DNA of 64,000 bases, from NCBI RefSeq assembly GCF_004362895.1, contig NZ_SNXI01000001.1, forward strand, positions 310,001 through 374,000, in the 5' to 3' direction. Positions 1-64,000 of this stretch are shown here, in pieces; positions within the stretch are counted from its first letter, which is position 1; every line of letters starts with the position of its first letter. The DNA is from Idiomarina aquatica. GTDB lineage: Bacteria > Pseudomonadota > Gammaproteobacteria > Enterobacterales > Alteromonadaceae. Under the pieces are notes generated by a model. The model did no database searches. It had not been told where the DNA came from and saw nothing but the letters and a program-made list of their open reading frames with translations. Made by a program: the position numbers and the translations under genes.

Positions 1-766
1 CCCATTGCGGTGCGCTCAGTGCACCGGGGATGCCCATTTCTCCGCGCAGGCTAATATCCGCCAGGCGCACTGCACGAGAGGTTGCATCACCAGCGGCCCA
101 TGATTTGCGTGAGCCCGCATTTGGCGCATGCCGATAGGTCCGTAGTGACTGTCCATCAACCCAGGCTTGCGAAACAGCTGCCATCACCTGCTCACGGTTA
201 CCTCCCCACAGCCAGGTAGCGACGGCGGTAGAGGCTACTTTAACCAGCACAACGTGATCCAGGCCGACTCGATTAAAGCTATTCTCTAGGGCCAGGTTTC
301 CCTGTATCTCATGAGCCTTAATCATCCCTTCCAGTACATCCTTAATGGTAAGCGGTTTATCCCCTCTTGCGACGCGCTGTTGCGAGATGAAATCAGCTAG
401 CGCCAGAATCGCACCTAAGTTGTCCGATGGGTGACCCCACTCGGCTGCCAGCCAGGTGTCGTTAAAATCAAGCCAACGTACAATACAACCGATATCCCAT
501 GCCGCTTTAACCGGATCCAGGCAATACGACGTGCCGGGCACACGCGCTCCGTTCGGCACCTGCGTATTGGCAACAAGCGGCCCTAAATGTTTGGTACATT
601 CCGGAAAACGTAATGCCAGAATGCCGCAGCCGATGGTGTCAGCCAGGCAATGTCGCGCGGTTTCCCACGCTTGTTCCGAGGTGACCTGATAGTTAATCAC
701 GTAATCGGCTATACGCTGTATCTCTGCATCATAATCAGGACGGTCTGTCCGCTCTGCAATAGTCAT
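1..766 (-). CDS. prpD: 2-methylcitrate dehydratase PrpD (N-terminal half, runs off the window)
   Basis: Dehydrates 2-methylcitrate to 2-methyl-cis-aconitate in the methylcitrate cycle of propionate breakdown (cytoplasm). The open frame starts at an ATG at 766 behind an AGAGGA ribosome site and stays open to the window edge, giving about 255 codons against the usual 480-490, so only the N-terminal half is seen. Family stretches include [35 protein letters not shown] and [15 protein letters not shown], very close to enterobacterial PrpD. It follows tatD on the same strand, but a strong terminator lies between them, so it probably has its own promoter. The rest of the prp cluster, if present, is outside the window. 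Confidence 0.93.
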
Positions 767-840
767 AGTATCCTCTCGAACGATTGGAATAACTGTTGTT
801 AGTATAGCTACGCAGAATCGACAGGAAGCGATCGACAGAT

Positions 841-876
841 AAAAAAAACCCGGAACCAATCCAGATTGTTCCGGGT
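841..876 (-). terminator. rho-independent terminator after tatD / before prpD
   Basis: The minus strand reads ACCCGGAAC, a loop, then GTTCCGGGT followed by eight T. With one bulged base the helix extends through CAATC/GATTG in the loop. It would end transcription coming from the tatD side. Confidence 0.85.
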
Positions 877-987
877 ATAGGGGAATGGCTCATGGGATGA
901 GCCGTGCGCTAACTCTAAAAAAAGCGGTTAATTTTTAGTCTAGCCAAATTTTAGAGAAATACATAATTTTTTTTAAAATTTTTAAGT
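841..987 (-). ncRNA. candidate small RNA or prp leader/attenuator
   Basis: On the minus strand a TATAAT hexamer (994-999) with a poor TGGGCA-like -35 about 18 nt upstream would start RNA near 987. The transcript would cross an AT-rich stretch, a perfect 7-bp triloop hairpin at 887-903 (GGCTCAT/ATGAGCC) and end at the intrinsic terminator at 841-876. No reading frame of note lies inside. It could be a free-standing sRNA of about 145 nt, a 3' UTR of the tatD transcript, or a leader attenuating prpD 75 nt further on. Only promoter-like bases, hairpins and terminator are seen; expression is inferred. Confidence 0.35.
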
Positions 988-1036
988 TAATAAATTATAA
1001 ACGCTTTATTACCCCTATGCCCAGCTTATCCACAGC

Positions 1037-1828
1037 TTACGCAACGTCTTTAAACAGCTTATAAAAGTTGGACGTTGTGGTTTCTGCAACCTCATTAAGC
1101 GTCAGTCCTTTAACATCAGCGACGCATTTTGCAACGTCTACCACATAGGCAGGTTGGTTTTGTTTGCCCCGATGCGGCACTGGCGCGAGCCATGGGCTGT
1201 CCGTTTCGATAAGTAACCGTTCCAACGGCAACGCCTTGACTACCTCGCGTAACGATTTAGCGTTAGCAAACGACGCGATACCCGATATCGAGATATAGAA
1301 ATCCAGTTCATCGATAGCTTGCTTTGCCATCTCCAAAGACTCTGTAAAGCAGTGCAGTACCCCGCCCGATTTCTCAGCGCCGCCCTCTTTTAGTAAGCTA
1401 ATAGTATCTTCACGTGCATCGCGGGTATGAATGATCAGCGGTTTGTCCAGCTCTTGTGCTACCTCAATATGGGCGGCGAAGTTCTGTTGCTGCAGCTGTT
1501 TGCTTTCGGGATGATAGAAATAGTCGAGGCCAGTTTCACCGATAGCGACGACTCGACTATCGCTAGCCAGCTGCCGCAAGGACGATGCGACTTCATCAAC
1601 GGGGGTCTGACTGTCTTGGACGTACAACGGATGTACGCCGCACGAAACCGAGACATCAGCATATTCCGCTACGGCGGCCTGCATGGCAGCGTAGTCTTCT
1701 AAGGTTACACAGACACACAGCATGTGCTGCACGTCATTATTACGCGCATTTTCGATAATCTGAGGTAGTTCCAGGCCAATTTTTTGCGGATCTATTTTAT
1801 CTAAATGACAATGCGAATCGACGTACAT
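1037..1828 (-). CDS. tatD: TatD-family metal-dependent deoxyribonuclease
   Basis: TatD-family TIM-barrel hydrolase; relatives are metal-dependent 3'-5' exonucleases implicated in DNA repair. The protein has 263 residues, the usual size, and opens with the metal-binding DSHCHLD motif (residues 4-10). Further family signatures are VAIGETGLDYF, LIIHTRDA, GVLHCFTES and LLIETDSPWLAPVPHRG, which carry the remaining metal ligands. The start is an ATG behind AGGAG. It is the last gene of the pabC-mltG-tmk-holB-pilZ-tatD run, 11 nt after the PilZ-like gene. Of the TatD/YcfH/YjjV paralogues, this context is that of E. coli ycfH, so the symbol is approximate. Confidence 0.9.
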   Translation of the reverse strand: MYVDSHCHLDKIDPQKIGLELPQIIENARNNDVQHMLCVCVTLEDYAAMQAAVAEYADVSVSCGVHPLYVQDSQTPVDEVASSLRQLASDSRVVAIGETGLDYFYHPESKQLQQQNFAAHIEVAQELDKPLIIHTRDAREDTISLLKEGGAEKSGGVLHCFTESLEMAKQAIDELDFYISISGIASFANAKSLREVVKALPLERLLIETDSPWLAPVPHRGKQNQPAYVVDVAKCVADVKGLTLNEVAETTTSNFYKLFKDVA

Positions 1829-1839
1829 TAAAACTCCTG

Positions 1840-2190
1840 CTAAGCATATATTTTTGCGATCAGTCTACCATATTCATGGCTTAACGTGTGTGTCAGGCGC
1901 CGTATTCGTTGCTCAATGTCGGTATCCTGATCGTCGACAATAGCCAGCCCAATCCAACAGCTGCCGCCCGGTTGGCGCAACATGCACGTAACACTAGCAG
2001 TGATATTCGGATTATATTCGCCACTATCCGGCAAATTAATATCGATATGGATTGTACTATGCAGCGGCGGTATATCGACGGTTGCCGGCAGGGGGACAAA
2101 AATTAATAGTTGTTCGAACCGGGCTAAGGTGCTTTGAGCAAGCTCCAGAGCATCATTAAAACGATGGCTAAGTTGTGGTATTGAAGCCAT
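1840..2190 (-). CDS. PilZ-like small protein
   Basis: A 116-residue protein in the place, between holB and tatD, where many gammaproteobacteria encode a PilZ-domain protein. The C-terminal half (ITASVTCMLRQPGG then WIGLAIVDD) resembles the end of a PilZ beta-barrel. The RxxxR and (D/N)xSxxG motifs that bind cyclic di-GMP are not visible, so it may, like the type IV pilus PilZ of Pseudomonas, not bind the nucleotide. It overlaps the end of holB by 23 nt, implying translational coupling. The family call rests mostly on position; it could be an unrelated small protein. Confidence 0.55.
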   Translation of the reverse strand: MASIPQLSHRFNDALELAQSTLARFEQLLIFVPLPATVDIPPLHSTIHIDINLPDSGEYNPNITASVTCMLRQPGGSCWIGLAIVDDQDTDIEQRIRRLTHTLSHEYGRLIAKIYA

Positions 2191-3034
2191 GATAAGTCCA
2201 TTGTTGCCAACAAAGACTTAACAATAGCGGTAAATTTAATCCTTTTGACTGACGATAGCGCTGACGCAATTGTCGGCATTCATCGACAGCTTTAAGCAGT
2301 CGCTCTGTATGCAGGTTATGCTGGTTTGTCAGATCCCTATAGCGCGGTTGTAACTCGGTGTAATTAAAGCGCGCACTGGCGATGCTTTGTGTCGCCGCTG
2401 ACAGATCAAGTAACAAGCGTTCTGTTATGTCAAGCCATTCAGTAGCTTTGCTCTTGTCTTTGATAACCGGCGGCAGGGCCCCGGCAAACAAGGTGCTTAA
2501 TAAACTGTTGGCTGACTCGTGATCGTCGTTGCCGGCTAGCGCAGGTAATTGCAAATTAATCCATTGCATGCGGCTTCGTAACGTTGGTAGCAGCTGTTCG
2601 GGCTGCTGTACCGAAATTAGCCAAAACATATTAGCGGGTGGCTCTTCCAACACCTTTAGTATGGCGTTACTGGCCTGCTCAGTCAGTTTATCTGCGGGTG
2701 TTATTATGGCAACTCTGGCACCGCCCTGGTTTGCAGTCTGTAGCAGTTTATTTTGCAGTTTACGCACTTCGTCGATGCCAATACTGGTTTCTTCCCGCGC
2801 GTCGATATGCCAAAAATCAGGATGACTGCCGGCCTGGTATAGCTTGCATGATTTACACTGCCCGCAGGCGCTTTTATCGGGCTGCTGGCACAACAAAAAA
2901 TTGGCCAATGTCTGCAAGAACTGGTCACTACCCTGTTCCGGCGCATGCCGCAAATAATATGCGTGTGCTAAACGTTGCTGTTTAGCACTGTCGATAAGAC
3001 GAAGCCAAGGCTCACGTAACCAGGGATAACTCAT
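2168..3034 (-). CDS. holB: DNA polymerase III subunit delta'
   Basis: Clamp-loader subunit delta' of the replicative polymerase, which with delta and gamma/tau loads the beta clamp. At 288 residues it is slightly shorter than E. coli HolB. It starts with the YPWLR motif, has the zinc-binding cysteines C49, C57, C60 and C63, and an AAA+ fold with [11 protein letters not shown] and TLRSRMQWI (SRC-like region). The P-loop is degenerate, as expected for delta', which does not bind ATP. The ATG overlaps the tmk stop by 4 nt, and its own 3' end overlaps the PilZ-like gene. Confidence 0.95.
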
Positions 3035-3651
3035 ACAAATAATTTCTCTTCGATAGCGCGGAGTATATCTTTGTGCACCTGTTGCATGGGTTGCGAGGCA
3101 TCGATAGCGACTATTGAAGGGTCTGCAGCCACCAGTTGCTGGTAACGCGCCCGGGTGCGTTCAAAAAACGCTAGATCTTCTTGTTCGATACGATCCAGTT
3201 CGCCCCGCCCCTTTGCGCGCTCCAGGCCGGCCTCAGCATCGATATCCAGATACAGAGTAAGATCCGGCTTAAACTCACCCAGCGTAAGCTGCTTTAGTTG
3301 CTGTAGTTTTTCACTACCCAATTGTCGGCCGCCACCCTGATAGGCCTGTGACGACAAGTCATGGCGGTCGCCGATGACCCAGCGACCTTTATCCAGTGCC
3401 GGTTTAATCACGTTATCGACAAGCTGAACGCGGCTGGCATACATGAGCAATAACTCTGTCATTGCACTCACTTGTTCCTGCCACTGCTTCTTTACTAAGT
3501 CTCTCAACGCTTCAGCCATCGGTGTGCCACCGGGTTCTCGAACAGTTTCTGCCCTTATGCCCTTGGCCTGCAGATGGCTCACGATACTTGCAATAGCCGT
3601 ACTTTTACCGGCTCCTTCAAGGCCCTCTATAACAATAAACTTGCCGTTCAT
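3031..3651 (-). CDS. tmk: thymidylate kinase
   Basis: Phosphorylates dTMP to dTDP. The chosen ATG at 3651 has AAGGA upstream and gives [18 protein letters not shown] with the P-loop at residues 8-17; the 206-residue length is typical. A longer in-frame extension to 3759 runs back into mltG and adds no conserved sequence. Further motifs are REPGGTP, the [15 protein letters not shown] substrate region and TLYLDIDAE. The lid segment GRGELDRIE is a short arginine-containing lid of the bacterial type. It begins one base after the mltG stop and overlaps holB by ATGA. Confidence 0.95.
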
Positions 3652-3652
3652 A

Positions 3653-4675
3653 TTATTCCTTGTCCTGCTGATGCGGCTTGATCTGATACTTATAAACCGC
3701 TCGGTTATGCTCCTCAAGCGTTTTAGAGAAAACATGACCGCCGCTATTGTCCGCAACAAAATAAAAGTAGTCCGTTTGTGCCGGCTGAGCCGCCGCAGCT
3801 AATGATTCGGCCGATACCATGGCAATGGGTGTTGGCGGTAAACCGTCGATGCGATATGTGTTATAAGGCGTTTTCGTACGCAGGTGCTGACGCGTTAAAT
3901 TGCCATCAAAATCATCAATTCCATAGATCGTTGTCGGGTCTGACTGCAGCCGCATGCCGTTATTGAGCCTGTTACAAAATACACTGGCTACGGTTTCCCG
4001 CTCACCGTCGATACCTGTTTCTTTTTCGATGATAGAAGCCAGTATCAGCAACTCATAAGGGGTTGATACCGGACACTCGCGGTTACGAGCGCGCCACGCA
4101 TCGTCAAGTTCTCTTTCAAGTGCTTCGTGCGCCTGGGTTAGTAACTCAAGATCACTGGTGTGCGCGCGGTAGCTGTATGTTTCGGGTAAAAACAAACCCT
4201 CCGGGCTGGGGTAGTCCTGCAAAAAAGGTAGTTGTTCAGACAAACTGTCAGTTGTTAGTTCAGCACTCAAATAAGGCTGCTGTTTAAGCTGCTGCAGCCA
4301 CTCACTAAAACGCAGTCCTTCGATTAATGTCACCTTAAACTGCTTTTCGTCGCCACGCGCTAGTTTTTGCCAGAATTGCTGCCAGGAGTCAGCAGGAGAT
4401 ATTTCATAAAGCCCTGCTTGTATGCGATCAACGCCAATAAAAAATTGTGCTAAACGATAATCGAGGGTGTTACTGGTGCGAGCAAAATGCTGATTAACTC
4501 TGGCACTAATCGAGCGGGCTGTATCGCCTCGCTTTACTTGCAGTAACATTTGTTCGTGTGTCGAGTTGGCTAAGGGCTTTTCAAGGTATGCAAGAGCCAT
4601 ACTGCGCACTGCCAGCCCGGCAATAGCCACGGTAATGACTAACACAACGACACTAATGATGAGTTTTTTTAGCAT
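3653..4675 (-). CDS. mltG: endolytic murein transglycosylase MltG (YceG)
   Basis: Inner-membrane lytic transglycosylase that cleaves nascent glycan strands and is thought to act as a terminase of peptidoglycan polymerisation. The 340-residue protein has one N-terminal membrane anchor (about residues 5-27), a LysM-like region, and the YceG domain with [21 protein letters not shown] and the catalytic glutamate E217 in [19 protein letters not shown] and [16 protein letters not shown] complete the active-site signature. It overlaps pabC by 7 nt and abuts tmk, the standard enterobacterial arrangement. Confidence 0.95.
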
Positions 4676-5445
4676 GCAGTCAATTGCTTTAACAGCTCAG
4701 GTAAATCAGTACTCAAAACTTTACCATTTAATTGTTTAATTGGCACGGCTCCACGCACACTATTGCAAACAAATGCTTGATCTGCCTGGTATAAATCCTC
4801 AAGTGTAAACACGCCCTGGTTTACCCTTCCCAGCCATTGCTGGTCGATTATGACTTGTCGCGCAACGCCTGCTACCCCGGCCTGTTGTAATGACGGCGTA
4901 AACCACTGGTCACTACTGCGCCAAAAGATATTACCCTGGCAGCACTCGGTCAACGCATTGTGATGATCGAGTACCAAAAGGTCATCAACGCCCTTCTCTT
5001 CACGTTCCCGGGCAAGCAACACCTGCTCCAACCGGTTCAGTGTTTTTAAGCCGGCTAATACCGGCTGACGTGCCAGTTGTAGCTCAGCCACGGCAACCGT
5101 GTTGATAGTTGCTGCAACCGGCGGTAACGGACTAACTTGCATATAGGTATTTGACTCTACCGCCGCCGGAGGCATATATCCACGACCACCAAATCCGCGG
5201 GTAACGATAATTTTTGCCACGCCGTCTGGCTGGCCTGCGGTCAAGTCTGCCAACCAGGCCTCAACTTGTTGCCGCTCAGGCACCGGCAGTGCCAAGCGTT
5301 GGCTAGCTATTACTAACCGCTGCCAATGGTAATCCCACCATAGAGGCTTACCATTATGCAAACGCAGAGTTGTAAAATGGCCATCGCCAAACTGTAAGCC
5401 ACGATCCAGCGGCTGGTGATGTTGTTTTCCGTTGCAAAAAATCAT
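4669..5445 (-). CDS. pabC: aminodeoxychorismate lyase
   Basis: PLP fold-type IV enzyme converting 4-amino-4-deoxychorismate to p-aminobenzoate and pyruvate in folate synthesis. The 258-residue protein has the DRGLQFGDGHFTT start, the PLP lysine K134 in GLKTLNRLEQ, and ALTECCQGNIFW and QADQAFVCNSVRG of the family. The ATG at 5445 has no strong ribosome site. It lies 35 nt past the acpP terminator, so expression relies on read-through or a promoter I cannot identify. fabF normally sits directly upstream but is absent here. Confidence 0.92.
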   Translation of the reverse strand: MIFCNGKQHHQPLDRGLQFGDGHFTTLRLHNGKPLWWDYHWQRLVIASQRLALPVPERQQVEAWLADLTAGQPDGVAKIIVTRGFGGRGYMPPAAVESNTYMQVSPLPPVAATINTVAVAELQLARQPVLAGLKTLNRLEQVLLAREREEKGVDDLLVLDHHNALTECCQGNIFWRSSDQWFTPSLQQAGVAGVARQVIIDQQWLGRVNQGVFTLEDLYQADQAFVCNSVRGAVPIKQLNGKVLSTDLPELLKQLTAC

Positions 5446-5476
5446 GATTTATCGTCAGCGCATGTCGCTCCACAAA

Positions 5477-5505
5477 CAAAAAAGGCAGCCCTAAGGACTG
5501 CCTTT
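5477..5505 (-). terminator. rho-independent terminator after acpP
   Basis: The minus strand reads AAAGGCAGTCC, loop TTA, GGGCTGCCTTT and more T, an 11-bp stem with one G-U wobble. It separates acpP from pabC and would cut the otherwise continuous fab-pab-holB transcript. Confidence 0.85.
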
Positions 5506-5530
5506 CGCCAAAAAACGTAGCGGTTGACGA

Positions 5531-5770
5531 TTAATCGTCAGAGTGAGCCGATACGTAATCAATAGCTGCTTGAACAGTTTTAATTTTCTCAGCTTCTTCA
5601 TCTGGAATTTCTGTTTCAAATTCTTCTTCCAGTGCCATCACTAGTTCAACAGTATCCAGTGAGTCAGCGCCCAGGTCGTTTTCAAAAGAAGCTTCTGGTT
5701 TAACTTCTTCTTCTTTAACGCCCAACTGCTCGATGATGATTTTCTTTACGCGTTCTTCGATAGTGCTCAT
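5531..5770 (-). CDS. acpP: acyl carrier protein
   Basis: Carrier of growing acyl chains in type II fatty acid synthesis. It has 79 residues, acidic, with the phosphopantetheine serine S37 in [18 protein letters not shown]. The ATG at 5770 has AAGGA ten bases upstream and gives the canonical [12 protein letters not shown] start; an in-frame TTG six codons upstream adds MKDFNI but overlaps that ribosome site and is rejected. It is separated from fabG by 118 nt, which should hold its own promoter given the high demand for ACP, and is followed at once by a terminator. Confidence 0.98.
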
Positions 5771-5888
5771 GATATTAAAATCCTTCAATAGTCGTCACGA
5801 GTGTCAAATTTGGCTGTAGTGTAGTGAATGCAGCCACAATAATAAAGTAAAAATTAGCTTAAAATAAACAGGTCGTACCCCTTGAGGG

Positions 5889-6626
5889 TTAAACCATTGC
5901 CATTCCGCCGTTTACATGAATTGTTTCACCGGTAATATAAGCTGCCCCGGGCGAAGCCAAAAAGGCAACTGCTGCTGCGACTTCTTCGGGTTTGCCCAGA
6001 CGTTCTGTTGGAATATTGGCAAAAATCGCTTGTTTCTGATCATCAGTCAAGGATTTCGTCATATCGGTATCAATAAAGCCCGGCGCAACGCAGTTGACGG
6101 TAATGCCGCGCGCCGCCACTTCTTTTGCAAGGGACTTACTAAAACCCACCAACCCGGCTTTTGCCGCACAATAGTTAACCTGGCCCGGATTGCCCGTGGT
6201 TCCGACCACCGAGCTGATGTTTATGATGCGCCCATTGCGACGTTTCATCATGCCGCGAATCACGGTTTTACAAACTCGGAAAACAGCTGACAAATTGGTA
6301 TTAATCACTGAATCCCACTCATCATCCTTCATTCGCATCATTAAATTATCACGGGTGATACCAGCGTTGTTGACCAGAATATCAATTTTGCCAAACTCTT
6401 TTTCCAGTCCCTTCACGGTTTCGGCTGTCTGCTCAGCATCGGTCACGTTGAGCGCAATACCTTTACCCTTTTCGCCTAAATAATCACTAATCGCACTAGC
6501 CCCTTGTTCAGAAGTTGCGGTGCCAATAACAAAAGCACCCTGAGCAACTAATGACTCAGCAATGGCTTTACCAATGCCGCGGCTTGCGCCGGTGACCAGC
6601 GCCACCTGTTCTGCTAGAGATTGCAT
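5889..6626 (-). CDS. fabG: 3-oxoacyl-ACP reductase
   Basis: NADPH-dependent reductase for the first reduction of the fatty acid elongation cycle. At 245 residues it has the expected size for a short-chain dehydrogenase. It shows the TGASRGIG nucleotide loop (residues 13-20), the NNAG motif, the catalytic serine in INISSVVG, the YxxxK pair in NYCAAKAG, and the ITVNCVAPGFIDTDMT loop typical of FabG. The ATG follows GGGAGA. It lies 14 nt after fabD. Confidence 0.97.
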   Translation of the reverse strand: MQSLAEQVALVTGASRGIGKAIAESLVAQGAFVIGTATSEQGASAISDYLGEKGKGIALNVTDAEQTAETVKGLEKEFGKIDILVNNAGITRDNLMMRMKDDEWDSVINTNLSAVFRVCKTVIRGMMKRRNGRIINISSVVGTTGNPGQVNYCAAKAGLVGFSKSLAKEVAARGITVNCVAPGFIDTDMTKSLTDDQKQAIFANIPTERLGKPEEVAAAVAFLASPGAAYITGETIHVNGGMAMV

Positions 6627-6640
6627 AAATTTATCTCCCG

Positions 6641-7561
6641 TTATAATTGTTCAAACGCATCCGGACTGTTAAGTGCTGTACAGCCAAATGCTTTGGTTAT
6701 GCGTTTATTAAGCCCGGTCAGAACCTTGCCCGGTCCGATCTCGTAGGCTGCTTCAATATCCATGGTGGCTAGCTTTTCAATTGTTTCGGTCCAGCGTACC
6801 GGATAGTACAACTGCCTTACCAACGCATCTTTAATCGCTTCTTCATCGCTGTTGGCACTGACATCGACATTATTAATAACTGCCACAGTCGGTGTATTAA
6901 AATCGACGTTTTTTAACGCAGCACGCAATTGCTCGGCCGCCGGCTTCATGAGTTCACAATGTGACGGGACGCTTACCGGTAACGGTAACACGCGTTTGGC
7001 TCCGGCCGCCTTTAATGCTTCAGCGGCGCGGGCAACGGCGTCTTTATGGCCGGCAATCACCACCTGACCGGGGGAATTATAATTGACCGGTGTAACCACC
7101 TCGTCTTCTGCCTGTTGTTGGCAAATTTCAGCAATTTGATCATCGTCTAAGCCGATCACCGCTGCCATTGCGCCAACACCGGGCGCTACAGCTCCCTGCA
7201 TGGCCTCGCCGCGTAAGGCAACCAAACGTACGGCGTCAGCAAAGTTAATGACGCCGGCACAAACTAATGCCGAGTATTCGCCCAAACTGTGACCCGCCAT
7301 GGCGTTTACATCGCCTAAACCGTTTTCTTTTGCGACACGAAATAGCGCGACACTGGCCGTTAATAGTGCCGGCTGTGTTTTGCGGGTATCATTGAGCTGC
7401 TCTTCGGGGCCATTCTGAACTAATTCCCATAAATCATACCCCAACACCTTACTCGCCTCGTCAAAAGTGGCTTGAATCTGCGGGTACTGAGCGGCGACAT
7501 CGGCTAACATACCAACGGTCTGTGAGCCTTGCCCCGGAAATAATAATGCTGTTGTTGTCAT
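6641..7561 (-). CDS. fabD: malonyl-CoA:ACP transacylase
   Basis: Moves malonyl groups from CoA to ACP. The 306-residue protein opens with LLFPGQGSQTVGM. The nucleophilic serine is S92 in GHSLGEYSAL, the catalytic histidine H201 in VPSHCELM, with the malonate-binding arginine in ALRGEAMQ and the YEIGPGKVL end motif. It lies between fabH (9 nt upstream) and fabG (14 nt downstream) in the standard fab order, with the ribosome site AGAGGG. Confidence 0.97.
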   Translation of the reverse strand: MTTTALLFPGQGSQTVGMLADVAAQYPQIQATFDEASKVLGYDLWELVQNGPEEQLNDTRKTQPALLTASVALFRVAKENGLGDVNAMAGHSLGEYSALVCAGVINFADAVRLVALRGEAMQGAVAPGVGAMAAVIGLDDDQIAEICQQQAEDEVVTPVNYNSPGQVVIAGHKDAVARAAEALKAAGAKRVLPLPVSVPSHCELMKPAAEQLRAALKNVDFNTPTVAVINNVDVSANSDEEAIKDALVRQLYYPVRWTETIEKLATMDIEAAYEIGPGKVLTGLNKRITKAFGCTALNSPDAFEQL

Positions 7562-7570
7562 ATTGCCCTC

Positions 7571-8548
7571 TTAATACTTAACCAGTGCGGAGCCCCAGGC
7601 AAAACCGCCACCGAAAGCTTCTAATAATAAGGTTTGTCCACGTTTTACGCGACCATCACGTACCGCCCAGTCTAACGCAATGGGCACTGACGCTGCAGAG
7701 GTGTTGCCGGTTTTATCCAGGGTTACTACAACCTGCTCCATCGGCATGGATAATTTTTTTGCCGTCGCCTTAATAATACGTAAGTTTGCCTGATGCGGAA
7801 TCAGCCAGTCTAAATCGGCTGAAGTCATCTGGTTAGCCTGCAAGGTTTTAGTCACTAACTCACTAAGTTTTGCCACCGCAACCCGAAAAACTTCGTTTCC
7901 TTTCATATACATCCAGCTGCTTTCCGGCGTTCCCTCAGCACTTATACCGCGCGTAGTTCGAACCGGTTGTTTAGCGCCCAGTAAATGGCCATATTCACCA
8001 GCGCTATAAAGGTGAGTTGAAATAATACCTGCGCTTTCACCAGCTTCCAGTAACACCGCCCCGGCACCATCACCAAATAATACCACGGTGTTTCGGTCAT
8101 CCGGATCACAGAGTCGCGCTAATACATCGGTGCCTATGACTAAAATCTTTTGATGCTGACCCGTACGTATGAATTGGTCAGCAACACTGAGTGCATAAAT
8201 AAAGCCTGAGCAAGCGGCACCAACGTCAAATGCCGGAATCGAACTCACTCCCAACATTTGCTGAATTTCACAGGCTGCACTTGGGAATGCGTGCTCAGCA
8301 GAGGTTGTCGCGACGACGATCATGTCCACCTCAGTGGCACTGCAACCAGCGGCATCTAGCGCACGTTTTGCCGCCTCAAAACCTAAGGTTGCGGCACTTT
8401 CATCTGCGTTTGCGATGCGTCGCTCTTTTATTCCTGTTCGTTCTGTAATCCACGCGTCTGAGGTGTCGACTCGCTGTGATAAATCATCGTTCGTCAGGCG
8501 TTGCTCAGGTAAATAGTGACCTGTGCCTGCGATAGTTGAATAGCTCAT
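7571..8548 (-). CDS. fabH: beta-ketoacyl-ACP synthase III
   Basis: Condenses acetyl-CoA with malonyl-ACP to start fatty acid synthesis. The 325-residue thiolase-fold protein has the catalytic cysteine C113 in [13 protein letters not shown], the histidine in [11 protein letters not shown] and the asparagine in GNTSAASVP, the FabH Cys-His-Asn triad. The N-terminal [16 protein letters not shown] and the final [13 protein letters not shown] are classic. It lies 8 nt after plsX. It is the only ketoacyl synthase in the cluster. Confidence 0.97.
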
Positions 8549-8556
8549 AACTGTGC

Positions 8557-9582
8557 TTAATGTTGTTCTAACAGGACCGACTCAACCCGATCTTTTATCC
8601 GCTCGGGGAGTTGTGCTTGTGCTTCTGTTATCGCTTGCCTTATTGCACTACCGAATGCTTTTGCATTGGCACTACCATGGCTTTTAATAACCACACCGCG
8701 CAATCCTATCAAACTCGCACCGTTATAGTGGTCGGGCTTCAACCGATCCCAGGATTTTTGTGTGCGTTTTTGTAAAAAACGAAAGAATAAGCGGTACATC
8801 CAGTGAGACATTAACGCGGACTTAAGCTGATCGACAATCAATGTTGCCAGGCCTTCACAACTTTTAAGTGCAATATTGCCAACAAACCCGTCACACACGA
8901 TGACATCGGCTTTACCACTAAACAAATGATTGCCTTCGACAAAACCGGTGTAATTGACATGTTCGGAGCTAGCCAACCGCAACGCGGCATTTTTAACCAC
9001 GTCGTTACCTTTAATTTCTTCCTCACCCATGTTCAGTAAAGAAACGTTTGGACTACTGATATCTTCCAATATTTGCGCGGCAACACTACCCATTACGCCA
9101 AATTGAAATAACGTTTCTGAATCGCAGCTTGCGTTAGCACCTAAATCAAGAAGATAAGATCGGCCACCCAATTGATTGGGTAACGCCGCCATTAACGCAG
9201 GACGAAGTACCCCGGGCAATGTTTTTAGCTGAAAATAGGCCTTGGCCATTAATGCGCCAGTGTTTCCGCCACTGACTACGCCATCAGCTTCGCCTTTCGC
9301 CAGCAGTTCCAGCGCGATACTCATCGATGAGTGAGGTTTAGCACGTAGTGCCTGGCCTGGTTTCTCGTCCATTTCGACGACTTGTTCGGCGTGCACGAAG
9401 GTGACTTGGGGATGTTCGTCAAGATTATATTGGGAAAGTAACGGCGTTACGCTATCGTGTTGACCCACGACGAGGAAGTGATGAGGTGTGCCCTCATTGA
9501 TTAATTGGCACAATGCGTCAATTACAATAGAGGGGCCGTTATCGCCCCCCATTGCATCAATCGCTAATTTAATTTCAGGCAT
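8557..9582 (-). CDS. plsX: phosphate acyltransferase PlsX
   Basis: Makes acyl-phosphate from acyl-ACP, feeding PlsY in phospholipid synthesis. The 341-residue protein starts with [12 protein letters not shown] and contains [50 protein letters not shown] and [13 protein letters not shown], all PlsX signatures. It sits between rpmF and fabH in the conserved yceD-rpmF-plsX-fabH order, linking ribosome assembly and membrane lipid genes. Confidence 0.96.
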
Positions 9583-9592
9583 GGCCTGGAAA

Positions 9593-9763
9593 TTACTTAT
9601 TAACGACCTTACGACCTTTGTAAAAACCGTCAGCTGTTACGTGGTGGCGACGATGTGTCTCACCAGAGGTAGAATCAACCGACAGTGTAGGGCCGCTGAT
9701 TGCATCGTGTGAACGACGCATGTCGCGTCTTGAACGACTTTTCTTGCTTTTTTGAACAGCCAT
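9593..9763 (-). CDS. rpmF: 50S ribosomal protein L32
   Basis: Structural protein of the large ribosomal subunit, 56 residues. It starts [20 protein letters not shown] and continues through [20 protein letters not shown]. The basic N-terminus matches enterobacterial L32; it lacks the four-cysteine zinc motif of the C+ paralogue. The ATG at 9763 has a strong AGGAGA site. It lies 16 nt after yceD and 10 nt before plsX. Confidence 0.97.
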
Positions 9764-9779
9764 TTACGCTATCTCCTAG

Positions 9780-10310
9780 TTATTTACGCTTTAATTCTTG
9801 CAACACCGAAAACGGGTTCTCCGAGTCATCTTCTGACGGCTCTTCGATTTCGCCCCACGTCATCGCGTCGCGATCTACCTGACAATCTTTAGGGTCATGC
9901 TTGGCCACCAAAGGCATCGCCAGAATTAATTCATCTTCGACTAAACCGTGCAGGTTAATCTCGCCAAACTCATTTACTTCGACCGCTTCGTAGCGTTCAG
10001 GTAATTCGTCTGAGCTCTGCTTAGAAGAAACAGGAGCATACGCAAATTGCGCCGAGATATCAACCGCAAAAGGCTCATTACAACGCTGACAGGTTAACTT
10101 GACTGCAGTTTTTGCCGAACCGGCGAAATAACTTACACCTTGTTCGTCAATACCAAACTCGACGTTAACGTCCGGATCATGTTCACTGACTTCCGCCAGT
10201 AAGCTTTGAAAACGCGACAGCGTTTTTACCGGAACTAAACCATCAAACGTTTGCTTTTTATTCGCACTTTTAACGGGATCAACCGTTACGGGAATTCTTA
10301 CCTTTTGCAT
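9780..10310 (-). CDS. yceD: 23S rRNA accumulation protein YceD (DUF177)
   Basis: DUF177 family protein; in E. coli the homologue is needed for normal 23S rRNA accumulation, and its gene precedes rpmF almost everywhere. The 176-residue protein has the CQRC pair in LTCQRCNEPF and the acidic stretch NEFGEINLHGLVEDELILAM, then a second cysteine region near DPKDC. It reads toward rpmF 16 nt away, so the two are almost certainly cotranscribed. Confidence 0.93.
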   Translation of the reverse strand: MQKVRIPVTVDPVKSANKKQTFDGLVPVKTLSRFQSLLAEVSEHDPDVNVEFGIDEQGVSYFAGSAKTAVKLTCQRCNEPFAVDISAQFAYAPVSSKQSSDELPERYEAVEVNEFGEINLHGLVEDELILAMPLVAKHDPKDCQVDRDAMTWGEIEEPSEDDSENPFSVLQELKRK

Positions 10311-10340
10311 AGCGGGCGCAGTCTACCTTAGTCGTTGGGT

Positions 10341-10958
10341 CTAGGCAAGCGAATTATCGCCAGCCAGCGGGTTAATCTGGTGCTTACGTAACATCCTCAG
10401 CAATTCAATACAGGGCAATCCAATCAGGGTGTTAGGGTCATCACCTATGAGCGAATCGAACAAGCTAATACCTAATCCTTCGCTTTTAAAGCTACCCGCA
10501 CAATTCAGCGGTTGCTCCAGCTCAACATACTGCTGTAATTCAGCAGTTGTTAAATCATTACGGAATTTCACCGAAAAAGGCACACAAATAACATCTGCCT
10601 TATCGGTCCGGGCATCATATACACAAAGCCCGGTTAAAAAAACGACGGTTTTACCGACAAAACGCTGTAATTGTGCCACCGCTTTTGCAGTGCTGTGAGG
10701 CTTGCCTAAAATGTCACCGTCACACACAGCGACCTGGTCCGAACCAATAATGATCGCGTTCGCAAAATCGGGGTTTTGCTTGGCCACCGCACGCGCCTTT
10801 TGCTCTGCCAATCTGGCGACGAGCGTCTGCGGCGCTTCATCGGCGAGCGGCGTTTCGTCGATTTCAGGTTTTGCGACCTGATAATCTAAATGTAGTTTAT
10901 CCAGAATAGCCCGTCTAAACGGGGACGATGAGCCCAGTACTAAGGTTCGCTTACTCAT
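10341..10958 (-). CDS. yceF: Maf-family nucleotide pyrophosphatase (YceF type)
   Basis: House-cleaning enzyme of the Maf family; the YceF branch hydrolyses 7-methyl-GTP. The 205-residue protein begins LVLGSSSPFRRAIL (the SSSxxR motif). It has DETP, LARLAEQKA-like VARLAEQKARAVA, IIGSDQVAVCDG (catalytic aspartate) and LGKPHS. Context next to yceD-rpmF-plsX matches E. coli yceF. Confident for the family; the m7GTP preference is inferred from branch and context. Confidence 0.9.
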   Translation of the reverse strand: MSKRTLVLGSSSPFRRAILDKLHLDYQVAKPEIDETPLADEAPQTLVARLAEQKARAVAKQNPDFANAIIIGSDQVAVCDGDILGKPHSTAKAVAQLQRFVGKTVVFLTGLCVYDARTDKADVICVPFSVKFRNDLTTAELQQYVELEQPLNCAGSFKSEGLGISLFDSLIGDDPNTLIGLPCIELLRMLRKHQINPLAGDNSLA

Positions 10959-10978
10959 AATATCTCTTCAGCGTTCGT

Positions 10979-11620
10979 TTAAATAAGAGTTGGTAACTGA
11001 TTCAAATCGCTAATCACAATATCCGCCCCGGCAGCTGTTAGCCTGGCTGCATCATGCACACCAAAGTCAACACCGATAGCATAGGTCCCTGCCGCTTTAG
11101 CCATTCTCATGTCGTGTTCAGAGTCACCGACCATTACCGTCTGGTGCGGCTCAAATTGCAGTTGCTCCATTAATTCGTGCAACATCTGCGGGTGCGGTTT
11201 GCCGCGTGTTTCGTCAGCGCAGCGCGAGGCGTCAAAAAAGTCACTCATGGCAACCTCACGCCACACACGGTCAAGCCCCTTCCTTGCCTTACCCGTTGCC
11301 ACAGCAATAATGTGCTGACGCCTTTTCAACTCTTCAAGCACTGCAAGCGCAGTTGGAAATAATGGCGTTGGGGTTACATTTAAATCGACATACTCGTCAC
11401 GGTAGCGGGCTAAAAACGCATCATACTGACTACTGGGTAACACCCCGAACAAACGCTCAATCGCAGGTTCCAGACTCAGTCCGATAATATCTTTAACGGC
11501 CTGTACCTCCGGCACTGGTAGACGCATATGCTTTGCCGTAACCTGCATAGACGACACGATGCGGTCAATCGAGTCCATCAGCGTGCCGTCCCAATCAAAA
11601 ATAACTAAACGTGACTGCAT
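10979..11620 (-). CDS. HAD-superfamily phosphatase (phosphoglycolate-phosphatase-like)
   Basis: A 213-residue haloacid-dehalogenase-type hydrolase. Motif I is FDWDGTLMDS (nucleophile D9, acid D11), motif II VATGKA, motif III lysine in RGKPHPQM, and motif IV VGDSEHDMRMAKAAG. The helical cap lies between residues about 15 and 85, subfamily IA. Its stop precedes maf by 20 nt, and it directly follows rluC with no gap, so it belongs to that operon. The substrate cannot be told from the sequence; relatives in this position in Shewanella-type genomes are uncharacterised. Confidence 0.88.
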   Translation of the reverse strand: MQSRLVIFDWDGTLMDSIDRIVSSMQVTAKHMRLPVPEVQAVKDIIGLSLEPAIERLFGVLPSSQYDAFLARYRDEYVDLNVTPTPLFPTALAVLEELKRRQHIIAVATGKARKGLDRVWREVAMSDFFDASRCADETRGKPHPQMLHELMEQLQFEPHQTVMVGDSEHDMRMAKAAGTYAIGVDFGVHDAARLTAAGADIVISDLNQLPTLI

Positions 11621-12604
11621 TTATATCGCCGTTAATCGTGTTAGTAAGTCGCTCAATGCGGGCTCAAGTGGCGCTTCGAAGTGACATTGCCGTTCGGTTT
11701 TTGGATGCGTAAACGTCAGCTGCCAGGCATGCAAAAACAACCGCCGCAAGCCCAGCTGCTGCATCTGTTCATCAAACTCGCGGTCGCCGTATTTGGGATC
11801 GCCAGCAATCGGGTGACCGGCATGTAAGGCATGCACTCGAATTTGATGGGTGCGGCCGGTTACCGGAGAGGCTTCCACCAGGGTTGCCTGTTGATAACGT
11901 TGCTGGATTCTAAAACGAGTCAACGACGGCTTGCCTTCGGCATCAACCCGAACCATACGCTCACCTGACTGCAGCGTATTTTTTTGTAACGGTGCTTCTA
12001 CCTGACGGCAACTTTTCTGCCATTGCCCTCTAACCAGGGCTAAGTATTGCTTGTTGACCGATTTTTCTCTTAACTGTTCATGCAGTGCTTTAAGTACCGA
12101 GCGCTTTTTGGCCACCATTAATAGGCCACTGGTATCCCGATCCAAACGGTGTACCAGTTCCAGATTTTTATCGTTAGGTCGCAACGCCCGCAATGCTTCG
12201 ATTAGTCCGAATTTAAGCCCTGAACCACCGTGCACCGCAATACCTGAAGGCTTGTTAACCACCATCAAGTGATCATCTTCATAGATAATGGCGTCCGCCA
12301 GTGCCTGCACTTGTTCCAGTTTCGCCGACGGTAACTCAGGACGTTCCGACAGCTTAACCGGTGGAATACGGATGGTATCGTCGGGTTGTAACTTGTAATC
12401 GGGTTTAATCCGCTTCTTGTTAACCCGAACCTCGCCTTTACGGACAATACGGTACACCAACGACTTCGGCACTCCCTTAAGTTTCGTCATAAGAAAGTTA
12501 TCGATGCGCTGTCCGGTTTCGTCCTGGCTTACCCGATGAAAGGTAACTTCATGCTGAATCATTTTCATGGCGCGGATTTTATCACTAAGCTCAACAACAT
12601 GCAT
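11621..12604 (-). CDS. rluC: 23S rRNA pseudouridine synthase C
   Basis: Makes pseudouridine at 955, 2504 and 2580 (E. coli numbering) of 23S rRNA. It carries an N-terminal S4 domain ([20 protein letters not shown] with [16 protein letters not shown]) followed by the RluA catalytic domain with the nucleophilic aspartate in [15 protein letters not shown] and GRTHQIRVH. Three in-frame ATGs (12604, 12568, 12562) lack a clear ribosome site; the longest is reported, but 12568 (MKMIQHEV) aligns better with E. coli RluC. It diverges from rne, as in E. coli. Confidence 0.94.
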
Positions 12605-13089
12605 GCAAATTGTCGCTTGTATTAGGGGTTGTTTATGTGAAATAATGAAGTGTCAAAAAATATCCTGTGACGGGACAAGAAGGTATAAAAAGTGCCAGAT
12701 GAGCTGGCCGCCCCACAGGTGAAAGCGACACATATAATTTGAGTTTCGCGCAATTGACACATTTTGCCGGAGTCCTCCACGTCCTCATACGACCAACTAC
12801 ACGTGTTGTGTAATGTAGCGTCGAGATGAGGAATGCACGGAGCTGATAACGTAAAGAGGCAGAATGCAGGTTCAGTTGCTGATTAACCTAATAGCGACAG
12901 CATGACGCGTAACGTTAAGCGAAAGCGCTGAGTTACCAAGCACAGTCAAGCCAATTTTTGTTACACGTTATTGAATTAATGACGGGTAACGCAGCATTGT
13001 AACGCTGCAAACAAACAATTTAACGATAGTGCATTAGTGCTGCTTTAACAGCGCGTCATGCTGTGGCGTAGCAAGATTGAGTCACAGTA
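12605..13089 (+). promoter_or_regulatory. long structured rne 5' leader and divergent rluC/rne promoter region
   Basis: This 485-nt gap has no plausible gene. The plus strand shows a long imperfect hairpin at 12783-12831 (CCTCAT/ATGAGG, CGAC/GTCG and CTACA/TGTAG arms), a nested hairpin at 12909-12936 (GTAAC/GTTAC around AGCG/CGCT) and a small one at 12991-13008 (GCAGC/GCTGC). E. coli rne has a comparable 361-nt leader through which RNase E degrades its own mRNA; by position and structure this is the equivalent. A TATAAT at about 12737-12742 and a TTGACA at about 12754 are promoter-like, but no good pair could be assigned. Confidence 0.6.
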
Positions 13090-16000
13090 ATGAAAAGAAT
13101 GTTAATTAATGCCACGCAGTTAGAAGAGCTGCGTGTAGCGCTGGTAGACGGCCAACGCTTATATGATCTCGATATTGAGAGTCCCGGCCACGAGCAGAAA
13201 AAAGCCAACATATATAAAGGCAAAATTACTCGCATCGAGCCAAGTCTAGAAGCTGCTTTCGTCGATTACGGCGCCGAGCGACACGGATTCCTCCCCTTAA
13301 AAGAAATTGCAAAAACCTACTTCCCCGAGGGTTACACGTTCCAGGGTCGTCCCAACATTAAAGATGTTGTAAAAGAAGGCCAGGAAGTCATTGTCCAAAT
13401 TGACAAAGAAGAACGCGGCCAAAAAGGCGCAGCCTTAACGACCTTCATCTCTCTTGCCGGTAGTTATTTGGTATTGATGCCAAACAACCCTCGCGCTGGC
13501 GGTATCTCGCGTCGCATCGAGGGCGATGAGCGCTCAGCGTTAAAAGAGGCCTTGAGTGAACTTAACGTGCCCAAAGAAATGGGGCTTATTGTTCGTACTG
13601 CCGGTGTGGGCAAATCAAAAGAAGAACTGGAGTGGGATTTAAATGTTCTACTGCATCATTGGTCTGCCATCAGTGATGCAGCTAGTGACCGCCCTGCTCC
13701 GTTTTTAATCCATCAGGAAAGCAACGTTATCTTCCGAGCGCTGCGTGATTACTTACGCCGTGACATCGGCGAAGTACTGATAGACAGTAAAAAAGTTTTC
13801 GAACAAGTCCGCAATCATATTCAGTTGATCCGTCCTGACTTTGTTAATCGGGTTAAGCTTTATGACGGCGATGTACCGCTGTTCAGCCATTACCAAATTG
13901 AGAGCCAGATAGAGTCTGCATTCCAGCGTGAAGTTCGGCTGCCATCAGGCGGTTCTATTGTTATAGATCCGACCGAAGCATTGACCTCGATAGATATTAA
14001 CTCATCACGCGCTACCAAAGGCGGTGATATCGAGGAAACTGCGTTACAAACCAACCTGGAAGCGGCTGAAGAGATTGCACGCCAGTTACGTTTGCGGGAT
14101 TTAGGCGGTTTGGTAGTCATTGACTTTATCGATATGACCCCTGCCCGTCATCAACGCGAAGTAGAAAACCGGTTGCGTGACAGCCTGGCTCAGGATCGGG
14201 CACGTATTCAGGTGGCACGAATTTCCCGCTTTGGTTTGCTGGAAATGTCGCGGCAACGACTGCGTCCTTCACTGGGCGAATCAGCCAACAGTGTTTGCCC
14301 CCGCTGTGATGGCCAGGGCACTATTCGTTCCAGCGAATCGTTGGCTTTGTCGATTCTGCGCTTAATCGAAGAAGAAGCGATAAAAGACAATACCGTACAA
14401 GTGCAGGCTCAAGTGCCGGTACCTGTGGCGACTTACTTATTAAACGAAAAACGGTCAGCGGTTAACAAAGTTGAAGAACGTCACAACGTTAAAGCGGTTA
14501 TTATTCCCAATCATCATTTGGATACACCGCACTTTGAAGTCATCCGCATTCGTGATGACGAAGTCCCTGAAGCTGCCAGCTTCCAGTTGGTAAATAAACA
14601 GGAAAAGGACGAATCAGTAGCAATAACACTAACCAAAGATCGTCAACAGTTAGAAGAACCGGCGTTGAAGGGTCTGCAGGCGCCTGCAGCTGCACCACCG
14701 CCAGCACCGGCTGCAGCAGCTCCAACTCCGGCAGCAACAGCGGCTTCTGGTCCCTCATTGTTTGCGCGGTTAGGTAAGTGGTTGGCCAGCTTGTTCGCCA
14801 GCGACGATGAGCAACAACAGCAAAGCCAGAACAACGACCGCAATAATCGCGGACAGCGCAATAACAATAACCGTGGTGGCCGCAATCAGCGCGGTGGCAA
14901 TCGCCGTTCGCGTCAGCGCCCGCGTAATGACAATCGTAAAGCAACTGACGACTCGAAGACAGACAACAAAGCGCAAGAAGAGCGTCAGGATGATCGCCAG
15001 GACAATCGTTCAGGTGATTCGCGCTCGAATAACTCGCGTCGCAGTAATAATAACCGTCGCGGACGTGGTCGCAATCGCAACCAAAATCGTAAACCTGAGC
15101 AAGAGCAGAACAATCAAACAGCTGCGCAGGAAGCAGAAAAAGTCGAGCGCGAGCAAAAGCCAGCTCCGGCTAATGAGCAGGAACAGCCGCGGACACCGAA
15201 AAAACGTCGTTCACAAAAGAACCTGGAACGCTCTGTTCGTGTTAAAGGCGCAGCAACCGACAGCGCTGCGACTGAATCGTCGGTAGCGGCTAAGACTGAG
15301 AAAAAGCAGGACGCTAAACCTGCGGCTGACACCTCGGCTAAACCAGAGTCTGTCGCTAACGATAAACCTGCACAAGAGAATTCAGCTGTGGAGCAAGCAC
15401 GCGAGCCCCGCGAGCCGTCTCCGAAAGTATTGGCTTCTAAAGTGAATGACCCACGTTTACAAGCGGCAGCCGAGTTAGTTCAGGCGGAGCAACAGCCAGC
15501 TCCTGAGCAACAGCAGGCTGAACAGGAACCCGTGCAGCAGCCTGAATCTGAGCCTTCGACACCTGAACCTGCCACTGCAGAGCAGCCGGAAGCTAAGGCT
15601 GATTCAACGTCTGTAGAAGCGACTGAGCAGCGCCCTGCTGAATCTGACGCTGAAGCTGACGCGAGCCCCCAGGCAGAAACTGCGGCTGAAGAAGTAGAAA
15701 CAGCTGAGCCTAAGACTCAAACGCACAGTAATGCTGGTGAAACTGAGCCAACAATTGAAGACAATGAGCCTGAAAAACCGGCTAAGACTGAACGCAACCG
15801 CTCGCGCCGGTCGCCACGTCACCAACGTGCAGCCGGACAGAAGCGCAAACGTGAGAAGCAGGAAGCGGGTAATGACCAGGCGGCCAACGCGGTAGTCAGC
15901 CCAATCTACCCCAGCAGCGCTAAAAGTAAGGCTTTTGCCGATATGACTAAAGCTAGCCCGAGCCCTCGTGAAGGTGAGTTTACGCCATTCCCGGTGGCAC

Positions 16001-16110
16001 CGGCTACAGCGCGTCACGGCTATGCCCAACCGCAGAAAATTACCTCGGTCACACAGCCGGCATCTTCGGCGTATGCCGATATGGCGAAGTGTTCTCCTAA
16101 CGCGTCATAG
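13090..16110 (+). CDS. rne: ribonuclease E
   Basis: Essential endoribonuclease for mRNA decay and rRNA/tRNA processing, and scaffold of the degradosome. Of its 1006 residues, the N-terminal ~510 are the catalytic domain: S1 fold (about 35-125), catalytic D302 and D345, and zinc-link C403/C406 in CPRCDGQG. The rest is low-complexity and disordered: an A/P stretch near 540-560, arginine/asparagine-rich RNA-binding segments around 580-690, then a Q/E/A/P-rich region. Two related motifs ([13 protein letters not shown] and [13 protein letters not shown]) lie near the C-terminus, where degradosome partners such as PNPase may bind. The amphipathic membrane anchor seen in E. coli could be [15 protein letters not shown], near residue 560. 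Confidence 0.97.
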
Positions 16111-16133
16111 CAGTTAAACGCGGATAAACAAAA

Positions 16134-16166
16134 CCCCGCAGTCCTAAACAGGATTGCGGGGTTTTT
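16134..16166. terminator. bidirectional terminator between rne and comEA
   Basis: CCCCGCAGTCCT, loop AAAC, AGGATTGCGGGG then TTTTT: a 12-bp stem with one G-U pair. A run of A on the left side gives a T-run on the minus strand, so it can serve both convergent genes. Confidence 0.9.
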
Positions 16167-16184
16167 AATAGTCAGTTAGGCAGA

Positions 16185-16532
16185 TTAATTAATTCGAATG
16201 AGTGCTTTGTTCTTTTCTAGGGTTTTTAAGCCGATGCCTTTTACATCCAGCAACTGCTCAAGCTCGGTGTAACCGCCCAATTGCTCGCGTAGCTTAATAA
16301 TTTCTTCGGCCCGTTTTACACCCACGCCAATCATTACTGCGGACAACTCCGCCGCCGTGGCTGTATTAATATCTAACAGTGTTTCCTTTGCGGGCGTTTC
16401 TGCCGCCTGAGTATAAACAGCCATGGGCTCAGGTGCGGCTGCACTGGTTAACGGAGCGGCACTCACTGCTCCGCTGGCAGTTACAGTAAAAGCGAGTGAT
16501 GCAATTGCAGATAAATAAGTTTTCCGTAACAT
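16185..16532 (-). CDS. ComEA-like helix-hairpin-helix protein, exported
   Basis: A 115-residue protein with a signal peptide (about residues 1-25, ending AVSAA) and a C-terminal helix-hairpin-helix pair: LLDINTATAAELSAV, IGVGVKRAEEIIKLRE, then LLDVKGIGLKTLEKNKALI. ComEA proteins bind DNA non-specifically in the periplasm and retain incoming DNA during natural transformation. No other competence gene is nearby, so a role in uptake is inference. The ribosome site AGGAAG is good, and an unusual 9-bp inverted repeat lies just upstream. Confidence 0.85.
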   Translation of the reverse strand: MLRKTYLSAIASLAFTVTASGAVSAAPLTSAAAPEPMAVYTQAAETPAKETLLDINTATAAELSAVMIGVGVKRAEEIIKLREQLGGYTELEQLLDVKGIGLKTLEKNKALIRIN

Positions 16533-16546
16533 AAGGCTTCCTCATC

Positions 16547-16592
16547 GTTAGTTTGTTTACGCTTGTCTTATTAAGAAAAACAGCAAACTAAC
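16547..16592 (-). promoter_or_regulatory. long-armed inverted repeat in the comEA leader
   Basis: GTTAGTTTG (16547-16555) and CAAACTAAC (16584-16592) are perfect 9-bp complements 28 nt apart, and the spacer holds a smaller TCTT/AAGA hairpin. The near arm is only 14 nt from the comEA start codon and next to its ribosome site, so it could form a leader hairpin or a two-site operator. Confidence 0.4.
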
Positions 16593-16635
16593 TATAGTTC
16601 AGCCATAGCAACGTCTAACCATATACGATAATGCG

Positions 16636-17334
16636 CTAACTTAATTCAGCCAATATCTCAAGCACGGCCTGGTGTGGGTTGTCTGCCTGAGTGACAGGAC
16701 GCCCAATCACCATAAAGTCTACACCGGCCTGTTGCGCCTGACGCGGCGTTAAGGTGCGCTTTTGATCATCCTGTTGCGCTGCTGCCGGCCGTATTCCCGG
16801 CGTCATTAACTTAAACGCGGCGCCAAGTTCATCGTGCAACATTTTTGCTTCCTGCGCTGAACAGACAACGCCATCTAAACCTGCACGTTGCGTTAGTTTT
16901 GCCAATCGTAATACCTGCTCACGTACCGGCACGATGATGCCAATATCCGCAAGGTCACTTTCATCCATTGATGTAAGCACCGTCACAGCAATAAGCAAGG
17001 GCCTCTTGTCCGTTGGTAATTCCTGTAATGCCGCGTTGGCAGCCTGCATCATTTTTAGACCGCCACTGGCATGCACGTTAACCACGTCGACGCCCAGCTT
17101 GGCAGCAGCAGTAACGGCTTTGGCAACGGTATTAGGAATATCATGGAATTTTAAGTCCAAAAACACAGAAAAGCCTTTTTCTACCTGCTCACTAACCCAG
17201 TCCGGCCCTTCTGTCGTAAACAGCTCTTTACCGACTTTTATACCGACCTTGCCAGGATCAAGTTGTGACACCATAGCATCAGCTTGTATTCGGTTATGAT
17301 AATCCAATGCAATGTAAACGCTTGGTAAGCTCAT
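16636..17334 (-). CDS. pyrF: orotidine 5'-phosphate decarboxylase
   Basis: Last step of UMP synthesis. The 232-residue TIM barrel has the N-terminal YIALDY, the catalytic lysine-aspartate cluster in [21 protein letters not shown], and MTPGIRP plus VIGRPVTQA that close on the phosphate. It lies 11 nt after lapB in the lapA-lapB-pyrF order known from E. coli (yciS-yciM-pyrF). No terminator is evident between its stop and comEA. Confidence 0.97.
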
Positions 17335-17345
17335 TATTATTTCAC

Positions 17346-18500
17346 CTATTCACCGTCAATACCAAAAATGGGTTTAGTTGTGCTCCAGCTTTTGCAACTT
17401 GGGCATTGCCAATACAGGGTGTGCCCCGAAAATCCACAATGCCTACAACTATACTTGGGTCGTTGGGCGATATGTTCCGCTACCATTCGCTGCAGTATTT
17501 TTAGGCTTTCACGCGCACTTCCCACGTCGGCTGCGCGAATATGAAAGTCCATTAGCTGATGGAAGCCTCGCATGGTTGGGTGCTGCTCCATAGAGCTACG
17601 TATAAACTGCTCGGCAGCATCGCCACCCTGAGTTGCGAAGATATATTCGGACAATGCAATCGTAGCACTGGTACCCGCATTTTTTTCTACACAATGGTGT
17701 AAAAACTCAATATAGGGTGTTTGATCGCCCTGTTTTTTATAAATGCTTTCTAGTGGTTTTAATACTTCACTGACAAAACTTTTATCTTGCTGCAAAACTC
17801 GTTGCAGGTAACTTGTTGCCAACTCTGTTTGATTATCTTGTTGGTACAATAGTCCCAAAGCAATACTTGCCCGCACACAGTTGTCGTCGTGCTTAAGCGC
17901 CTTTTTATAATGTTTTACCGCTTCGCTGCCTTGCTCCATTTGCGCTAATTCACAGTAAAGCTGAGCTACAACTATCTCGATATGTCGGTCATCCCGAGTT
18001 AACCGAAGTGCTGTTTTTATCGCTTTATCCCACTCATGGGTTGCTTGATACAGCTCTAACAAATTTTTGCGGCTGCGCTCACGAAAATACTTATGCCGTT
18101 GTAAGCCGGAAAACATTTGCTCAGCGCGGTCGTAAATACCCGCAGCGAGATAATCTTTGCCGAGCTCGTACATGGCAGTTAGACGGTCATTTTCGGTGAT
18201 ATTTGGACGTGAGGTTAAATTCTGGTGGATCTTTATGGCACGCTCAACTTCGCCGCGGCGGCGAAAAAGCTTACCCAGCGTCCAGTGAGTTTCGAGGGTT
18301 TCACTATCTACATCTAATAGCTCAACAAATAAATCAACCGCCTTGTCCGGCTGATCTGACAGTAGCAGATTTAAGCCGGTGGCATACTGTTTTGAAAACC
18401 GTTGTTGTTCTTTGCGCTCTTCACTACGTACACTGTTCCGCCCCATAAACCAGCCATAAGCGGCGGCAACAGGTAATAAAAGGAACAGTAACTCAAGCAT
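17346..18500 (-). CDS. lapB: lipopolysaccharide assembly protein B (TPR protein)
   Basis: Inner-membrane adaptor that controls LpxC proteolysis by FtsH and so LPS synthesis. The 384-residue protein has an N-terminal membrane anchor (residues 1-20), a series of TPR repeats through about residue 340, and the C-terminal rubredoxin-like metal site formed by [10 protein letters not shown] and WQCPSCKSW. All these features are diagnostic of LapB (YciM). It follows lapA by 6 nt. Confidence 0.95.
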
Positions 18501-18506
18501 TAGCTA

Positions 18507-18797
18507 TTACGCCTCGGCATCTGGTTTTGCTTCTGACTCGTTCTGTTGGCGCAGCTTGTTAAACTTTCTAAGCAGGCGCTGGTAGCGTAGCTTCCAACGT
18601 AATGTCGAAAGAAAATAAAAAATTAACGAAATTAAAAAACCGAAGCCCATAAAAATGCCGGCAACGGCGGCAATGGATAGCTCTGCGCTAAACGCCAGAA
18701 AGTTTACTTGCACCTGGCCGGCATTCTGCGCGCCAAACGCTAATGCAACGAAAAATATCACCAGGATTGGGATCACGACTAACAATTTTTTAAGCAT
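18507..18797 (-). CDS. lapA: lipopolysaccharide assembly protein A (DUF1049)
   Basis: Small inner-membrane partner of LapB. The 96-residue protein has two membrane helices (about residues 3-23 and 40-64) followed by a basic, charged tail. The ATG at 18797 is chosen because AGGA lies six bases upstream; an ATG two codons earlier is embedded in that ribosome site. A strong terminator-like hairpin lies only 26 nt before the start codon, so transcription from ihfB into lapA must be attenuated, or a lapA promoter lies within ihfB. Confidence 0.92.
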   Translation of the reverse strand: MLKKLLVVIPILVIFFVALAFGAQNAGQVQVNFLAFSAELSIAAVAGIFMGFGFLISLIFYFLSTLRWKLRYQRLLRKFNKLRQQNESEAKPDAEA

Positions 18798-18822
18798 GTG
18801 CATCCTCAGCTGCTACCCATAA

Positions 18823-18855
18823 AAAAACGGCATGCCAGTATAGCATGCCGTTTTT
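18823..18855. terminator. bidirectional intrinsic terminator between ihfB and lapA
   Basis: CGGCATGC (18828-18835), a 7-nt loop, and GCATGCCG (18843-18850), flanked by seven A and five T, so the stem extends to about 13 bp on both strands. It sits between two genes of the same orientation. Confidence 0.85.
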
Positions 18856-18873
18856 ATCATTCGAGTACAAAGA

Positions 18874-19158
18874 TTAACTAAAATTATCAACGCGTTCTCG
18901 TAATTCCTTGCCTGCTTTAAAGTGAGGGACATATTTTGCATCCAGCTCGACTTTTTCACCAGTCTTTGGATTACGGCCGATACGCGGCGCGCGATAATGC
19001 AACGAAAAACTGCCGAAGCCTCGTATTTCGATGCGTTTTCCGTGAGCCAGACTTTGAACCATCTGCTCAAGGATATCCTTAACACTCGCTTCAACGACCG
19101 TAGGAGGTAAGTCCTGATACTTCAGGGTTAACCGGTCAATCAGTTCTGATTTGGTCAT
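18874..19158 (-). CDS. ihfB: integration host factor subunit beta
   Basis: Beta subunit of the DNA-bending heterodimer IHF; the alpha gene is also in this window at 63599. The 94-residue protein starts [10 protein letters not shown] and shows IEIRGFGSF, the beta-arm [12 protein letters not shown] (the proline that intercalates into DNA) and [11 protein letters not shown]. Preceded by an excellent ribosome site (GGAGG, eight bases upstream of the ATG). It follows rpsA, its usual neighbour, with a partial terminator between. Confidence 0.97.
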
Positions 19159-19180
19159 GCTACCTCCTCCTTATTAATAA

Positions 19181-19203
19181 AACGTGCGCCGAAGACGCAC
19201 GTT
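19181..19203 (-). terminator. probable partial terminator between rpsA and ihfB
   Basis: AACGTGCG (19181-19188), 7-nt loop, CGCACGTT (19196-19203), followed on the minus strand by TTATTAATAA. The broken T-run suggests partial termination, which would lower ihfB relative to rpsA. Confidence 0.6.
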
Positions 19204-19212
19204 ACATCAATC

Positions 19213-20889
19213 TTAGTCGTCAGTTTTAGCCGCTTTAAACGCGTCAGCCATTGCACTGTTAATGCCAGAGCTGTCTTGCTGCTTGTTGACTTGCTCAACC
19301 GCTTCTTTCTCTTCAACTTCGTCTTTCGCGCGGATAGACAAGCTCAGAGTACGGTTTTTGCGATCAACACCCATGAAGCGCGCTTCGATAGCGTCACCAA
19401 CAGATAATTCAGTTGATGCATCTTCTACACGTTCACGAGAAATGTCTGCAGCACGAACGTAACCTTCTACGCTGTCAGCCAGTTCAACTTTTGCACCTTT
19501 CGCGTCAACTTCAGTGACGGTACCAGTAACAATAGAACCTTTCTTGTTAGCTGCCAAGTAGTTGTTGAACGGATCTTCTTCAAGTTGCTTAATACCTAAA
19601 GAGATGCGCTCACGTTCTGCGTCAACCTGCATTACAACGGCAGTAACTTCTTCGCCTTTCTTGTAATCGCGAACGGCTTCTTCGCCAGTTGCGTTCCAGC
19701 TGATGTCTGACAAGTGAACCAGGCCATCAATACCGCCATCCAAGCCGATAAAGATACCGAAGTCAGTGATTGACTTGATCTTACCAGTAACTTTCTCGCC
19801 CTTGTTGTGGTTCTTAGCAAACTCTTCCCAAGGGTTAGGCTTGCATTGTTTAAGGCCAAGAGAAATACGACGACGCTCTTCGTCGATTTCCAGAACCATA
19901 ACTTCAACCGTGTCGTCCAGGTTTACAACCTTAGATGGGTGAACGTTTTTGTTAGTCCAATCCATTTCAGATACGTGTACCAGACCTTCAACACCTTCTT
20001 CGATTTCGACGAAGCAGCCGTAATCAGTCAAGTTCGTAACACGACCGGTTAGGCGAGTACCTTCTGGGTAACGGTTAGCGATATCCGCCCATGGATCTTC
20101 GCCTAATTGCTTAAGACCCAATGATACGCGAGTACGCTCACGGTCAAACTTCAATACTTTAACAGTGATTTCGTCGCCAACATTGACGATTTCGCTTGGG
20201 TGCTTAACACGCTTCCAAGCCATGTCAGTGATGTGCAATAGGCCATCAACACCACCCAAATCAACGAACGCACCGTAGTCAGTAAGGTTTTTAACGATAC
20301 CTTGAACTTCTTGACCTTCTTGCAGGTTCTCAAGCAGCTCTTCGCGTTCTGCACTGTTCTCTTTCTCGATAACAGCACGGCGAGAAACAACAACGTTGTT
20401 GCGCTTCTGGTCAAGCTTAATAACTTTGAATTCAAGGTCTTTGTTTTCAAGGTGTGTAGTTTCACGTACTGGACGTACGTCAACCAATGAACCTGGCAAG
20501 AACGCGCGAACGCCGCCTAAGTCCACAGTGAAGCCACCCTTAACCTTACCAGAAATGTAACCGGTAACTGTTGCGTTTTCTTCGTGCGCTTTTTCCAGCT
20601 GCAGCCAAGCTTCATAGCGCTTAGCTTTTTCGCGTGAAAGAATCGTTTCGCCGAAACCATCTTCAACAGCATCAAGTGCTACGTCGACTTCATCGCCAAC
20701 GCTAACTTCCAGTTCACCTTCCGCGTTACGGAATTGTTCTGCCGGGATAGCACTTTCAGATTTAAGGCCAGCGTCAACTAATACCAAATCTTTCTGGATA
20801 GCAACGATGGTGCCTTTTACGATGGAGCCCGGGCGAGTTTCGACTTCCTTCAGGCTTTCTTCAAACAGCTGTGCAAAATTTTCTGACAT
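19213..20889 (-). CDS. rpsA: 30S ribosomal protein S1
   Basis: mRNA-binding ribosomal protein needed for initiation on structured or weak-Shine-Dalgarno messages. The 558-residue protein has six S1 domains, recognisable from repeats such as [46 protein letters not shown] and [17 protein letters not shown]. Codon choice is strongly biased, as expected for a highly expressed gene. The start lacks a good Shine-Dalgarno, as is usual for rpsA, and is preceded by a structured leader. Confidence 0.98.
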
Positions 20890-21012
20890 ATTAAATATCT
20901 TCGCTTTTAAATGACGTCCACTGAAATTCCGTAGTCAGCGGGGTTATGAATAAAGTCTGCATGTATCCTTACGGCAGACGCCTAAATAACCCACCCGGCC
21001 AATTTGCCGGGC
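20890..21012 (-). promoter_or_regulatory. rpsA structured leader (S1 autoregulation)
   Basis: On the minus strand a CCCGGC/GCCGGG hairpin (20994-21011) lies just after cmk. It is followed by a GTCTGC/GCAGAC hairpin (20955-20979) whose loop shows AAGGA, then unpaired TGGA and GAAG runs before the ATG. E. coli rpsA is translated from a leader of hairpins that expose GGA in their loops and is repressed by free S1; this layout matches. Upstream RNA may come from cmk read-through. Confidence 0.5.
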
Positions 21013-21019
21013 AAGCTAG

Positions 21020-21709
21020 CTAGTCATGTGACAGTTTGCTGTGAGCAAACGTCAAAATATCTTCTACCACCTGATCGATGCTTAGTTCTGTACTATCAAT
21101 GTACAGCGCATCATCAGCTGGTTTTAACGGCGCCACGCTACGCGATGTGTCACGTTCGTCACGCTCTTGAATTTCGGTTATTAATTGGTCAATATTAGCA
21201 TCAAAGCCCTTTTCGAGCAATTGCTTGTAACGCCTTTGTGCGCGTTCCTGCGCGGATGCTGTCAGAAAGATTTTTGCATCGGCCTCGGGAAACACGACGG
21301 TTCCCATATCACGTCCGTCGGCAACCAGCCCAGGCAAGTCTTTAAAGCCACGCTGGCGGCGTAACAGCGCTTCGCGGACACGTGGCAATGCCGCTACCTT
21401 AGAGGCCATGTTGCCGACCTTTTCAGTGCGGATAGTCATGGTCACGTCCTCACCCTCGAGGATAATATGAGTTAAACCATCATCTTCCTGCGCTTCAAAT
21501 TTAACATCGAGGTGTGCGGCCAGGGTAACCAGGCTTTCTTCATCTGCCTCACTAAAATTGTGATGCAGTGCTGCCAGTGCCAGCACACGGTAGATAGCGC
21601 CACTATCCAATAGATGCCAGCCCATTTTTTCTGCCAAAATACGACTAACGGTTCCTTTGCCCGAACCACTAGGTCCATCAATGGTAATAACTGGGGTGGG
21701 TGTTGCCAT
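21020..21709 (-). CDS. cmk: cytidylate kinase
   Basis: Phosphorylates CMP and dCMP. The ATG at 21709 follows AGAGGA and gives [20 protein letters not shown] with the P-loop at residues 11-19; a 15-residue upstream extension is not conserved. The 229-residue length, [29 protein letters not shown] and the final [15 protein letters not shown] fit cytidylate kinase. Order aroA-cmk-rpsA is conserved. Confidence 0.96.
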
Positions 21710-21797
21710 AAAGTCCTCTGATTGCCCTGCCAATTGCAGTATTAAGCGGCGCAATTATACGCATTTATCAAAATTTTGCACCCTCAATACGCCAGCG

Positions 21798-23108
21798 CTA
21801 AGGTAAAAGATCGATATGACAGAGGCGTGAAAGCTCATTGAAAAATTGCGGGTAGGTTTTTTTACAACATCCAGGGTCATTTACGTTCACCCCATTTGCA
21901 GAAAAACCAAGCAATGCAAAACACATGGCAATGCGATGGTCGTCGTAAGTATCAACAGTCGCTTGCTTAAGCACTGCCGGCGGGTCAATGATCAGGTAGT
22001 CCGCGCCCTCTTCTACCGTTGCACCAAATTTGCGCGCCTCAGTAGCCATAGCTGCCAGGCGGTCGGTCTCTTTTACCCGCCAATTTGCCACGTTACATAT
22101 TGACGTTCGACCTTTTGCAAACAACGCCAAAGGTACGATGGTCATAGCCGCGTCAGGAATTTGGTTACCATCAAAATCAATGGGCTGTAACGCGCCGGAA
22201 CCACTCACCGTTACCGAGTTTTCACCCCACTCAACGGTTGCGCCCATGCGTTGTACGACGTCAGCAAAACCAATATCGCCCTGAATAGAGTGCTGACCGA
22301 CGCCCTGTATGGTTATCGGGCCACCGGCGATAGCTGCGGCTGCCATCCAATAGCTGGCTCCGCTGGCGTCTCCTTCAATAAAATATTCGCCCGGCGACCG
22401 ATACTGCTGGCCTCCGGTAATAGCGTACTGTCGTTCAGAAATAGGCTTGATAGTAATGCCGAAACTACCCACCATAGCAATGGTGAGATCAATATAAGGG
22501 CGTGATACGACGTCACCGGTTAGCGTTAGCGTTGAGTCTTCAGCTAACAGCGGTAGTGCCATCAGCAAGGCACTAACATATTGACTGGAAACACTGCCAT
22601 CAATGGTAAAATCACCAGCTTGCAGACCGCTGCTCACGGCTAAAGGCGGATATCCCTGGTTTTGCAAACAATCAAGCGCCGCGCCACGCTCAACTAAACT
22701 ATCAATAAGGTCACCCAGCGGTCGTTCCCGCATGCGGGGGTCACCGTCAAGAGTAACCGATTGTTTACCAGTTAACGTTGCCGCCAAAACCGCGACCAAC
22801 GGGCGCATTGCTGTACCCGCATTGCCAAGCAGTAAACGCTCCGGCACAGTCGTCCACTGCCCGCTACAGCCATGCACAACCACCTGCGTAGGGGTAACTT
22901 CCTCTACCTCTACACCCAATGCGTTTAATGCCTCTAACATGCGCGCCGTATCGTCGCTGCGCAACAAGTTCTTAAGCACAACCGGCTTGTCCGCGAGCGC
23001 GGCTATGAGCAATGCGCGGTTAGCGATGCTTTTTGAACCCGGCAGTGTCACTTCGCCGCGGCAATGCTTAAGACCGCTTACCGTCAAGGTTTGTGGAAGT
23101 TCTTGCAT
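21798..23108 (-). CDS. aroA: 5-enolpyruvylshikimate-3-phosphate synthase (class I)
   Basis: Shikimate-pathway step joining shikimate-3-phosphate and PEP. The 436-residue protein has LPGSKSIANRALL with the PEP-binding lysine K26, LLLGNAGTAMRPL (residues 92-104), GDPRMRERPL, SSQYVSALLMALPL, DYLIIDPPA and the end motif DDHRIAMCFAL. The glycine-alanine pattern in NAGTA is class I. The ATG shares its first base with the hisC stop (TAATG), so the two are translationally coupled. Confidence 0.97.
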   Translation of the reverse strand: MQELPQTLTVSGLKHCRGEVTLPGSKSIANRALLIAALADKPVVLKNLLRSDDTARMLEALNALGVEVEEVTPTQVVVHGCSGQWTTVPERLLLGNAGTAMRPLVAVLAATLTGKQSVTLDGDPRMRERPLGDLIDSLVERGAALDCLQNQGYPPLAVSSGLQAGDFTIDGSVSSQYVSALLMALPLLAEDSTLTLTGDVVSRPYIDLTIAMVGSFGITIKPISERQYAITGGQQYRSPGEYFIEGDASGASYWMAAAAIAGGPITIQGVGQHSIQGDIGFADVVQRMGATVEWGENSVTVSGSGALQPIDFDGNQIPDAAMTIVPLALFAKGRTSICNVANWRVKETDRLAAMATEARKFGATVEEGADYLIIDPPAVLKQATVDTYDDHRIAMCFALLGFSANGVNVNDPGCCKKTYPQFFNELSRLCHIDLLP

Positions 23109-24217
23109 TAGTAGCTTATGCGGCGCATCGCATCAATGAAGGCTTGGTTTTCATCCGCCAGCCCAATACTCACCCGTAAATGATTTGGTAGTTCATAGCC
23201 TGCTACAGGACGCACAATCACCCCTTCATGTAATAGCTTTTGATAAATATCAGCAGCTTTAGGGCCAACTTCGATGGTTAAAAAGTTGCCGTGCGATGGA
23301 ATGTAGCCGAACCCATCCTGTTGGCAAAACTCAATCAGCTGTTGCATACCGGCCGCATTAACCTTAATGGCCTGCTGTAGATAATCATGATCATCCAATA
23401 CCACTTCGGCAGCTTTTAATGACAACGAATTAACATTAAACGGCTGACGAATGCGATTAAGTAAATCAGCGATTTCAGCACTAGTTACTGCGTAACCGGC
23501 TCGCAGGCCGGCTAACCCGTAGGCCTTTGAAAAGGTTCGTGAGACCACCAGGTTAGGATAGTCTTTCAACCATGCAATTGAGGGCGCACGTTCATGTTCT
23601 GCAACATACTCGTAGTAGGCCTCATCCAGCACCACCAAAACGTTCGACGGCACCTTATCCAGAAAGGTTTTTATGGATTCAGTCGATAAAAACGTGCCCG
23701 TCGGGTTATTCGGATTGGCGATAAAGATCATTTTAGTACGATCCGTAATCGCCCCCGCCATAGCGTCCAAATCGTGGCCATAATCACTGGCAGGCACCGC
23801 TACCGCTTTAGCGCCAATTGCCTGAGTAACCAGTGGGTAGACCACAAAGGCATGTTGCGAAAAAATGACTTCGTTATCAGCGTTAACAAAGGTACGCGCT
23901 AAAATCTCTAACACATCGTTAGAGCCATTACCTAAGGTGATTTGATGAGTATCCACGCCATGCAATTCGGCCAGCTTACTTTTTAAGTAAAAACCATTAG
24001 CGTCGGGATAACGAATCAAGTCCGACAACTCGCCCTGCAATGCAGTGCGAACTTTTTCACTTAAACCGAGCGGGTTTTCATTAGACGCCAGTTTCACCAC
24101 GTGTGACAAACCCAGTTCTCGTTGCAGTTCGTCCATCGGTTTACCGGCCTGGTAAGGCTGTAACTGACGAACGCCCGGGTTAGCTGCTGCGGTTGCATCA
24201 AAACGTGCCATAGTCAT
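23108..24217 (-). CDS. hisC: histidinol-phosphate / aromatic aminotransferase HisC-type
   Basis: PLP fold-type I aminotransferase of 369 residues. Motifs are LASNENPLG, NGSNDVLEIL, NPNNPTG, VLDEAYYEY and the PLP lysine in SRTFSKAYGLAGLRAGY. The ATG at 24217 has AAAGG five bases upstream; neighbouring ATGs at 24220 and 24211 are also possible. Lying between serC and aroA and away from any his operon, it is probably the hisC2-type enzyme of aromatic amino acid synthesis. It could also serve histidine synthesis if it is the only copy. Confidence 0.92.
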   Translation of the reverse strand: MTMARFDATAAANPGVRQLQPYQAGKPMDELQRELGLSHVVKLASNENPLGLSEKVRTALQGELSDLIRYPDANGFYLKSKLAELHGVDTHQITLGNGSNDVLEILARTFVNADNEVIFSQHAFVVYPLVTQAIGAKAVAVPASDYGHDLDAMAGAITDRTKMIFIANPNNPTGTFLSTESIKTFLDKVPSNVLVVLDEAYYEYVAEHERAPSIAWLKDYPNLVVSRTFSKAYGLAGLRAGYAVTSAEIADLLNRIRQPFNVNSLSLKAAEVVLDDHDYLQQAIKVNAAGMQQLIEFCQQDGFGYIPSHGNFLTIEVGPKAADIYQKLLHEGVIVRPVAGYELPNHLRVSIGLADENQAFIDAMRRISY

Positions 24218-24236
24218 CATTACCTTTATTGTTTTT

Positions 24237-25322
24237 TTAAGCTTTACGTGCAAACTCATCCATAAAATCGATAAGCACCTTAACGCCTTCCAACGGCATC
24301 GCATTATAGAGGCTGGCTCGCATGCCACCGACAAAGCGGTGTCCCTTCAGCCCCATTAAGCCAGCTTCTTTCGCCTCGGCTAAAAAGCGCTCATCAAGGC
24401 GCTCATCCGCTAGCTGGAAAGGAATATTCATTATCGAGCGGTAATCCGGGTTAACCTGATTACGATAGAAATCTGACCCATCGATGTAGCTATACAAGGT
24501 GCTCGCTTTTTGGTGATTGGTTTGACCCATCGCCGTCAGGCCACCCTGCTCTTTTAGCCATTTAAACACCAACCCGGATAGATACCAGGCAAAGGTGTTT
24601 GGTGTGTTATACATTGAGTTATCTTTCGCCTGCAACTGGTAGTCCATGATAGAACTCAGTTCAGGTTGCGGGTTACCGAGCAGGTCTTTTTTTACAATCG
24701 CAATAGCGAACCCGGACGGCCCAATATTCTTTTGTGCGCCGGCATAGATAACCCCGAAGCGGCTAACATCCAGCGGTTCGGCCAAAATATTCGATGACAT
24801 ATCCGCTACAATGGGAGCATCTACATCAGGGATATCATGCAATGCGATACCGTCAACCGTTTCATTAGGACAATAATGAAAGTAGGCAGCGTTGTCTGAC
24901 AGCTTCCATTGATCGCGCGGAGCAATGGCCTTGCCCTGTCCGGTTTCCTGGTTACCTGCGACAACGTTTACAGCGCCCACATACTTTTGCGCTTCGCGTA
25001 TGGCATAACCTGACCAAATACCACTGTCCAGATAGTCTACCGTAGATGTTTTAGAGGCGATATTTTGCGGTACGGCGGAAAATTGACCACGTCCGCCCCC
25101 TTGCAGAAACAGCACTTCGTAGCCATCAGGTACATTTAGCAAGTCGCGCAGATCGTGTTCTGCTTGTTTAGCCATTGCTACGTAAGCCGGGTCCCGGTGT
25201 GAAAACTCCATCACCGAAACGCCGGTATTATTCCAGTTTAATAACTCAGACTGCGCCTGCTCCATGACCACTTTAGGGAGCATGGCAGGGCCGGCAGAGA
25301 AATTAAAAACACTATTACTCAT
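24237..25322 (-). CDS. serC: phosphoserine aminotransferase
   Basis: Transaminates 3-phosphohydroxypyruvate (serine) and the analogous pyridoxine precursor. The 361-residue protein starts [10 protein letters not shown], with [25 protein letters not shown], the PLP lysine in [13 protein letters not shown] and [10 protein letters not shown]. The ATG at 25322 with CAGGAA upstream overlaps the end of gyrA by 8 nt; a 25-residue upward extension inside gyrA is spurious. Confidence 0.96.
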
Positions 25323-27963
25323 CAGCACTTTCCTGTCCGGCTTCCGCGTCGCTGTCTCCCGCATCATGCTCTTCGCTATTAGGCTGTTCACCGTCAATAG
25401 CCTCGGTCAGCACTTCGTCCTCGTCAATTTCATCGATACGTTGTAAACCAACCACTTGTTCGTCATCGCCTGTGCGAATTAAGCGTACACCCTGGGTGTT
25501 ACGACCCACGGTAGACACTTCGTTAACACGAGTGCGCACCAGCGTGCCTTTGTTACTGATCAGCATAATTTCGTTGCCATCAATAACTTCCATAGCACCG
25601 ACTACAATGCCGTTGCGCTCACTGACTTTTATCGATACCACGCCCTTGGTAGCGCGCGATTTAGTCGGATAATCACCAACTGGTGTGCGTTTACCATAGC
25701 CGTTTTCGGTTACCGTAAGAATTGCAGCCTCGGCTTCTTCGTAAGTACGCGGAACAATCAGCGAGACAACCCGCTGTCCATCCTCTAACCGAATACCACG
25801 AACACCGGTAGCAGTACGACCCATCGAACGCACTTGATCTTCTTTAAAGCGAACGACTTTGCCGGCATCCGAGAACAACATAATTTCTTGTTCGCCATCG
25901 GTGATATCAACACCAATGAGCTCATCACCATCATTTAAATTTAGTGCAATAATGCCGCCGTTACGTGGGCGCGAATATTCAGGTAATGGCGTTTTCTTAA
26001 CGGTGCCGTTTTTGGTCGCCATAATGACGAACTTGTCTTCCGGATAATCCCGGGTCGGCAGAATAGCGGTAATGCGTTCATCCGACTCCAGCGGTAACAA
26101 GTTTACAATCGGCTTACCGCGAGACGCGCGACTTGCCAATGGCAACTGGTAAACCTTCATCCAGTAAATGCGACCATAGGTTGAGAAGCACAAAATCGTA
26201 TCGTGGGTGTTTGCTACCCATAGTCGCTCAATGAAGTCTTCGTCCTTCATTTTAGTGGCCGCTTTGCCTTTGCCGCCACGGCGTTGTGCTTCGTATTCGG
26301 TCAACGGCTGATACTTGACATAGCCTTCGTGCGACAGTGTCACCACAACGTCTTCTTCGTTAATCAGGTCTTCCATACTGATGTCGTGCGCCGCCGCTGT
26401 TATCTCGGTTTTACGCTCGTCACCAAAGTTGGCCCGTACTTCGACCAACTCTTCGGTAATAACTTCCATTAACCGTTCGCTGGAGCGCAAGATGTGCAAT
26501 AGCTCCGCGATTTGATCAAGAATGCCTTTATATTCTTCGAGAATTTTTTCGTGCTCGAGACCGGTTAGTTTATGCAAGCGCAAGTCAAGAATGGCCTGAG
26601 CCTGTTCTTCAGTCAGGTAATAGTTGCCGTCACGAATACCGTATTCTTCCGGTAAATGATCAGGACGTGCCGCATCAACGCCAGCACCCTCGAGCATCGC
26701 TGCCACATGACCCAACTGCCAGCTGCGCGAGGTTAATCCCTGCTTAGCTTCTGCCGGCGTCGGTGAGTGACGAATTAATTCAATAACTTCATCGATATTA
26801 GCCAGCGCAATAGCCAGGCCTTCTAATATGTGCGCACGCTCACGGGCTTTGCGTAACTCATAAACCGAGCGGCGGGTAACAACCTCGCGACGATGACGCA
26901 CGAATGCGTTGAGCATGTCATACAGATTAAACAGTTTTGGCTGGCCTTTATCCAGCGCCACCATGTTAATGCCGAAAACAACCTGCATCTGGGTATTGGC
27001 ATACAAGTGATTCAATACCACTTCAGCAACATCCCCACGCCGAATTTCGATAACGATGCGCATGCCGTCTTTATCTGACTCGTCACGCAGACCGCTGATA
27101 CCCTCGAGTCGTTTTTCTTTGACTAACTCGGCGATCTTCTCAATTAAACGTGCTTTGTTAACCTGGTACGGTATTTCCGTTACGATAATGCTTTCGCGGC
27201 CAGATTTCTCGTCTACTTCAACTTCGGCCGTGGCGCGCAAGTGAATACGTCCGCGCCCCGTTTTATACGCTTCAATAATGCCCGAGCGACCAGAAATACT
27301 CGCTGCAGTCGGGAAGTCAGGACCCGGAATGAATTCCATCAGCTCATCGATAGTGATGTCCGGGTTTTCAATTAACGCCAAGGTACCGTTAATCACTTCG
27401 TTAAGGTTATGCGGCGGAATATTGGTGGCCATACCAACCGCAATACCTGAGGAACCATTAACTAAAAGATTCGGAATACGTGTCGGCAATACATCAGGAA
27501 TGCGCTCGGTACCGTCATAGTTATCAACAAAATCAACGGTTTCTTTATCAAGGTCCGCTAACAGCTGATGCGCAATTTTTTCCATTCGAATTTCGGTATA
27601 ACGCATCGCCGCAGCAGAGTCGCCGTCGACTGAACCGAAGTTACCCTGACCATCGACCAAGGTGTAACGCAATGAAAATGGCTGTGCCATACGAACAATC
27701 GTATCGTAGACCGCCGAATCGCCGTGCGGGTGATATTTACCGATAACATCACCGACCACACGCGCTGATTTTTTATAGGGCTTGTTAAAGTCATTACGCA
27801 ATTCGTTCATCGCGAACAAAACGCGTCGGTGAACCGGTTTTAGACCATCGCGCACATCCGGTAACGCACGGCCGACAATGACACTCATCGCATAATCAAG
27901 ATAAGAACTCTTGAGTTCGTCCTCGATATTAATGGGTGACACTTCTCTGGCAAGATCGCTCAT
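25315..27963 (-). CDS. gyrA: DNA gyrase subunit A
   Basis: Breakage-reunion subunit of gyrase. The 882-residue protein has the catalytic tyrosine Y122 ([11 protein letters not shown]), the winged-helix and tower regions, and six C-terminal GyrA-box propeller blades, including the QRRGGKGK box near the linker. The quinolone-resistance region carries S83 and D87, the susceptible residues. The acidic C-terminal tail ([14 protein letters not shown] onward) is typical. It heads the serC-hisC-aroA-cmk transcription unit and diverges from ubiG. Confidence 0.98.
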
Positions 27964-28132
27964 ACTGTTGTCCCTAAATCCCTAACAAAATGGCTAACTA
28001 TTCTGTTTTTATATTGATCTAGCCATTGTACCCATCCGCATGCATGATCGCACCCTCTTTTTAACATTCCTTTGCTGCGGTATGCTATGCGGCACAATGA
28101 CCGACCGAAGGCGGCGTTAAGCCGGTATAGAA

Positions 28133-28864
28133 ATGATTCAAAATGACCAAAAAAACGTCAATCAAAACGTCGATCCGGCAGAAATCGAAAAGTTTTCAGC
28201 GATAGCTTCACGCTGGTGGGATACTGAAGGCGAATTTAAGCCCCTGCATAAAATCAATCCCTTGCGTTTAGACTTTATCGAACAGCATGTTGGTGGTCTA
28301 TTTGGCAAGCAGGTTGTTGATATAGGCTGTGGCGGTGGTTTACTGACTGAGGGAATGGCTCAACGCGGCGCGAAGGTACGCGGTATCGACTTAGCTGAGC
28401 AATCACTGCAAGTTGCGCGCTTACATGCGCTCGAAAGCGAGTTAGACATACCCTACGACTGTATTGCCGCGGAAGACTTTGCTGAACAACACAGGGCTCA
28501 ATTTGACGTCGTCACGTGTCTGGAAATGCTCGAGCATGTGCCCGATCCCGCATCGATTGTTGGTGCGGTAAGTCGTTTGGTTAAACCCGGCGGTAAGGTG
28601 TTTTTCTCTACCCTGAACCGTAACGTTAAAAGCTGGCTGTTAGGTATTTTCGCTGCCGAACACGTGCTTAAATGGGTGCCCACAGGGACCCACGACCATC
28701 AGCGTTTTATCAAACCATCTGAGCTACTGGCTATGACCGACCGTTATGGATTGCAGGCAAACGCAATCAATGGCATCGTTTACCATCCGTTACAGGGCTT
28801 TAAGCTAAGCCAGCAAGACGTTGACGTTAATTATATCGTTGCGCTGACTAAGCCAGGCGCTTAA
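28133..28864 (+). CDS. ubiG: ubiquinone biosynthesis O-methyltransferase
   Basis: Does both O-methylations of ubiquinone synthesis. The 243-residue protein has EIEKFSAIASRWWD, the SAM-binding VVDIGCGGGLLTEGMA, the motif II region VVTCLEMLEHVPDP, LVKPGGKVFFSTLNR and the C-terminal GTHDHQRFIKPSEL. It diverges from gyrA across a 169-nt gap, the standard gammaproteobacterial arrangement. Confidence 0.96.
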   Translation: MIQNDQKNVNQNVDPAEIEKFSAIASRWWDTEGEFKPLHKINPLRLDFIEQHVGGLFGKQVVDIGCGGGLLTEGMAQRGAKVRGIDLAEQSLQVARLHALESELDIPYDCIAAEDFAEQHRAQFDVVTCLEMLEHVPDPASIVGAVSRLVKPGGKVFFSTLNRNVKSWLLGIFAAEHVLKWVPTGTHDHQRFIKPSELLAMTDRYGLQANAINGIVYHPLQGFKLSQQDVDVNYIVALTKPGA

Positions 28865-28890
28865 ACGATAGCGAAACTAAAAGGGCAAAC

Positions 28891-29574
28891 ATGACTAACG
28901 CAGTTAACGCGGTGCTGTTCGACCTCGATGGCACACTATTAGATACCGCTCCTGACCTGGGTGCGGCACTTAATCACGTGTGCAGATTACATCAACGGCC
29001 GCAAGTCAGTGCAGAGCATTTTACCCCGTTTGCCTCGCATGGTTCCCGTGGCCTGCTGAATTTAGTCTTTGACCAGGATATTGCCGGCGACGAAACTAAG
29101 CTGCCTCAATTAAGGGAGCAGTTCCTGAGCTATTACAACGATAATATCGCGGTTCATACGCGCCCGTTCGATGGTATCGAGAACCTGTTAAACGCGCTCG
29201 ATAGCGCAGGCATAAAAACGGCTATCGTCACCAATAAACCAGAAGCACTAACCCAACGTCTGCTCCCTTACTTTGACGCATTTGATCATATCGAAGTCGT
29301 TGTGGGCGGCGATACCCTGGACGTAGCAAAACCGCACCCTGAGCCCTTGCTACACGCGGCTAATGCCTTGCAGGTAGATGCCAGCCGGTGTCTATACGTA
29401 GGCGATGCCGAACGTGATATTCAAGCCGGTATTAACGCCGGCATGGCGACGGTTCTGGCCGCTTACGGTTATATTAGTGATGACGACCAGCCACAACGCT
29501 GGGGTGCGGATTACGTTATTCAAACACCGGCAGAACTATTAGATATCTTATCTATCACCGCCTTAGCGACTTAA
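28891..29574 (+). CDS. HAD phosphatase, Gph / MupP-like
   Basis: A 227-residue HAD subfamily IA phosphatase with LFDLDGTLLDTAPDL (nucleophile D11), IVTNKPEA, the lysine in VAKPHPEP and VGDAERDIQAG. It follows ubiG by 26 nt. In Pseudomonas the gene after ubiG is mupP, whose product dephosphorylates N-acetylmuramate-6-phosphate in peptidoglycan recycling. The ASHGSRGLL segment and the YGYI...WGADYVI end resemble MupP. Phosphoglycolate phosphatase (Gph) is the alternative; substrate is inferred from context. Confidence 0.8.
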   Translation: MTNAVNAVLFDLDGTLLDTAPDLGAALNHVCRLHQRPQVSAEHFTPFASHGSRGLLNLVFDQDIAGDETKLPQLREQFLSYYNDNIAVHTRPFDGIENLLNALDSAGIKTAIVTNKPEALTQRLLPYFDAFDHIEVVVGGDTLDVAKPHPEPLLHAANALQVDASRCLYVGDAERDIQAGINAGMATVLAAYGYISDDDQPQRWGADYVIQTPAELLDILSITALAT

Positions 29575-29776
29575 TTAGTAAGGTAAAGCGTTTTGCTTAG
29601 AATATCGCTTTCTAAGAAAGAATTTTAAAAGATAAAAAAATTATAAATACGCAAACGCAAGTGGCTTAAGCGTTTCGACAACCTATCGTAATTTGCAACC
29701 AATATTTACACATAATTTCATCTAATTTGACTTGATCGTTGGGTGCGTTACTTCTAGCATACTGAATATCCCAACA

Positions 29777-29833
29777 CCCCTAGATATTGTGTTCATTCGT
29801 TAATCAGTGAGGAATTTACACAATATCTTGTGG
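29777..29833 (+). promoter_or_regulatory. two NrdR-like boxes upstream of nrdA
   Basis: CCCCTAGATATTGTGT (29777-29792) and ACACAATATCTTGTGG (29818-29833) match the palindromic NrdR consensus (ACACwATATATwGTGT) at 13 and 14 of 16 positions, counting by eye. Starts are 41 nt apart, near four helical turns; three turns is more usual. NrdR represses ribonucleotide reductase operons when dATP is high. A candidate promoter, TTGATC-17 nt-TAGCAT, lies just upstream. Confidence 0.7.
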
Positions 29834-29872
29834 TTACAACAACATAACAAATAGATAAGAGTCGGCGCTAAA

Positions 29873-32209
29873 ATGAACGATCAACTATTCGTCACTAAAC
29901 GTAATGGTGAACGCGAACCATTAAACCTCGATAAGATTCACCGTGTCATCATGTGGGCTGCCGAAGGCCTTCACAATGTGTCAGCCTCTCAGGTAGAAAT
30001 TAAGTCTCATATCCAGTTTTATGATGGGATAAAAACCGAAGATATTCATGAGACGATTATCAAGGCGGCTGCTGATTTAATTTCGGAAGAAGCACCTGAC
30101 TATCAATACATGGCCGCGCGTCTGGCTATCTTCCATTTGCGTAAACGTGCCTATGGCAAGTTTGAACCGCCACGCTTGTATGACCACGTAAAAAAAATGG
30201 TGGCCGAGCATCGCTATGACGAACATCTGTTAACTGACTTCAGTGAACAAGAGTTCGACCAAATGGACGAGATTATCGACCATTGGCGTGATATGAACTT
30301 CTCTTACGCGGCAGTAAAACAGCTCGAAAACAAATATCTGGTGCAAAACCGCGTCACCGGCGATATCTATGAAAGTGCGCAGTTCTTATATATTCTGGTT
30401 GCAGCATGCTTGTTTGCTAATTATCCAAAAGCAACTCGCATGGACTACATTAAGCGCTTCTATGATGCCACCTCGACATTCAAAATTTCGTTGCCGACGC
30501 CTATTATGTCGGGTGTTCGTACACCAACTCGTCAGTTTTCGTCGTGCGTATTAATCGAAACCGGCGACAGCCTGGATTCTATTAACGCCACTGCCAGCGC
30601 GATCGTTAAATATGTATCGCAACGCGCAGGTATCGGTATCAATGCGGGTCGAATCCGCGCTTTAGGCAGCCCTATTCGCAACGGCGAAGCATTCCATACC
30701 GGTTGTATTCCCTTCTATAAATACTTTCAGACGGCGGTTAAGAGCTGCTCGCAAGGTGGTGTTCGGGGCGGCGCTGCTACCCTCTTCTACCCCTTGTGGC
30801 ATCTGGAGGTCGAGAACCTACTGGTATTAAAAAATAACCGCGGGGTCGAAGAAAACCGAGTTCGCCACCTGGATTATGGTGTGCAATTTAACCGCGTTAT
30901 GTACCAGCGCCTGATCAAGGACGATTTCATCACCTTATTCAGCCCATCCGACGTACCGGGGCTTTACGATGCATTCTTTGAAGATCAGGACGAGTTCGAG
31001 CGTCTGTATGTTAAGTACGAACAAGACGACAGCATTCGTAAAAAACGCATTAAAGCGATTGAGTTGTTCAGCTTATTCATGCAGGAACGTGCCAGCACCG
31101 GCCGCATTTATGTGCAAAACGTTGATCACTGCAATACGCACAGTCCGTTTGACTCTAAAGTGGCACCTATTCGCCAAAGCAACCTGTGCTTAGAAATCGC
31201 GTTGCCAACTAAGCCATTGAGCCACGTTAATGACGAAGAAGGCGAAATAGCACTATGTACCTTGTCAGCATTTAACCTGGGCAAGATCGAAAAGCTAGAA
31301 GACTTTGAAGAGCTATCTGATTTGGCGGTACGTGCGCTTGATAGCTTACTCGATTATCAAGAGTATCCGGTACCGGCAGCATACAACGCCACCATGAATC
31401 GCCGCACTCTGGGTATCGGCGTTATTAACTTTGCCTACTACCTGGCTAAGCACGGCGTTAAGTACTCTGATGGTTCGGCTAATTCTCTGGTGCACCAAAC
31501 CTTTGAAGCAATCCAGTTTTATCTGATGAAAGCATCGATGAATTTAGCCAAAGAAAAAGGCCAATGTCCTAAATTTAACGAGACGACATATTCCAAGGGG
31601 ATTATGCCAACCGATACCTATAAAAAGGATCTGGATGCATTCTGTAACGAACCCCTGCACCTGGACTGGGATCAGTTGCGTAAAGATATTCAGCAATATG
31701 GTATGCGTAACTCGACCTTGTCAGCATTGATGCCATCAGAAACCTCATCGCAAATTTCCAATGCCACCAATGGTATTGAGCCTCCACGCGGCTTCGTCAG
31801 CGTTAAAGCCTCTAAAGATGGCGTAACCAAACAAGTGGTGCCGGATTACGAAAATCTAAAAGACAAGTACGAACTGCTGTGGCAGATCCCGGATAACAAG
31901 GGTTACCTGCAATTAGTCGGAATTATGCAAAAGTTCGTTGATCAGACTATCTCGGCGAACACTAACTATGACCCGAGTAAGTTTGATGCCGGCAAAGTAC
32001 CTATGAAGCAATTGCTACAGGACTTGTTAACAGCATACAAGATGGGCGTTAAAACATTGTATTACCACAATACCCGTGATGGCGCCGCAGATAATCAGGC
32101 AGATATTGCTGAAGGTCGCAAGCAAGCCAATAAACCACAAGCGCAGAGCCCTGCCGAAGTCATTATCGAAGAAGACGATGACTGTGCCGGTGGCGCTTGT
32201 AAGATTTAA
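29873..32209 (+). CDS. nrdA: ribonucleoside-diphosphate reductase class Ia, alpha subunit
   Basis: Reduces ribonucleoside diphosphates under aerobic conditions. The 778-residue protein has an N-terminal ATP-cone ([19 protein letters not shown]), the active-site cysteines C225, C439 and C462, the radical-transfer tyrosines near the C-terminus (TLYYHNTR), and the final cysteine pair in [10 protein letters not shown] that is reduced by glutaredoxin. About 17 residues longer than the E. coli protein, mainly in the tail. It is followed 17 nt later by nrdB. Confidence 0.98.
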
Positions 32210-32226
32210 GCAAAGGAGTTTGTTTC

Positions 32227-33360
32227 GTGTCGTATTCAACCTTTAGTCAAGAACAAAGCAACCCGTTAACCGAACCAATGTTTTTCGGGCATTCGGTTAA
32301 CGTTGCCCGCTATGACCAGCAAAAACACAGTATTTTCGAAAAGCTTATCGAAAAACAAATTAGCTTTTTCTGGCGCCCGGAAGAAGTCGATGTGAGCCGT
32401 GACCGTGTTGATTTTAACAAGTTAACCGCCAGTGAACGGCATGTATTTATCTCCAACTTAAAGTACCAGACGCTGCTGGACTCGATTCAAGGCCGTAGCC
32501 CTAACATCGCGCTGCTGCCTATTGTTTCGATTCCTGAATTGGAGACCTGGATAGAAACCTGGTCATTTTTCGAGACCATTCACTCACGCTCGTATACGCA
32601 CATACTGCGTAACTTATTCAGTGACCCGAGCGAAGTATTTGAGGATATCGTTATTAACGAGCAGATAAAAATGCGCGCTAACGATATTTCGCAATACTAC
32701 GATGACCTGATTTTTTACACGCAGCTTTGGCAGACTCATGGCGAGGGTGAAGTTGAGATCGACGGTACCGTGCATAACGTGACTAAGCGCGAGCTTAAGA
32801 AAAAACTGTTCCTGTGTATTAACTCCGTTAACGCGCTAGAAGCGGTTCGTTTTTACGTTAGTTTTGCTTGTACCTTTGCTTTTGCTGAGCGTGAATTGAT
32901 GGAAGGCAATGCCAAAATCATTCGACTGATTGCACGCGACGAAAACGTTCATCTGACCTCGACTCAGCATATGATCAACCTGTGGCAATACGGTGAAGAC
33001 GATCCTGAAATGCAGGAAATTGCCGAAGAATTGCGCGACGATGCGTACAACATTTTCATGACCGCCGTTAAACAAGAAAAACAATGGGCGCATTATCTGT
33101 TTAAAGATGGCTCTATGATTGGTCTTAACGAAAGCATGTTGTGTCAGTACGTCGAGTACATTGCTAACTTGCGCATGCAGGCGATTGGCTTTGATGCGCC
33201 ATTCCCTGAACAGCGTTCCAACCCACTACCGTGGATGAATAAATACCTGGTATCCGATAACGTGCAGGTTGCACCACAAGAGGCGGAAATCAGCTCTTAC
33301 CTGGTGGGTCAGATTGATAGTAGCGTTGATGCCTCAGACTTAGGTGATTTTGACTTATAA
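32227..33360 (+). CDS. nrdB: ribonucleoside-diphosphate reductase class Ia, beta subunit
   Basis: Diiron-tyrosyl-radical subunit. The start is a GTG at 32227 with AAAGGAG upstream. The 377-residue protein has the radical tyrosine Y123 in [11 protein letters not shown] and the iron ligands in [24 protein letters not shown] and RDENVHLT. The C-terminal [10 protein letters not shown]-like tail ([14 protein letters not shown]) docks into NrdA. Near E. coli length. Confidence 0.98.
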
Positions 33361-33372
33361 GTTAACCACACC

Positions 33373-33636
33373 ATGAGTCAAACTATCTTTAAGGTAAAAG
33401 TTAACGGAGAGCACGAGCTCTCCGTTGATGCATCTGAAGGCACCTTACTTGAGGCCCTTGAAGCGCATCAGCTAGAGGTTCATTACCATTGTAAAAGTGG
33501 CTTTTGTGGTGCCTGCCGTTCTACCTTAAAAAGTGGCAGTGTCCGTTATATCAATGAACCACTGGCGTACGTTCGTAAAGGCGACATTTTACCGTGCTGC
33601 TGTGTGCCTACCAGCGATCTTGATTTAGATCATTAA
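33373..33636 (+). CDS. yfaE: 2Fe-2S ferredoxin YfaE, NrdB cofactor maintenance
   Basis: Plant-type ferredoxin that reduces and rebuilds the diiron-tyrosyl cofactor of NrdB. The 87-residue protein has cluster cysteines C40, C45 and C48 (HCKSGFCGACRS) and a fourth among C75-C77 (LPCCCVP). It lies 12 nt after nrdB, exactly as in E. coli. Confidence 0.95.
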   Translation: MSQTIFKVKVNGEHELSVDASEGTLLEALEAHQLEVHYHCKSGFCGACRSTLKSGSVRYINEPLAYVRKGDILPCCCVPTSDLDLDH

Positions 33637-33692
33637 CGTAGTGTTATCTCGAATCTATCTGTTTTTTCGATAAGACTAATCGCAATCATGCA

Positions 33693-33721
33693 TTGTGAAA
33701 GTGGCATTAAAAATGGATAAT
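33693..33721 (+). promoter_or_regulatory. candidate sigma-70 promoter for grxA
   Basis: TTGTGA (33693-33698), 17-nt spacer, GATAAT (33716-33721), 60 nt before the grxA start codon. It suggests grxA can be transcribed apart from nrdAB-yfaE. Confidence 0.5.
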
Positions 33722-33780
33722 GTGCACAAAGTTTAAACGCTAGTTTTAAAATACCCGACGTTGTGGAGAGAGGGATTATT

Positions 33781-34047
33781 ATGTTTACCGTTATTTTTGG
33801 CCGTCCAGGCTGTCCGTTTTGTGTTCGTGCAAAAGATGTTGCCGACCAGTTAAAATCAGACCGTGATGACTTTGATTATCGCTACGTTGATATTCAAGCC
33901 GAAGGCATTACTAAAGCTGACCTGGAAAAAACCGTGGGTAAACCGGTGCACACCGTACCGCAGATTTTTGTCGATGAGAATCATGTCGGCGGCTTTACCG
34001 AATTTGAAGCCTACGCTAAAGAACACCTGGGCCTGTACGCGGCTTAG
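33781..34047 (+). CDS. grxA: glutaredoxin 1
   Basis: Dithiol glutaredoxin, the reductant for class Ia ribonucleotide reductase. The 88-residue protein has the CPFC redox site (C11/C14) in GRPGCPFCVRAKD, KPVHTVPQIFVD with the cis-proline, and VGGFTEF. The ATG at 33781 is chosen over an in-frame TTG six codons earlier because GAGAGGG precedes it and it matches E. coli GrxA. Clustering with nrdAB-yfaE groups the enzyme, its cofactor repair protein and its electron donor. Confidence 0.96.
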   Translation: MFTVIFGRPGCPFCVRAKDVADQLKSDRDDFDYRYVDIQAEGITKADLEKTVGKPVHTVPQIFVDENHVGGFTEFEAYAKEHLGLYAA

Positions 34048-34057
34048 TTAAGAATAC

Positions 34058-34085
34058 AAGCTCGCGCATCAAGCGCGAGCTTCTT
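34058..34085. terminator. hairpin between convergent grxA and hrpA
   Basis: AAGCTCGCGC, loop ATCAA, GCGCGAGCTT: a perfect 10-bp stem overlapping the last codons of hrpA. The plus-strand tail CTTCTT is a weak T-run, so termination efficiency is uncertain. Confidence 0.55.
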
Positions 34086-37000
34086 CCATTGCATTTTTTA
34101 CCCGCTTTTCAGATACCGGATACTTTGTTCCCAGTGTCTGCGCAAAAAACGAAACACGCAGTTCCTGTAGCATCCAGTATATTTCACTGACCTCATCCGG
34201 CACTACGCTGGAATATTTCTTCAATAATTTCTTATAGTCTTGCTCCAGGCTATCCAGCGTCAACGTTAACAAACGGTCTTTGTTGGGATCCACAGGCAGT
34301 TTTTCTAAGCGTTTTTGCAACGCGTTTAAGTATCGCTCTACGTCTTTTAATCGCTGAGCACCCAGGCGGCTGACAAAGCCCTTAAATACCAGTTCATCTA
34401 ATTGCTTTTGCACGTCGCCACGTGATTGGATTTGATCCAGCGGGATTTTGCCTTTTAGCTGTTTACGAATAGCCTGGCTTTGCAGCAAACAGCGCTCAAC
34501 GGAACCGGCGATGGCTTCCACGCGCTCGTTTAATTCCGCCCTAACCTGCTCTTTAACCGCATTAAAGGCTTTCTCGTCACGAATAAGTTCACCCTGCTGC
34601 TTATGCTCGGCGATAATTTCATCGACCGCAGCGGCAATACAATCCTGGATCAGCACATCCACTTTACCCCAGGGATTAAAATACATTGCCAACTTGGCTT
34701 TATTCGACAGGCATTTCTGCAGATGTTTTATCGGTGACGGTACTTGCTTTAGCACCAGTTCACGTACACCACGCAGGTGCTTCTGCTCTGCCTCCGCTGC
34801 GGTGTCATACATTTGTACCGATAATTTTCCGTCGGCATGGGTCAGCGCCGGGTAGGCTTTAATCTCAAAGCCCTGTTGTTTCTCGGTAACAACGCGGGGC
34901 AAGGTATTAAAATCCCAGGCTTCAACGTCGGTACGTTTTACCGAGTCGCCTGCTGATTTATCAAGACGCTGTTGTACACGGCCGGAAAGCTGTTCTTTTA
35001 AAGCGGTTAAATTGCGCCCCTGCTTAACCAGCTTTTTGCCATCAAAGACTTTAAAGTTCATGCGCAGGTGTGGCGGCACCGCATCTTCGTTCCAGGATTC
35101 AGGTTCAACCGTTACCCCGCTCATGCGCCGTAGCTTAGTTGCCATTGCATCGAGCAGCGCGCCCTGCATTGGCTCAATATCCGCCATTACCGCCGACGCG
35201 TAATTGGGAGCCGGTACAAAGTTACGGCGAATAGGCTTAGGTAAAGACTTGATTAACGCAGCAATACGATCTTCGCGCAAAGCCGGAATGTGCCAGTCGA
35301 AACCCTGCTCGCTAACCTGGTTGAGGATAGCCAACTGAATATTAACACTGACGCCATCATCTTCTGCATTCGGCTCAAAGTGATAACTCAGCGGCAACCG
35401 CAGGTTATCCTGACGCCAGAACTCAGGGTATTCGTGTTCAGTAATATGCGAGGTATCGGTGCCAATTAAATCTTCGCGTTCAAAAAACAGTAACTGCGGA
35501 TTTTTCTTCGCGGCTTTGTGCCACCAACCGGCCAGCAATTTTTCCGTATAAATACCTGCCGGCACATGACGGTCGTAAGCATCATACAGCTCTTGCTCAT
35601 CCACCAGAATATCGCGCCGGCGAGACTTGGCCTCAAGCTCCTGCACACTCTCAATCAGTGTAATATTGTGCTTAATAAAAGGGAGTTGGCGCTTTATTTG
35701 ACCCTGCACTAAGGCTTCGCGAATAAACAACTCGCGCGCCTTAAGCGGCGCAACCGGCCCGTATTGAACGCGGCGGCGGCCTACTAAAATCAGCCCCAGT
35801 AAGGTGACCTGCTCATCGGCAACGACCGAACCTTGTTTTGCTTCAAAATGTGGTTCCAGGTACTGACGTTTAACTAAATGTGATGCCGCCTGCTCTATCC
35901 ATTCCGGCTCGATAGCCGCGTTAACCCGGGCAAACAAACGTGATGTCTCTACCAGCTCTGCACTCACCACCCACTTAGGCGGCTTACCAAAAAGATGCGA
36001 CCCCGGGAATATATGAAAACGCGTTTGTCGGGTACCCTGGTATTCGTGTTTTTGCTCTTTTAAGCCGACCTGCGAAATTAACCCCGTTAAAATAGCGCAG
36101 TGGATTTGCTCGTACGTGGCCGGTTCCTCGTTAATGCGCAGTCCCATCTCACGTACGCTTTGACGACTTTGCGTATAGATATCCTGCCATTCCCGAACAC
36201 GCATAAAGTGCAGGAATTCGCGTGCAATCTGTTTACGAAACTGATTACCACTGAGCTCCTTTTGCTTTTGCTGCAGGTAATTCCATAGATTTAAGTAGGC
36301 GTTAAAATCGGAACTCTTATCAGCAAATCGCTGGTGCCACTCATCAGCCTTTTGCTTTGCGTCATGTGGGCGTTCGCGTGGATCCTGTATGCTCAAAGCA
36401 GAAGTTATGATCAACATCTCGCGCATGCAGCCGTGTTGTTGCCCGGCTAATACCATGCGCGCTAAACGCGGATCCAAAGGTAATCGTGATAATTGCCGGC
36501 CGGTTTCGGTTAATCTCGGCTGTTGCTGCTTGCGCCCCGCCTCGATGGCATGAATTTCTTCTAATAAGTTAAGACCGTCTTTGACAAAACGTTCATCCGG
36601 TTTTTGTACAAACGGAAACTCACGAATATCACCTAACCGTAAAGACGACATCTGCAGAATAACGGCCGCCAGATTAGTCCGAAGAATTTCCGGGTCGGTG
36701 TACTCCGGCCGATTAATAAAGTCATCTTCGCTATATAACCGAATACAGATCCCCGGACCAATACGGCCGCAACGTCCTTTGCGTTGGTTGGCGCTGGCCT
36801 GAGAAATGGGTTCAATGGGTAAACGCTGTACTTTGGTGCGATAGGAGTAGCGGCTAATGCGCACCGTACCCGGGTCAATCACGTAACGAATGCCCGGTAC
36901 AGTCAGTGAGGTTTCTGCCACGTTGGTCGCAATGACGATACGACGCCCGCCATGCGGCTGAAACACCCGATTCTGTTCGTGTGAAGACAGTCGCGCATAC

Positions 37001-37959
37001 AAAGGCAGTACTTCGGTATCGCGCAGCTGCAGCTCGTTAATCGCATCAGCATAATCGCGAATTTCGCGTTCACCGCTGGCAAAGACCAATATATCGCCAG
37101 GACCCTCTGCCTGAAGTTCCTGTACGGCATCAAGCAGCCCTTGCAGTACATCGGTCTCTGATGCTTTGCCGTCACCTGGCGGCCGATAGCGCAGCTCGAC
37201 CGGGTAGGTTCTGCCACTCACGGTCAGTACCGGTGCATCATTAAAATGCTGAGAGAACCGTTCGGTTTCGATGGTTGCTGAAGTAATAACGACTTTTAAA
37301 TCACGGCGCTTAGGGAGCAATTGATGCAGGACACCCAACAAAAAATCGATGTTAAGACTGCGTTCATGCGCTTCATCGATGATAATAGCGTCATATTGCA
37401 GTAGCAGCGGATCATTTTGCAATTCCGACAGCAACATACCATCGGTCATCAATTTAATGGCGGTGGTCTCAGCGGTTTGATCCTGAAAGCGGATTTTATA
37501 GCCGACCTGCTGTTTTTGCGTATCCTTGAGCTCTTCACCGATACGGGCAGCAACACTGCGCGCTGCTAATCGACGCGGTTGCGTGTGACCAATGACACCA
37601 CGCCGACCATAACCGAGTTCCAACAACATTTTTGGTAACTGCGTCGTTTTACCTGAACCTGTTTCACCGGCAATAACGACAACTTGGTTATTTTTTATCG
37701 CCGATTTGATCTCGTCACGCTGCTGCGCAACCGGCAGTTGCTGCGGATAATCAATACTAAAACGCTGCTCACTGCGGGCTAAATAGGCAAGTTCGGCTGC
37801 TTCAATATCCTGTTTTATTTTCTCCAGTATCTGTTGCTGCCGCTCTGCTTTCTTAACTTTGTGCAGACCACGTAAACGGCCGCGCAATTGCGCGGCCTGT
37901 TGTAGTGTGCATTGTTCCAGCTGTGCCTGATACTGCTTAATCAGTGCTTTAGGATCCAT
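34069..37959 (-). CDS. hrpA: ATP-dependent RNA helicase HrpA
   Basis: Large DEAH-box helicase; E. coli HrpA acts in fimbrial mRNA processing and in rescuing stalled or collided ribosomes. The 1296-residue protein has motif I GETGSGKT (residues 98-105), motif II DEAHERS, motif III TSATIE, and motif VI-type SQASANQRKGRCGR. HA2, OB-fold (DUF3418) and a long C-terminal domain follow. Length matches the family (about 1300). Single-gene unit, convergent with grxA. Confidence 0.96.
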   Translation of the reverse strand: MDPKALIKQYQAQLEQCTLQQAAQLRGRLRGLHKVKKAERQQQILEKIKQDIEAAELAYLARSEQRFSIDYPQQLPVAQQRDEIKSAIKNNQVVVIAGETGSGKTTQLPKMLLELGYGRRGVIGHTQPRRLAARSVAARIGEELKDTQKQQVGYKIRFQDQTAETTAIKLMTDGMLLSELQNDPLLLQYDAIIIDEAHERSLNIDFLLGVLHQLLPKRRDLKVVITSATIETERFSQHFNDAPVLTVSGRTYPVELRYRPPGDGKASETDVLQGLLDAVQELQAEGPGDILVFASGEREIRDYADAINELQLRDTEVLPLYARLSSHEQNRVFQPHGGRRIVIATNVAETSLTVPGIRYVIDPGTVRISRYSYRTKVQRLPIEPISQASANQRKGRCGRIGPGICIRLYSEDDFINRPEYTDPEILRTNLAAVILQMSSLRLGDIREFPFVQKPDERFVKDGLNLLEEIHAIEAGRKQQQPRLTETGRQLSRLPLDPRLARMVLAGQQHGCMREMLIITSALSIQDPRERPHDAKQKADEWHQRFADKSSDFNAYLNLWNYLQQKQKELSGNQFRKQIAREFLHFMRVREWQDIYTQSRQSVREMGLRINEEPATYEQIHCAILTGLISQVGLKEQKHEYQGTRQTRFHIFPGSHLFGKPPKWVVSAELVETSRLFARVNAAIEPEWIEQAASHLVKRQYLEPHFEAKQGSVVADEQVTLLGLILVGRRRVQYGPVAPLKARELFIREALVQGQIKRQLPFIKHNITLIESVQELEAKSRRRDILVDEQELYDAYDRHVPAGIYTEKLLAGWWHKAAKKNPQLLFFEREDLIGTDTSHITEHEYPEFWRQDNLRLPLSYHFEPNAEDDGVSVNIQLAILNQVSEQGFDWHIPALREDRIAALIKSLPKPIRRNFVPAPNYASAVMADIEPMQGALLDAMATKLRRMSGVTVEPESWNEDAVPPHLRMNFKVFDGKKLVKQGRNLTALKEQLSGRVQQRLDKSAGDSVKRTDVEAWDFNTLPRVVTEKQQGFEIKAYPALTHADGKLSVQMYDTAAEAEQKHLRGVRELVLKQVPSPIKHLQKCLSNKAKLAMYFNPWGKVDVLIQDCIAAAVDEIIAEHKQQGELIRDEKAFNAVKEQVRAELNERVEAIAGSVERCLLQSQAIRKQLKGKIPLDQIQSRGDVQKQLDELVFKGFVSRLGAQRLKDVERYLNALQKRLEKLPVDPNKDRLLTLTLDSLEQDYKKLLKKYSSVVPDEVSEIYWMLQELRVSFFAQTLGTKYPVSEKRVKNAMEEARA

Positions 37960-37973
37960 ATTGCTCCGTTGTG

Positions 37974-39023
37974 TTAGTCGTCCTCGCGGTAAATGGCAAT
38001 ATGTGCCTTACCATCGGCCTTCATATATCCGCGATACATGCCCTCGGTATTAAACGGCATGGCGATGTTACCGTCTGCATCGATAATAATCACGCCACCG
38101 GTACCGCCAGCTTCCTGCAACACACCGTGAATGACTTCATCGCCCGCTTCGGCAACGCTTTTGTTCTGGTACTTAACCCGTGAACAAATATCAGCAGCAA
38201 CATGATAACGAATAAAATATTCGCCATGCCCGGTTGCCGAAACCGCGCAACTATCATTGTCAGCCCAGGTGCCAGCGCCAATAATCGGCGAGTCGCCAAT
38301 TCTACCATAACGTTTAGCCGTCATGCCGCCTGTTGAGGTACCCGCACTAATATTACCCTCTTTATCCACCGCTACTGCACCCACGGTGCCGTATTTGTAG
38401 TCTAAATCCAGGTACTCCCAGGCTTGCTGCTCGGGTTGCTCACTCGCTTTTATTTTTTCTTTCGCGCGCAGCAGCTGCTGATAACGATGATCGGTATTAA
38501 AATAACTGTTGTCGACCAGCTCCAGGCCCTGCTTTTGTGCGAAGGTTTCGGCTCCCTCGCCGCTCAGCATCACGTGCACCGATTTTTCCATCACTTCCCG
38601 GGTCAACGCGATCGGGCTTTTAACCGTTTTTACCCCGGCAACTGCGCCGGCGTTACCTGTCTTGCCTTCCATCAACGAGGCATCGAGTTCGTGCTCGCCA
38701 TCCCAGGTGTATACCGCGCCAACACCAGAGTTAAACAGTGGCGACGCTTCCATAATCTGAATCGCAGCTATGACAGCGCTGGTGCTGTCACCGCCGTCAT
38801 CAAGCACTGCATATCCTGCCTGCAACGCCTCCTGTAATTTGTCTTTATAGGCCTGCTCTTGCTCTGCGGTTAAGTTAGCACGGGTAATGGTGCCCGCACC
38901 GCCATGGATCGCTATGGCGATATCGTTAGGCTTGTGGTCATCAGCTAACACTGTCGTTGATCCCAGCATGGCCGTTGCCAGTACCGATAACAGAAGCTTA
39001 GATTTTGTTGTTTTGATTTTCAT
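37974..39023 (-). CDS. isoaspartyl peptidase / L-asparaginase (Ntn hydrolase), exported
   Basis: Threonine-type plant-like asparaginase that self-cleaves into alpha and beta chains and removes isoaspartyl residues. The 349-residue precursor has a signal peptide (about residues 1-27, ending TVLADD), AIHGGAGTI at the start of the mature part, and the autoproteolysis and nucleophile site before T213 in KYGTVGAVAVD. GTSTGGMTAKRYGRIGDSPIIGAGTWAD binds substrate and GHGEYFIRY is typical. Most family members of this size are cytosolic, so a secretory signal is noteworthy. Divergent from the next gene. Confidence 0.92.
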   Translation of the reverse strand: MKIKTTKSKLLLSVLATAMLGSTTVLADDHKPNDIAIAIHGGAGTITRANLTAEQEQAYKDKLQEALQAGYAVLDDGGDSTSAVIAAIQIMEASPLFNSGVGAVYTWDGEHELDASLMEGKTGNAGAVAGVKTVKSPIALTREVMEKSVHVMLSGEGAETFAQKQGLELVDNSYFNTDHRYQQLLRAKEKIKASEQPEQQAWEYLDLDYKYGTVGAVAVDKEGNISAGTSTGGMTAKRYGRIGDSPIIGAGTWADNDSCAVSATGHGEYFIRYHVAADICSRVKYQNKSVAEAGDEVIHGVLQEAGGTGGVIIIDADGNIAMPFNTEGMYRGYMKADGKAHIAIYREDD

Positions 39024-39111
39024 ATTGCAGTCCCCTGTGTTTTGTTATTTTTGAGCTAACCTTATTACAGAGGATAAAAGTGGATTTGGCAATGCGACTG
39101 ATGGAGGGTTT

Positions 39112-39351
39112 ATGCCAACTTATCGTGTTAATTATGAACACATTGGTTCAAACGGAACAATTACCGTCGAAGTACCAACCGATGCCGCCGCAGGCGACCA
39201 ACGGCAATTAGAAGACACGATCGCGAAACGCGTCGGTGAGCGTATCTTACCTCATGCAGAACTCGCCTTCCGTCACGAAGACGATCTAACTTACATGCAA
39301 AAACTCGAAAAAGCCTATGACCTGATTATTCAGGACTATGAACGCGTTTAA
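39112..39351 (+). CDS. conserved-looking hypothetical protein, 79 residues
   Basis: A short acidic soluble protein (MPTYRVNYEHIGSNG start, IIQDYERV end) with no family I recognise. The start codon has a strong GGAGGG site and codon use matches neighbours, so it is probably real. No signal peptide or membrane segment is seen. It stands alone between the asparaginase gene, divergent, and the toxin-antitoxin pair, convergent. Confidence 0.65.
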   Translation: MPTYRVNYEHIGSNGTITVEVPTDAAAGDQRQLEDTIAKRVGERILPHAELAFRHEDDLTYMQKLEKAYDLIIQDYERV

Positions 39352-39417
39352 CAAACTAAAGGATTAACCACCACACAATTGAATGGTGGAGACAGTAACA
39401 GACTTCGTGTAAATCGC

Positions 39418-39873
39418 TTATACAGAGAATGTTTCGTCTTTCGCTGCTTGTAGAAGATCCTCCCATTCTCCGGGAGGATGACCAGTGCTTAACATCTTTT
39501 CGAATACTTTATAAGCATCTTTTTTACTACCGTATGCACGTTTGTTCTTTTCATCATTTACCCAAGCATAAACGATGATTTTTGCATCTAAGTGGTAACG
39601 GAAAAATAAGCGATACTGCTGGAAAAATTTTGCCCGAAACCAATGCTTGTTATCATCACCTAATGTACTCCCTTGGCGAAATTCAGCGCTAGTGGGATCA
39701 TGCGGTATTAATTCAAAGATTAGTTTTTGAATTGCGGCTAATCGTTTTGTAGCATTTTTTTTAAGGTAGCCCTTTGGATCTTTTTTGCGTATAGCCTCAA
39801 CTTGTGTTTTCAGACTTAGATATTGCTCTTTAAACAATGGATGAGTGTAAAGTGTCCAACCGTTTACGATCAT
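39418..39873 (-). CDS. yhaV: type II toxin YhaV (ribosome-dependent mRNA interferase)
   Basis: RelE-superfamily mRNase, toxin of the PrlF-YhaV pair. The 151-residue protein has VNGWTLYTHPLF at its start, then FRQGSTLGDDNKHWFRAKFFQQYRLFFRY, the WVNDEKNKRAYGSKKDAY segment and a KMLSTGHPPGEWE end, all closely parallel to E. coli YhaV. The ATG at 39873 is chosen; an in-frame TTG at 39891, right after the antitoxin stop, would add six residues. The pair is visibly more AT-rich than the genes around it, which suggests acquisition by transfer. Confidence 0.93.
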   Translation of the reverse strand: MIVNGWTLYTHPLFKEQYLSLKTQVEAIRKKDPKGYLKKNATKRLAAIQKLIFELIPHDPTSAEFRQGSTLGDDNKHWFRAKFFQQYRLFFRYHLDAKIIVYAWVNDEKNKRAYGSKKDAYKVFEKMLSTGHPPGEWEDLLQAAKDETFSV

Positions 39874-39893
39874 TGGTATCGTTTTTTGCAAGC

Positions 39894-40223
39894 CTACTCG
39901 TCCTCATCCAATAACGGGGCATCTAAATCAATTTCAACACCTTCAACCAACGCATTAACACTATCTCGCATACTTGCTGATAACGGCTCTAGTCTTTCCG
40001 GGTGAACCTGCATATCACGTGCTATGAATGATAAAAACTCGCCAAGTACAGGGTCATTTTTCGGCGTTTCTGCACGCGAGATAACAACGCTACCATCAGC
40101 CTGTATAGCGTATTTAATTTTGTCTTTCTTGCCCAAGTGCAACGCCTGGCGAACAGAACTTGGCACGGTAGTTTGAAAACGGTCTGTAAGTGTTGATTCA
40201 GTTTCTAAAGCAACTTGTGCCAT
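39894..40223 (-). CDS. prlF: antitoxin PrlF (SohA), AbrB-type
   Basis: Antitoxin that neutralises YhaV and represses its own operon. The 109-residue protein has an N-terminal swapped-hairpin DNA-binding domain (TESTLTDRFQTTVPSSVRQAL) and a C-terminal part ending in the acidic VEIDLDAPLLDEDE, which in the family contacts the toxin. The ribosome site is AGAGG. The antitoxin gene precedes the toxin by 20 nt. Confidence 0.93.
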   Translation of the reverse strand: MAQVALETESTLTDRFQTTVPSSVRQALHLGKKDKIKYAIQADGSVVISRAETPKNDPVLGEFLSFIARDMQVHPERLEPLSASMRDSVNALVEGVEIDLDAPLLDEDE

Positions 40224-40253
40224 AACAACCTCTAACTTTTACTTGTTTAATTG

Positions 40254-40292
40254 ATTTTAGTATGAATAAAGAGGTAATGCAAATGCATTGCC
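40254..40292 (-). promoter_or_regulatory. prlF-yhaV promoter with overlapping palindromic operator
   Basis: On the minus strand TTGCAT (40277-40282), a 17-nt spacer and TAAAAT (40254-40259) form a plausible promoter 31 nt upstream of prlF. An imperfect palindrome, GGTAATGCA-AA-TGCATTGCC (40273-40292, 8 of 9 pairs), covers the -35 and is a good candidate for PrlF/YhaV autorepression. Confidence 0.55.
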
Positions 40293-40459
40293 TTTTCTGG
40301 TGAGTAAGAAAATACTCAAGTTACATAAAATAAAATGCGTAAATCGAAGCTAAAATGATATCGTTCGTAAAGTGCTTTAGTTAGCAACAAAGTAAGAAAC
40401 ATCAATCGGTGAAACATGACACCAGTAAATAATTGGATTTAAGCCGCGCGGTATAAGAC

Positions 40460-41923
40460 ATGCAGCCACATTCAGACACTAAAATCAAAAACGATAATCA
40501 GCCAACCTTTTACTTCCATGACTACGAGACCTGGGGTGCGAATCCGCATGTGGATCGCCCGGCGCAGTTTGCCGGTATCCGTACCGATGCGGAGTTAAAA
40601 CCCGTTGGCCGCGCACTTAAACTGTATGCCCAGCCAACACCGGACTTTCTGCCCAACCCGGAAGCGGTTTTAGTCACTGGTATAACGCCGCAACTGGCGC
40701 TAAATCAGGGTGTTAACGAAGCAGATTTTAGTCGTGCGATTAATGAACAATTTTCGCAACCTAATACAACGGTGATCGGGTATAACAATGTTCGTTTTGA
40801 CGATGAAGTCACCCGCACCTTGTTTTATCGTAACTTTTATGACCCTTATGCCTATGCCTGGCAAAACAATAATTCACGCTGGGATTTAATCGACGTAACC
40901 CGCGCTTGTTACGCACTGCGCCCCGAGGGCATCACCTGGCCCGACAACGCTGAGGGACGCGTGAGTTTGCGGCTTGAGCATTTATCAAAGGCCAACAATA
41001 TTGATCATGGCCAGGCGCACGACGCAATGTCCGATGTTTATGCAACGATTGGACTGGCTCAACTGATTCGTGAAAAACAACCTAAACTGTGGCAGTGGGC
41101 CTATAAAATCCGTCGCAAAGCGGCATTGCTGGATTTATTTAATTGGCAGCAACCGCAGCCTCTGGCCCACGTTAGTGGCTTTTATGGAAGTGATAACCGC
41201 TATTTAAGTGCCGTGTTACCCATTGCTTTTCATCCGCGGCAGAATAACGCGGTCATTGTTTGGGATTTACGCTGTGACCCCAGCGTGCTTAACGAGTTAA
41301 CGGTCGAACAAATTATTGAATACACCTACACCAGTAAGCATGAGTTAGCGGCTAAAGGCCTGCCGCAGTTAGGGCTGCAGTTAATCAACTTAAGCCGCTG
41401 CCCGTTTCTCGCCCCCATCAATACTATTTCTGCGGAAGCTGCCGATGCTGCCCAGCTAAACGTCGAGCAAGTTAATCAACGTGTACAATGGCTAAACCAA
41501 CAAGCTAGTGTGCGGGATAAACTCACTACCGTTTACGAACAGGAACGGGAGTTCGCGGCTAAAGACGATGTTGACCTGCAGATCTACCAGGGATTCTTTA
41601 GTGATCAGGATCGCAATAACATGGCCATGATCCGCGAGGCCAATCCACATCAATTAGCCGGGATGCAGTTAAATACCGCCGACAAGCGTTTGCCGGAATT
41701 GTTATTTCGCTATCGCGCCCGCAATTTTCCGGCGACCTTAACCGACAAAGAACTTGAGCGTTGGCGTCAGTTTTGCCAACAACGTATGTTGGCGCCACCG
41801 GAGGGCTTTTTATCTGCCGAGGCCTTTATGCAGCGCTTAGAGGAACTGGCCGGTCAGCAAAACGAAAACACCCACAATTTGCGCCTGTTAAAGTCGCTTT
41901 ATGACTATGCGGCCTCGCTGTGA
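40460..41923 (+). CDS. sbcB: exodeoxyribonuclease I
   Basis: Processive 3'-5' exonuclease for single-stranded DNA, involved in recombination and mismatch repair. The 487-residue protein has the DEDDh exonuclease I motif FYFHDYETWGANP, motif II IGYNNVRFDDEVTR, and motif III HDAMSDVYATIGLA. The SH3-like and C-terminal exoI domains follow to the usual length (E. coli 475). Single-gene unit read away from prlF. Confidence 0.96.
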   Translation: MQPHSDTKIKNDNQPTFYFHDYETWGANPHVDRPAQFAGIRTDAELKPVGRALKLYAQPTPDFLPNPEAVLVTGITPQLALNQGVNEADFSRAINEQFSQPNTTVIGYNNVRFDDEVTRTLFYRNFYDPYAYAWQNNNSRWDLIDVTRACYALRPEGITWPDNAEGRVSLRLEHLSKANNIDHGQAHDAMSDVYATIGLAQLIREKQPKLWQWAYKIRRKAALLDLFNWQQPQPLAHVSGFYGSDNRYLSAVLPIAFHPRQNNAVIVWDLRCDPSVLNELTVEQIIEYTYTSKHELAAKGLPQLGLQLINLSRCPFLAPINTISAEAADAAQLNVEQVNQRVQWLNQQASVRDKLTTVYEQEREFAAKDDVDLQIYQGFFSDQDRNNMAMIREANPHQLAGMQLNTADKRLPELLFRYRARNFPATLTDKELERWRQFCQQRMLAPPEGFLSAEAFMQRLEELAGQQNENTHNLRLLKSLYDYAASL

Positions 41924-41966
41924 TGTGATACAAAATTGTTATGGTTAAAAAAACAACATAACAACT

Positions 41967-43583
41967 ATGACCACCCATTATCGCCAGCACCACTACGATT
42001 ATATTATCGTTGGCGCTGGCTCCGCCGGCTGTGTGCTGGCTAATCGTCTTTCCGAAAACGGCAAACATCGAGTTTTATTATTAGAGGCAGGTCCGGGTTC
42101 AGGAGGCTTCTTCTCGTCTATGCCGTCAGGGTTTGCGCGCTTTATGCATTCGCGTAAATTTAACTGGCTCTATCGTAGTCAACCCACGCCGGCACTGCGT
42201 AATAGCCAGGGTTTGTACACCCCGCGCGGCAAAATGCTCGGTGGTAGTAGTGGTATTAATGCCATGATCTACACCCGCGGACTGGCATCTGATTACGATG
42301 GTTGGGCTGCTAACGGATGTGATGGTTGGTCCTACAAAGATTTATTGCCCTATTTTAAAAAAGCTGAAGGCAATCAGCGCGGCTCAGATGCCTATCACAA
42401 CGATTCCGGGCCGCTAAAGGTTTCTGACGTCCCCCCATGGTACAAGGTATCGAAACAATTTTTAGCCGCCTGCGCGGATTACGGACTACCGTTCAACCCT
42501 GACTTTAACGGCGAGCAACTTGAAGGCTACGGAGCCTACCAATTTACCATCGCTAACGGTAAACGCTGTGGCGCTTACGACGCTTATTTAAAGCCCATTA
42601 AAGACCGCCGCAACCTGGTTATCTTAAACGAATGTCTTACCGAGCGTGTATTGTTCTCTGACCATACCGCCAATGGTGTTTGTTACCGACGTGCCGGCCA
42701 TCGCTATGTGGCCAGCGCCAGTAAAGAGGTCATTCTTGCATCCGGTGCGTTTAACTCTCCACAACTATTATTGCGCTCCGGCATCGGCCCTGCCGCCGAA
42801 CTGGCGCCGCATAATATCGAAGTGATGGTTGACAGCCCGAACGTTGGTAAAAACCTGCAGGAACACGTTGATATCTCTATTCATGTTAAGAACGCTCGCC
42901 GCGACGGCATGACGTTAACGCCCTTTGGGCTGTTGAAAATGGCACCGGCATTTATTCGATATTTGCTTAAAAAAGACGGTCAGTTGGCGCGTTCGCTGGC
43001 AGAAGTAGGTGCCTTTATTCGCTCTTCGGATGCAGTTAGCGAGCCGGATATTCAATTGCATTTGTTACCCGTTATGTTTAACAACAGTGGCTATGATTGG
43101 TGGCCTACGCTTAAGCATGGCTTTACCTGTCATGCCTGCTTGTTACGGCCTCGCTCACGCGGTGAGGTGACGTTAAATCCCGATAACCCACTAAAAGCAC
43201 CACTGATTAACTATGGCTTTTTAACTGATAAAGCTGATCAAACCGATCTGATTAATGGTATCCGCAAAGCCCTGGCTATTATTCAGCAACCGAGCCTGGC
43301 AGCGCACAATGGTGGGGTATTGTTCCCTCGCCCGGTGGATGATGACAACGAACTTTTGGCACAAATTCGTCATCAATGTGGATTAATCTATCACCCGACC
43401 AGTACCTGTCGGATGGGTGCAGACGAGCAGTCCGTTGTTGACCCACAGTTACGGGTGCGCGGTGTTAAAAAATTAAGGGTGGTTGATGCGTCAATTATGC
43501 CAACAGTGATTAGCGGCAATACCAATGCACCGACTATTGCTATTGCAGAAAAAGGCGCCGACCTGATTAAAGCCGGCGCCTAG
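41967..43583 (+). CDS. GMC-family FAD-dependent alcohol dehydrogenase
   Basis: A 538-residue glucose-methanol-choline oxidoreductase. It shows the FAD-binding YIIVGAGSAGCVLANRLSE (residues 11-29), the first PROSITE-type signature GKMLGGSSGINAMIYTRG, the second GAFNSPQLLLRSGIGP and the catalytic-histidine region YHPTSTCRMG, ending GNTNAPTIAIAEKG. Relatives include choline dehydrogenase and the alkanol dehydrogenase AlkJ. No bet or alk genes are nearby, so the substrate is unknown. It lies 43 nt after sbcB. Confidence 0.9.
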   Translation: MTTHYRQHHYDYIIVGAGSAGCVLANRLSENGKHRVLLLEAGPGSGGFFSSMPSGFARFMHSRKFNWLYRSQPTPALRNSQGLYTPRGKMLGGSSGINAMIYTRGLASDYDGWAANGCDGWSYKDLLPYFKKAEGNQRGSDAYHNDSGPLKVSDVPPWYKVSKQFLAACADYGLPFNPDFNGEQLEGYGAYQFTIANGKRCGAYDAYLKPIKDRRNLVILNECLTERVLFSDHTANGVCYRRAGHRYVASASKEVILASGAFNSPQLLLRSGIGPAAELAPHNIEVMVDSPNVGKNLQEHVDISIHVKNARRDGMTLTPFGLLKMAPAFIRYLLKKDGQLARSLAEVGAFIRSSDAVSEPDIQLHLLPVMFNNSGYDWWPTLKHGFTCHACLLRPRSRGEVTLNPDNPLKAPLINYGFLTDKADQTDLINGIRKALAIIQQPSLAAHNGGVLFPRPVDDDNELLAQIRHQCGLIYHPTSTCRMGADEQSVVDPQLRVRGVKKLRVVDASIMPTVISGNTNAPTIAIAEKGADLIKAGA

Positions 43584-43586
43584 TAG

Positions 43587-43622
43587 GTCGCGCCTTAGGC
43601 GCGACAAAAGTTGCTTCGTAAC
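43587..43622. repeat. pair of triloop micro-hairpins in a convergent gap
   Basis: GTCGCGCC-TTA-GGCGCGAC (43587-43605, 8-bp stem) is followed by GTTGC-TTC-GTAAC (43610-43622, one G-T wobble). They fill the 42-nt gap between the convergent GMC and exporter genes. The same type of three-base-loop hairpin recurs at 48725-48797. Confidence 0.6.
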
Positions 43623-43625
43623 AAC

Positions 43626-45959
43626 TTACGATTTATGCACTTTCCCCACTCGCAGTAGCCGTGACAATGCCGGAATAAGGATTAATGCACCCAACATATT
43701 CCACAAGAACATGAAGGTGAGCAATATGCCCATGTCCGCCTGGAACTTAATTGGTGAGAAGATCCAGGTTGCCACACCAATGGCCAATGTCAGGCCGGTA
43801 AACGCGACCGCTTTGCCGGTATTTTCTAATGCATAGTGATAGGTCTGTTGCAGATCCATACCCTGCTCCAGGCCTTCTTTCACTTTACTGTAGATATAAA
43901 TCCCGTAATCAACACCGATACCAACACCGAGTGCGATAACCGGTAAGGTTGCCACCTTGATGCCAATACCCAGTACCGCCATCAGACCCTGACTCATGAT
44001 AGTCGTTAACATCAACGGTAACACGATACAGGCGACTGTGCGCAAGCTGCGGAAGGTGATCAGGCACAGCGCTATAACGACGCCATAAACCCACAGTAGC
44101 ATTTTGGTTTGCGCGCCTTCGATTACCGAGTTGGTTGCCGCTTCGATACCGGAGTTACCGGCCGCCATCAACAGATCCAAACCTTCTTGCTGATACTGGC
44201 CGTTAAACTCCTCCACCGAAGCGACGACGTTTTTCAGTGTCTCGGCCTTGTGATCATCCAGGTAGATGATGATTGGCGCCATAGAACAGTCATTATTAAT
44301 GAGTCCGTCAGGAATTCGACTTAACGAAGCGTTAGTAACAAACTGGTTACGATTTAAACTGGACCATTTTAAGTTACCTTCGTTAATCGCAAACATGCCC
44401 ATTTTCGACACATAAACTATCGACTTAACGTCCTGCACACCGGCGGTGTTTTCCATATGCCAGCTAAAGCGTTCCATCAACTCCAAGTTTTGATAGGCAA
44501 TACATTGCTGTGGCTCGGTTGCTGCCATCACCACAAAAATATCCGTGCTGGAGCTGTAGTTATCAACAATAAAGGCATTATCCTGATTGTAGCGACTATC
44601 AGGACGCAATTCCGGAGCCCCTTTATCAAGGTCGCCGATTTGTAATTGCTGGCCTTGGTACAAACCCCAGCTCAGCATAGCAAGCGCAACGACCAATGCA
44701 CTGTAAGCCCACTTGGGCTTAGCAAACTGTTCGAAAAAGTGCACGATCGGATGCTTTTGCTGTTGCGCTTTTTGTTGATAGTCGACACCGTTTTTAGAGA
44801 TACCAAAAAACGACATCAAAATCGGCAATAACCCGAGATTCGTTAATACCACCACGGCCACGCCAATACTCGCTGCAATGGCTAACTCTTTGATGACTTC
44901 GATATCGATAACCATCAGCGTGGTAAAACCAATGGCATCAGATACCAGTGCGGTTAGGCCTGCAATATAAAGGCCACGGAAAGCCAACCGCGACGACTGC
45001 ATTTTGTCGTAACCGTGGGTCCGGTTATAGCCAATGGCATTGATAATCTGCACACCATGAGATACGCCAATGGCAAACACCAAAAACGGCACCAGCATCG
45101 AATACGGATTAATGCCACTGCCAATTAAATCAATGATGCCAAGCTGCCACACCACGGCGATAATCGAACATGCCAGCACAGCAAAGGTGCTACGCCAACA
45201 ACGACTGTAGATGTACAACATCACCAGCGTAATGGCGATAGCCAACAAAAAGAAGAGGCCCACCTGATAGGCTCCCTCGATAAGATCGCCGATTAACTTT
45301 GCAAACCCGGTAATGTGTAGTTTAACTGAGTCGGATTGGTACTTATCACGCACCAACTCTTCGAGTTTTTGCGAGAAATCGGCGTAATCAAGCTTTTCGC
45401 CGGTGTCCGGATTAACCTCATCAAGCGGCACATAAATGATGGTCGATTCAAAGTTATTGGCGACTAGGTTGCCGACTTCGCCCGAGCGCAACACGTTCTC
45501 GCGCAATTGCTCAACCGATTGCTCCGAGCCATCGTAGCCATCCGGAATAACCGGACCACCCACAAAACCCTCTTCGGTGACTTCCATCCAGCGGACGTTT
45601 GGCGTCCACAAACTGCGCAATCCCGAGCGGTTCACACCCGGGATGAAAAACACCTCGTCAGTAATATTCTTTACGGTTTCCTGGAACTCCGCATCAAAAA
45701 TGTCACCCTCGGTATTTTCTACCGCGATGCGCACGACATTACCCAAGCTGGATAAATCACGTTGGTATTCAAAGTAATTTTGAATAAACGGATGTTCGGT
45801 CGGGATCATTTTAGTAAACGAGGCATCAGGGCGAACCTGCGACGCGTTATAACCTAAAAACGCAGTGAGTAGCGCAAAGATGACTAACCACAACCAGCGA
45901 AAATTAAAAAGTAAGTTTTCCAGCAGCGAGGGCTTTTTTTCAAAAACTTGTTTATCCAC
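43626..45959 (-). CDS. RND-superfamily exporter (MMPL type)
   Basis: A 777-residue inner-membrane protein with a helix near residues 14-34, a large periplasmic domain, five helices, a second periplasmic domain and five or six more helices: the duplicated RND layout. The second half has the proton-relay motif ALGVGIGVDYGIYIYS; the equivalent in the first half reads FAIGVSHGVQI. No membrane-fusion protein or TolC gene accompanies it, so it belongs to the lipid-transporting MMPL/HpnN-like exporters rather than drug pumps. The start is GTG, one base after the YCF48-like gene. Confidence 0.9.
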   Translation of the reverse strand: MDKQVFEKKPSLLENLLFNFRWLWLVIFALLTAFLGYNASQVRPDASFTKMIPTEHPFIQNYFEYQRDLSSLGNVVRIAVENTEGDIFDAEFQETVKNITDEVFFIPGVNRSGLRSLWTPNVRWMEVTEEGFVGGPVIPDGYDGSEQSVEQLRENVLRSGEVGNLVANNFESTIIYVPLDEVNPDTGEKLDYADFSQKLEELVRDKYQSDSVKLHITGFAKLIGDLIEGAYQVGLFFLLAIAITLVMLYIYSRCWRSTFAVLACSIIAVVWQLGIIDLIGSGINPYSMLVPFLVFAIGVSHGVQIINAIGYNRTHGYDKMQSSRLAFRGLYIAGLTALVSDAIGFTTLMVIDIEVIKELAIAASIGVAVVVLTNLGLLPILMSFFGISKNGVDYQQKAQQQKHPIVHFFEQFAKPKWAYSALVVALAMLSWGLYQGQQLQIGDLDKGAPELRPDSRYNQDNAFIVDNYSSSTDIFVVMAATEPQQCIAYQNLELMERFSWHMENTAGVQDVKSIVYVSKMGMFAINEGNLKWSSLNRNQFVTNASLSRIPDGLINNDCSMAPIIIYLDDHKAETLKNVVASVEEFNGQYQQEGLDLLMAAGNSGIEAATNSVIEGAQTKMLLWVYGVVIALCLITFRSLRTVACIVLPLMLTTIMSQGLMAVLGIGIKVATLPVIALGVGIGVDYGIYIYSKVKEGLEQGMDLQQTYHYALENTGKAVAFTGLTLAIGVATWIFSPIKFQADMGILLTFMFLWNMLGALILIPALSRLLRVGKVHKS

Positions 45960-45960
45960 G

Positions 45961-47145
45961 TTACTGCGCTCCCTGAGCTGTTAACACAGCCTCTTCTTTA
46001 CTGATGCGTGCTGGCCAATACAAAAGCCCGCTACGCCCGGTTAAGACTTTTTCATCGCCAACCTGAATAATGTCAGTGATGACGGCGTTACTGGGGTGGG
46101 AATACTCTTTCGCGGTTAGCTCAGCATCGATTTTTACCAACGTACCTGAGTTACCCACTAACCACTGATTCCCTTCAGCGTCAGTATAGCCAGCTGATAA
46201 ATTGGCATTGGCTTCACTTTCAACTTGAGTGTAGGACGCGCCTAAATCATCACTGTAAAAAATATTGCCCCGCAACCCATAGGTCCATAAACGACCCTGG
46301 TTATCAAAATGCGCGCCAAAGAATGATCCCGGGTACGGAGGAGGAACTGCCTGCCAGGTTTCGCCGTTATCGTCACTACTGTATGCCGTACCCGCTTCCC
46401 CCGCGATAAAAAGCTGTACGCCGTTCTGGCTGATCGCGTTTAAATGAAAGCCGTTGGGGTTATCCAATTTATCGTTCAACAAGTCCCAGTTAGCGCCACC
46501 GTCCGTGGTTTTGACCAAGGTGCCATAAGCGCCAATCGCAATCGCAATGTCATTGCTCAACGCAACGATATCCAAAAAGGGTTTGCTGGGGCCACTTTCC
46601 TGCTGCGCCTGTTGCACGTTTTCTAATTGAAACTTAGCCGTATCGAGATCCCACTCTAAATCACCCACTTCAGCATCATCGGCTTGCTCAATTGCCGCTT
46701 CGAGTTTGGTGATTTGCTGCTGATAAAAATCTGCCTCAAGCTCCAATAGTTTGAAGCCATCCAGCACACGTTGCCAGCTGTCGCCGCCGTCAGTCGATTT
46801 AATAATGACACCATGGTGACCCGTTGCCCAACCGTGTTGCGCATCACTAAAGTCGACACTGGTTAACAATACACTGGTCGGAACAGACGCCTGTTGCCAT
46901 GTGTTAATATCTTGTGAGTCAGATACGATAATGTTGCCATGTGCGCCTACAGCGACCAAACTTTCGCCTGCGCGCGCGACTTCGATTAAAATCGATTCTT
47001 TAATTTTATTTGATGTTAGTGCCGGTGCTTCAATCACTTCATACTCGGCGGCAGACCCAGAGTCCGTACTGCCTTCCTGTGCGATTGCATTCATGCTTAG
47101 CGTACCTGCAAGCAACAACCCGACATGGGTTGGGGACAAACGCAT
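45961..47145 (-). CDS. YCF48/BNR-repeat beta-propeller protein, exported
   Basis: A 394-residue protein with a signal peptide (about residues 1-22, ending SMNAIA) and at least four sialidase-type repeats: GVIIKSTDGGDSW, GTLVKTTDGGANW, GTAYSSDDNGETW and GNIFYSDDLGASY. An acidic coiled segment (residues about 140-180) interrupts the propeller. It resembles the photosystem assembly factor YCF48 in fold only. Coupling to the RND gene (one-base gap) implies a periplasmic partner of the exporter. The ribosome site GGAGG is strong. Confidence 0.88.
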   Translation of the reverse strand: MRLSPTHVGLLLAGTLSMNAIAQEGSTDSGSAAEYEVIEAPALTSNKIKESILIEVARAGESLVAVGAHGNIIVSDSQDINTWQQASVPTSVLLTSVDFSDAQHGWATGHHGVIIKSTDGGDSWQRVLDGFKLLELEADFYQQQITKLEAAIEQADDAEVGDLEWDLDTAKFQLENVQQAQQESGPSKPFLDIVALSNDIAIAIGAYGTLVKTTDGGANWDLLNDKLDNPNGFHLNAISQNGVQLFIAGEAGTAYSSDDNGETWQAVPPPYPGSFFGAHFDNQGRLWTYGLRGNIFYSDDLGASYTQVESEANANLSAGYTDAEGNQWLVGNSGTLVKIDAELTAKEYSHPSNAVITDIIQVGDEKVLTGRSGLLYWPARISKEEAVLTAQGAQ

Positions 47146-47243
47146 GGAACCTCCTGCTTACCTAAAATGTCATAGGATTGTATAAGGTTAAGAATATTTG
47201 AAAACCTTTTTTGTCCATTTTCCTGCTTTTTTTAATTAAACTA

Positions 47244-47270
47244 TTGCCTGACAGGTCGAACCTCTGGCAA
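47244..47270. promoter_or_regulatory. compound inverted repeat in the DUF1329/exporter divergent promoter
   Basis: TTGCC (47244-47248) pairs with GGCAA (47266-47270) around an inner AGGT-CGA-ACCT (47253-47263). It lies 38 nt before the DUF1329 start codon, between two divergent transcription units, and may be a shared operator. The regulator is unknown. Confidence 0.35.
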
Positions 47271-47307
47271 AGTGATGTACGAAAGTAGAACAACAAGGAA
47301 AATTATA

Positions 47308-48660
47308 ATGAACAAACTGATGCTCAAAGCTGGTGTTTTTGCCCTCTCGGTCATCTCCGCTAGCGTTGCCGCAAAAGTCAGTCCGGAACAAGCGGCTCGC
47401 TTAGGCCAAGACTTAACGCCAATCGGCGCAGAAAAGGCGGGTAACGCGGATGGCTCAATCCCAGCATGGAACGGTGGTTACACCGACGAAAGTGTTGAGG
47501 AAGTGCGCGGTACCAATCCGTTTGCCTCTGATGAAATCCTTTTTACAATCACTCATGACAACCTCGATCAGTACAAAGAAAACCTGACTCCTGGTCAGAT
47601 TGCGATGTTCGAGAAGTATCCAAGTTACAAAATGAATGTGTACCAGACACGTCGTTCAGCGACCTACCCTGATACCTTGTGGCCGCAGATTCAGGAAAAT
47701 GCTGAAAATGCGGAGTTGGTAGCTGGTGGTAACGGTATTCAAAATTATTCAACTACCACGGTTCCGTTTCCGATCCCTGAAAATGGTGTAGAGGCGGTAT
47801 GGAACCATATTACGCGCTACCGCGGTGGCGCGGTAGCGCGTAACGTTGCGCAATTCCCTGTGCTTTCTAATGGCGATTATGTACCGGTCGAACTGAAAGA
47901 GACGTTGGTATTCCCGGAATATTTGGCAACCGGTCGCGAAGCCGAAGACGACAACGTGCTGTTTTACTTCTTGCAAGAAGTTGAAGCGCCTGCGCGTTTA
48001 ACCGGAACAGTATTGCTGGTTCACGAAACCATTAACCAGGTAAAAGAAGGCCGCCGCGCCTGGATCTACAACGCCGGTCAGCGTCGTGTCCGTCGTGCAC
48101 CGAACGTTGCTTATGATGGTCCGGGTACAGCTGCTGATGGTTTACGTACCTCAGATAACCTGGATATGTACAACGGTGCGCCGGATAAGTACAACTGGGA
48201 GCTGAAAGGTAAAGAAGAAGTTTATATTCCTTACAACAACTTCCAGATCATGGATCCTGAGCTTGATTACGAAGATATTATTCAAGCTGGTCACATGAAC
48301 CAGGACCTAATCCGCTACGAGAAACACCGTGTTTGGGTTGTCGAAGGTACACTTAAAGACGGTGAGCGCCATATCTACTCTAAACGTACTTTGTACTTAG
48401 ATGAAGATACTTGGACAGCATCATTGGTTGACCATTACGATGGCCGCGGTGAACTGTGGCGTGTTGGTGAAGCACTGAATACACAGTTCTATAACGTGAA
48501 TGTGCCGTGGATGGCGGCTGAAGCGCTCTATGACCTTGATTCAGGCCGTTATATTTCGCTTGGTTTAGGTAACGAAGAAAGTGACTACATGGACTGGGAT
48601 ATCGAACCAGAACGTAGCGATTTCTCGACTAACGCCTTGCGTCGTGCGGGTATTCGTTAA
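47308..48660 (+). CDS. DUF1329 outer-membrane/periplasmic protein
   Basis: A 450-residue DUF1329 protein. The ATG at 47308 has AAGGA upstream and gives a signal peptide (to about residue 23, ending SASVAAK). Typical family text includes LGQDLTPIGAEKAGNADGSI, IPAWNGGYT, ERHIYSKRTLYLDEDTW and YDGRGELWRV. The fold is related to the LolA/LppX lipoprotein carriers. In other proteobacteria DUF1329 genes cluster with DUF1302, YCF48 and RND/MMPL genes; here DUF1302 is missing and DUF1329 is divergent from the other two. Role in lipid movement across the envelope is inferred. Confidence 0.9.
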   Translation: MNKLMLKAGVFALSVISASVAAKVSPEQAARLGQDLTPIGAEKAGNADGSIPAWNGGYTDESVEEVRGTNPFASDEILFTITHDNLDQYKENLTPGQIAMFEKYPSYKMNVYQTRRSATYPDTLWPQIQENAENAELVAGGNGIQNYSTTTVPFPIPENGVEAVWNHITRYRGGAVARNVAQFPVLSNGDYVPVELKETLVFPEYLATGREAEDDNVLFYFLQEVEAPARLTGTVLLVHETINQVKEGRRAWIYNAGQRRVRRAPNVAYDGPGTAADGLRTSDNLDMYNGAPDKYNWELKGKEEVYIPYNNFQIMDPELDYEDIIQAGHMNQDLIRYEKHRVWVVEGTLKDGERHIYSKRTLYLDEDTWTASLVDHYDGRGELWRVGEALNTQFYNVNVPWMAAEALYDLDSGRYISLGLGNEESDYMDWDIEPERSDFSTNALRRAGIR

Positions 48661-48689
48661 TCAGAATTTGGCTTTAGCCACACCAAACC

Positions 48690-48717
48690 AAAAAAGGCCT
48701 CGAAAGAGGCCTTTTTT
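48690..48717. terminator. bidirectional terminator after the DUF1329 gene
   Basis: AAAAAAGGCCTC, GAAA tetraloop, GAGGCCTTTTTT: a perfect 12-bp stem with a T-run on both strands, 30 nt after the stop codon. Confidence 0.93.
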
Positions 48718-48724
48718 CTATCCC

Positions 48725-48804
48725 GGCGAAGCCCTAAACCCTTGGTTTGGGCGCTTCGCGCGGTTTGGGGCCTGCGGCCGGCTTTGGCGCTTCGCGCGGT
48801 GTAA
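48725..48804. repeat. array of triloop micro-hairpins with an 18-bp period
   Basis: Five consecutive three-base-loop hairpins: GGC-GAA-GCC (48725-48733), AAACC-CTT-GGTTT (48736-48748), GCGC-TTC-GCGC (48751-48761), GGCC-TGC-GGCC (48769-48779) and GCGC-TTC-GCGC again (48787-48797). The last three start exactly 18 bp apart, each 11-nt hairpin followed by a 7-nt spacer (GGTTTGG, GGCTTTG, GGTGTAA). The array lies between the terminator and the end of the convergent dehydrogenase gene. Confidence 0.75.
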
Positions 48805-48808
48805 GGTG

Positions 48809-49693
48809 TTAATCCTTCCAGTCACCCGCTAGCTTGTCCAGGCGTGCCATCAGGCTTGAGGTATCCCAACGGCTTCCGCCCATGGCCTGCACTTCGCCAT
48901 AAAACTGATCGAGCAACGCCGTTACTGGTAAAGCTGCACCTCGGCGCTGGGCTTCTTTTAACGCAATACCCAAGTCTTTGCGCATCCAGTCGACCGCAAA
49001 GCCATGTTCGTACTCTTGATCCCACATGGTGCGGTAGCGATTGACCAACTGCCAGGAACCGGCTGAGCCGGCACTCACTGCTTCAACTAATTTATCCGGG
49101 TCCAGACCCACTTTACGAGCCAGATGCAAGCCCTCTGCTACCCCCTGAACCGCATTAGCAATACATATTTGATTAACCATTTTAGCGAGTTGACCGCTGC
49201 CGGCCGGGCCCATCAATACCCGAGTCTTGGCATAACACTCCAATACCTGTTGCGCTTTATCAAAGGTTTCCTGCTCGCCGCCGACCATGGTCGTCATAAC
49301 ACCATTTTCCGCACCCGCCTGGCCGCCGGAAACAGGCGCATCCAAAAACGTACCTTCTTTCTCACGAACAGCTTGATCCAGCTCTTTGGCCAACTCTGCC
49401 GAGGCGGTAGTGTGATCGATAACAATAGCGCCCGGCTTTAGTTGTGCTAACAAGCCATCATCGCCATAAAATACGCTGCGCACGTCATCATCGTTGCCCA
49501 CGCAAACCATCACAAAATCGCTGTCTTTTGCAGCATCTGCTGGTGTTGTACCCATTCGTCCCTGGTATTCGCTAACCCATTGTTCAGCTTTGCTGGCTGT
49601 GCGGTTATACACACAAACGTCAAAACCGGCATGTTGTAAATGCCGCGCCATGGGGTAACCCATCACGCCAAGTCCGATAAACGTACACTTCAT
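48809..49693 (-). CDS. NAD(P)-dependent beta-hydroxyacid dehydrogenase
   Basis: A 294-residue enzyme of the 3-hydroxyisobutyrate / tartronate-semialdehyde reductase family. It has the Rossmann motif FIGLGVMGYPMARHL (residues 5-19), the substrate-binding FLDAPVSGGQAGAE and the catalytic lysine in GQLAKMVNQI. Relatives include GarR, MmsB and succinic-semialdehyde reductases; the exact substrate is not evident. Its ATG overlaps the stop of the lipid kinase gene by 4 nt. Confidence 0.9.
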   Translation of the reverse strand: MKCTFIGLGVMGYPMARHLQHAGFDVCVYNRTASKAEQWVSEYQGRMGTTPADAAKDSDFVMVCVGNDDDVRSVFYGDDGLLAQLKPGAIVIDHTTASAELAKELDQAVREKEGTFLDAPVSGGQAGAENGVMTTMVGGEQETFDKAQQVLECYAKTRVLMGPAGSGQLAKMVNQICIANAVQGVAEGLHLARKVGLDPDKLVEAVSAGSAGSWQLVNRYRTMWDQEYEHGFAVDWMRKDLGIALKEAQRRGAALPVTALLDQFYGEVQAMGGSRWDTSSLMARLDKLAGDWKD

Positions 49694-50544
49694 GGTTGTA
49701 TCTCCTTACTAGGTACTCTGACTTTTATAAAGCTCTTGAGAGTGGTGGCTTTGCCGGCATTCGGCAACGGGTAAAGCTCGCCATCAATTTCCAAAGCCGA
49801 TGCAGTAAACGTAAATTCGTTATCGCGGGTTACTTTAACCAAGGGGTGGCGCATATGTTTGCCACGTAATACCGACCATAACACACCGAGTAATTTTCGC
49901 TTTGACGCAGCCGCAACAACAACCTGCGTTAATTGACCATCCCGCCGTTTGGCTGTGGGTGCCAACTGTATTCCGCCGCCAAGGTAACGGCCGACTAGCA
50001 CCGAGCGTAACACCGGCGCAGACTGACCTGTATAGCGGTATCTCAACCACCAGCCAAGCACGCCTGTGAGGTAACTAAATTTGCCCAGCCAGCGCTTCAC
50101 ACCCGCCGAGTGTTGTCGTATTAAATCTACCGGCAAGCCATCACTCGCTGCATTCAAAAAACGTATACCGTTAATTTCGGCTATGTCCAGTTGTCGTTGA
50201 CTTAGTAACTCGTCTGGCTGCATTCTCCAATCGGCTCTATAAAGACCAATATCGCGGGCAAAGTCGTTACCGGTGCCACACGGGATGACAGAAATCAATA
50301 AACGCTGAGCCTGCTCCTCGGTTAATTGGTTAACTAACCAGTGAGCCGTGCCGTCTCCGGCCAGCAAAATCACCTCGTTAGCGCGTTCCAGCAAACGGTG
50401 CAGATTTAATATATCAATGGTTTCATCTGCCTGCGTCTTAAGCGTTAGCACATCATGCCCTTGCTGCTGCAACCAATTTTGATAGCGGGGCTGCCAATGA
50501 CGAGCGCGTCGACTGCCGCCATGTTCGATTAACAAGATCGTCAT
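49690..50544 (-). CDS. diacylglycerol/lipid kinase-family protein (YegS/DagK type)
   Basis: A 284-residue DAGK-catalytic-domain protein with the nucleotide site ILLAGDGTAHWLVNQL (GDGT at residues 63-66) and IPCGTGNDFARDIG. The usual ASIGFDA-like motif is replaced by NAASDGLPVDLIRQ. C-terminal LEIDGELYPLPNAG matches the second domain of this kinase family. The lipid substrate is unknown. It overlaps cmoM and the dehydrogenase gene by 4 nt each, so the genes are translationally coupled. Confidence 0.85.
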   Translation of the reverse strand: MTILLIEHGGSRRARHWQPRYQNWLQQQGHDVLTLKTQADETIDILNLHRLLERANEVILLAGDGTAHWLVNQLTEEQAQRLLISVIPCGTGNDFARDIGLYRADWRMQPDELLSQRQLDIAEINGIRFLNAASDGLPVDLIRQHSAGVKRWLGKFSYLTGVLGWWLRYRYTGQSAPVLRSVLVGRYLGGGIQLAPTAKRRDGQLTQVVVAAASKRKLLGVLWSVLRGKHMRHPLVKVTRDNEFTFTASALEIDGELYPLPNAGKATTLKSFIKVRVPSKEIQP

Positions 50545-51341
50545 ACGGACTTCTCGATCAGCCAGTGTTGGTAACGACCTAATTCTTTAAACGGCGATTG
50601 CTGATTGTATTTAAGTTCCAGCTCCAGTAGTTCGTCAAAACGCTGCTGATCTTCGATATCGCGTAAATAATCATGAAAACAGCGCACACCGGTTTGTTGT
50701 GTTACGTTCAGGCCGGCCTGCTTTAACCAGCTTAAAACTTGCTCAGGATCATGCGGCGTTTGCGGGCTCAAACGCACGGTTTTCTTTACTTTTAAGCCGC
50801 GAGCAATGTAATCAAAGTTACCATATACCGCATTTGCCATCAGTTGTGCATTACGATTATAAAACATCAACGACAGCACCCCGCCGGGCTTCAGCAGCTC
50901 TGATAATTGCCGGATTGCCTTTTGTCCATCCTCTACCCACTCAAGCATGGCATGGCATAAAATCAAGCTGAACTGTTGTCCGGGTAATTGACTCGGTAAC
51001 TCGTTAAGCGGTGCAGCAATGTATTGCGCAAAACGCCCTAAACTGAGTTGCTCGTGCCGTTGCTGAGCCTCTTGCACCATTTCCAGCGATATATCGGTGT
51101 GAATGAGGTGATGCCCTTGCGCCAAAAACCATTCGTTTACCTGCCCCAGCCCTGCTCCAACATCCAAAACAGTACGTTTAGGCCCGTCAATTAAAGGTAG
51201 CAGGTCTCGCTTAAGCACCGCCATGCGCAGTCGGCCTTTGGTACTGTCATAAATATTGCGGGCGAATTTTTTACTGATCCCGGTAAAGTCACCACGCTGC
51301 GCTTTCGGCTGGCCGTGCTTTTTATTTTTGGCCTGACTCAC
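50541..51341 (-). CDS. cmoM: tRNA 5-carboxymethoxyuridine methyltransferase
   Basis: SAM-dependent methyltransferase that converts cmo5U to mcmo5U at the tRNA wobble position. The 266-residue protein closely parallels E. coli CmoM (SmtA): KKFARNIYDSTKGRLRMAVL, VLDVGAGLGQ (SAM loop), LCHAMLEWVEDG, LLKPGGVLSLMFYNRNAQL, NFDYIARGLKVKK and VRCFHDYLRD. The start is a GTG whose last base overlaps the nif3-family TGA. It carries a basic N-terminal extension of about 20 residues. Confidence 0.92.
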   Translation of the reverse strand: MSQAKNKKHGQPKAQRGDFTGISKKFARNIYDSTKGRLRMAVLKRDLLPLIDGPKRTVLDVGAGLGQVNEWFLAQGHHLIHTDISLEMVQEAQQRHEQLSLGRFAQYIAAPLNELPSQLPGQQFSLILCHAMLEWVEDGQKAIRQLSELLKPGGVLSLMFYNRNAQLMANAVYGNFDYIARGLKVKKTVRLSPQTPHDPEQVLSWLKQAGLNVTQQTGVRCFHDYLRDIEDQQRFDELLELELKYNQQSPFKELGRYQHWLIEKSV

Positions 51342-52096
51342 GCGGGGTTATCCACGTCAATGAATTCGACATCTAAATCAAACTGCTGTTGCAAGTACTC
51401 GCCCAAAGCCTTTGCGCCGTATCGCTCGGTAGCGTGATGTCCGGCAGCATAAAAGGCGATACCCTGCTCTCGGGCACTATGAACTGTCTGTTCTGATACC
51501 TCGCCGGTAATAAACGCATCAACACCCAATGCCGCAGCTTGATCAATAAAGCCCTGCCCACCCCCAGTGCACCATGCTAACCGCGTAATCTGACGGTCCA
51601 CCGGCACATAACAGGTCAATGGCCGTTGTAATCGTTGCGCTAACGCCTCAGCCATTGCATCGCTTGATTGCGGAGCACAACGACCAATAACCAGCGCACA
51701 AGCAGGATCATACGCATCAGCGGGTCCTTCAATCTGCCAATCCATGAGTTTAGCAAGCTGCGTGTTATTGCCCCAATCCGGATGAACATCTAAAGGCAAG
51801 TGATAGGCTAACAAGTTAATCTCGTGCTGCAGTAAACGTTTAATGCGCCGTTGTTTCATACCAACAATAGCCTGGGGCTCATTCTTCCAAAAGTAGCCAT
51901 GATGAACCAACAGTGCGTCCGCGTTTGAGCTAACAGCATGTTCAATAAGTGCCTGACTTGCAGTAACGCCGCAAACAATACGCTCAATCCGGTCACTGCC
52001 CTCGACCTGAAGGCCATTAGGACAAAAGTCGCGGATTTTATCAGTGTTCAACTGCTGATTTAAATAGGCCACTAATTCATCACGATTTACTGCCAT
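51338..52096 (-). CDS. Nif3-family (DUF34) dinuclear-metal protein
   Basis: A 252-residue YbgI/Nif3 homologue. Conserved metal ligands are visible in LLVHHGYFWKNEP, LLAYHLPLDVHPDWGNN, FITGEVSEQTVHSAREQGIAFYAAGHHATERYG. Relatives form hexameric toroids with two metals and some act as GTP cyclohydrolase-like hydrolases, but the physiological role of the family is unsettled. First gene of the nif3-cmoM-lipid kinase-dehydrogenase run; divergent from the H1-like gene. Confidence 0.9.
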   Translation of the reverse strand: MAVNRDELVAYLNQQLNTDKIRDFCPNGLQVEGSDRIERIVCGVTASQALIEHAVSSNADALLVHHGYFWKNEPQAIVGMKQRRIKRLLQHEINLLAYHLPLDVHPDWGNNTQLAKLMDWQIEGPADAYDPACALVIGRCAPQSSDAMAEALAQRLQRPLTCYVPVDRQITRLAWCTGGGQGFIDQAAALGVDAFITGEVSEQTVHSAREQGIAFYAAGHHATERYGAKALGEYLQQQFDLDVEFIDVDNPA

Positions 52097-52255
52097 AAGG
52101 CGAACTCCCGCTAGTTGTTGTATCGAGTTAATACGGTCATCCGATAAATTCTACCCGAAATTAGACAATAATCCGAAAAAACGGTATAAACAGTGGTGTA
52201 GCGTAATTTTTGCACGAAAATGTTATTTAATTTGAGACCGAATAGGAATCGTTGA

Positions 52256-52645
52256 ATGAGCAAACTGGACAAAGATAAAGTACTTGCCGAGTACGAAGAA
52301 GCGTACAAGAAGGCCCATGGTAAAAAGCCGACTATCGAGGCAAGTAACGGTTGGTATAGTGTCGATGGTGGCAAAAATGTGCGCCTGGCGCAGTTAGCGG
52401 AAGAAGCCAAAACCTTAGCCGGCGGAAAGACTGCAGAGAAAAAGGCACCTGCGAAGAAAACCGAGAGCAAGAAGCCTGCGTCTAAAGCCTCAACGGCTAA
52501 GAAACCAGCCGCAAAAAAAGCCCCGGCGAAAAAGTCGGCAGCTAAAAAGTCATCAGCTAATGGTGGCTTAACGGCAAAAGAATTGTGGCGTCAAAAACTC
52601 GAGCAAGATGCAACCGAGTGTCGCCTGCCGAGGGGCTCAGCCTAA
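52256..52645 (+). CDS. histone H1-like lysine/alanine-rich protein
   Basis: A 129-residue basic protein. Residues 1-60 form a compact region (KVLAEYEEAYKKAHGKKP, then NGWYSVDGGKNVRLAQLAEEAK), residues 60-102 are a KKPAAKKAPAKK-type tail like eukaryotic H1, AlgP or HctB, and the last 25 residues (LTAKELWRQKLEQDATECRLP) are not repetitive. It may bind nucleic acid or compact the nucleoid; this is inferred from composition alone. The ribosome site AGGAAT is acceptable. Single gene, divergent from the Nif3-family gene. Confidence 0.75.
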   Translation: MSKLDKDKVLAEYEEAYKKAHGKKPTIEASNGWYSVDGGKNVRLAQLAEEAKTLAGGKTAEKKAPAKKTESKKPASKASTAKKPAAKKAPAKKSAAKKSSANGGLTAKELWRQKLEQDATECRLPRGSA

Positions 52646-52674
52646 TAAATAAAGGATCGTGCCGTGAGCACAAC

Positions 52675-52926
52675 CTAAAGGACGTCGGGATTTTTCCCGG
52701 CGACCTTGTCAATAGGGACCTTAATTTTGCGGTAGCGATACACCAGAAATTGATTACGCTTTAGGTACACTTTCTCAGTACCAAAGTCTGCCTGGCTCAC
52801 AAGGTAGCGCCCGTCATTAAGCTCTTCTTTTACAATACCCAGCTTTCCCGCATGTTCTCCGCGTTTTACAAACACGGTTTGCCCGTTAATTCTGGGGTTG
52901 TTATAAGAAAATGTAGGTCCGCTCAT
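52675..52926 (-). CDS. small hypothetical protein with a KOW-like motif
   Basis: An 83-residue protein (MSGPTFSYNNPRINGQ start) with VKRGEHAGKLGIVKEELNDG, similar to the KOW nucleic-acid-binding motif, then LVSQADFGTEKVYLKRNQF. The ATG at 52926 has AGAG just upstream. An ATG 13 codons earlier lies within a TATAAT-like -10 hexamer (52964-52969) and is unlikely. It is 48 nt after the DUF3833 gene and may have its own promoter. I do not recognise a named family. Confidence 0.6.
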   Translation of the reverse strand: MSGPTFSYNNPRINGQTVFVKRGEHAGKLGIVKEELNDGRYLVSQADFGTEKVYLKRNQFLVYRYRKIKVPIDKVAGKNPDVL

Positions 52927-53013
52927 GTTCTCTGCTATTCCTCTGGGTACAGACTGCTGCGCCATTATACTCAGGTTATCGGCAGTGAACAGCGGATCTT
53001 AACGTTTGTCGGC

Positions 53014-53550
53014 CTAGCGTTTTCCGATGTAGAGCGTTATTTCACCCACTGGAATACCGAATTTGTACATTTTGGTGCGGTTGATCATGTTGTCTTCGTC
53101 GATCAAGTACATCCAGTCATCCAGGCTCAATGCCATCGTGCTACCGTCGTCCATGGTCACGTTAAGCACATATTGCCAGTTAAGTGCATTACCCGCTGTT
53201 GTGCCAACCGCTACGCCTTCAACGTCGCTAGCTCGCCCTTCGTAGGTATTGGGACCGGTTTTGGTTAGTTTCCATATCCGTTCCTGAGTGCTGCCGTCAG
53301 CGTAATAGAATTGCTCGTCCAACGTACCTTCGTTGCCATCCCAGGTGCCGACCATCTCGACCCGAAAGCGTTGAATAACATCATCCGAATAGTCTTGTAC
53401 CGTACCATAGGCAACCAGTTCACCACTAAAAAATTCTTCCAGTTGCAACTTGGGTTCCCGCCCCTGGTAATCATCGATGCTGGTAGAGCAAGCTGTAAGC
53501 CCAAGCGTGGTTACAAAAATAACAGCAAAACGTTTGAATAACTGACTCAT
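53014..53550 (-). CDS. DUF3833 lipoprotein
   Basis: A 178-residue DUF3833 protein with a lipoprotein signal (LGLTACSTS, lipidated cysteine near residue 21) and family text LQLEEFFSGELVAYGTVQDYSDDV, FYYADGSTQERIWKL and LNWQYVLNVTMDDGSTMALSLDDWMY. Likely anchored to the outer membrane, facing the periplasm. It is the last coupled gene of the photolyase-cfa operon, overlapping its upstream neighbour by 4 nt. Function unknown; homologues keep company with cfa and DUF1365 genes. Confidence 0.88.
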   Translation of the reverse strand: MSQLFKRFAVIFVTTLGLTACSTSIDDYQGREPKLQLEEFFSGELVAYGTVQDYSDDVIQRFRVEMVGTWDGNEGTLDEQFYYADGSTQERIWKLTKTGPNTYEGRASDVEGVAVGTTAGNALNWQYVLNVTMDDGSTMALSLDDWMYLIDEDNMINRTKMYKFGIPVGEITLYIGKR

Positions 53551-54086
53551 GAGGATGCTCCTGTTAGCTCATCACGCTCGTCTTCATAGCGCGACTCGGG
53601 CGATAACCAAATCGCTAAAAACTGTTCGGTAAAGGTGGAATTCTCGATCGTTCCCAGCAACTTATCGCCCTGGTAAAAGTCTGCATGGCCGTCTTCGTTT
53701 TCAACCAATGCCAGACAATCCCCTTCTTTTATATTGGGCCAAATTTGGTTAAGCGTATCTAACCACTGTTGCTGATCTTGGTGAGCAAATCCGAGGCGTT
53801 GCCATTCTTCGGCTGTCTTATCAACCAAGTCCGCGACCTTGATGTCGCGTAGATAATCTAACACCAATGTTTTGCGCTGCTGTTTTCTTTGCTGCCAGTC
53901 AAAGTCGCCACTGTTCGTAAACAAGCGGGCATCGTAAACATCCCAAAACAGCACGCTCAGTCGAGTTTCGCCTACTCTATTTTGATCTTTGGGCACCGCA
54001 CTATCGCAATCACTGGCAAACGCCAGCGACGGTGTAAACGCCAGAGCCAACGCTATTGCAAGACTTGATTTAATCAATCGATTCAT
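53547..54086 (-). CDS. chalcone-isomerase-like periplasmic protein
   Basis: A 179-residue protein with a cleavable signal (about residues 1-24, ending LAFA). The mature part has VGETRLSVLFWDVYDARLFT and LVLDYLRDIKVADLVDKTAEEW, the pattern of the chalcone isomerase-like domain found in bacterial fatty-acid-binding-type proteins. The plant enzyme's activity is not implied; the fold is known to bind fatty acids. It overlaps the genes on both sides by 4 nt. Confidence 0.85.
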   Translation of the reverse strand: MNRLIKSSLAIALALAFTPSLAFASDCDSAVPKDQNRVGETRLSVLFWDVYDARLFTNSGDFDWQQRKQQRKTLVLDYLRDIKVADLVDKTAEEWQRLGFAHQDQQQWLDTLNQIWPNIKEGDCLALVENEDGHADFYQGDKLLGTIENSTFTEQFLAIWLSPESRYEDERDELTGASS

Positions 54087-54592
54087 AACACTAACCTCTC
54101 GTTGTCACCGGCTTTCAGCGCACGACAAAAAAACAACATAAACAACGCCCAGACAATGGCATAGGTCACTATCAGCTGAATAACCGAATCACTGGTGCCG
54201 GCACCAAAACTGACGCCAACCCAGTAACTGAAAGGGCCGGATATAGCTCCCGCCAACGCCGCTATTGCCGGTTTTTCGGCAAGCCAGTCTAACGACAGCG
54301 GTGCCATTGCAGCAAAGCCGACCCATAAGAACGCCAGCCATAGCGGGAACAAACCGCCAGTAAAGTCTATGGTGCCCAGCCCCGTCGCTATAGCTTCGAG
54401 TAAAAGTCCCACCGCCAGCAGTTGTAAAATAAGCCGTAACCGGATTTTGGCGACAAATAAGCTGTAAACAATTTGCACAACAACCAAAGCAGCGGTCAGC
54501 CAAATGTAATCCGCTCGTCCTGCAACCGCGGACATCCACAACACGTTAAAAATGACGAATGCGGCAATCTTGTGCTTCAATGAATCACTCAT
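54083..54592 (-). CDS. DUF2878 inner-membrane protein
   Basis: A 169-residue hydrophobic protein with about five membrane helices (first at residues 10-25; others near 30-47, 52-68, 80-97 and 130-160). The family is DUF2878, judged from ILWMSAVAGRAD near the start and from its constant place after cfa in this cluster. It could hold or deliver the lipid substrate of the neighbouring enzymes; no function is established. Overlaps cfa by 8 nt. Confidence 0.8.
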   Translation of the reverse strand: MSDSLKHKIAAFVIFNVLWMSAVAGRADYIWLTAALVVVQIVYSLFVAKIRLRLILQLLAVGLLLEAIATGLGTIDFTGGLFPLWLAFLWVGFAAMAPLSLDWLAEKPAIAALAGAISGPFSYWVGVSFGAGTSDSVIQLIVTYAIVWALFMLFFCRALKAGDNERLVL

Positions 54593-55823
54593 AACGCCCT
54601 TTACTTGCTGTTAACTGAACAACCGAAACGGACTCTTCTAAAAATCCGCCCTGGCAATAACTAAAGTAGTAGTTCCACAAACGCGAGAAACGTTCGTCAT
54701 AGCCCAGGGGCTCCAACTCAGCTCGCTTGCTGTTAAAGGCTATTTGCCAACGCTTGAGGGTTTCGGCGTAACTCTTCCCCATATCCTGAACGTTACGAAC
54801 AACCATCTGTGTTTGCGTCTTATAGAGCTGCGACATCAGCTGTATCGACGGCAAAAAGCCACCAGGGAATATATGTTTTTGAATAAAATCAACCGAGCGT
54901 GAATAACTGTTATAGCGCTGATCGGCGATGGTTATAGCCTGTAATGCCATGATGCCACCCGGTTTCAACCTGTCGTTACAGGTCTTAAAAAACGTCGGTA
55001 AATATTGTTTGCCCACAGCCTCTATCATTTCGACTGATACCAGCTTGTCATACTGACCGGTTAAGTCCCGATAATCCTCTTTCAACAGAGTAATACGGTT
55101 TTCCAGCCCTTCGGCTTTTACCCGTTGCTGAGCATACTGATATTGCTCTTCAGAAATGGTCGTGGTGGTCACGTGGCAGCCATAGTGTTTTGCGGCATAA
55201 ATAGCCAAGCCCCCCCACCCGGTGCCAATTTCTAACAGGCTATCGGTGGGCTGCAGATCCAATTCACGACACAAACGATCAAGTTTTTGCTCCTGCGCTT
55301 GCTGCAAGCTGTCGTCTTCTGACAAAAACAACGCGCTCGAATACTGCATGTGCGGATCTAAAAACCGTTTATACAGTTCGTTACCCAAGTCGTAGTGCGC
55401 GGAAATATTCTTTTTTGCTTGTTGCTTGTGATTGCGATTGGCCCAATGATTAATCTTATTAATTGGAAAGGTTAGCCAGGCAATACGTGACTCAAGCTTG
55501 TCTAAAGCCGGTAAATTGCGGGCAAAGATCTGAATGACCGCGGTTAGGTCGTTGGTATCCCAGGTTTTATCAATGTAAAGTTCAGCAGCGCCAATACTGC
55601 CGCCCACTAACAGTCCACGATAAAAGCCCGGCTTTTTAACGTCGATCTCTGCACGCAGGTCGCTATGTTTTTGACCAAACTGGGCAACCATGCGCCCTTG
55701 TTCTGTTAAAACCAGCGTACCGTACTGCAGATGGCTCAGTATTTTCATCGCCAGGCTGCGAAATAACTTGTCCATGCCTTTAAATTCAAAAGGTGCCGTT
55801 AGCGCACTCTCACCATTTGCCAT
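54585..55823 (-). CDS. cfa: cyclopropane-fatty-acyl-phospholipid synthase family methyltransferase
   Basis: SAM-dependent enzyme acting on unsaturated acyl chains of membrane phospholipids. The 412-residue protein has the N-terminal CFA domain, SAHYDLGNELYKRFLD, the SAM loop LLEIGTGWGG (residues 196-205), LLKEDYRDLTGQYDKLVSVEMIEAVG, and FIQKHIFPGGFLP with the conserved aromatic residues. The next-door FAD oxidase suggests an extra oxidation or desaturation step, so the product may not be a simple cyclopropane. Preceded by a 59-nt gap with a CGTGTT/AACACG dyad. Confidence 0.93.
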   Translation of the reverse strand: MANGESALTAPFEFKGMDKLFRSLAMKILSHLQYGTLVLTEQGRMVAQFGQKHSDLRAEIDVKKPGFYRGLLVGGSIGAAELYIDKTWDTNDLTAVIQIFARNLPALDKLESRIAWLTFPINKINHWANRNHKQQAKKNISAHYDLGNELYKRFLDPHMQYSSALFLSEDDSLQQAQEQKLDRLCRELDLQPTDSLLEIGTGWGGLAIYAAKHYGCHVTTTTISEEQYQYAQQRVKAEGLENRITLLKEDYRDLTGQYDKLVSVEMIEAVGKQYLPTFFKTCNDRLKPGGIMALQAITIADQRYNSYSRSVDFIQKHIFPGGFLPSIQLMSQLYKTQTQMVVRNVQDMGKSYAETLKRWQIAFNSKRAELEPLGYDERFSRLWNYYFSYCQGGFLEESVSVVQLTASKGRYE

Positions 55824-55882
55824 GGTTTTTTCCTCTTGTATAACAGCTCGTGTTAAAACACGTATCGTTTTAAATAAAGTGT

Positions 55883-56602
55883 TTAGGGATGGCCATAAAA
55901 TGGTGTGCGTTTTACAAACAGCTTAAGTGCCTGCCAGTAAATACCGCCGATAATTTTTGCTGCCATCACCGGTGTTGTTTTAATTACGCGCTTAATCTGT
56001 TCTCGGTTTAACGGCGAACGCGATAATTTCATACCGGCGACAAAGTCTTTTTGCTCGGTTTCTGCCGCTAGTTGTATAAAACAATCGTCTTGCGGCGGAT
56101 TGATCTTCCAGCGGTAGGTCATATCAAGCGGGTTAAAAGGTGAAACGTGAAATGCTTTTTGCGTGGTTGCGTCTGGTTTGGCGAGATCCACCAGATAATA
56201 ATGGCGTTCTAACCAGGGCGTGTTACTGACTTCAGCTAACATCATGGTGTACTCACCATCTTGTTGCAGAAAATAAAAGTTAACCGGACTGAAAAACAGC
56301 CCGAATGTGCGAATGTTGCCCATAAAGAACACTCGCCCCTGCAACGTCTGCCCGGCAAGCTTAGACATTTTACTTAATGCCGCCTGCTGTAAATCGCCGG
56401 TTTCGTCTTTCAGGTAGTCTTTGCGCCTAAACCACAGCGGTGCGAAACCTTGAGTCGAAAACCAACGCGACTCGCTGTGAGCTTGCTCTAGCTCATCCAG
56501 TGCAATAAACCACTGCATAAAGCGGTAGTTAAAGGTGTGTTGCGTGGGGCGATAGCGCTGATGAAACACATCGCCCCAGTAGATACCGCTACTCAACGCC
56601 AT
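55883..56602 (-). CDS. DUF1365 protein
   Basis: A 239-residue protein of the DUF1365 family, nearly always encoded between an FAD amine oxidase and cfa. Visible family text: GDVFHQRYRPTQHTFNYRFM, LGRVFFMGNIR-like QGRVFFMGNIRTFG, FSPVNFYFLQQDG, AEVSNTPWLERHYYLVD and KAFHVSPFNPLDMTYRW. No signal peptide. Histidine and aspartate conservation hints at enzymatic activity, but none has been proven to my knowledge. It overlaps the oxidase gene by 14 nt. Confidence 0.9.
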   Translation of the reverse strand: MALSSGIYWGDVFHQRYRPTQHTFNYRFMQWFIALDELEQAHSESRWFSTQGFAPLWFRRKDYLKDETGDLQQAALSKMSKLAGQTLQGRVFFMGNIRTFGLFFSPVNFYFLQQDGEYTMMLAEVSNTPWLERHYYLVDLAKPDATTQKAFHVSPFNPLDMTYRWKINPPQDDCFIQLAAETEQKDFVAGMKLSRSPLNREQIKRVIKTTPVMAAKIIGGIYWQALKLFVKRTPFYGHP

Positions 56603-57881
56603 CTTCGTACTCGTTATTGATCGCTAAACTGGGGTCAATACGATTAACCACGTCGATGGCACTGCGAACACCATCCTCGTGAAAACCGTTATACCAGTAC
56701 GCACCACAATAATGCGTATGTCTTTGACCACAAATCTTATCTCTTTGTTCACGTGCACGTAGCGACGGAATCGAATATTGCGGATGATCGTAACTAAACC
56801 GGCGAATAACCTTTGCCGGATCAATCGCTGCAGTATTATTAAGCGTAACGCACAATGTCTGCTCGGTACGCAAACCCTGCAGAATATTCATGTTGTAAGT
56901 AACTGAACTGGGTTTGCTCGCCGCGTCACCCTCCGTGCGCAGCAAGTAATTCCAACTTGCCCAGGCCAGCCGTTTTTTCGGTAGTAGTCGGGTGTCAGTG
57001 TGCAGCACAACGTCATTGGGCTGATAATCGATAGCGCCGAGTATCTCCTGCTCATCATCACTGGCATCACCCAATAGCCGCAGTGCCTGATCACTGTGCG
57101 CAGCAATCACGACTTCGTCAAAATATTCGCTTTTACCATCACTAAATTTAATCTGCACCTGTTCTTGTTGACGACAGATTTGGCTAATGTCGGTAGAAAG
57201 ATGCACACGTTCGGCATAAGGTTTAGTTAGCGCCGGAATATAAGACTTAGAGCCCCCGTTAATGGTATGCCATTGAGGACGGTCGGCGATATTCAACAAG
57301 CCGTGGTTTTGGAAAAAACGTAAGAAGAAACCTAACGGAAACTGCTCTGCATCCTCGATACTGGACGACCAGATTGCTGAAATCATGGGTAACAAATACA
57401 GACGCGCAACTTCGTCTGACACCTTAAGCTCGCCTAAAAATTCACCCAGTGTTTTCTGATCAACGTCTTCGCCGTTCTCTAACGCGGCTTTAGCGGCATT
57501 ATTAAACTTAACGATACCGCTCAACAATTTGTAAAAGCGCGGCTTCAGCAGATTGCTGCGCTGCGCAAACAAGGTGTTAAGAGTATGGCCGTTGTATTCA
57601 AGACCCGAACGTGGGTCAGTAACACTAAAGCTCATCTCTGTGTCACGCCAGTTAACCTGCAATTCACGCAACAGGCGTTTAAAGCGCGGATAGGTTTTAT
57701 CGTTAAATACGATAAAGCCAGTATCAACGGGCACTGTCTGGTTGCCAACCTTAATATCGACGGTGGCAGTGTGACCGCCGATGTAATCGTTCTTGTCAAA
57801 AACCGTAACGTCGTGCTTTTTACTCAAATAATACGCCGCGGTCAGGCCCGCGATACCACTACCAACAACTGCAATTTTCAT
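56589..57881 (-). CDS. FAD-dependent amine-oxidase-like protein (desaturase candidate)
   Basis: A 430-residue flavin amine oxidase/phytoene-desaturase-fold protein: FAD motif VVGSGIAGLTAAYYLS (residues 5-20), DKNDYIGGHTATVD, DTGFIVFNDKTYPRF and the C-terminal AYWYNGFHEDGVRSAIDVVNRI. Homologues in Rhodobacter sphaeroides belong to the sigma-E/ChrR regulon and have been linked to dehydrogenation of modified fatty acids on the way to furan fatty acids (recalled, not checked). Substrate here is inferred from cfa and DUF1365 being next to it. Confidence 0.88.
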   Translation of the reverse strand: MKIAVVGSGIAGLTAAYYLSKKHDVTVFDKNDYIGGHTATVDIKVGNQTVPVDTGFIVFNDKTYPRFKRLLRELQVNWRDTEMSFSVTDPRSGLEYNGHTLNTLFAQRSNLLKPRFYKLLSGIVKFNNAAKAALENGEDVDQKTLGEFLGELKVSDEVARLYLLPMISAIWSSSIEDAEQFPLGFFLRFFQNHGLLNIADRPQWHTINGGSKSYIPALTKPYAERVHLSTDISQICRQQEQVQIKFSDGKSEYFDEVVIAAHSDQALRLLGDASDDEQEILGAIDYQPNDVVLHTDTRLLPKKRLAWASWNYLLRTEGDAASKPSSVTYNMNILQGLRTEQTLCVTLNNTAAIDPAKVIRRFSYDHPQYSIPSLRAREQRDKICGQRHTHYCGAYWYNGFHEDGVRSAIDVVNRIDPSLAINNEYEDGVE

Positions 57882-57898
57882 TCGCTCAATTTTCCTTG

Positions 57899-58627
57899 CT
57901 AAGAGTTCTTTGCCATACGCCGTGATAAGGCGATTTGCATTCCTTGCGGCAACAACGACATAACCCGTAACATGCCACTAAATAACGCGGGAAAACCAAT
58001 ATCCCGTTTGCCTTTTTCAATACCCTTGCGAATAGCCTTGGAGGCAAATTCGACACTCACCCGCATTGGCATTTCAAAATCATTGGCGTCAGTCATGGGT
58101 GTTTTTACAAAACCCGGCGACACGCCAAGTACGTCAATGCCATAGGCTTCTTTTAAATCGACTTCTAAGGTGCGGGTAATATATTGAATAGCGGCTTTCG
58201 AACCACCATATGCCTGTGCTTTGGTAAACGGCAATAGCCGTGCCAGGCTACCGACAATGACCAACTTACTGCCCTCAGGCATGATCGGCAACAATGCTTC
58301 CACAGTATTCATGGTGCCAAACACGTTTACACGAAATACACGCTCAAACATACCTGCATCAAACTGTTTTACGTCAAGGTATTCACACATACCGGCACTC
58401 AAAATGGCTAAGTCGACACGTTCGATATCGGCAAGTGCCTGTTTTGTGTTTTCGATATCAGTAATGTCGAAGCGCAGCGTTTTGATACTATCCCGATCAA
58501 TATCGGCTAACTCATCCAATGCCTCTTGATTGCGTCCACAAGCAATCACCGTATGCCCTTGTTTGGCATAATCTTGCGCCAGTTGGTAACCGATCCCGGA
58601 GGTGGCCCCTGTTATTAATATCTTCAT
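57899..58627 (-). CDS. short-chain dehydrogenase/reductase
   Basis: A 242-residue SDR with TGATSGIG (residues 6-13), AILSAGMCEYLD, the catalytic serine in IVGSLARLLP, the YxxxK pair in AYGGSKAAIQY and VSPGFVKTPMT. The C-terminus is basic and hydrophobic (MSLLPQGMQIALSRRM), suggesting contact with the membrane. Equivalent SDR genes are part of sigma-E/ChrR-linked clusters elsewhere. Substrate unknown. It overlaps the SnoaL-like gene by 4 nt. Confidence 0.9.
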   Translation of the reverse strand: MKILITGATSGIGYQLAQDYAKQGHTVIACGRNQEALDELADIDRDSIKTLRFDITDIENTKQALADIERVDLAILSAGMCEYLDVKQFDAGMFERVFRVNVFGTMNTVEALLPIMPEGSKLVIVGSLARLLPFTKAQAYGGSKAAIQYITRTLEVDLKEAYGIDVLGVSPGFVKTPMTDANDFEMPMRVSVEFASKAIRKGIEKGKRDIGFPALFSGMLRVMSLLPQGMQIALSRRMAKNS

Positions 58628-59061
58628 GAGTCCGCCACTAATCGGTTTTTGATTTTGTCGATCACGTAGCCTACTAAAGGCACGTGTTCATACAACATTG
58701 CCCCTAAGTCGTAATGATCCTGTTGTTCGCGAATTTTTCCGTCCTCAAACGTTAAATATGAGACGCCCGGCAGCACGATCTCCATGCCATTTCCCAGTTT
58801 GGGATGCGCAAAACGCATCTGCCACAGCAAAAAAGCTTTGTCTTCTCCGACACACTCATCGTCAAAGGCAAAATGACAGTATTCCACGTTTTCCATGGTG
58901 TGTTCGAAATACTTTTTGAGATCGTCCAGACCCACCACCTGATGGATGGGATCGGTTAAGCTGGCGTTATCGTGATACATGTCATCCAGCTGGTCCAGAT
59001 TGTCTGTTTTAAACTCGTCATAAAACGACTTCAATTTATCGACTAGTTCTTGGTTATCCAT
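58624..59061 (-). CDS. SnoaL/NTF2-like protein
   Basis: A 145-residue cone-fold protein: LKSFYDEFKTDNLDQLDDMYHDNASLTDPIHQ at the start, AFLLWQMRFAHPKLGNGMEIVLPGVSYLTFEDGKI in the middle, and the REQQDHYDLGAMLYEHVPLVG end shared with proteins beside photolyase and SDR genes. The fold serves as hydroxylase, isomerase or simple ligand-binding module; which applies here cannot be said. Overlaps phrB by 8 nt and the SDR gene by 4 nt. Confidence 0.85.
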   Translation of the reverse strand: MDNQELVDKLKSFYDEFKTDNLDQLDDMYHDNASLTDPIHQVVGLDDLKKYFEHTMENVEYCHFAFDDECVGEDKAFLLWQMRFAHPKLGNGMEIVLPGVSYLTFEDGKIREQQDHYDLGAMLYEHVPLVGYVIDKIKNRLVADS

Positions 59062-60472
59062 TTTTCACCTGCTTAAAAGTTGTTAAAAACCGTTCCCGAG
59101 CAGCACTATGGTCCACGATAGGTGCGGCATAATCCTGTTGATTGCGCTGCTTTAACCAAGAATGCGGCCAATAAATGTGTTTGGTCGGGACATCTTTTAA
59201 CTCGTCTATCCATTTACGGATGTAGCTACCGTCGGGATCAAACTTCTCGCTTTGCCGAATGGGATTAAACACCCGAAAATAAGGCACCGCATCAGTACCT
59301 ACCGATGCACTCCACTGCCAGCCACCGTTATTCGCTGGAAAGCTGCCATCGATCAGGTTTTGCATAAAATACTGTTCGCCTTTGCGCCAATCGATAAGCA
59401 GATCTTTAACCAAAAAGTTTGCCGTAATCATGCGCAATCGATTATGCATCCAGCCGGTCTGATTAAGCTGCCGCATACCCGCGTCGACAATCGGATAACC
59501 CGTACGTCCCTCACACCAGCGTTTAAAATCATCTTCAGCATCACGCCAGGGCACGCCCTGGGTTTGCTTCTGATAATTTTCTCCACGGCTCAGGCGCGGT
59601 TCAAAAAACATCAGGTGTTGGTAAAATTCGCGCCACGCGAGTTCAGTTAGCCAGGTATCTGCTCCCTTTTCTAAGCCGTGAGGAAAAGACGGCGAAAGCG
59701 ACTGTAGATTGCGTGCCAGCGTTTTAGGCGAAACCACGCCAAGCTCAAGGTAAGCCGACAGTTTTGACGTGCCCTCGATTGCGGGTTTGTCACGTTGCTC
59801 GTGGTAGTCAGCGAGGCTATGACCGACAAACTGACCAAACTTACTCAGCACGCTCTGCTCGCCCACCGGCCAATCGCTACTGGTGTCGGTGCAAGGTGCA
59901 GGACAGTCCGGGATTTGTGGCGTATCGCTAACCGTTGTTTGCTTTGCTGTTGGTTGAGTCAGTTGCCAATCGGTATGCTCTGCTAATACCTTGCGCCAGG
60001 CTTTATTAAACGGCGTAAACACTTTGTAGTAATCGCCCTGCTGGGTTTTCACCTGACCCGGCGGAACCAATAATAATCCGTGCTTTATTATTGTCGTGAC
60101 ATTGTGATGTTTTAAAGCAACTTCAACAGCCTTATCACGACGCGCCTCATGGACCGGGTATTCGGCGTTAAAATAGACTTCGTTAACTCCATTTTCAGCG
60201 CAGAAATCAGAAATAATAGAGCCTGATTGAGAAAATGTATCATGACACTTAACTTTTAGTAATACCCCGCTTGCCGCTAAATCTTGCTGTAATTGCTGCA
60301 GGTGACGCCATAGCAAATCGGTTTTCCGGGGTGACCAAAAATGCGTATCGACAAAGGTTGTTTTGGGGAATAGATATAGTGCGTAAACTTTGTCGTGCTC
60401 CGCACAGGCTTGCGCTAACGCCGGATTATCCTGAATTCGCAAGTCATTACGAAACCATACCAATGCTGCCAT
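59054..60472 (-). CDS. phrB: deoxyribodipyrimidine photolyase (class I CPD)
   Basis: Light-driven repair of cyclobutane pyrimidine dimers, with FAD and an antenna chromophore. The 472-residue protein has the N-terminal antenna domain (ALVWFRNDLRIQDNPALA), and a FAD-binding C-terminal domain with TWLTELAWREFYQHLM, GRTGYPIVDAGMRQL, TGWMHNRLRMITANFL and WQWSASVGTDAVPYFR. The tryptophans of the electron-transfer chain appear to be present. Its stop overlaps the SnoaL-like gene, so repair and lipid genes share one transcript. Confidence 0.95.
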   Translation of the reverse strand: MAALVWFRNDLRIQDNPALAQACAEHDKVYALYLFPKTTFVDTHFWSPRKTDLLWRHLQQLQQDLAASGVLLKVKCHDTFSQSGSIISDFCAENGVNEVYFNAEYPVHEARRDKAVEVALKHHNVTTIIKHGLLLVPPGQVKTQQGDYYKVFTPFNKAWRKVLAEHTDWQLTQPTAKQTTVSDTPQIPDCPAPCTDTSSDWPVGEQSVLSKFGQFVGHSLADYHEQRDKPAIEGTSKLSAYLELGVVSPKTLARNLQSLSPSFPHGLEKGADTWLTELAWREFYQHLMFFEPRLSRGENYQKQTQGVPWRDAEDDFKRWCEGRTGYPIVDAGMRQLNQTGWMHNRLRMITANFLVKDLLIDWRKGEQYFMQNLIDGSFPANNGGWQWSASVGTDAVPYFRVFNPIRQSEKFDPDGSYIRKWIDELKDVPTKHIYWPHSWLKQRNQQDYAAPIVDHSAARERFLTTFKQVKNG

Positions 60473-60482
60473 AATGACTCCT

Positions 60483-61427
60483 TTACAGTCCGTAACGTAG
60501 CTTTAAATCTTCAGGGTATGGCTGGATATACCACTGCTGGGCTAGATAGTCGTTGGGAAACTCGCGCAAATAATGGCGGATTAACGTCAGCGGCGCCATA
60601 ATCGGCAAGATGCCATCGTGATACTGCAATATCATCTCTGACAATTCCTGTTTTTGTTGTGCGCTAAGCTGGCCTTTAAAATAGCCCTGAATATGCTGCA
60701 ACGTATTAGTATGGTTGCGCTTAGAAGCAGGCTCCGACAGTGCCTGCATTACGTCAATAATGTACTGTTGAGCGAAGGCTTCGTCTATTTTTTCAGCCTC
60801 ACCCAAACGTTTACCAAGCTCGCGATAAGCCGGCTGATCATGCGCTAAAAGCAGCAGCTTACAGCGGGTATGAAAATCCAGTAGTGCTTTTTTGGTTATC
60901 GGCTTTGGCAACGCTTGCCAATGACCATAAACCCAAACGCGCAGGATAAAGTTTTCACGCAAGTGCGGGTCGTTTAGCCGGCCGTCTTCTTCCAGCGGCA
61001 ATGCCGGATTAAGCTCGCGCAAACGCGCAGCAAAAATACCCATCGCCTCTTTTTGGGCATGTCCTGTATCCGGGTCATAGAGTTTTACCCGCTCCATGCC
61101 GCAACTCGGTGACTTTGCGCACAATACGTAACCGCTCAACTGTTGTGCTTTGAGTTGAATTTTATCCGCAAAATCGCTTAACTTCTGGGTAACGTTGGCA
61201 CCCGTTTTCGGAATTACCGCATGGACGTCGTTATCGTGCTTTTCCAGACGGATGGTTGGCCGTGGAATCGGTAAGCCGATCCCAACTTCAGGGCAAAAAC
61301 GTACAAACTCGACATGACGCGACAATTCGTCATCGCAAAAGGCCGAACGTTTATGGCCGCCATCAAAACGCACTTCATCGCCTAATAAACAGGCGCTAAT
61401 ACCCACGGTTAATTTTTTTGTATTCAT
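60483..61427 (-). CDS. DUF523-DUF1722 fusion protein (YbgA type)
   Basis: A 314-residue two-domain protein. The N-terminal DUF523 part (to about residue 160) has cysteines in ISACLLGDEVRFDGGHK, RFCPEVGIGLPIPRP and CAKSPSCGMERV; in the thiouracil desulfurase TudS such cysteines hold an Fe-S cluster. The C-terminal DUF1722 part ends in YHDGILPIMAPLTLIRHYL and is related to E. coli YbgA, encoded next to phrB. It lies 10 nt before phrB and is therefore probably the first gene of the operon. Confidence 0.9.
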   Translation of the reverse strand: MNTKKLTVGISACLLGDEVRFDGGHKRSAFCDDELSRHVEFVRFCPEVGIGLPIPRPTIRLEKHDNDVHAVIPKTGANVTQKLSDFADKIQLKAQQLSGYVLCAKSPSCGMERVKLYDPDTGHAQKEAMGIFAARLRELNPALPLEEDGRLNDPHLRENFILRVWVYGHWQALPKPITKKALLDFHTRCKLLLLAHDQPAYRELGKRLGEAEKIDEAFAQQYIIDVMQALSEPASKRNHTNTLQHIQGYFKGQLSAQQKQELSEMILQYHDGILPIMAPLTLIRHYLREFPNDYLAQQWYIQPYPEDLKLRYGL

Positions 61428-61581
61428 CAGTTACGTCCAGTATTTACTGCTCCAATAAACCTGTCCTTTATAACGTATTACAGTGAAGAAAAGTTTGCCG
61501 ATTAACAAATTATTCAGATCCAACTAATTGTGCATTGCGTAACACTTTACAACTCAATCAAAACAATGGCAGTTAGGTAAT

Positions 61582-62160
61582 ATGACGCAGTACGAAGAAC
61601 TACCGCTATTTCCTTTGACAGCTCATGTGCTGCCGGAAGGTCGTTTACGCTTGCGCATTTTCGAGCCACGTTATACCCGTCTGGTGAAACGCTGTATGTC
61701 GGAGCAATCCGACTTCGTCATTTGTATGTTTGACCCAAACCAAAGTAAAGAAACGGAAAATTACATTTTGCCGTTCGGGACGGCTGTCCAAATCATTGAT
61801 TTTGAAATGCTGGACGATGGCTTTCTGGGCATAACCGTTGAAGGTAAAGACCGAGTTCATATACACGACCACCACGTCGAAAGTGATGGTTTAAACCTGG
61901 GTCACGTTGAGCGCCTGCCTGCCTGGCCAAATAAAGCGCTTTCTTCAGACAAAATTGTTCTAAAAGAGCGGCTGGAAGAGATCTTTCAGGTCTATCCGGA
62001 ACTGGCTAACCTATATCAGGACGAACGTTTTGACGAGCTTAGTTGGCTTTGCCAACGCTGGCTTGAGATATTGCCGCTGGATGTACACGCCAAGCAACAA
62101 CTTATAAAGGCAGATAATCCTCTTGAGGTTTCTGAATATCTGCTACAATTAGTCTCGTAG
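61582..62160 (+). CDS. LON substrate-binding-domain protein
   Basis: A 192-residue stand-alone Lon N-terminal domain, without ATPase or protease. Family text: LPLFPLTAHVLPEGRLRLRIFEPRY, MFDPNQSKETENY, GTAVQIIDFEMLDDGFLGITVEG, and the C-terminal helical SWLCQRWLEILPLD. Such proteins may deliver substrates to Lon or to a ubiquitin-like system, but the function is not established. It diverges from the photolyase operon and is read toward rpoE, 89 nt away. Confidence 0.9.
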   Translation: MTQYEELPLFPLTAHVLPEGRLRLRIFEPRYTRLVKRCMSEQSDFVICMFDPNQSKETENYILPFGTAVQIIDFEMLDDGFLGITVEGKDRVHIHDHHVESDGLNLGHVERLPAWPNKALSSDKIVLKERLEEIFQVYPELANLYQDERFDELSWLCQRWLEILPLDVHAKQQLIKADNPLEVSEYLLQLVS

Positions 62161-62182
62161 TTACCATTTTTTCTGACGTTGG

Positions 62183-62210
62183 TGATCCAGTGACTACAGG
62201 ATTACGTTCA
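62183..62210 (+). promoter_or_regulatory. candidate ECF (RpoE/ChrR-type) promoter before rpoE
   Basis: TGATCC (62183-62188) is identical to the -35 element of sigma-E (ECF11) promoters of the ChrR type. Sixteen bases later comes CGTTCA (62205-62210); the expected -10 has CGTA. It lies about 40 nt upstream of the rpoE start, consistent with autoregulation. One base of the -10 core differs. Confidence 0.5.
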
Positions 62211-62249
62211 TACTAAGACAACACGCAACAAAAATATGCAGGTCTAATT

Positions 62250-62870
62250 ATGCAAGTGACGTCAGAGAGAACTTCGCAACGGGGCGTTATGAATACAACC
62301 CAACAAGACACTGCCGAGAAGGCAGCTGAGCTTCTTGCTAAAGTAGCAGAGACTCGTAGCAGAGCTGCATTTAGTGAGTTGTTTAGCCATTTTGCTCCCA
62401 AGCTGCAGGCCTATGGCACACGTCAGTTTGGCAACGAGCAAACCGCGATGGATTTGGTACAAGAAACGATGACTAATGTCTGGCACAAAGCACATTTGTT
62501 TAAACCAGACCGTGGTTCTCCGTCCACTTGGATATTCACGATCGCGCGCAACATTCGTTTCGATTTGTTACGTAAGAATAAAAAGCGCAAGGACGATATC
62601 AGTGCCGACGAACTTTGGCCTATCCTTGCTGAACAGAATGATAATTTAGATGACGGTTATGCCTTAGATAACGATGTACTAATGCAAGAAATCGCTCATT
62701 ATTACGCTCAATTACCTGACCCACAACGGGTGGTGGTTGAAAAAATTTACATCGAAGGCAAGTCACAGCAAGAAGTATCGGATTCGTTAGGCATTCCGTT
62801 AGGTACTGTGAAGTCTCGTACCCGACTGGCATTGAAAAAGTTAAAAGAGCTGATTGTAGAACATGATTAA
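62250..62870 (+). CDS. rpoE: ECF RNA polymerase sigma factor, ChrR-partner type
   Basis: A 206-residue group IV sigma factor: region 2 (LFSHFAPKLQAYGTRQF, then AMDLVQETMTNVWHKA and WIFTIARNIRFDLLRK) and region 4 (LPDPQRVVVEKIYIEGKSQQEVSDSLGIPLGTVKSRTRLAL). It is paired with and overlaps chrR by 8 nt, which identifies it as the ECF11 type that answers singlet oxygen, not the envelope-stress RpoE of E. coli. ATG at 62250 has GCAGG upstream; an internal ATG at 62289 behind GGGG is an alternative. Confidence 0.93.
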   Translation: MQVTSERTSQRGVMNTTQQDTAEKAAELLAKVAETRSRAAFSELFSHFAPKLQAYGTRQFGNEQTAMDLVQETMTNVWHKAHLFKPDRGSPSTWIFTIARNIRFDLLRKNKKRKDDISADELWPILAEQNDNLDDGYALDNDVLMQEIAHYYAQLPDPQRVVVEKIYIEGKSQQEVSDSLGIPLGTVKSRTRLALKKLKELIVEHD

Positions 62871-63558
62871 ATCCCATCCTAGCGAAGCTATCCTGTATCA
62901 GTACGCGTCAGGTGACTTGAGTGCGGCTATGACATTAGTGGTTGGCACCCATGTTGATATGTGCTCGGTTTGTCAGCAAACCGTTTGTGAGATAGAACAC
63001 GACTTGTGCTCTAAGCATCTTGACACTGTTGTGCAGACCTTAAACACACCGAGTCATGGCTATAGTGGCCTGAGCAAAACCGATACCGATAAGATGCTGG
63101 AAAAGATCTTTTCGTCGGAGGCTAAGCCTGCAGTTCAGCCAGACGAGCTAATTTGCCTTGAAGGCCGTCGTTTTGTGTTACCCCGTACGTTGGCACACAA
63201 TCGTGCTCGTATCGGCGACTGGACTAATTTGGTTGGTAAGCTATGGCGTGCGCCCATTGATGTCGGTGACCGTGGCCACACTAACCTTATCTATATGGAG
63301 CCCGGTACACAGGTACCTGAGCATACGCACAAGGGACAGGAAGCAACGCTAGTGGTTGATGGCGTATTTAATGACGAGAAAGACGTTTACTATAACGGCG
63401 ACTTTATCTTGTTAGATGCGGATCGTACTCACACGCCGCAAACATCGGCGCAGGATTGTCTGACATTGGCTACCCTGGATGCCCCACTTTACTTTACGTC
63501 GGGTATCAGTCGTTTGTTGAATCCATTTAGTAGTTTATTCTTTAGGGCGTCGGCGTGA
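62863..63558 (+). CDS. chrR: zinc anti-sigma factor ChrR
   Basis: Cupin-type anti-sigma factor that holds RpoE until singlet oxygen triggers its release. The 231-residue protein has an N-terminal zinc anti-sigma domain with H5, H30, C34 and C37 (HxxxCxxC in THVDMCSVC), and a C-terminal cupin domain with PGTQVPEHTHKGQEATLVVDG whose histidines and glutamate bind a second metal. Both zinc sites seen in the Rhodobacter protein appear intact. Confidence 0.93.
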   Translation: MIKSHPSEAILYQYASGDLSAAMTLVVGTHVDMCSVCQQTVCEIEHDLCSKHLDTVVQTLNTPSHGYSGLSKTDTDKMLEKIFSSEAKPAVQPDELICLEGRRFVLPRTLAHNRARIGDWTNLVGKLWRAPIDVGDRGHTNLIYMEPGTQVPEHTHKGQEATLVVDGVFNDEKDVYYNGDFILLDADRTHTPQTSAQDCLTLATLDAPLYFTSGISRLLNPFSSLFFRASA

Positions 63559-63587
63559 CGACAACACTTTAGAAGACAAAGAAACAA

Positions 63588-63614
63588 AAAACCCGAGGTT
63601 AATCCTCGGGTTTT
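63588..63614. terminator. bidirectional terminator between chrR and ihfA
   Basis: AAAACCCGAGG, loop TTAAT, CCTCGGGTTTT: an 11-bp stem with T-runs on both strands. The ihfA stop codon (63599-63601) lies in the loop. Confidence 0.92.
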
Positions 63615-63895
63615 GCATTTTCTACACGGCTTTTAAATTTTTGGCCGGGTTTAAACGTAACCACCCGCCGCGCCTTAATGGGAATATCTTCCCCCGTTTT
63701 TGGATTGCGGCCGGGTCGTTGACTTTTGGTACGTAACTCGAAGTTGCCAAAACCTGACAACTTAACCTGGTCACCGGCTTCTAAAACAGAACGTATCTCC
63801 TCGAAAAAGTCCTCTACCAGCGTTTTTGCATCCTGCTTATTGATGCCGTGCTTTTCAAAGAGCATTTCCGCCAATTCTGCTTTAGTCAGCGCCAT
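63599..63895 (-). CDS. ihfA: integration host factor subunit alpha
   Basis: Alpha subunit of the DNA-bending IHF heterodimer. The 98-residue protein reads [23 protein letters not shown], then [26 protein letters not shown] (with the intercalating proline) and the C-terminal [15 protein letters not shown]. It begins 3 nt after pheT, the universal gammaproteobacterial order, and has a terminator built over its stop codon. The beta gene is 45 kb away in this window. Confidence 0.98.
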
Positions 63896-63898
63896 GGT

Positions 63899-64000
63899 TT
63901 AATCCCTCAAGGTTGCATTAAACTCGTCTTTTAGCGTCGTTACAAACTGTTCAATAAGCTCGTTAACTTCGGCCTCTTCCAGCGTCTTATCAGCATCTTG
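63899..64000 (-). CDS. pheT: phenylalanyl-tRNA synthetase beta subunit (C-terminal end only)
   Basis: The last 33 codons and stop of a frame entering from the right edge: KTLEEAEVNELIEQFVTTLK followed by DEFNATLRD. This matches the end of the B8 anticodon-binding-like domain of PheT (E. coli ends in ASLRD). Position directly upstream of ihfA supports the call. Confidence 0.9.
   Translation of the reverse strand, partial: QDADKTLEEAEVNELIEQFVTTLKDEFNATLRD

Follow-up and report, generated by a model that had tools for sequence, protein, structure and literature searches.

Gene content of the locus

The locus of interest occupies positions 53014-63558 of the window, i.e. the whole 64,000-nt stretch of Idiomarina aquatica DNA that was analysed. 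On the minus strand, from 61427 down to 53014, ten genes follow one another in the order ybgA-like, phr, SnoaL, SDR, UfaD-like, UfaO-like/DUF1365, UfaM-like, DUF2878, Chalcone_3 and DUF3833 (Table 1), with six of the nine junctions overlapping and the remaining three showing gaps of 10, 17 and 59 nt. Coordinates and domain searches (Pfam and NCBIfam) thus bear out the ten-gene operon with a photolyase, an FAD oxidase, a DUF1365 protein and a CFA-synthase homologue given in the preliminary description of this DNA. The plus strand beside it carries a LON-domain gene, rpoE and chrR, the first of which lies between the operon and rpoE-chrR and is absent from that description. Passing the NF007955 equivalog threshold identifies the phr product as a CPD photolyase (PhrB). 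Cys21 of the DUF3833 lipobox is invariant across 21 aligned proteins; a sequence search with the Chalcone_3 and DUF3833 proteins found no PDB relative at E 0.1.

Table 1. Genes and candidate promoter sites of the locus (positions in the window)
Feature	Positions	Strand	Basis or remark
DUF3833 putative outer-membrane lipoprotein	53014..53550	-	Domain search; lipobox LTAC by eye
Chalcone_3 (chalcone isomerase-like), Sec signal peptide (by eye)	53547..54086	-	Domain search
DUF2878, hydrophobic, probably inner membrane (by eye)	54083..54592	-	Domain search
UfaM-like SAM-dependent fatty acyl methyltransferase (CMAS)	54585..55823	-	282.2 bits; Cfa cut-off 400
UfaO-like DUF1365, putative O2-dependent furan-forming enzyme	55883..56602	-	Domain; family per PMC7380195, in part
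UfaD-like FAD-dependent fatty acid desaturase (amine-oxidase-like)	56589..57881	-	Domain search; comparison with L255
Short-chain dehydrogenase/reductase (SDR)	57899..58627	-	Domain search
SnoaL_2 / NTF2-like, first gene 3' of the intragenic element	58624..59061	-	Domain search
phr, class I CPD photolyase, candidate dual-purpose sequence	59054..60472	-	NF007955, 538.2 bits; cut-off 506
Candidate intragenic sigmaE (ECF11) promoter element, TGATCC-N16-CGTAAA	59213..59240	-	Within phr codons F-D-P-D-G-S-Y-I-R-K; -35 at 59240-59235, -10 at 59218-59213
ybgA-like (2-thiour_desulf + DUF1722), operon gene 1	60483..61427	-	Domain search
Weak, possibly alternative promoter before ybgA, CAAACT-N16-CGTTAT	61470..61497	-	Matrix scan; similar in some relatives
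Predicted sigmaE site before LON gene, AGATCC-N16-CGTAAC	61516..61543	+	Matrix rank 2 in window
LON substrate-binding-domain protein, SO_1987-like RpoE2 target	61582..62160	+	Domain; PMC4336711, in part
Predicted sigmaE autoregulatory site before rpoE, TGATCC-N16-CGTTCA	62183..62210	+	Matrix rank 4 in window
rpoE, ECF11-type sigma factor	62250..62870	+	Domain search
chrR, zinc anti-sigma factor, overlaps rpoE stop codon	62863..63558	+	TIGR02451, 174.1 bits; cut-off 124.5

An anti-sigma factor of the ChrR family (TIGR02451 above cut-off) is encoded directly 3' of the ECF sigma gene, and the eight zinc ligands of Rhodobacter sphaeroides ChrR, four of the ASD and four of the cupin (listed in PMC6852236, in part), are identical in the window's protein in an alignment to 2z2s, with positions read by eye. 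The claim of an ECF sigma/ChrR pair with intact zinc ligands therefore holds, and from its sequence we take rpoE-chrR to be a true ECF11 sigma/ChrR pair.

The UfaM, UfaD and UfaO families are all present and adjacent in the window, and all three were found in 58 of the 60 loci fetched from its family. Members of these families produce furan fatty acids in R. sphaeroides (PMC7380195, in part), so that the proposed link of the CFA-like and oxidase-like members to such lipids is upheld by the family membership of the FAD, DUF1365 and CMAS genes. The UfaD-like protein shares 40% identity with that of an alphaproteobacterial phr-D-O-M operon (L255). An ordinary cyclopropane fatty acid synthase, with cyclopropane and not furan fatty acids as the product of the cluster, would be consistent with the CMAS family of the protein, with the cfa annotation of its homologues in Vibrio cholerae and Shewanella oneidensis (PMC5241685 and PMC4336711, both in part) and with the cyclic acids that Halomonas UfaM yields in E. 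coli, in addition to 11-methyl-octadecenoate (PMC12089945, in part). However, the protein falls below the Cfa cut-off (Table 1), a separate gene of the genome, the true Cfa, reaches 624.4 bits, and the CMAS gene is contiguous with the UfaO and UfaD families, as in Rhodopseudomonas palustris and Halomonas. A cyclopropane product thus appears rather unlikely, and we infer a furan fatty acid as the lipid product.

In a search of 147 genomes of the window's family, cross-tabulated by hand, UfaO and ChrR above cut-off were both present in 129, both missing from 17, and UfaO occurred alone in one (G247). Of the 60 family loci, 54 have the rpoE-chrR pair within the 18.5-20 kb stretch around UfaO; these 60 were picked by hand among the 130 UfaO-bearing genomes, in most cases taking one or a few from each genus. 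Judging from the co-occurrence of UfaO and ChrR across the 147 genomes, the gene arrangement is not due to chance.

A candidate sigmaE promoter inside the photolyase gene

We scanned the window with a matrix derived solely from the sites upstream of the LON gene and rpoE in relatives, with a spacer of 16 only. The top score among 127,940 window positions falls inside phr, 179 nt upstream of the lipid half of the operon, on an element that matches the consensus of the cognate sigma factor. The exact pattern TGATCC-N16-CGTA occurs twice in the 2.95 Mb genome, this site being one of the two; the autoregulatory site before rpoE has one mismatch within the ten scored bases. The best box before ybgA-phr reaches 8.2 bits and rank 30. 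With such a box at its head and the strongest box of the window inside phr, before the lipid genes, there is no clear case for the operon as a single sigmaE unit in this genome. Of the single light-stress response proposed earlier, the tie of the Ufa genes to ChrR by co-occurrence and linkage stands. The operon may have a second promoter besides the internal one, given a 12.9-bit box before ybgA in L071, a relative of the window, and the promoter reported before ybgA in S. oneidensis (PMC4336711, in part).

A looser scan for TGATC-N17..20-CGTA also returned the phr site as its sole match, against 1.47 expected by chance, and so this pattern alone proves nothing; our case was built on the fixed 16-nt spacing, taken from the Shewanella table, and on comparison across genomes. 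In the open-access literature searched, no earlier report of a sigmaE promoter element inside a photolyase coding sequence was found. Fitzgerald et al. 2018 reportedly described FliA promoters conserved inside genes, flhC among them, that constrain the codons of their hosts; the phr element is of the same kind, but differs in sigma class (ECF11), host gene and regulon.

The operon might instead be read as a single transcript, starting from a promoter before ybgA or reading through from rpoE-chrR, with the match in phr as a by-product of the FDPxGx[FY]IRK peptide and codon bias. The sigmaE box before S. oneidensis ybgA could drive the whole operon (PMC4336711, in part), rpoE-chrR lies directly 5' of ybgA in co-directional loci, and the peptide motif is able to encode the element.

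Conservation at synonymous positions

The element shows strong synonymous conservation beyond protein constraint, its three synonymous positions being the slowest of the 114 testable third positions of phr as counted by changes on the tree. The third position of Arg419 changed three times in 59 genes, against 22-28 times in 11 other Arg columns; that of Asp412 twice, against 10-23 in 8 other Asp columns; and that of Phe411 three times, against 6-16 in 10 other Phe columns. Seven other cluster genes contribute 406 Arg-class columns, and the only one of these with fewer than 0.22 changes per gene is chrR codon 2, at 0.06, a codon overlapping the stop of rpoE. Two-fold columns elsewhere are nearly as slow as Phe411 (0.06 for YbgA Glu146), and the case consequently rests mainly on Arg419. 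That these positions evolve more slowly than comparable columns speaks against a by-product of the peptide, as do F to V and F to Y substitutions in the motif, which preserve the T.

Distribution of the element among photolyase genes

We compared 107 photolyase genes, called operonic when a SnoaL, SDR, UfaD or UfaO gene lay on the same strand at most 1500 nt downstream: 61 operonic and 18 other genes from genomes with ChrR, and 9 operonic and 19 other genes from genomes without it, ChrR states being entered by hand from profile-search results. Eighty loci had been fetched around UfaO, 60 of them hand-chosen from the 130 family genomes with UfaO and 20 from the 68 class genomes with DUF1365, and their phr genes are consequently mostly operonic by selection; order-level phr loci comprised 30 from a search (one being the window's own) and 40 hand-picked, from 129 matching genomes. 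A duplicate genome (L205, identical to L144) was removed before element counts, paired tests and tree changes.

The exact element was present in 52/61 operonic genes with ChrR, 1/9 operonic genes without detected ChrR (G418) and none of the other genes (0/18 with ChrR, 0/19 without), most of which encode a similar peptide (Fisher test of operonic versus other photolyases, 8e-16). The 53 exact matches in 70 operonic genes compare with 7.3 expected from amino acids and own codon usage, independence being assumed. The codon after the Arg begins with A in 57/61 and 1/9 operonic genes with and without ChrR, respectively, and in 5/18 and 4/19 of the others. Five operonic genes with ChrR have two or more mismatches, of which three have a further candidate close to the end of phr, and in L144 an exact intergenic site is present in place of the missing internal one. 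Five paired tests on the tree gave a mean of 1.3 to 4.5 pairs in the expected direction and 0.0 in the opposite one, apart from one opposing pair in a few pairings drawn at random for the one-mismatch version; with too few independent switches on the tree to be decisive, median p ranged from 0.125 to 1. None reached 0.05, and the contrast between photolyase groups partly reflects shared ancestry.

Named genomes hold at least 117 matches to the pattern; among the matches listed, 87 are followed by lipid genes and 22 lack recognised lipid genes behind them, 9 of these 22 being phr of Serratia or Acinetobacter. Although the latter favour a by-product of the peptide, the excess of exact matches in operonic genes, their absence from the 37 non-operonic ones and their near-absence from operonic genes of genomes without ChrR lead us to consider that explanation unlikely.

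The codons could also be kept for another reason, such as a translational pause close to the FAD-binding region, an RNA element, Dam methylation of GATC, which TGATCC includes, or the site of another regulator, sequence conservation being the sole observation here. Nevertheless, the conserved bases match the -35 and -10 elements in the promoters of the neighbouring sigma factor itself at the same 16-nt spacing, their conservation in the group counts tracks operon context and ChrR presence, and the codons are not kept in the non-operonic photolyases compared. We find such causes very unlikely, and infer that the element initiates transcription.

Outside the class, we examined 76 photolyase rows from 72 loci of genomes placed only as "same phylum", two of which (L388 and L392) come from the family of the window and account for more than one row each. 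There, phr often precedes ufaD or ufaM. The motif expression failed to match 29 rows, which were dropped, 13 of them with lipid genes behind. In the 19 rows with both lipid genes behind and a locatable motif, the exact site was found only in L255, with L400 one mismatch away; an alphaproteobacterium (L247) has the site and no lipid genes behind it.

Comparison with known systems

The sigmaE-ChrR regulon with a furan-fatty-acid gene set is already published for Shewanella, Vibrio and Rhodobacter. The non-phototroph S. oneidensis MR-1 resembles the window in its rpoE2-chrR pair with overlapping ATGATTAA, its LON-domain RpoE2 target SO_1987 and its ybgA-phrB-...-cfa operon (SO_3386-SO_3374) with TGATCC-N16-CGTAAT boxes, and SO_3386, which heads that operon, was transcribed more when RpoE2 was expressed (PMC4336711, in part). 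It differs in that the locus numbers of operon and rpoE2-chrR are far apart and that its published table places the promoter before ybgA only, where the window has no good box; the word "intragenic" is absent from the text of that paper. V. cholerae, also a non-phototroph, has a published ChrR/sigmaE response (PMC5241685, in part), which controls photolyase genes, as may hold for the window, and its cfa-like VC1122 is up in blue light; by contrast, its photolyase genes and rpoE-chrR have locus numbers distant from VC1122, and it has an extra MerR regulator (PMC5241685 and PMC11976125, both in part). R. sphaeroides and R. palustris share the UfaD, UfaO (DUF1365) and UfaM families with the window, and their product rises without ChrR. 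Their operon partners are different, SnoaL, DUF2878, Chalcone_3 and DUF3833 being unmentioned in the available portions of PMC7380195 and PMC6852236, where the core sigmaE-ChrR regulon is stated to extend to gammaproteobacteria.

Proposed mechanism and implications

We consider it very probable that the locus represents, in an Idiomarina-type bacterium, the photo-oxidative stress regulon of sigmaE-ChrR (ECF11), with sigmaE driving the lipid genes from a promoter inside phr and furan fatty acids as the probable product. ChrR would hold sigmaE, and singlet oxygen or related oxidants would lead to the loss of ChrR, as known in R. sphaeroides. Free sigmaE would then transcribe rpoE-chrR and the LON gene from their intergenic boxes, and SnoaL-SDR-ufaD-ufaO-ufaM(-DUF2878-Chalcone_3-DUF3833) from the phr-embedded promoter. 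UfaM, UfaD and UfaO would probably convert cis-vaccenoyl phospholipids to furan fatty acids, which could act as scavengers of singlet oxygen and exert feedback on the turnover of ChrR, as known for R. sphaeroides.

More generally, phr is likely a dual-purpose sequence in many marine and aquatic gammaproteobacteria, including species of Idiomarina, Pseudoalteromonas, Colwellia, Shewanella, Vibrio, Photobacterium and Aeromonas, its FDPxGx[FY]IR codons doubling as the sigmaE promoter of the furan-fatty-acid operon. The control of membrane protection would then impose constraints on the codons of a DNA-repair enzyme and even on one of its amino acids, a phylogenetically broad example of a regulatory signal shaping protein sequence, and protective-lipid genes could respond to singlet oxygen independently of the photolyase. 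This would refine the control of a widespread light response, whose lipid branch can be served by a sigmaE promoter of its own, one that ordinary upstream scans would miss because it lies inside the repair gene. Two questions become amenable to direct test: which genes of gammaproteobacteria produce furan fatty acids, and whether the cell turns on lipid protection separately from DNA repair.

Two further candidates were rejected. An extension of the regulon beyond the locus was dropped, as the 11 sigmaE sites found in the window's genome, against 4 for a control pattern, were too few and weak, and a second internal site in UfaO (TGAACC-N16-CGTAT) did not qualify as a general feature, no UfaO column being unusually slow.

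Separately, three loci (L154-L156) carry exact TGATCC sites inside UfaO, 110-122 nt before the end of the gene.

A probable furan fatty acid island of known type

Gene calls and profile searches in the window (G000:C1:310001-374000, in a genome of 2.95 Mb) recovered the ten-gene minus-strand operon of the preliminary description (ybgA-like, photolyase gene phr, SnoaL, SDR, ufaD-, ufaO- and ufaM-like, DUF2878, Chalcone_3 and DUF3833) and, on the plus strand, the genes LON, rpoE and chrR. The ECF sigma factor and its ChrR partner with zinc ligands, also described there, were borne out: the ChrR scores far over its family cut-off, its eight ligands align to those of Rhodobacter sphaeroides ChrR, and rpoE and chrR overlap by 8 bases in window coordinates, a feature shared with Shewanella, where such an overlap has been reported. 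Among the genome's listed matches, this is the only ChrR-family one over the cut-off; three further Cupin_7 matches (L001-L003) lie on contigs C21 and C10, two of them in tandem on C10. Behind chrR lies an HU-type gene, both in the window and in ten relatives (L067-L075, L086).

Coordinates of island features in the window
Feature	Position	Strand
DUF2878, Chalcone_3, DUF3833	53014-54592	minus
Exact TGATCC-N16-CGTA inside phr	59240-59215	minus
CAAAC[TC]-N16-CGT upstream of ybgA	61470-61497	minus
HU-type gene	63599-63895	

In R. sphaeroides, the furan fatty acid 9M5-FuFA requires all three of UfaD (the FAD protein RSP1091), UfaO (the DUF1365 protein RSP1090) and the methylase UfaM (PMC7380195). 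These families adjoin one another in the window, with 40%, 31% and 40% identity, respectively, to their counterparts in L255, an alphaproteobacterial phr-ufaD-ufaO-ufaM operon. Because the CMAS protein reaches 282 bits against the Cfa model, below the cut-off of 400, and a second gene of the same genome reaches 624 bits, sequence comparison favours, without proving, its identity as UfaM rather than Cfa.

By profile searches, UfaO occurs in 130 of 147 family genomes and ChrR over the cut-off in 129; cross-tabulation by hand gives 129 genomes with both, 17 with neither and one (G247) with UfaO alone. Among the 60 family loci fetched, UfaD, UfaO and UfaM occur together in 58, LON in 50 and phr in 33, and rpoE-chrR lies within the fetched stretch in 54 (34 divergent from the operon, 20 co-directional with it). 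The island is of an already known kind. In Shewanella oneidensis, SO_3386, which opens the corresponding operon, was transcribed more strongly when RpoE2 was expressed (PMC4336711), the regulon was earlier described in Vibrio cholerae too (PMC5241685, PMC11976125), and a core regulon spans alpha- and gammaproteobacteria (PMC6852236); the light-stress response proposed in the preliminary description is therefore plausible but not new.

A predicted sigmaE promoter inside phr

The new part of this otherwise known island is a predicted promoter embedded in phr, for which we found no publication in the open-access literature. The sigmaE-box search located an exact TGATCC-N16-CGTA in phr, one of two in the whole genome (reversed control pattern: one), in the operon's orientation and 179 nt upstream of the SnoaL start codon. 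With a weight matrix built from 71 sites lying upstream of LON and rpoE in relatives, it received the top score (17.9) among 127,940 window positions, followed by the LON site in second (15.7) and the rpoE site in fourth place (14.7), while the best site before ybgA ranked 30th (8.2). Upstream of ybgA, the window shares with L068, L069, L070 and L086 the sequence CAAAC[TC]-N16-CGT, which resembles a sigmaE -35 without matching it and may be either a sigmaE promoter of lower strength or a site for a different sigma factor.

We aligned 108 photolyase frames from 149 loci and the window, or 107 after removal of one duplicate genome. In this set, partly fetched around UfaO or picked by hand, the exact element occurs in 53 of 70 genes with SnoaL, SDR, UfaD or UfaO behind them ("operonic", same strand, within 1500 nt) vs 0 of 37 others (Fisher 8e-16). 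From the encoded residues and the codon usage of each individual gene, with genes treated as independent, 7.3 of the 70 would be expected to match exactly. The 53 exact genes have 51 different 16-nt spacers; the element's first residue, F, can be replaced by V or Y with the T retained.

Element and following codon by operon context and ChrR detection
Photolyase genes	Exact element	A-initial codon after Arg
Operonic, ChrR+	52/61	57/61
Operonic, ChrR-	1/9	1/9
Other, ChrR+	0/18	5/18
Other, ChrR-	0/19	4/19

As to exceptions, L144 has no internal site and instead an exact box 98 nt upstream of SnoaL; the element has one mismatch in L075, L155, L191 and L241, and two or more in L156, L200, L229 and L238, with another one-mismatch candidate nearby in L200 and L238. 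Genome G418 has the site and no ChrR detectable by profile search; in G247 (L104), the sole family genome with UfaO and without ChrR, the -10 is altered to CGTC. Three loci (L154, L155, L156), without linked rpoE-chrR or SDR, have an exact TGATCC-N16-CGTA inside UfaO, 110-122 nt from its end and upstream of UfaM.

Constraint on the codons of the element

On a photolyase tree made without the motif columns, third-position changes among the 61 operonic ChrR+ genes numbered 3 at Arg419 vs 22-28 at 11 other conserved Arg columns, 2 at Asp412 vs 10-23 at 8 other Asp columns, and 3 at Phe411 vs 6-16 at 10 other Phe columns, making these the slowest three of 114 columns. Arg419 thus changes at 0.05 per gene (3 in 59); in seven other cluster genes (33-60 family rows each), all 406 Arg-class columns show at least 0.22, save chrR codon 2 (0.06), whose overlap with the rpoE stop codon makes it an unplanned positive control. 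Phe411 (0.05) would not be remarkable by itself, since two-fold columns elsewhere are nearly as slow (YbgA Glu146, the lowest, 0.06; YbgA Phe21, 0.07). What counts against an embedded promoter is that the tree offers a small number of independent changes in operon context: paired contrasts gave means of 1.3 to 4.5 pairs in the expected direction and 0.0 in the opposite one, with no median p < 0.125, and in their one-mismatch version a few single pairings went against expectation.

Breadth and proposed mechanism

Searching the species-genome collection for the element together with its surrounding codons gave at least 117 matches. All 117 listed fall in phr, which the pattern itself largely guarantees; 87 of those listed are then followed by lipid genes, 8 lie too near the stretch end and 22 have other genes or nothing recognised behind them. 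The 87 come from Pseudoalteromonas, Shewanella, Colwellia, Idiomarina, Aeromonas, Thalassotalea, Photobacterium, Vibrio and others, plus one alphaproteobacterium. Outside the class, the site was found in 1 of 19 judged loci with phr before ufaD or ufaM (13 more were not judgeable); because it is nearly absent there even in this arrangement, the internal site is mainly a gammaproteobacterial feature. Many genomes of the phylum's other classes (L365-L434) have phr directly followed by ufaD or ufaM, a linkage nearly always lacking the site.

Under oxidative stress, ChrR would let go of sigmaE, as known elsewhere and inferred here, and sigmaE would transcribe its own operon, the LON gene and, starting from the predicted promoter inside phr, the SnoaL-SDR-ufaD-ufaO-ufaM tail. 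Where no phr precedes the lipid genes, several loci have a sigmaE-like box of their own 30-88 nt before SnoaL (one mismatch each in L077, L085, L089, L090, L098 and L145), which suggests that the lipid module retains its own promoter regardless of location.

The distal trio DUF2878, Chalcone_3 and DUF3833, complete in 23 of 60 family loci, lies at the operon 3' end (19 loci) or upstream of LON-rpoE-chrR (4 loci); it was noted in the window and in L147, L148, L152 and L153. Judged by eye, signal peptide, lipobox and membrane character point to inner membrane, periplasm and outer membrane as the sites of these proteins, which may handle the modified lipids in the latter two compartments. The trio travels as a unit.
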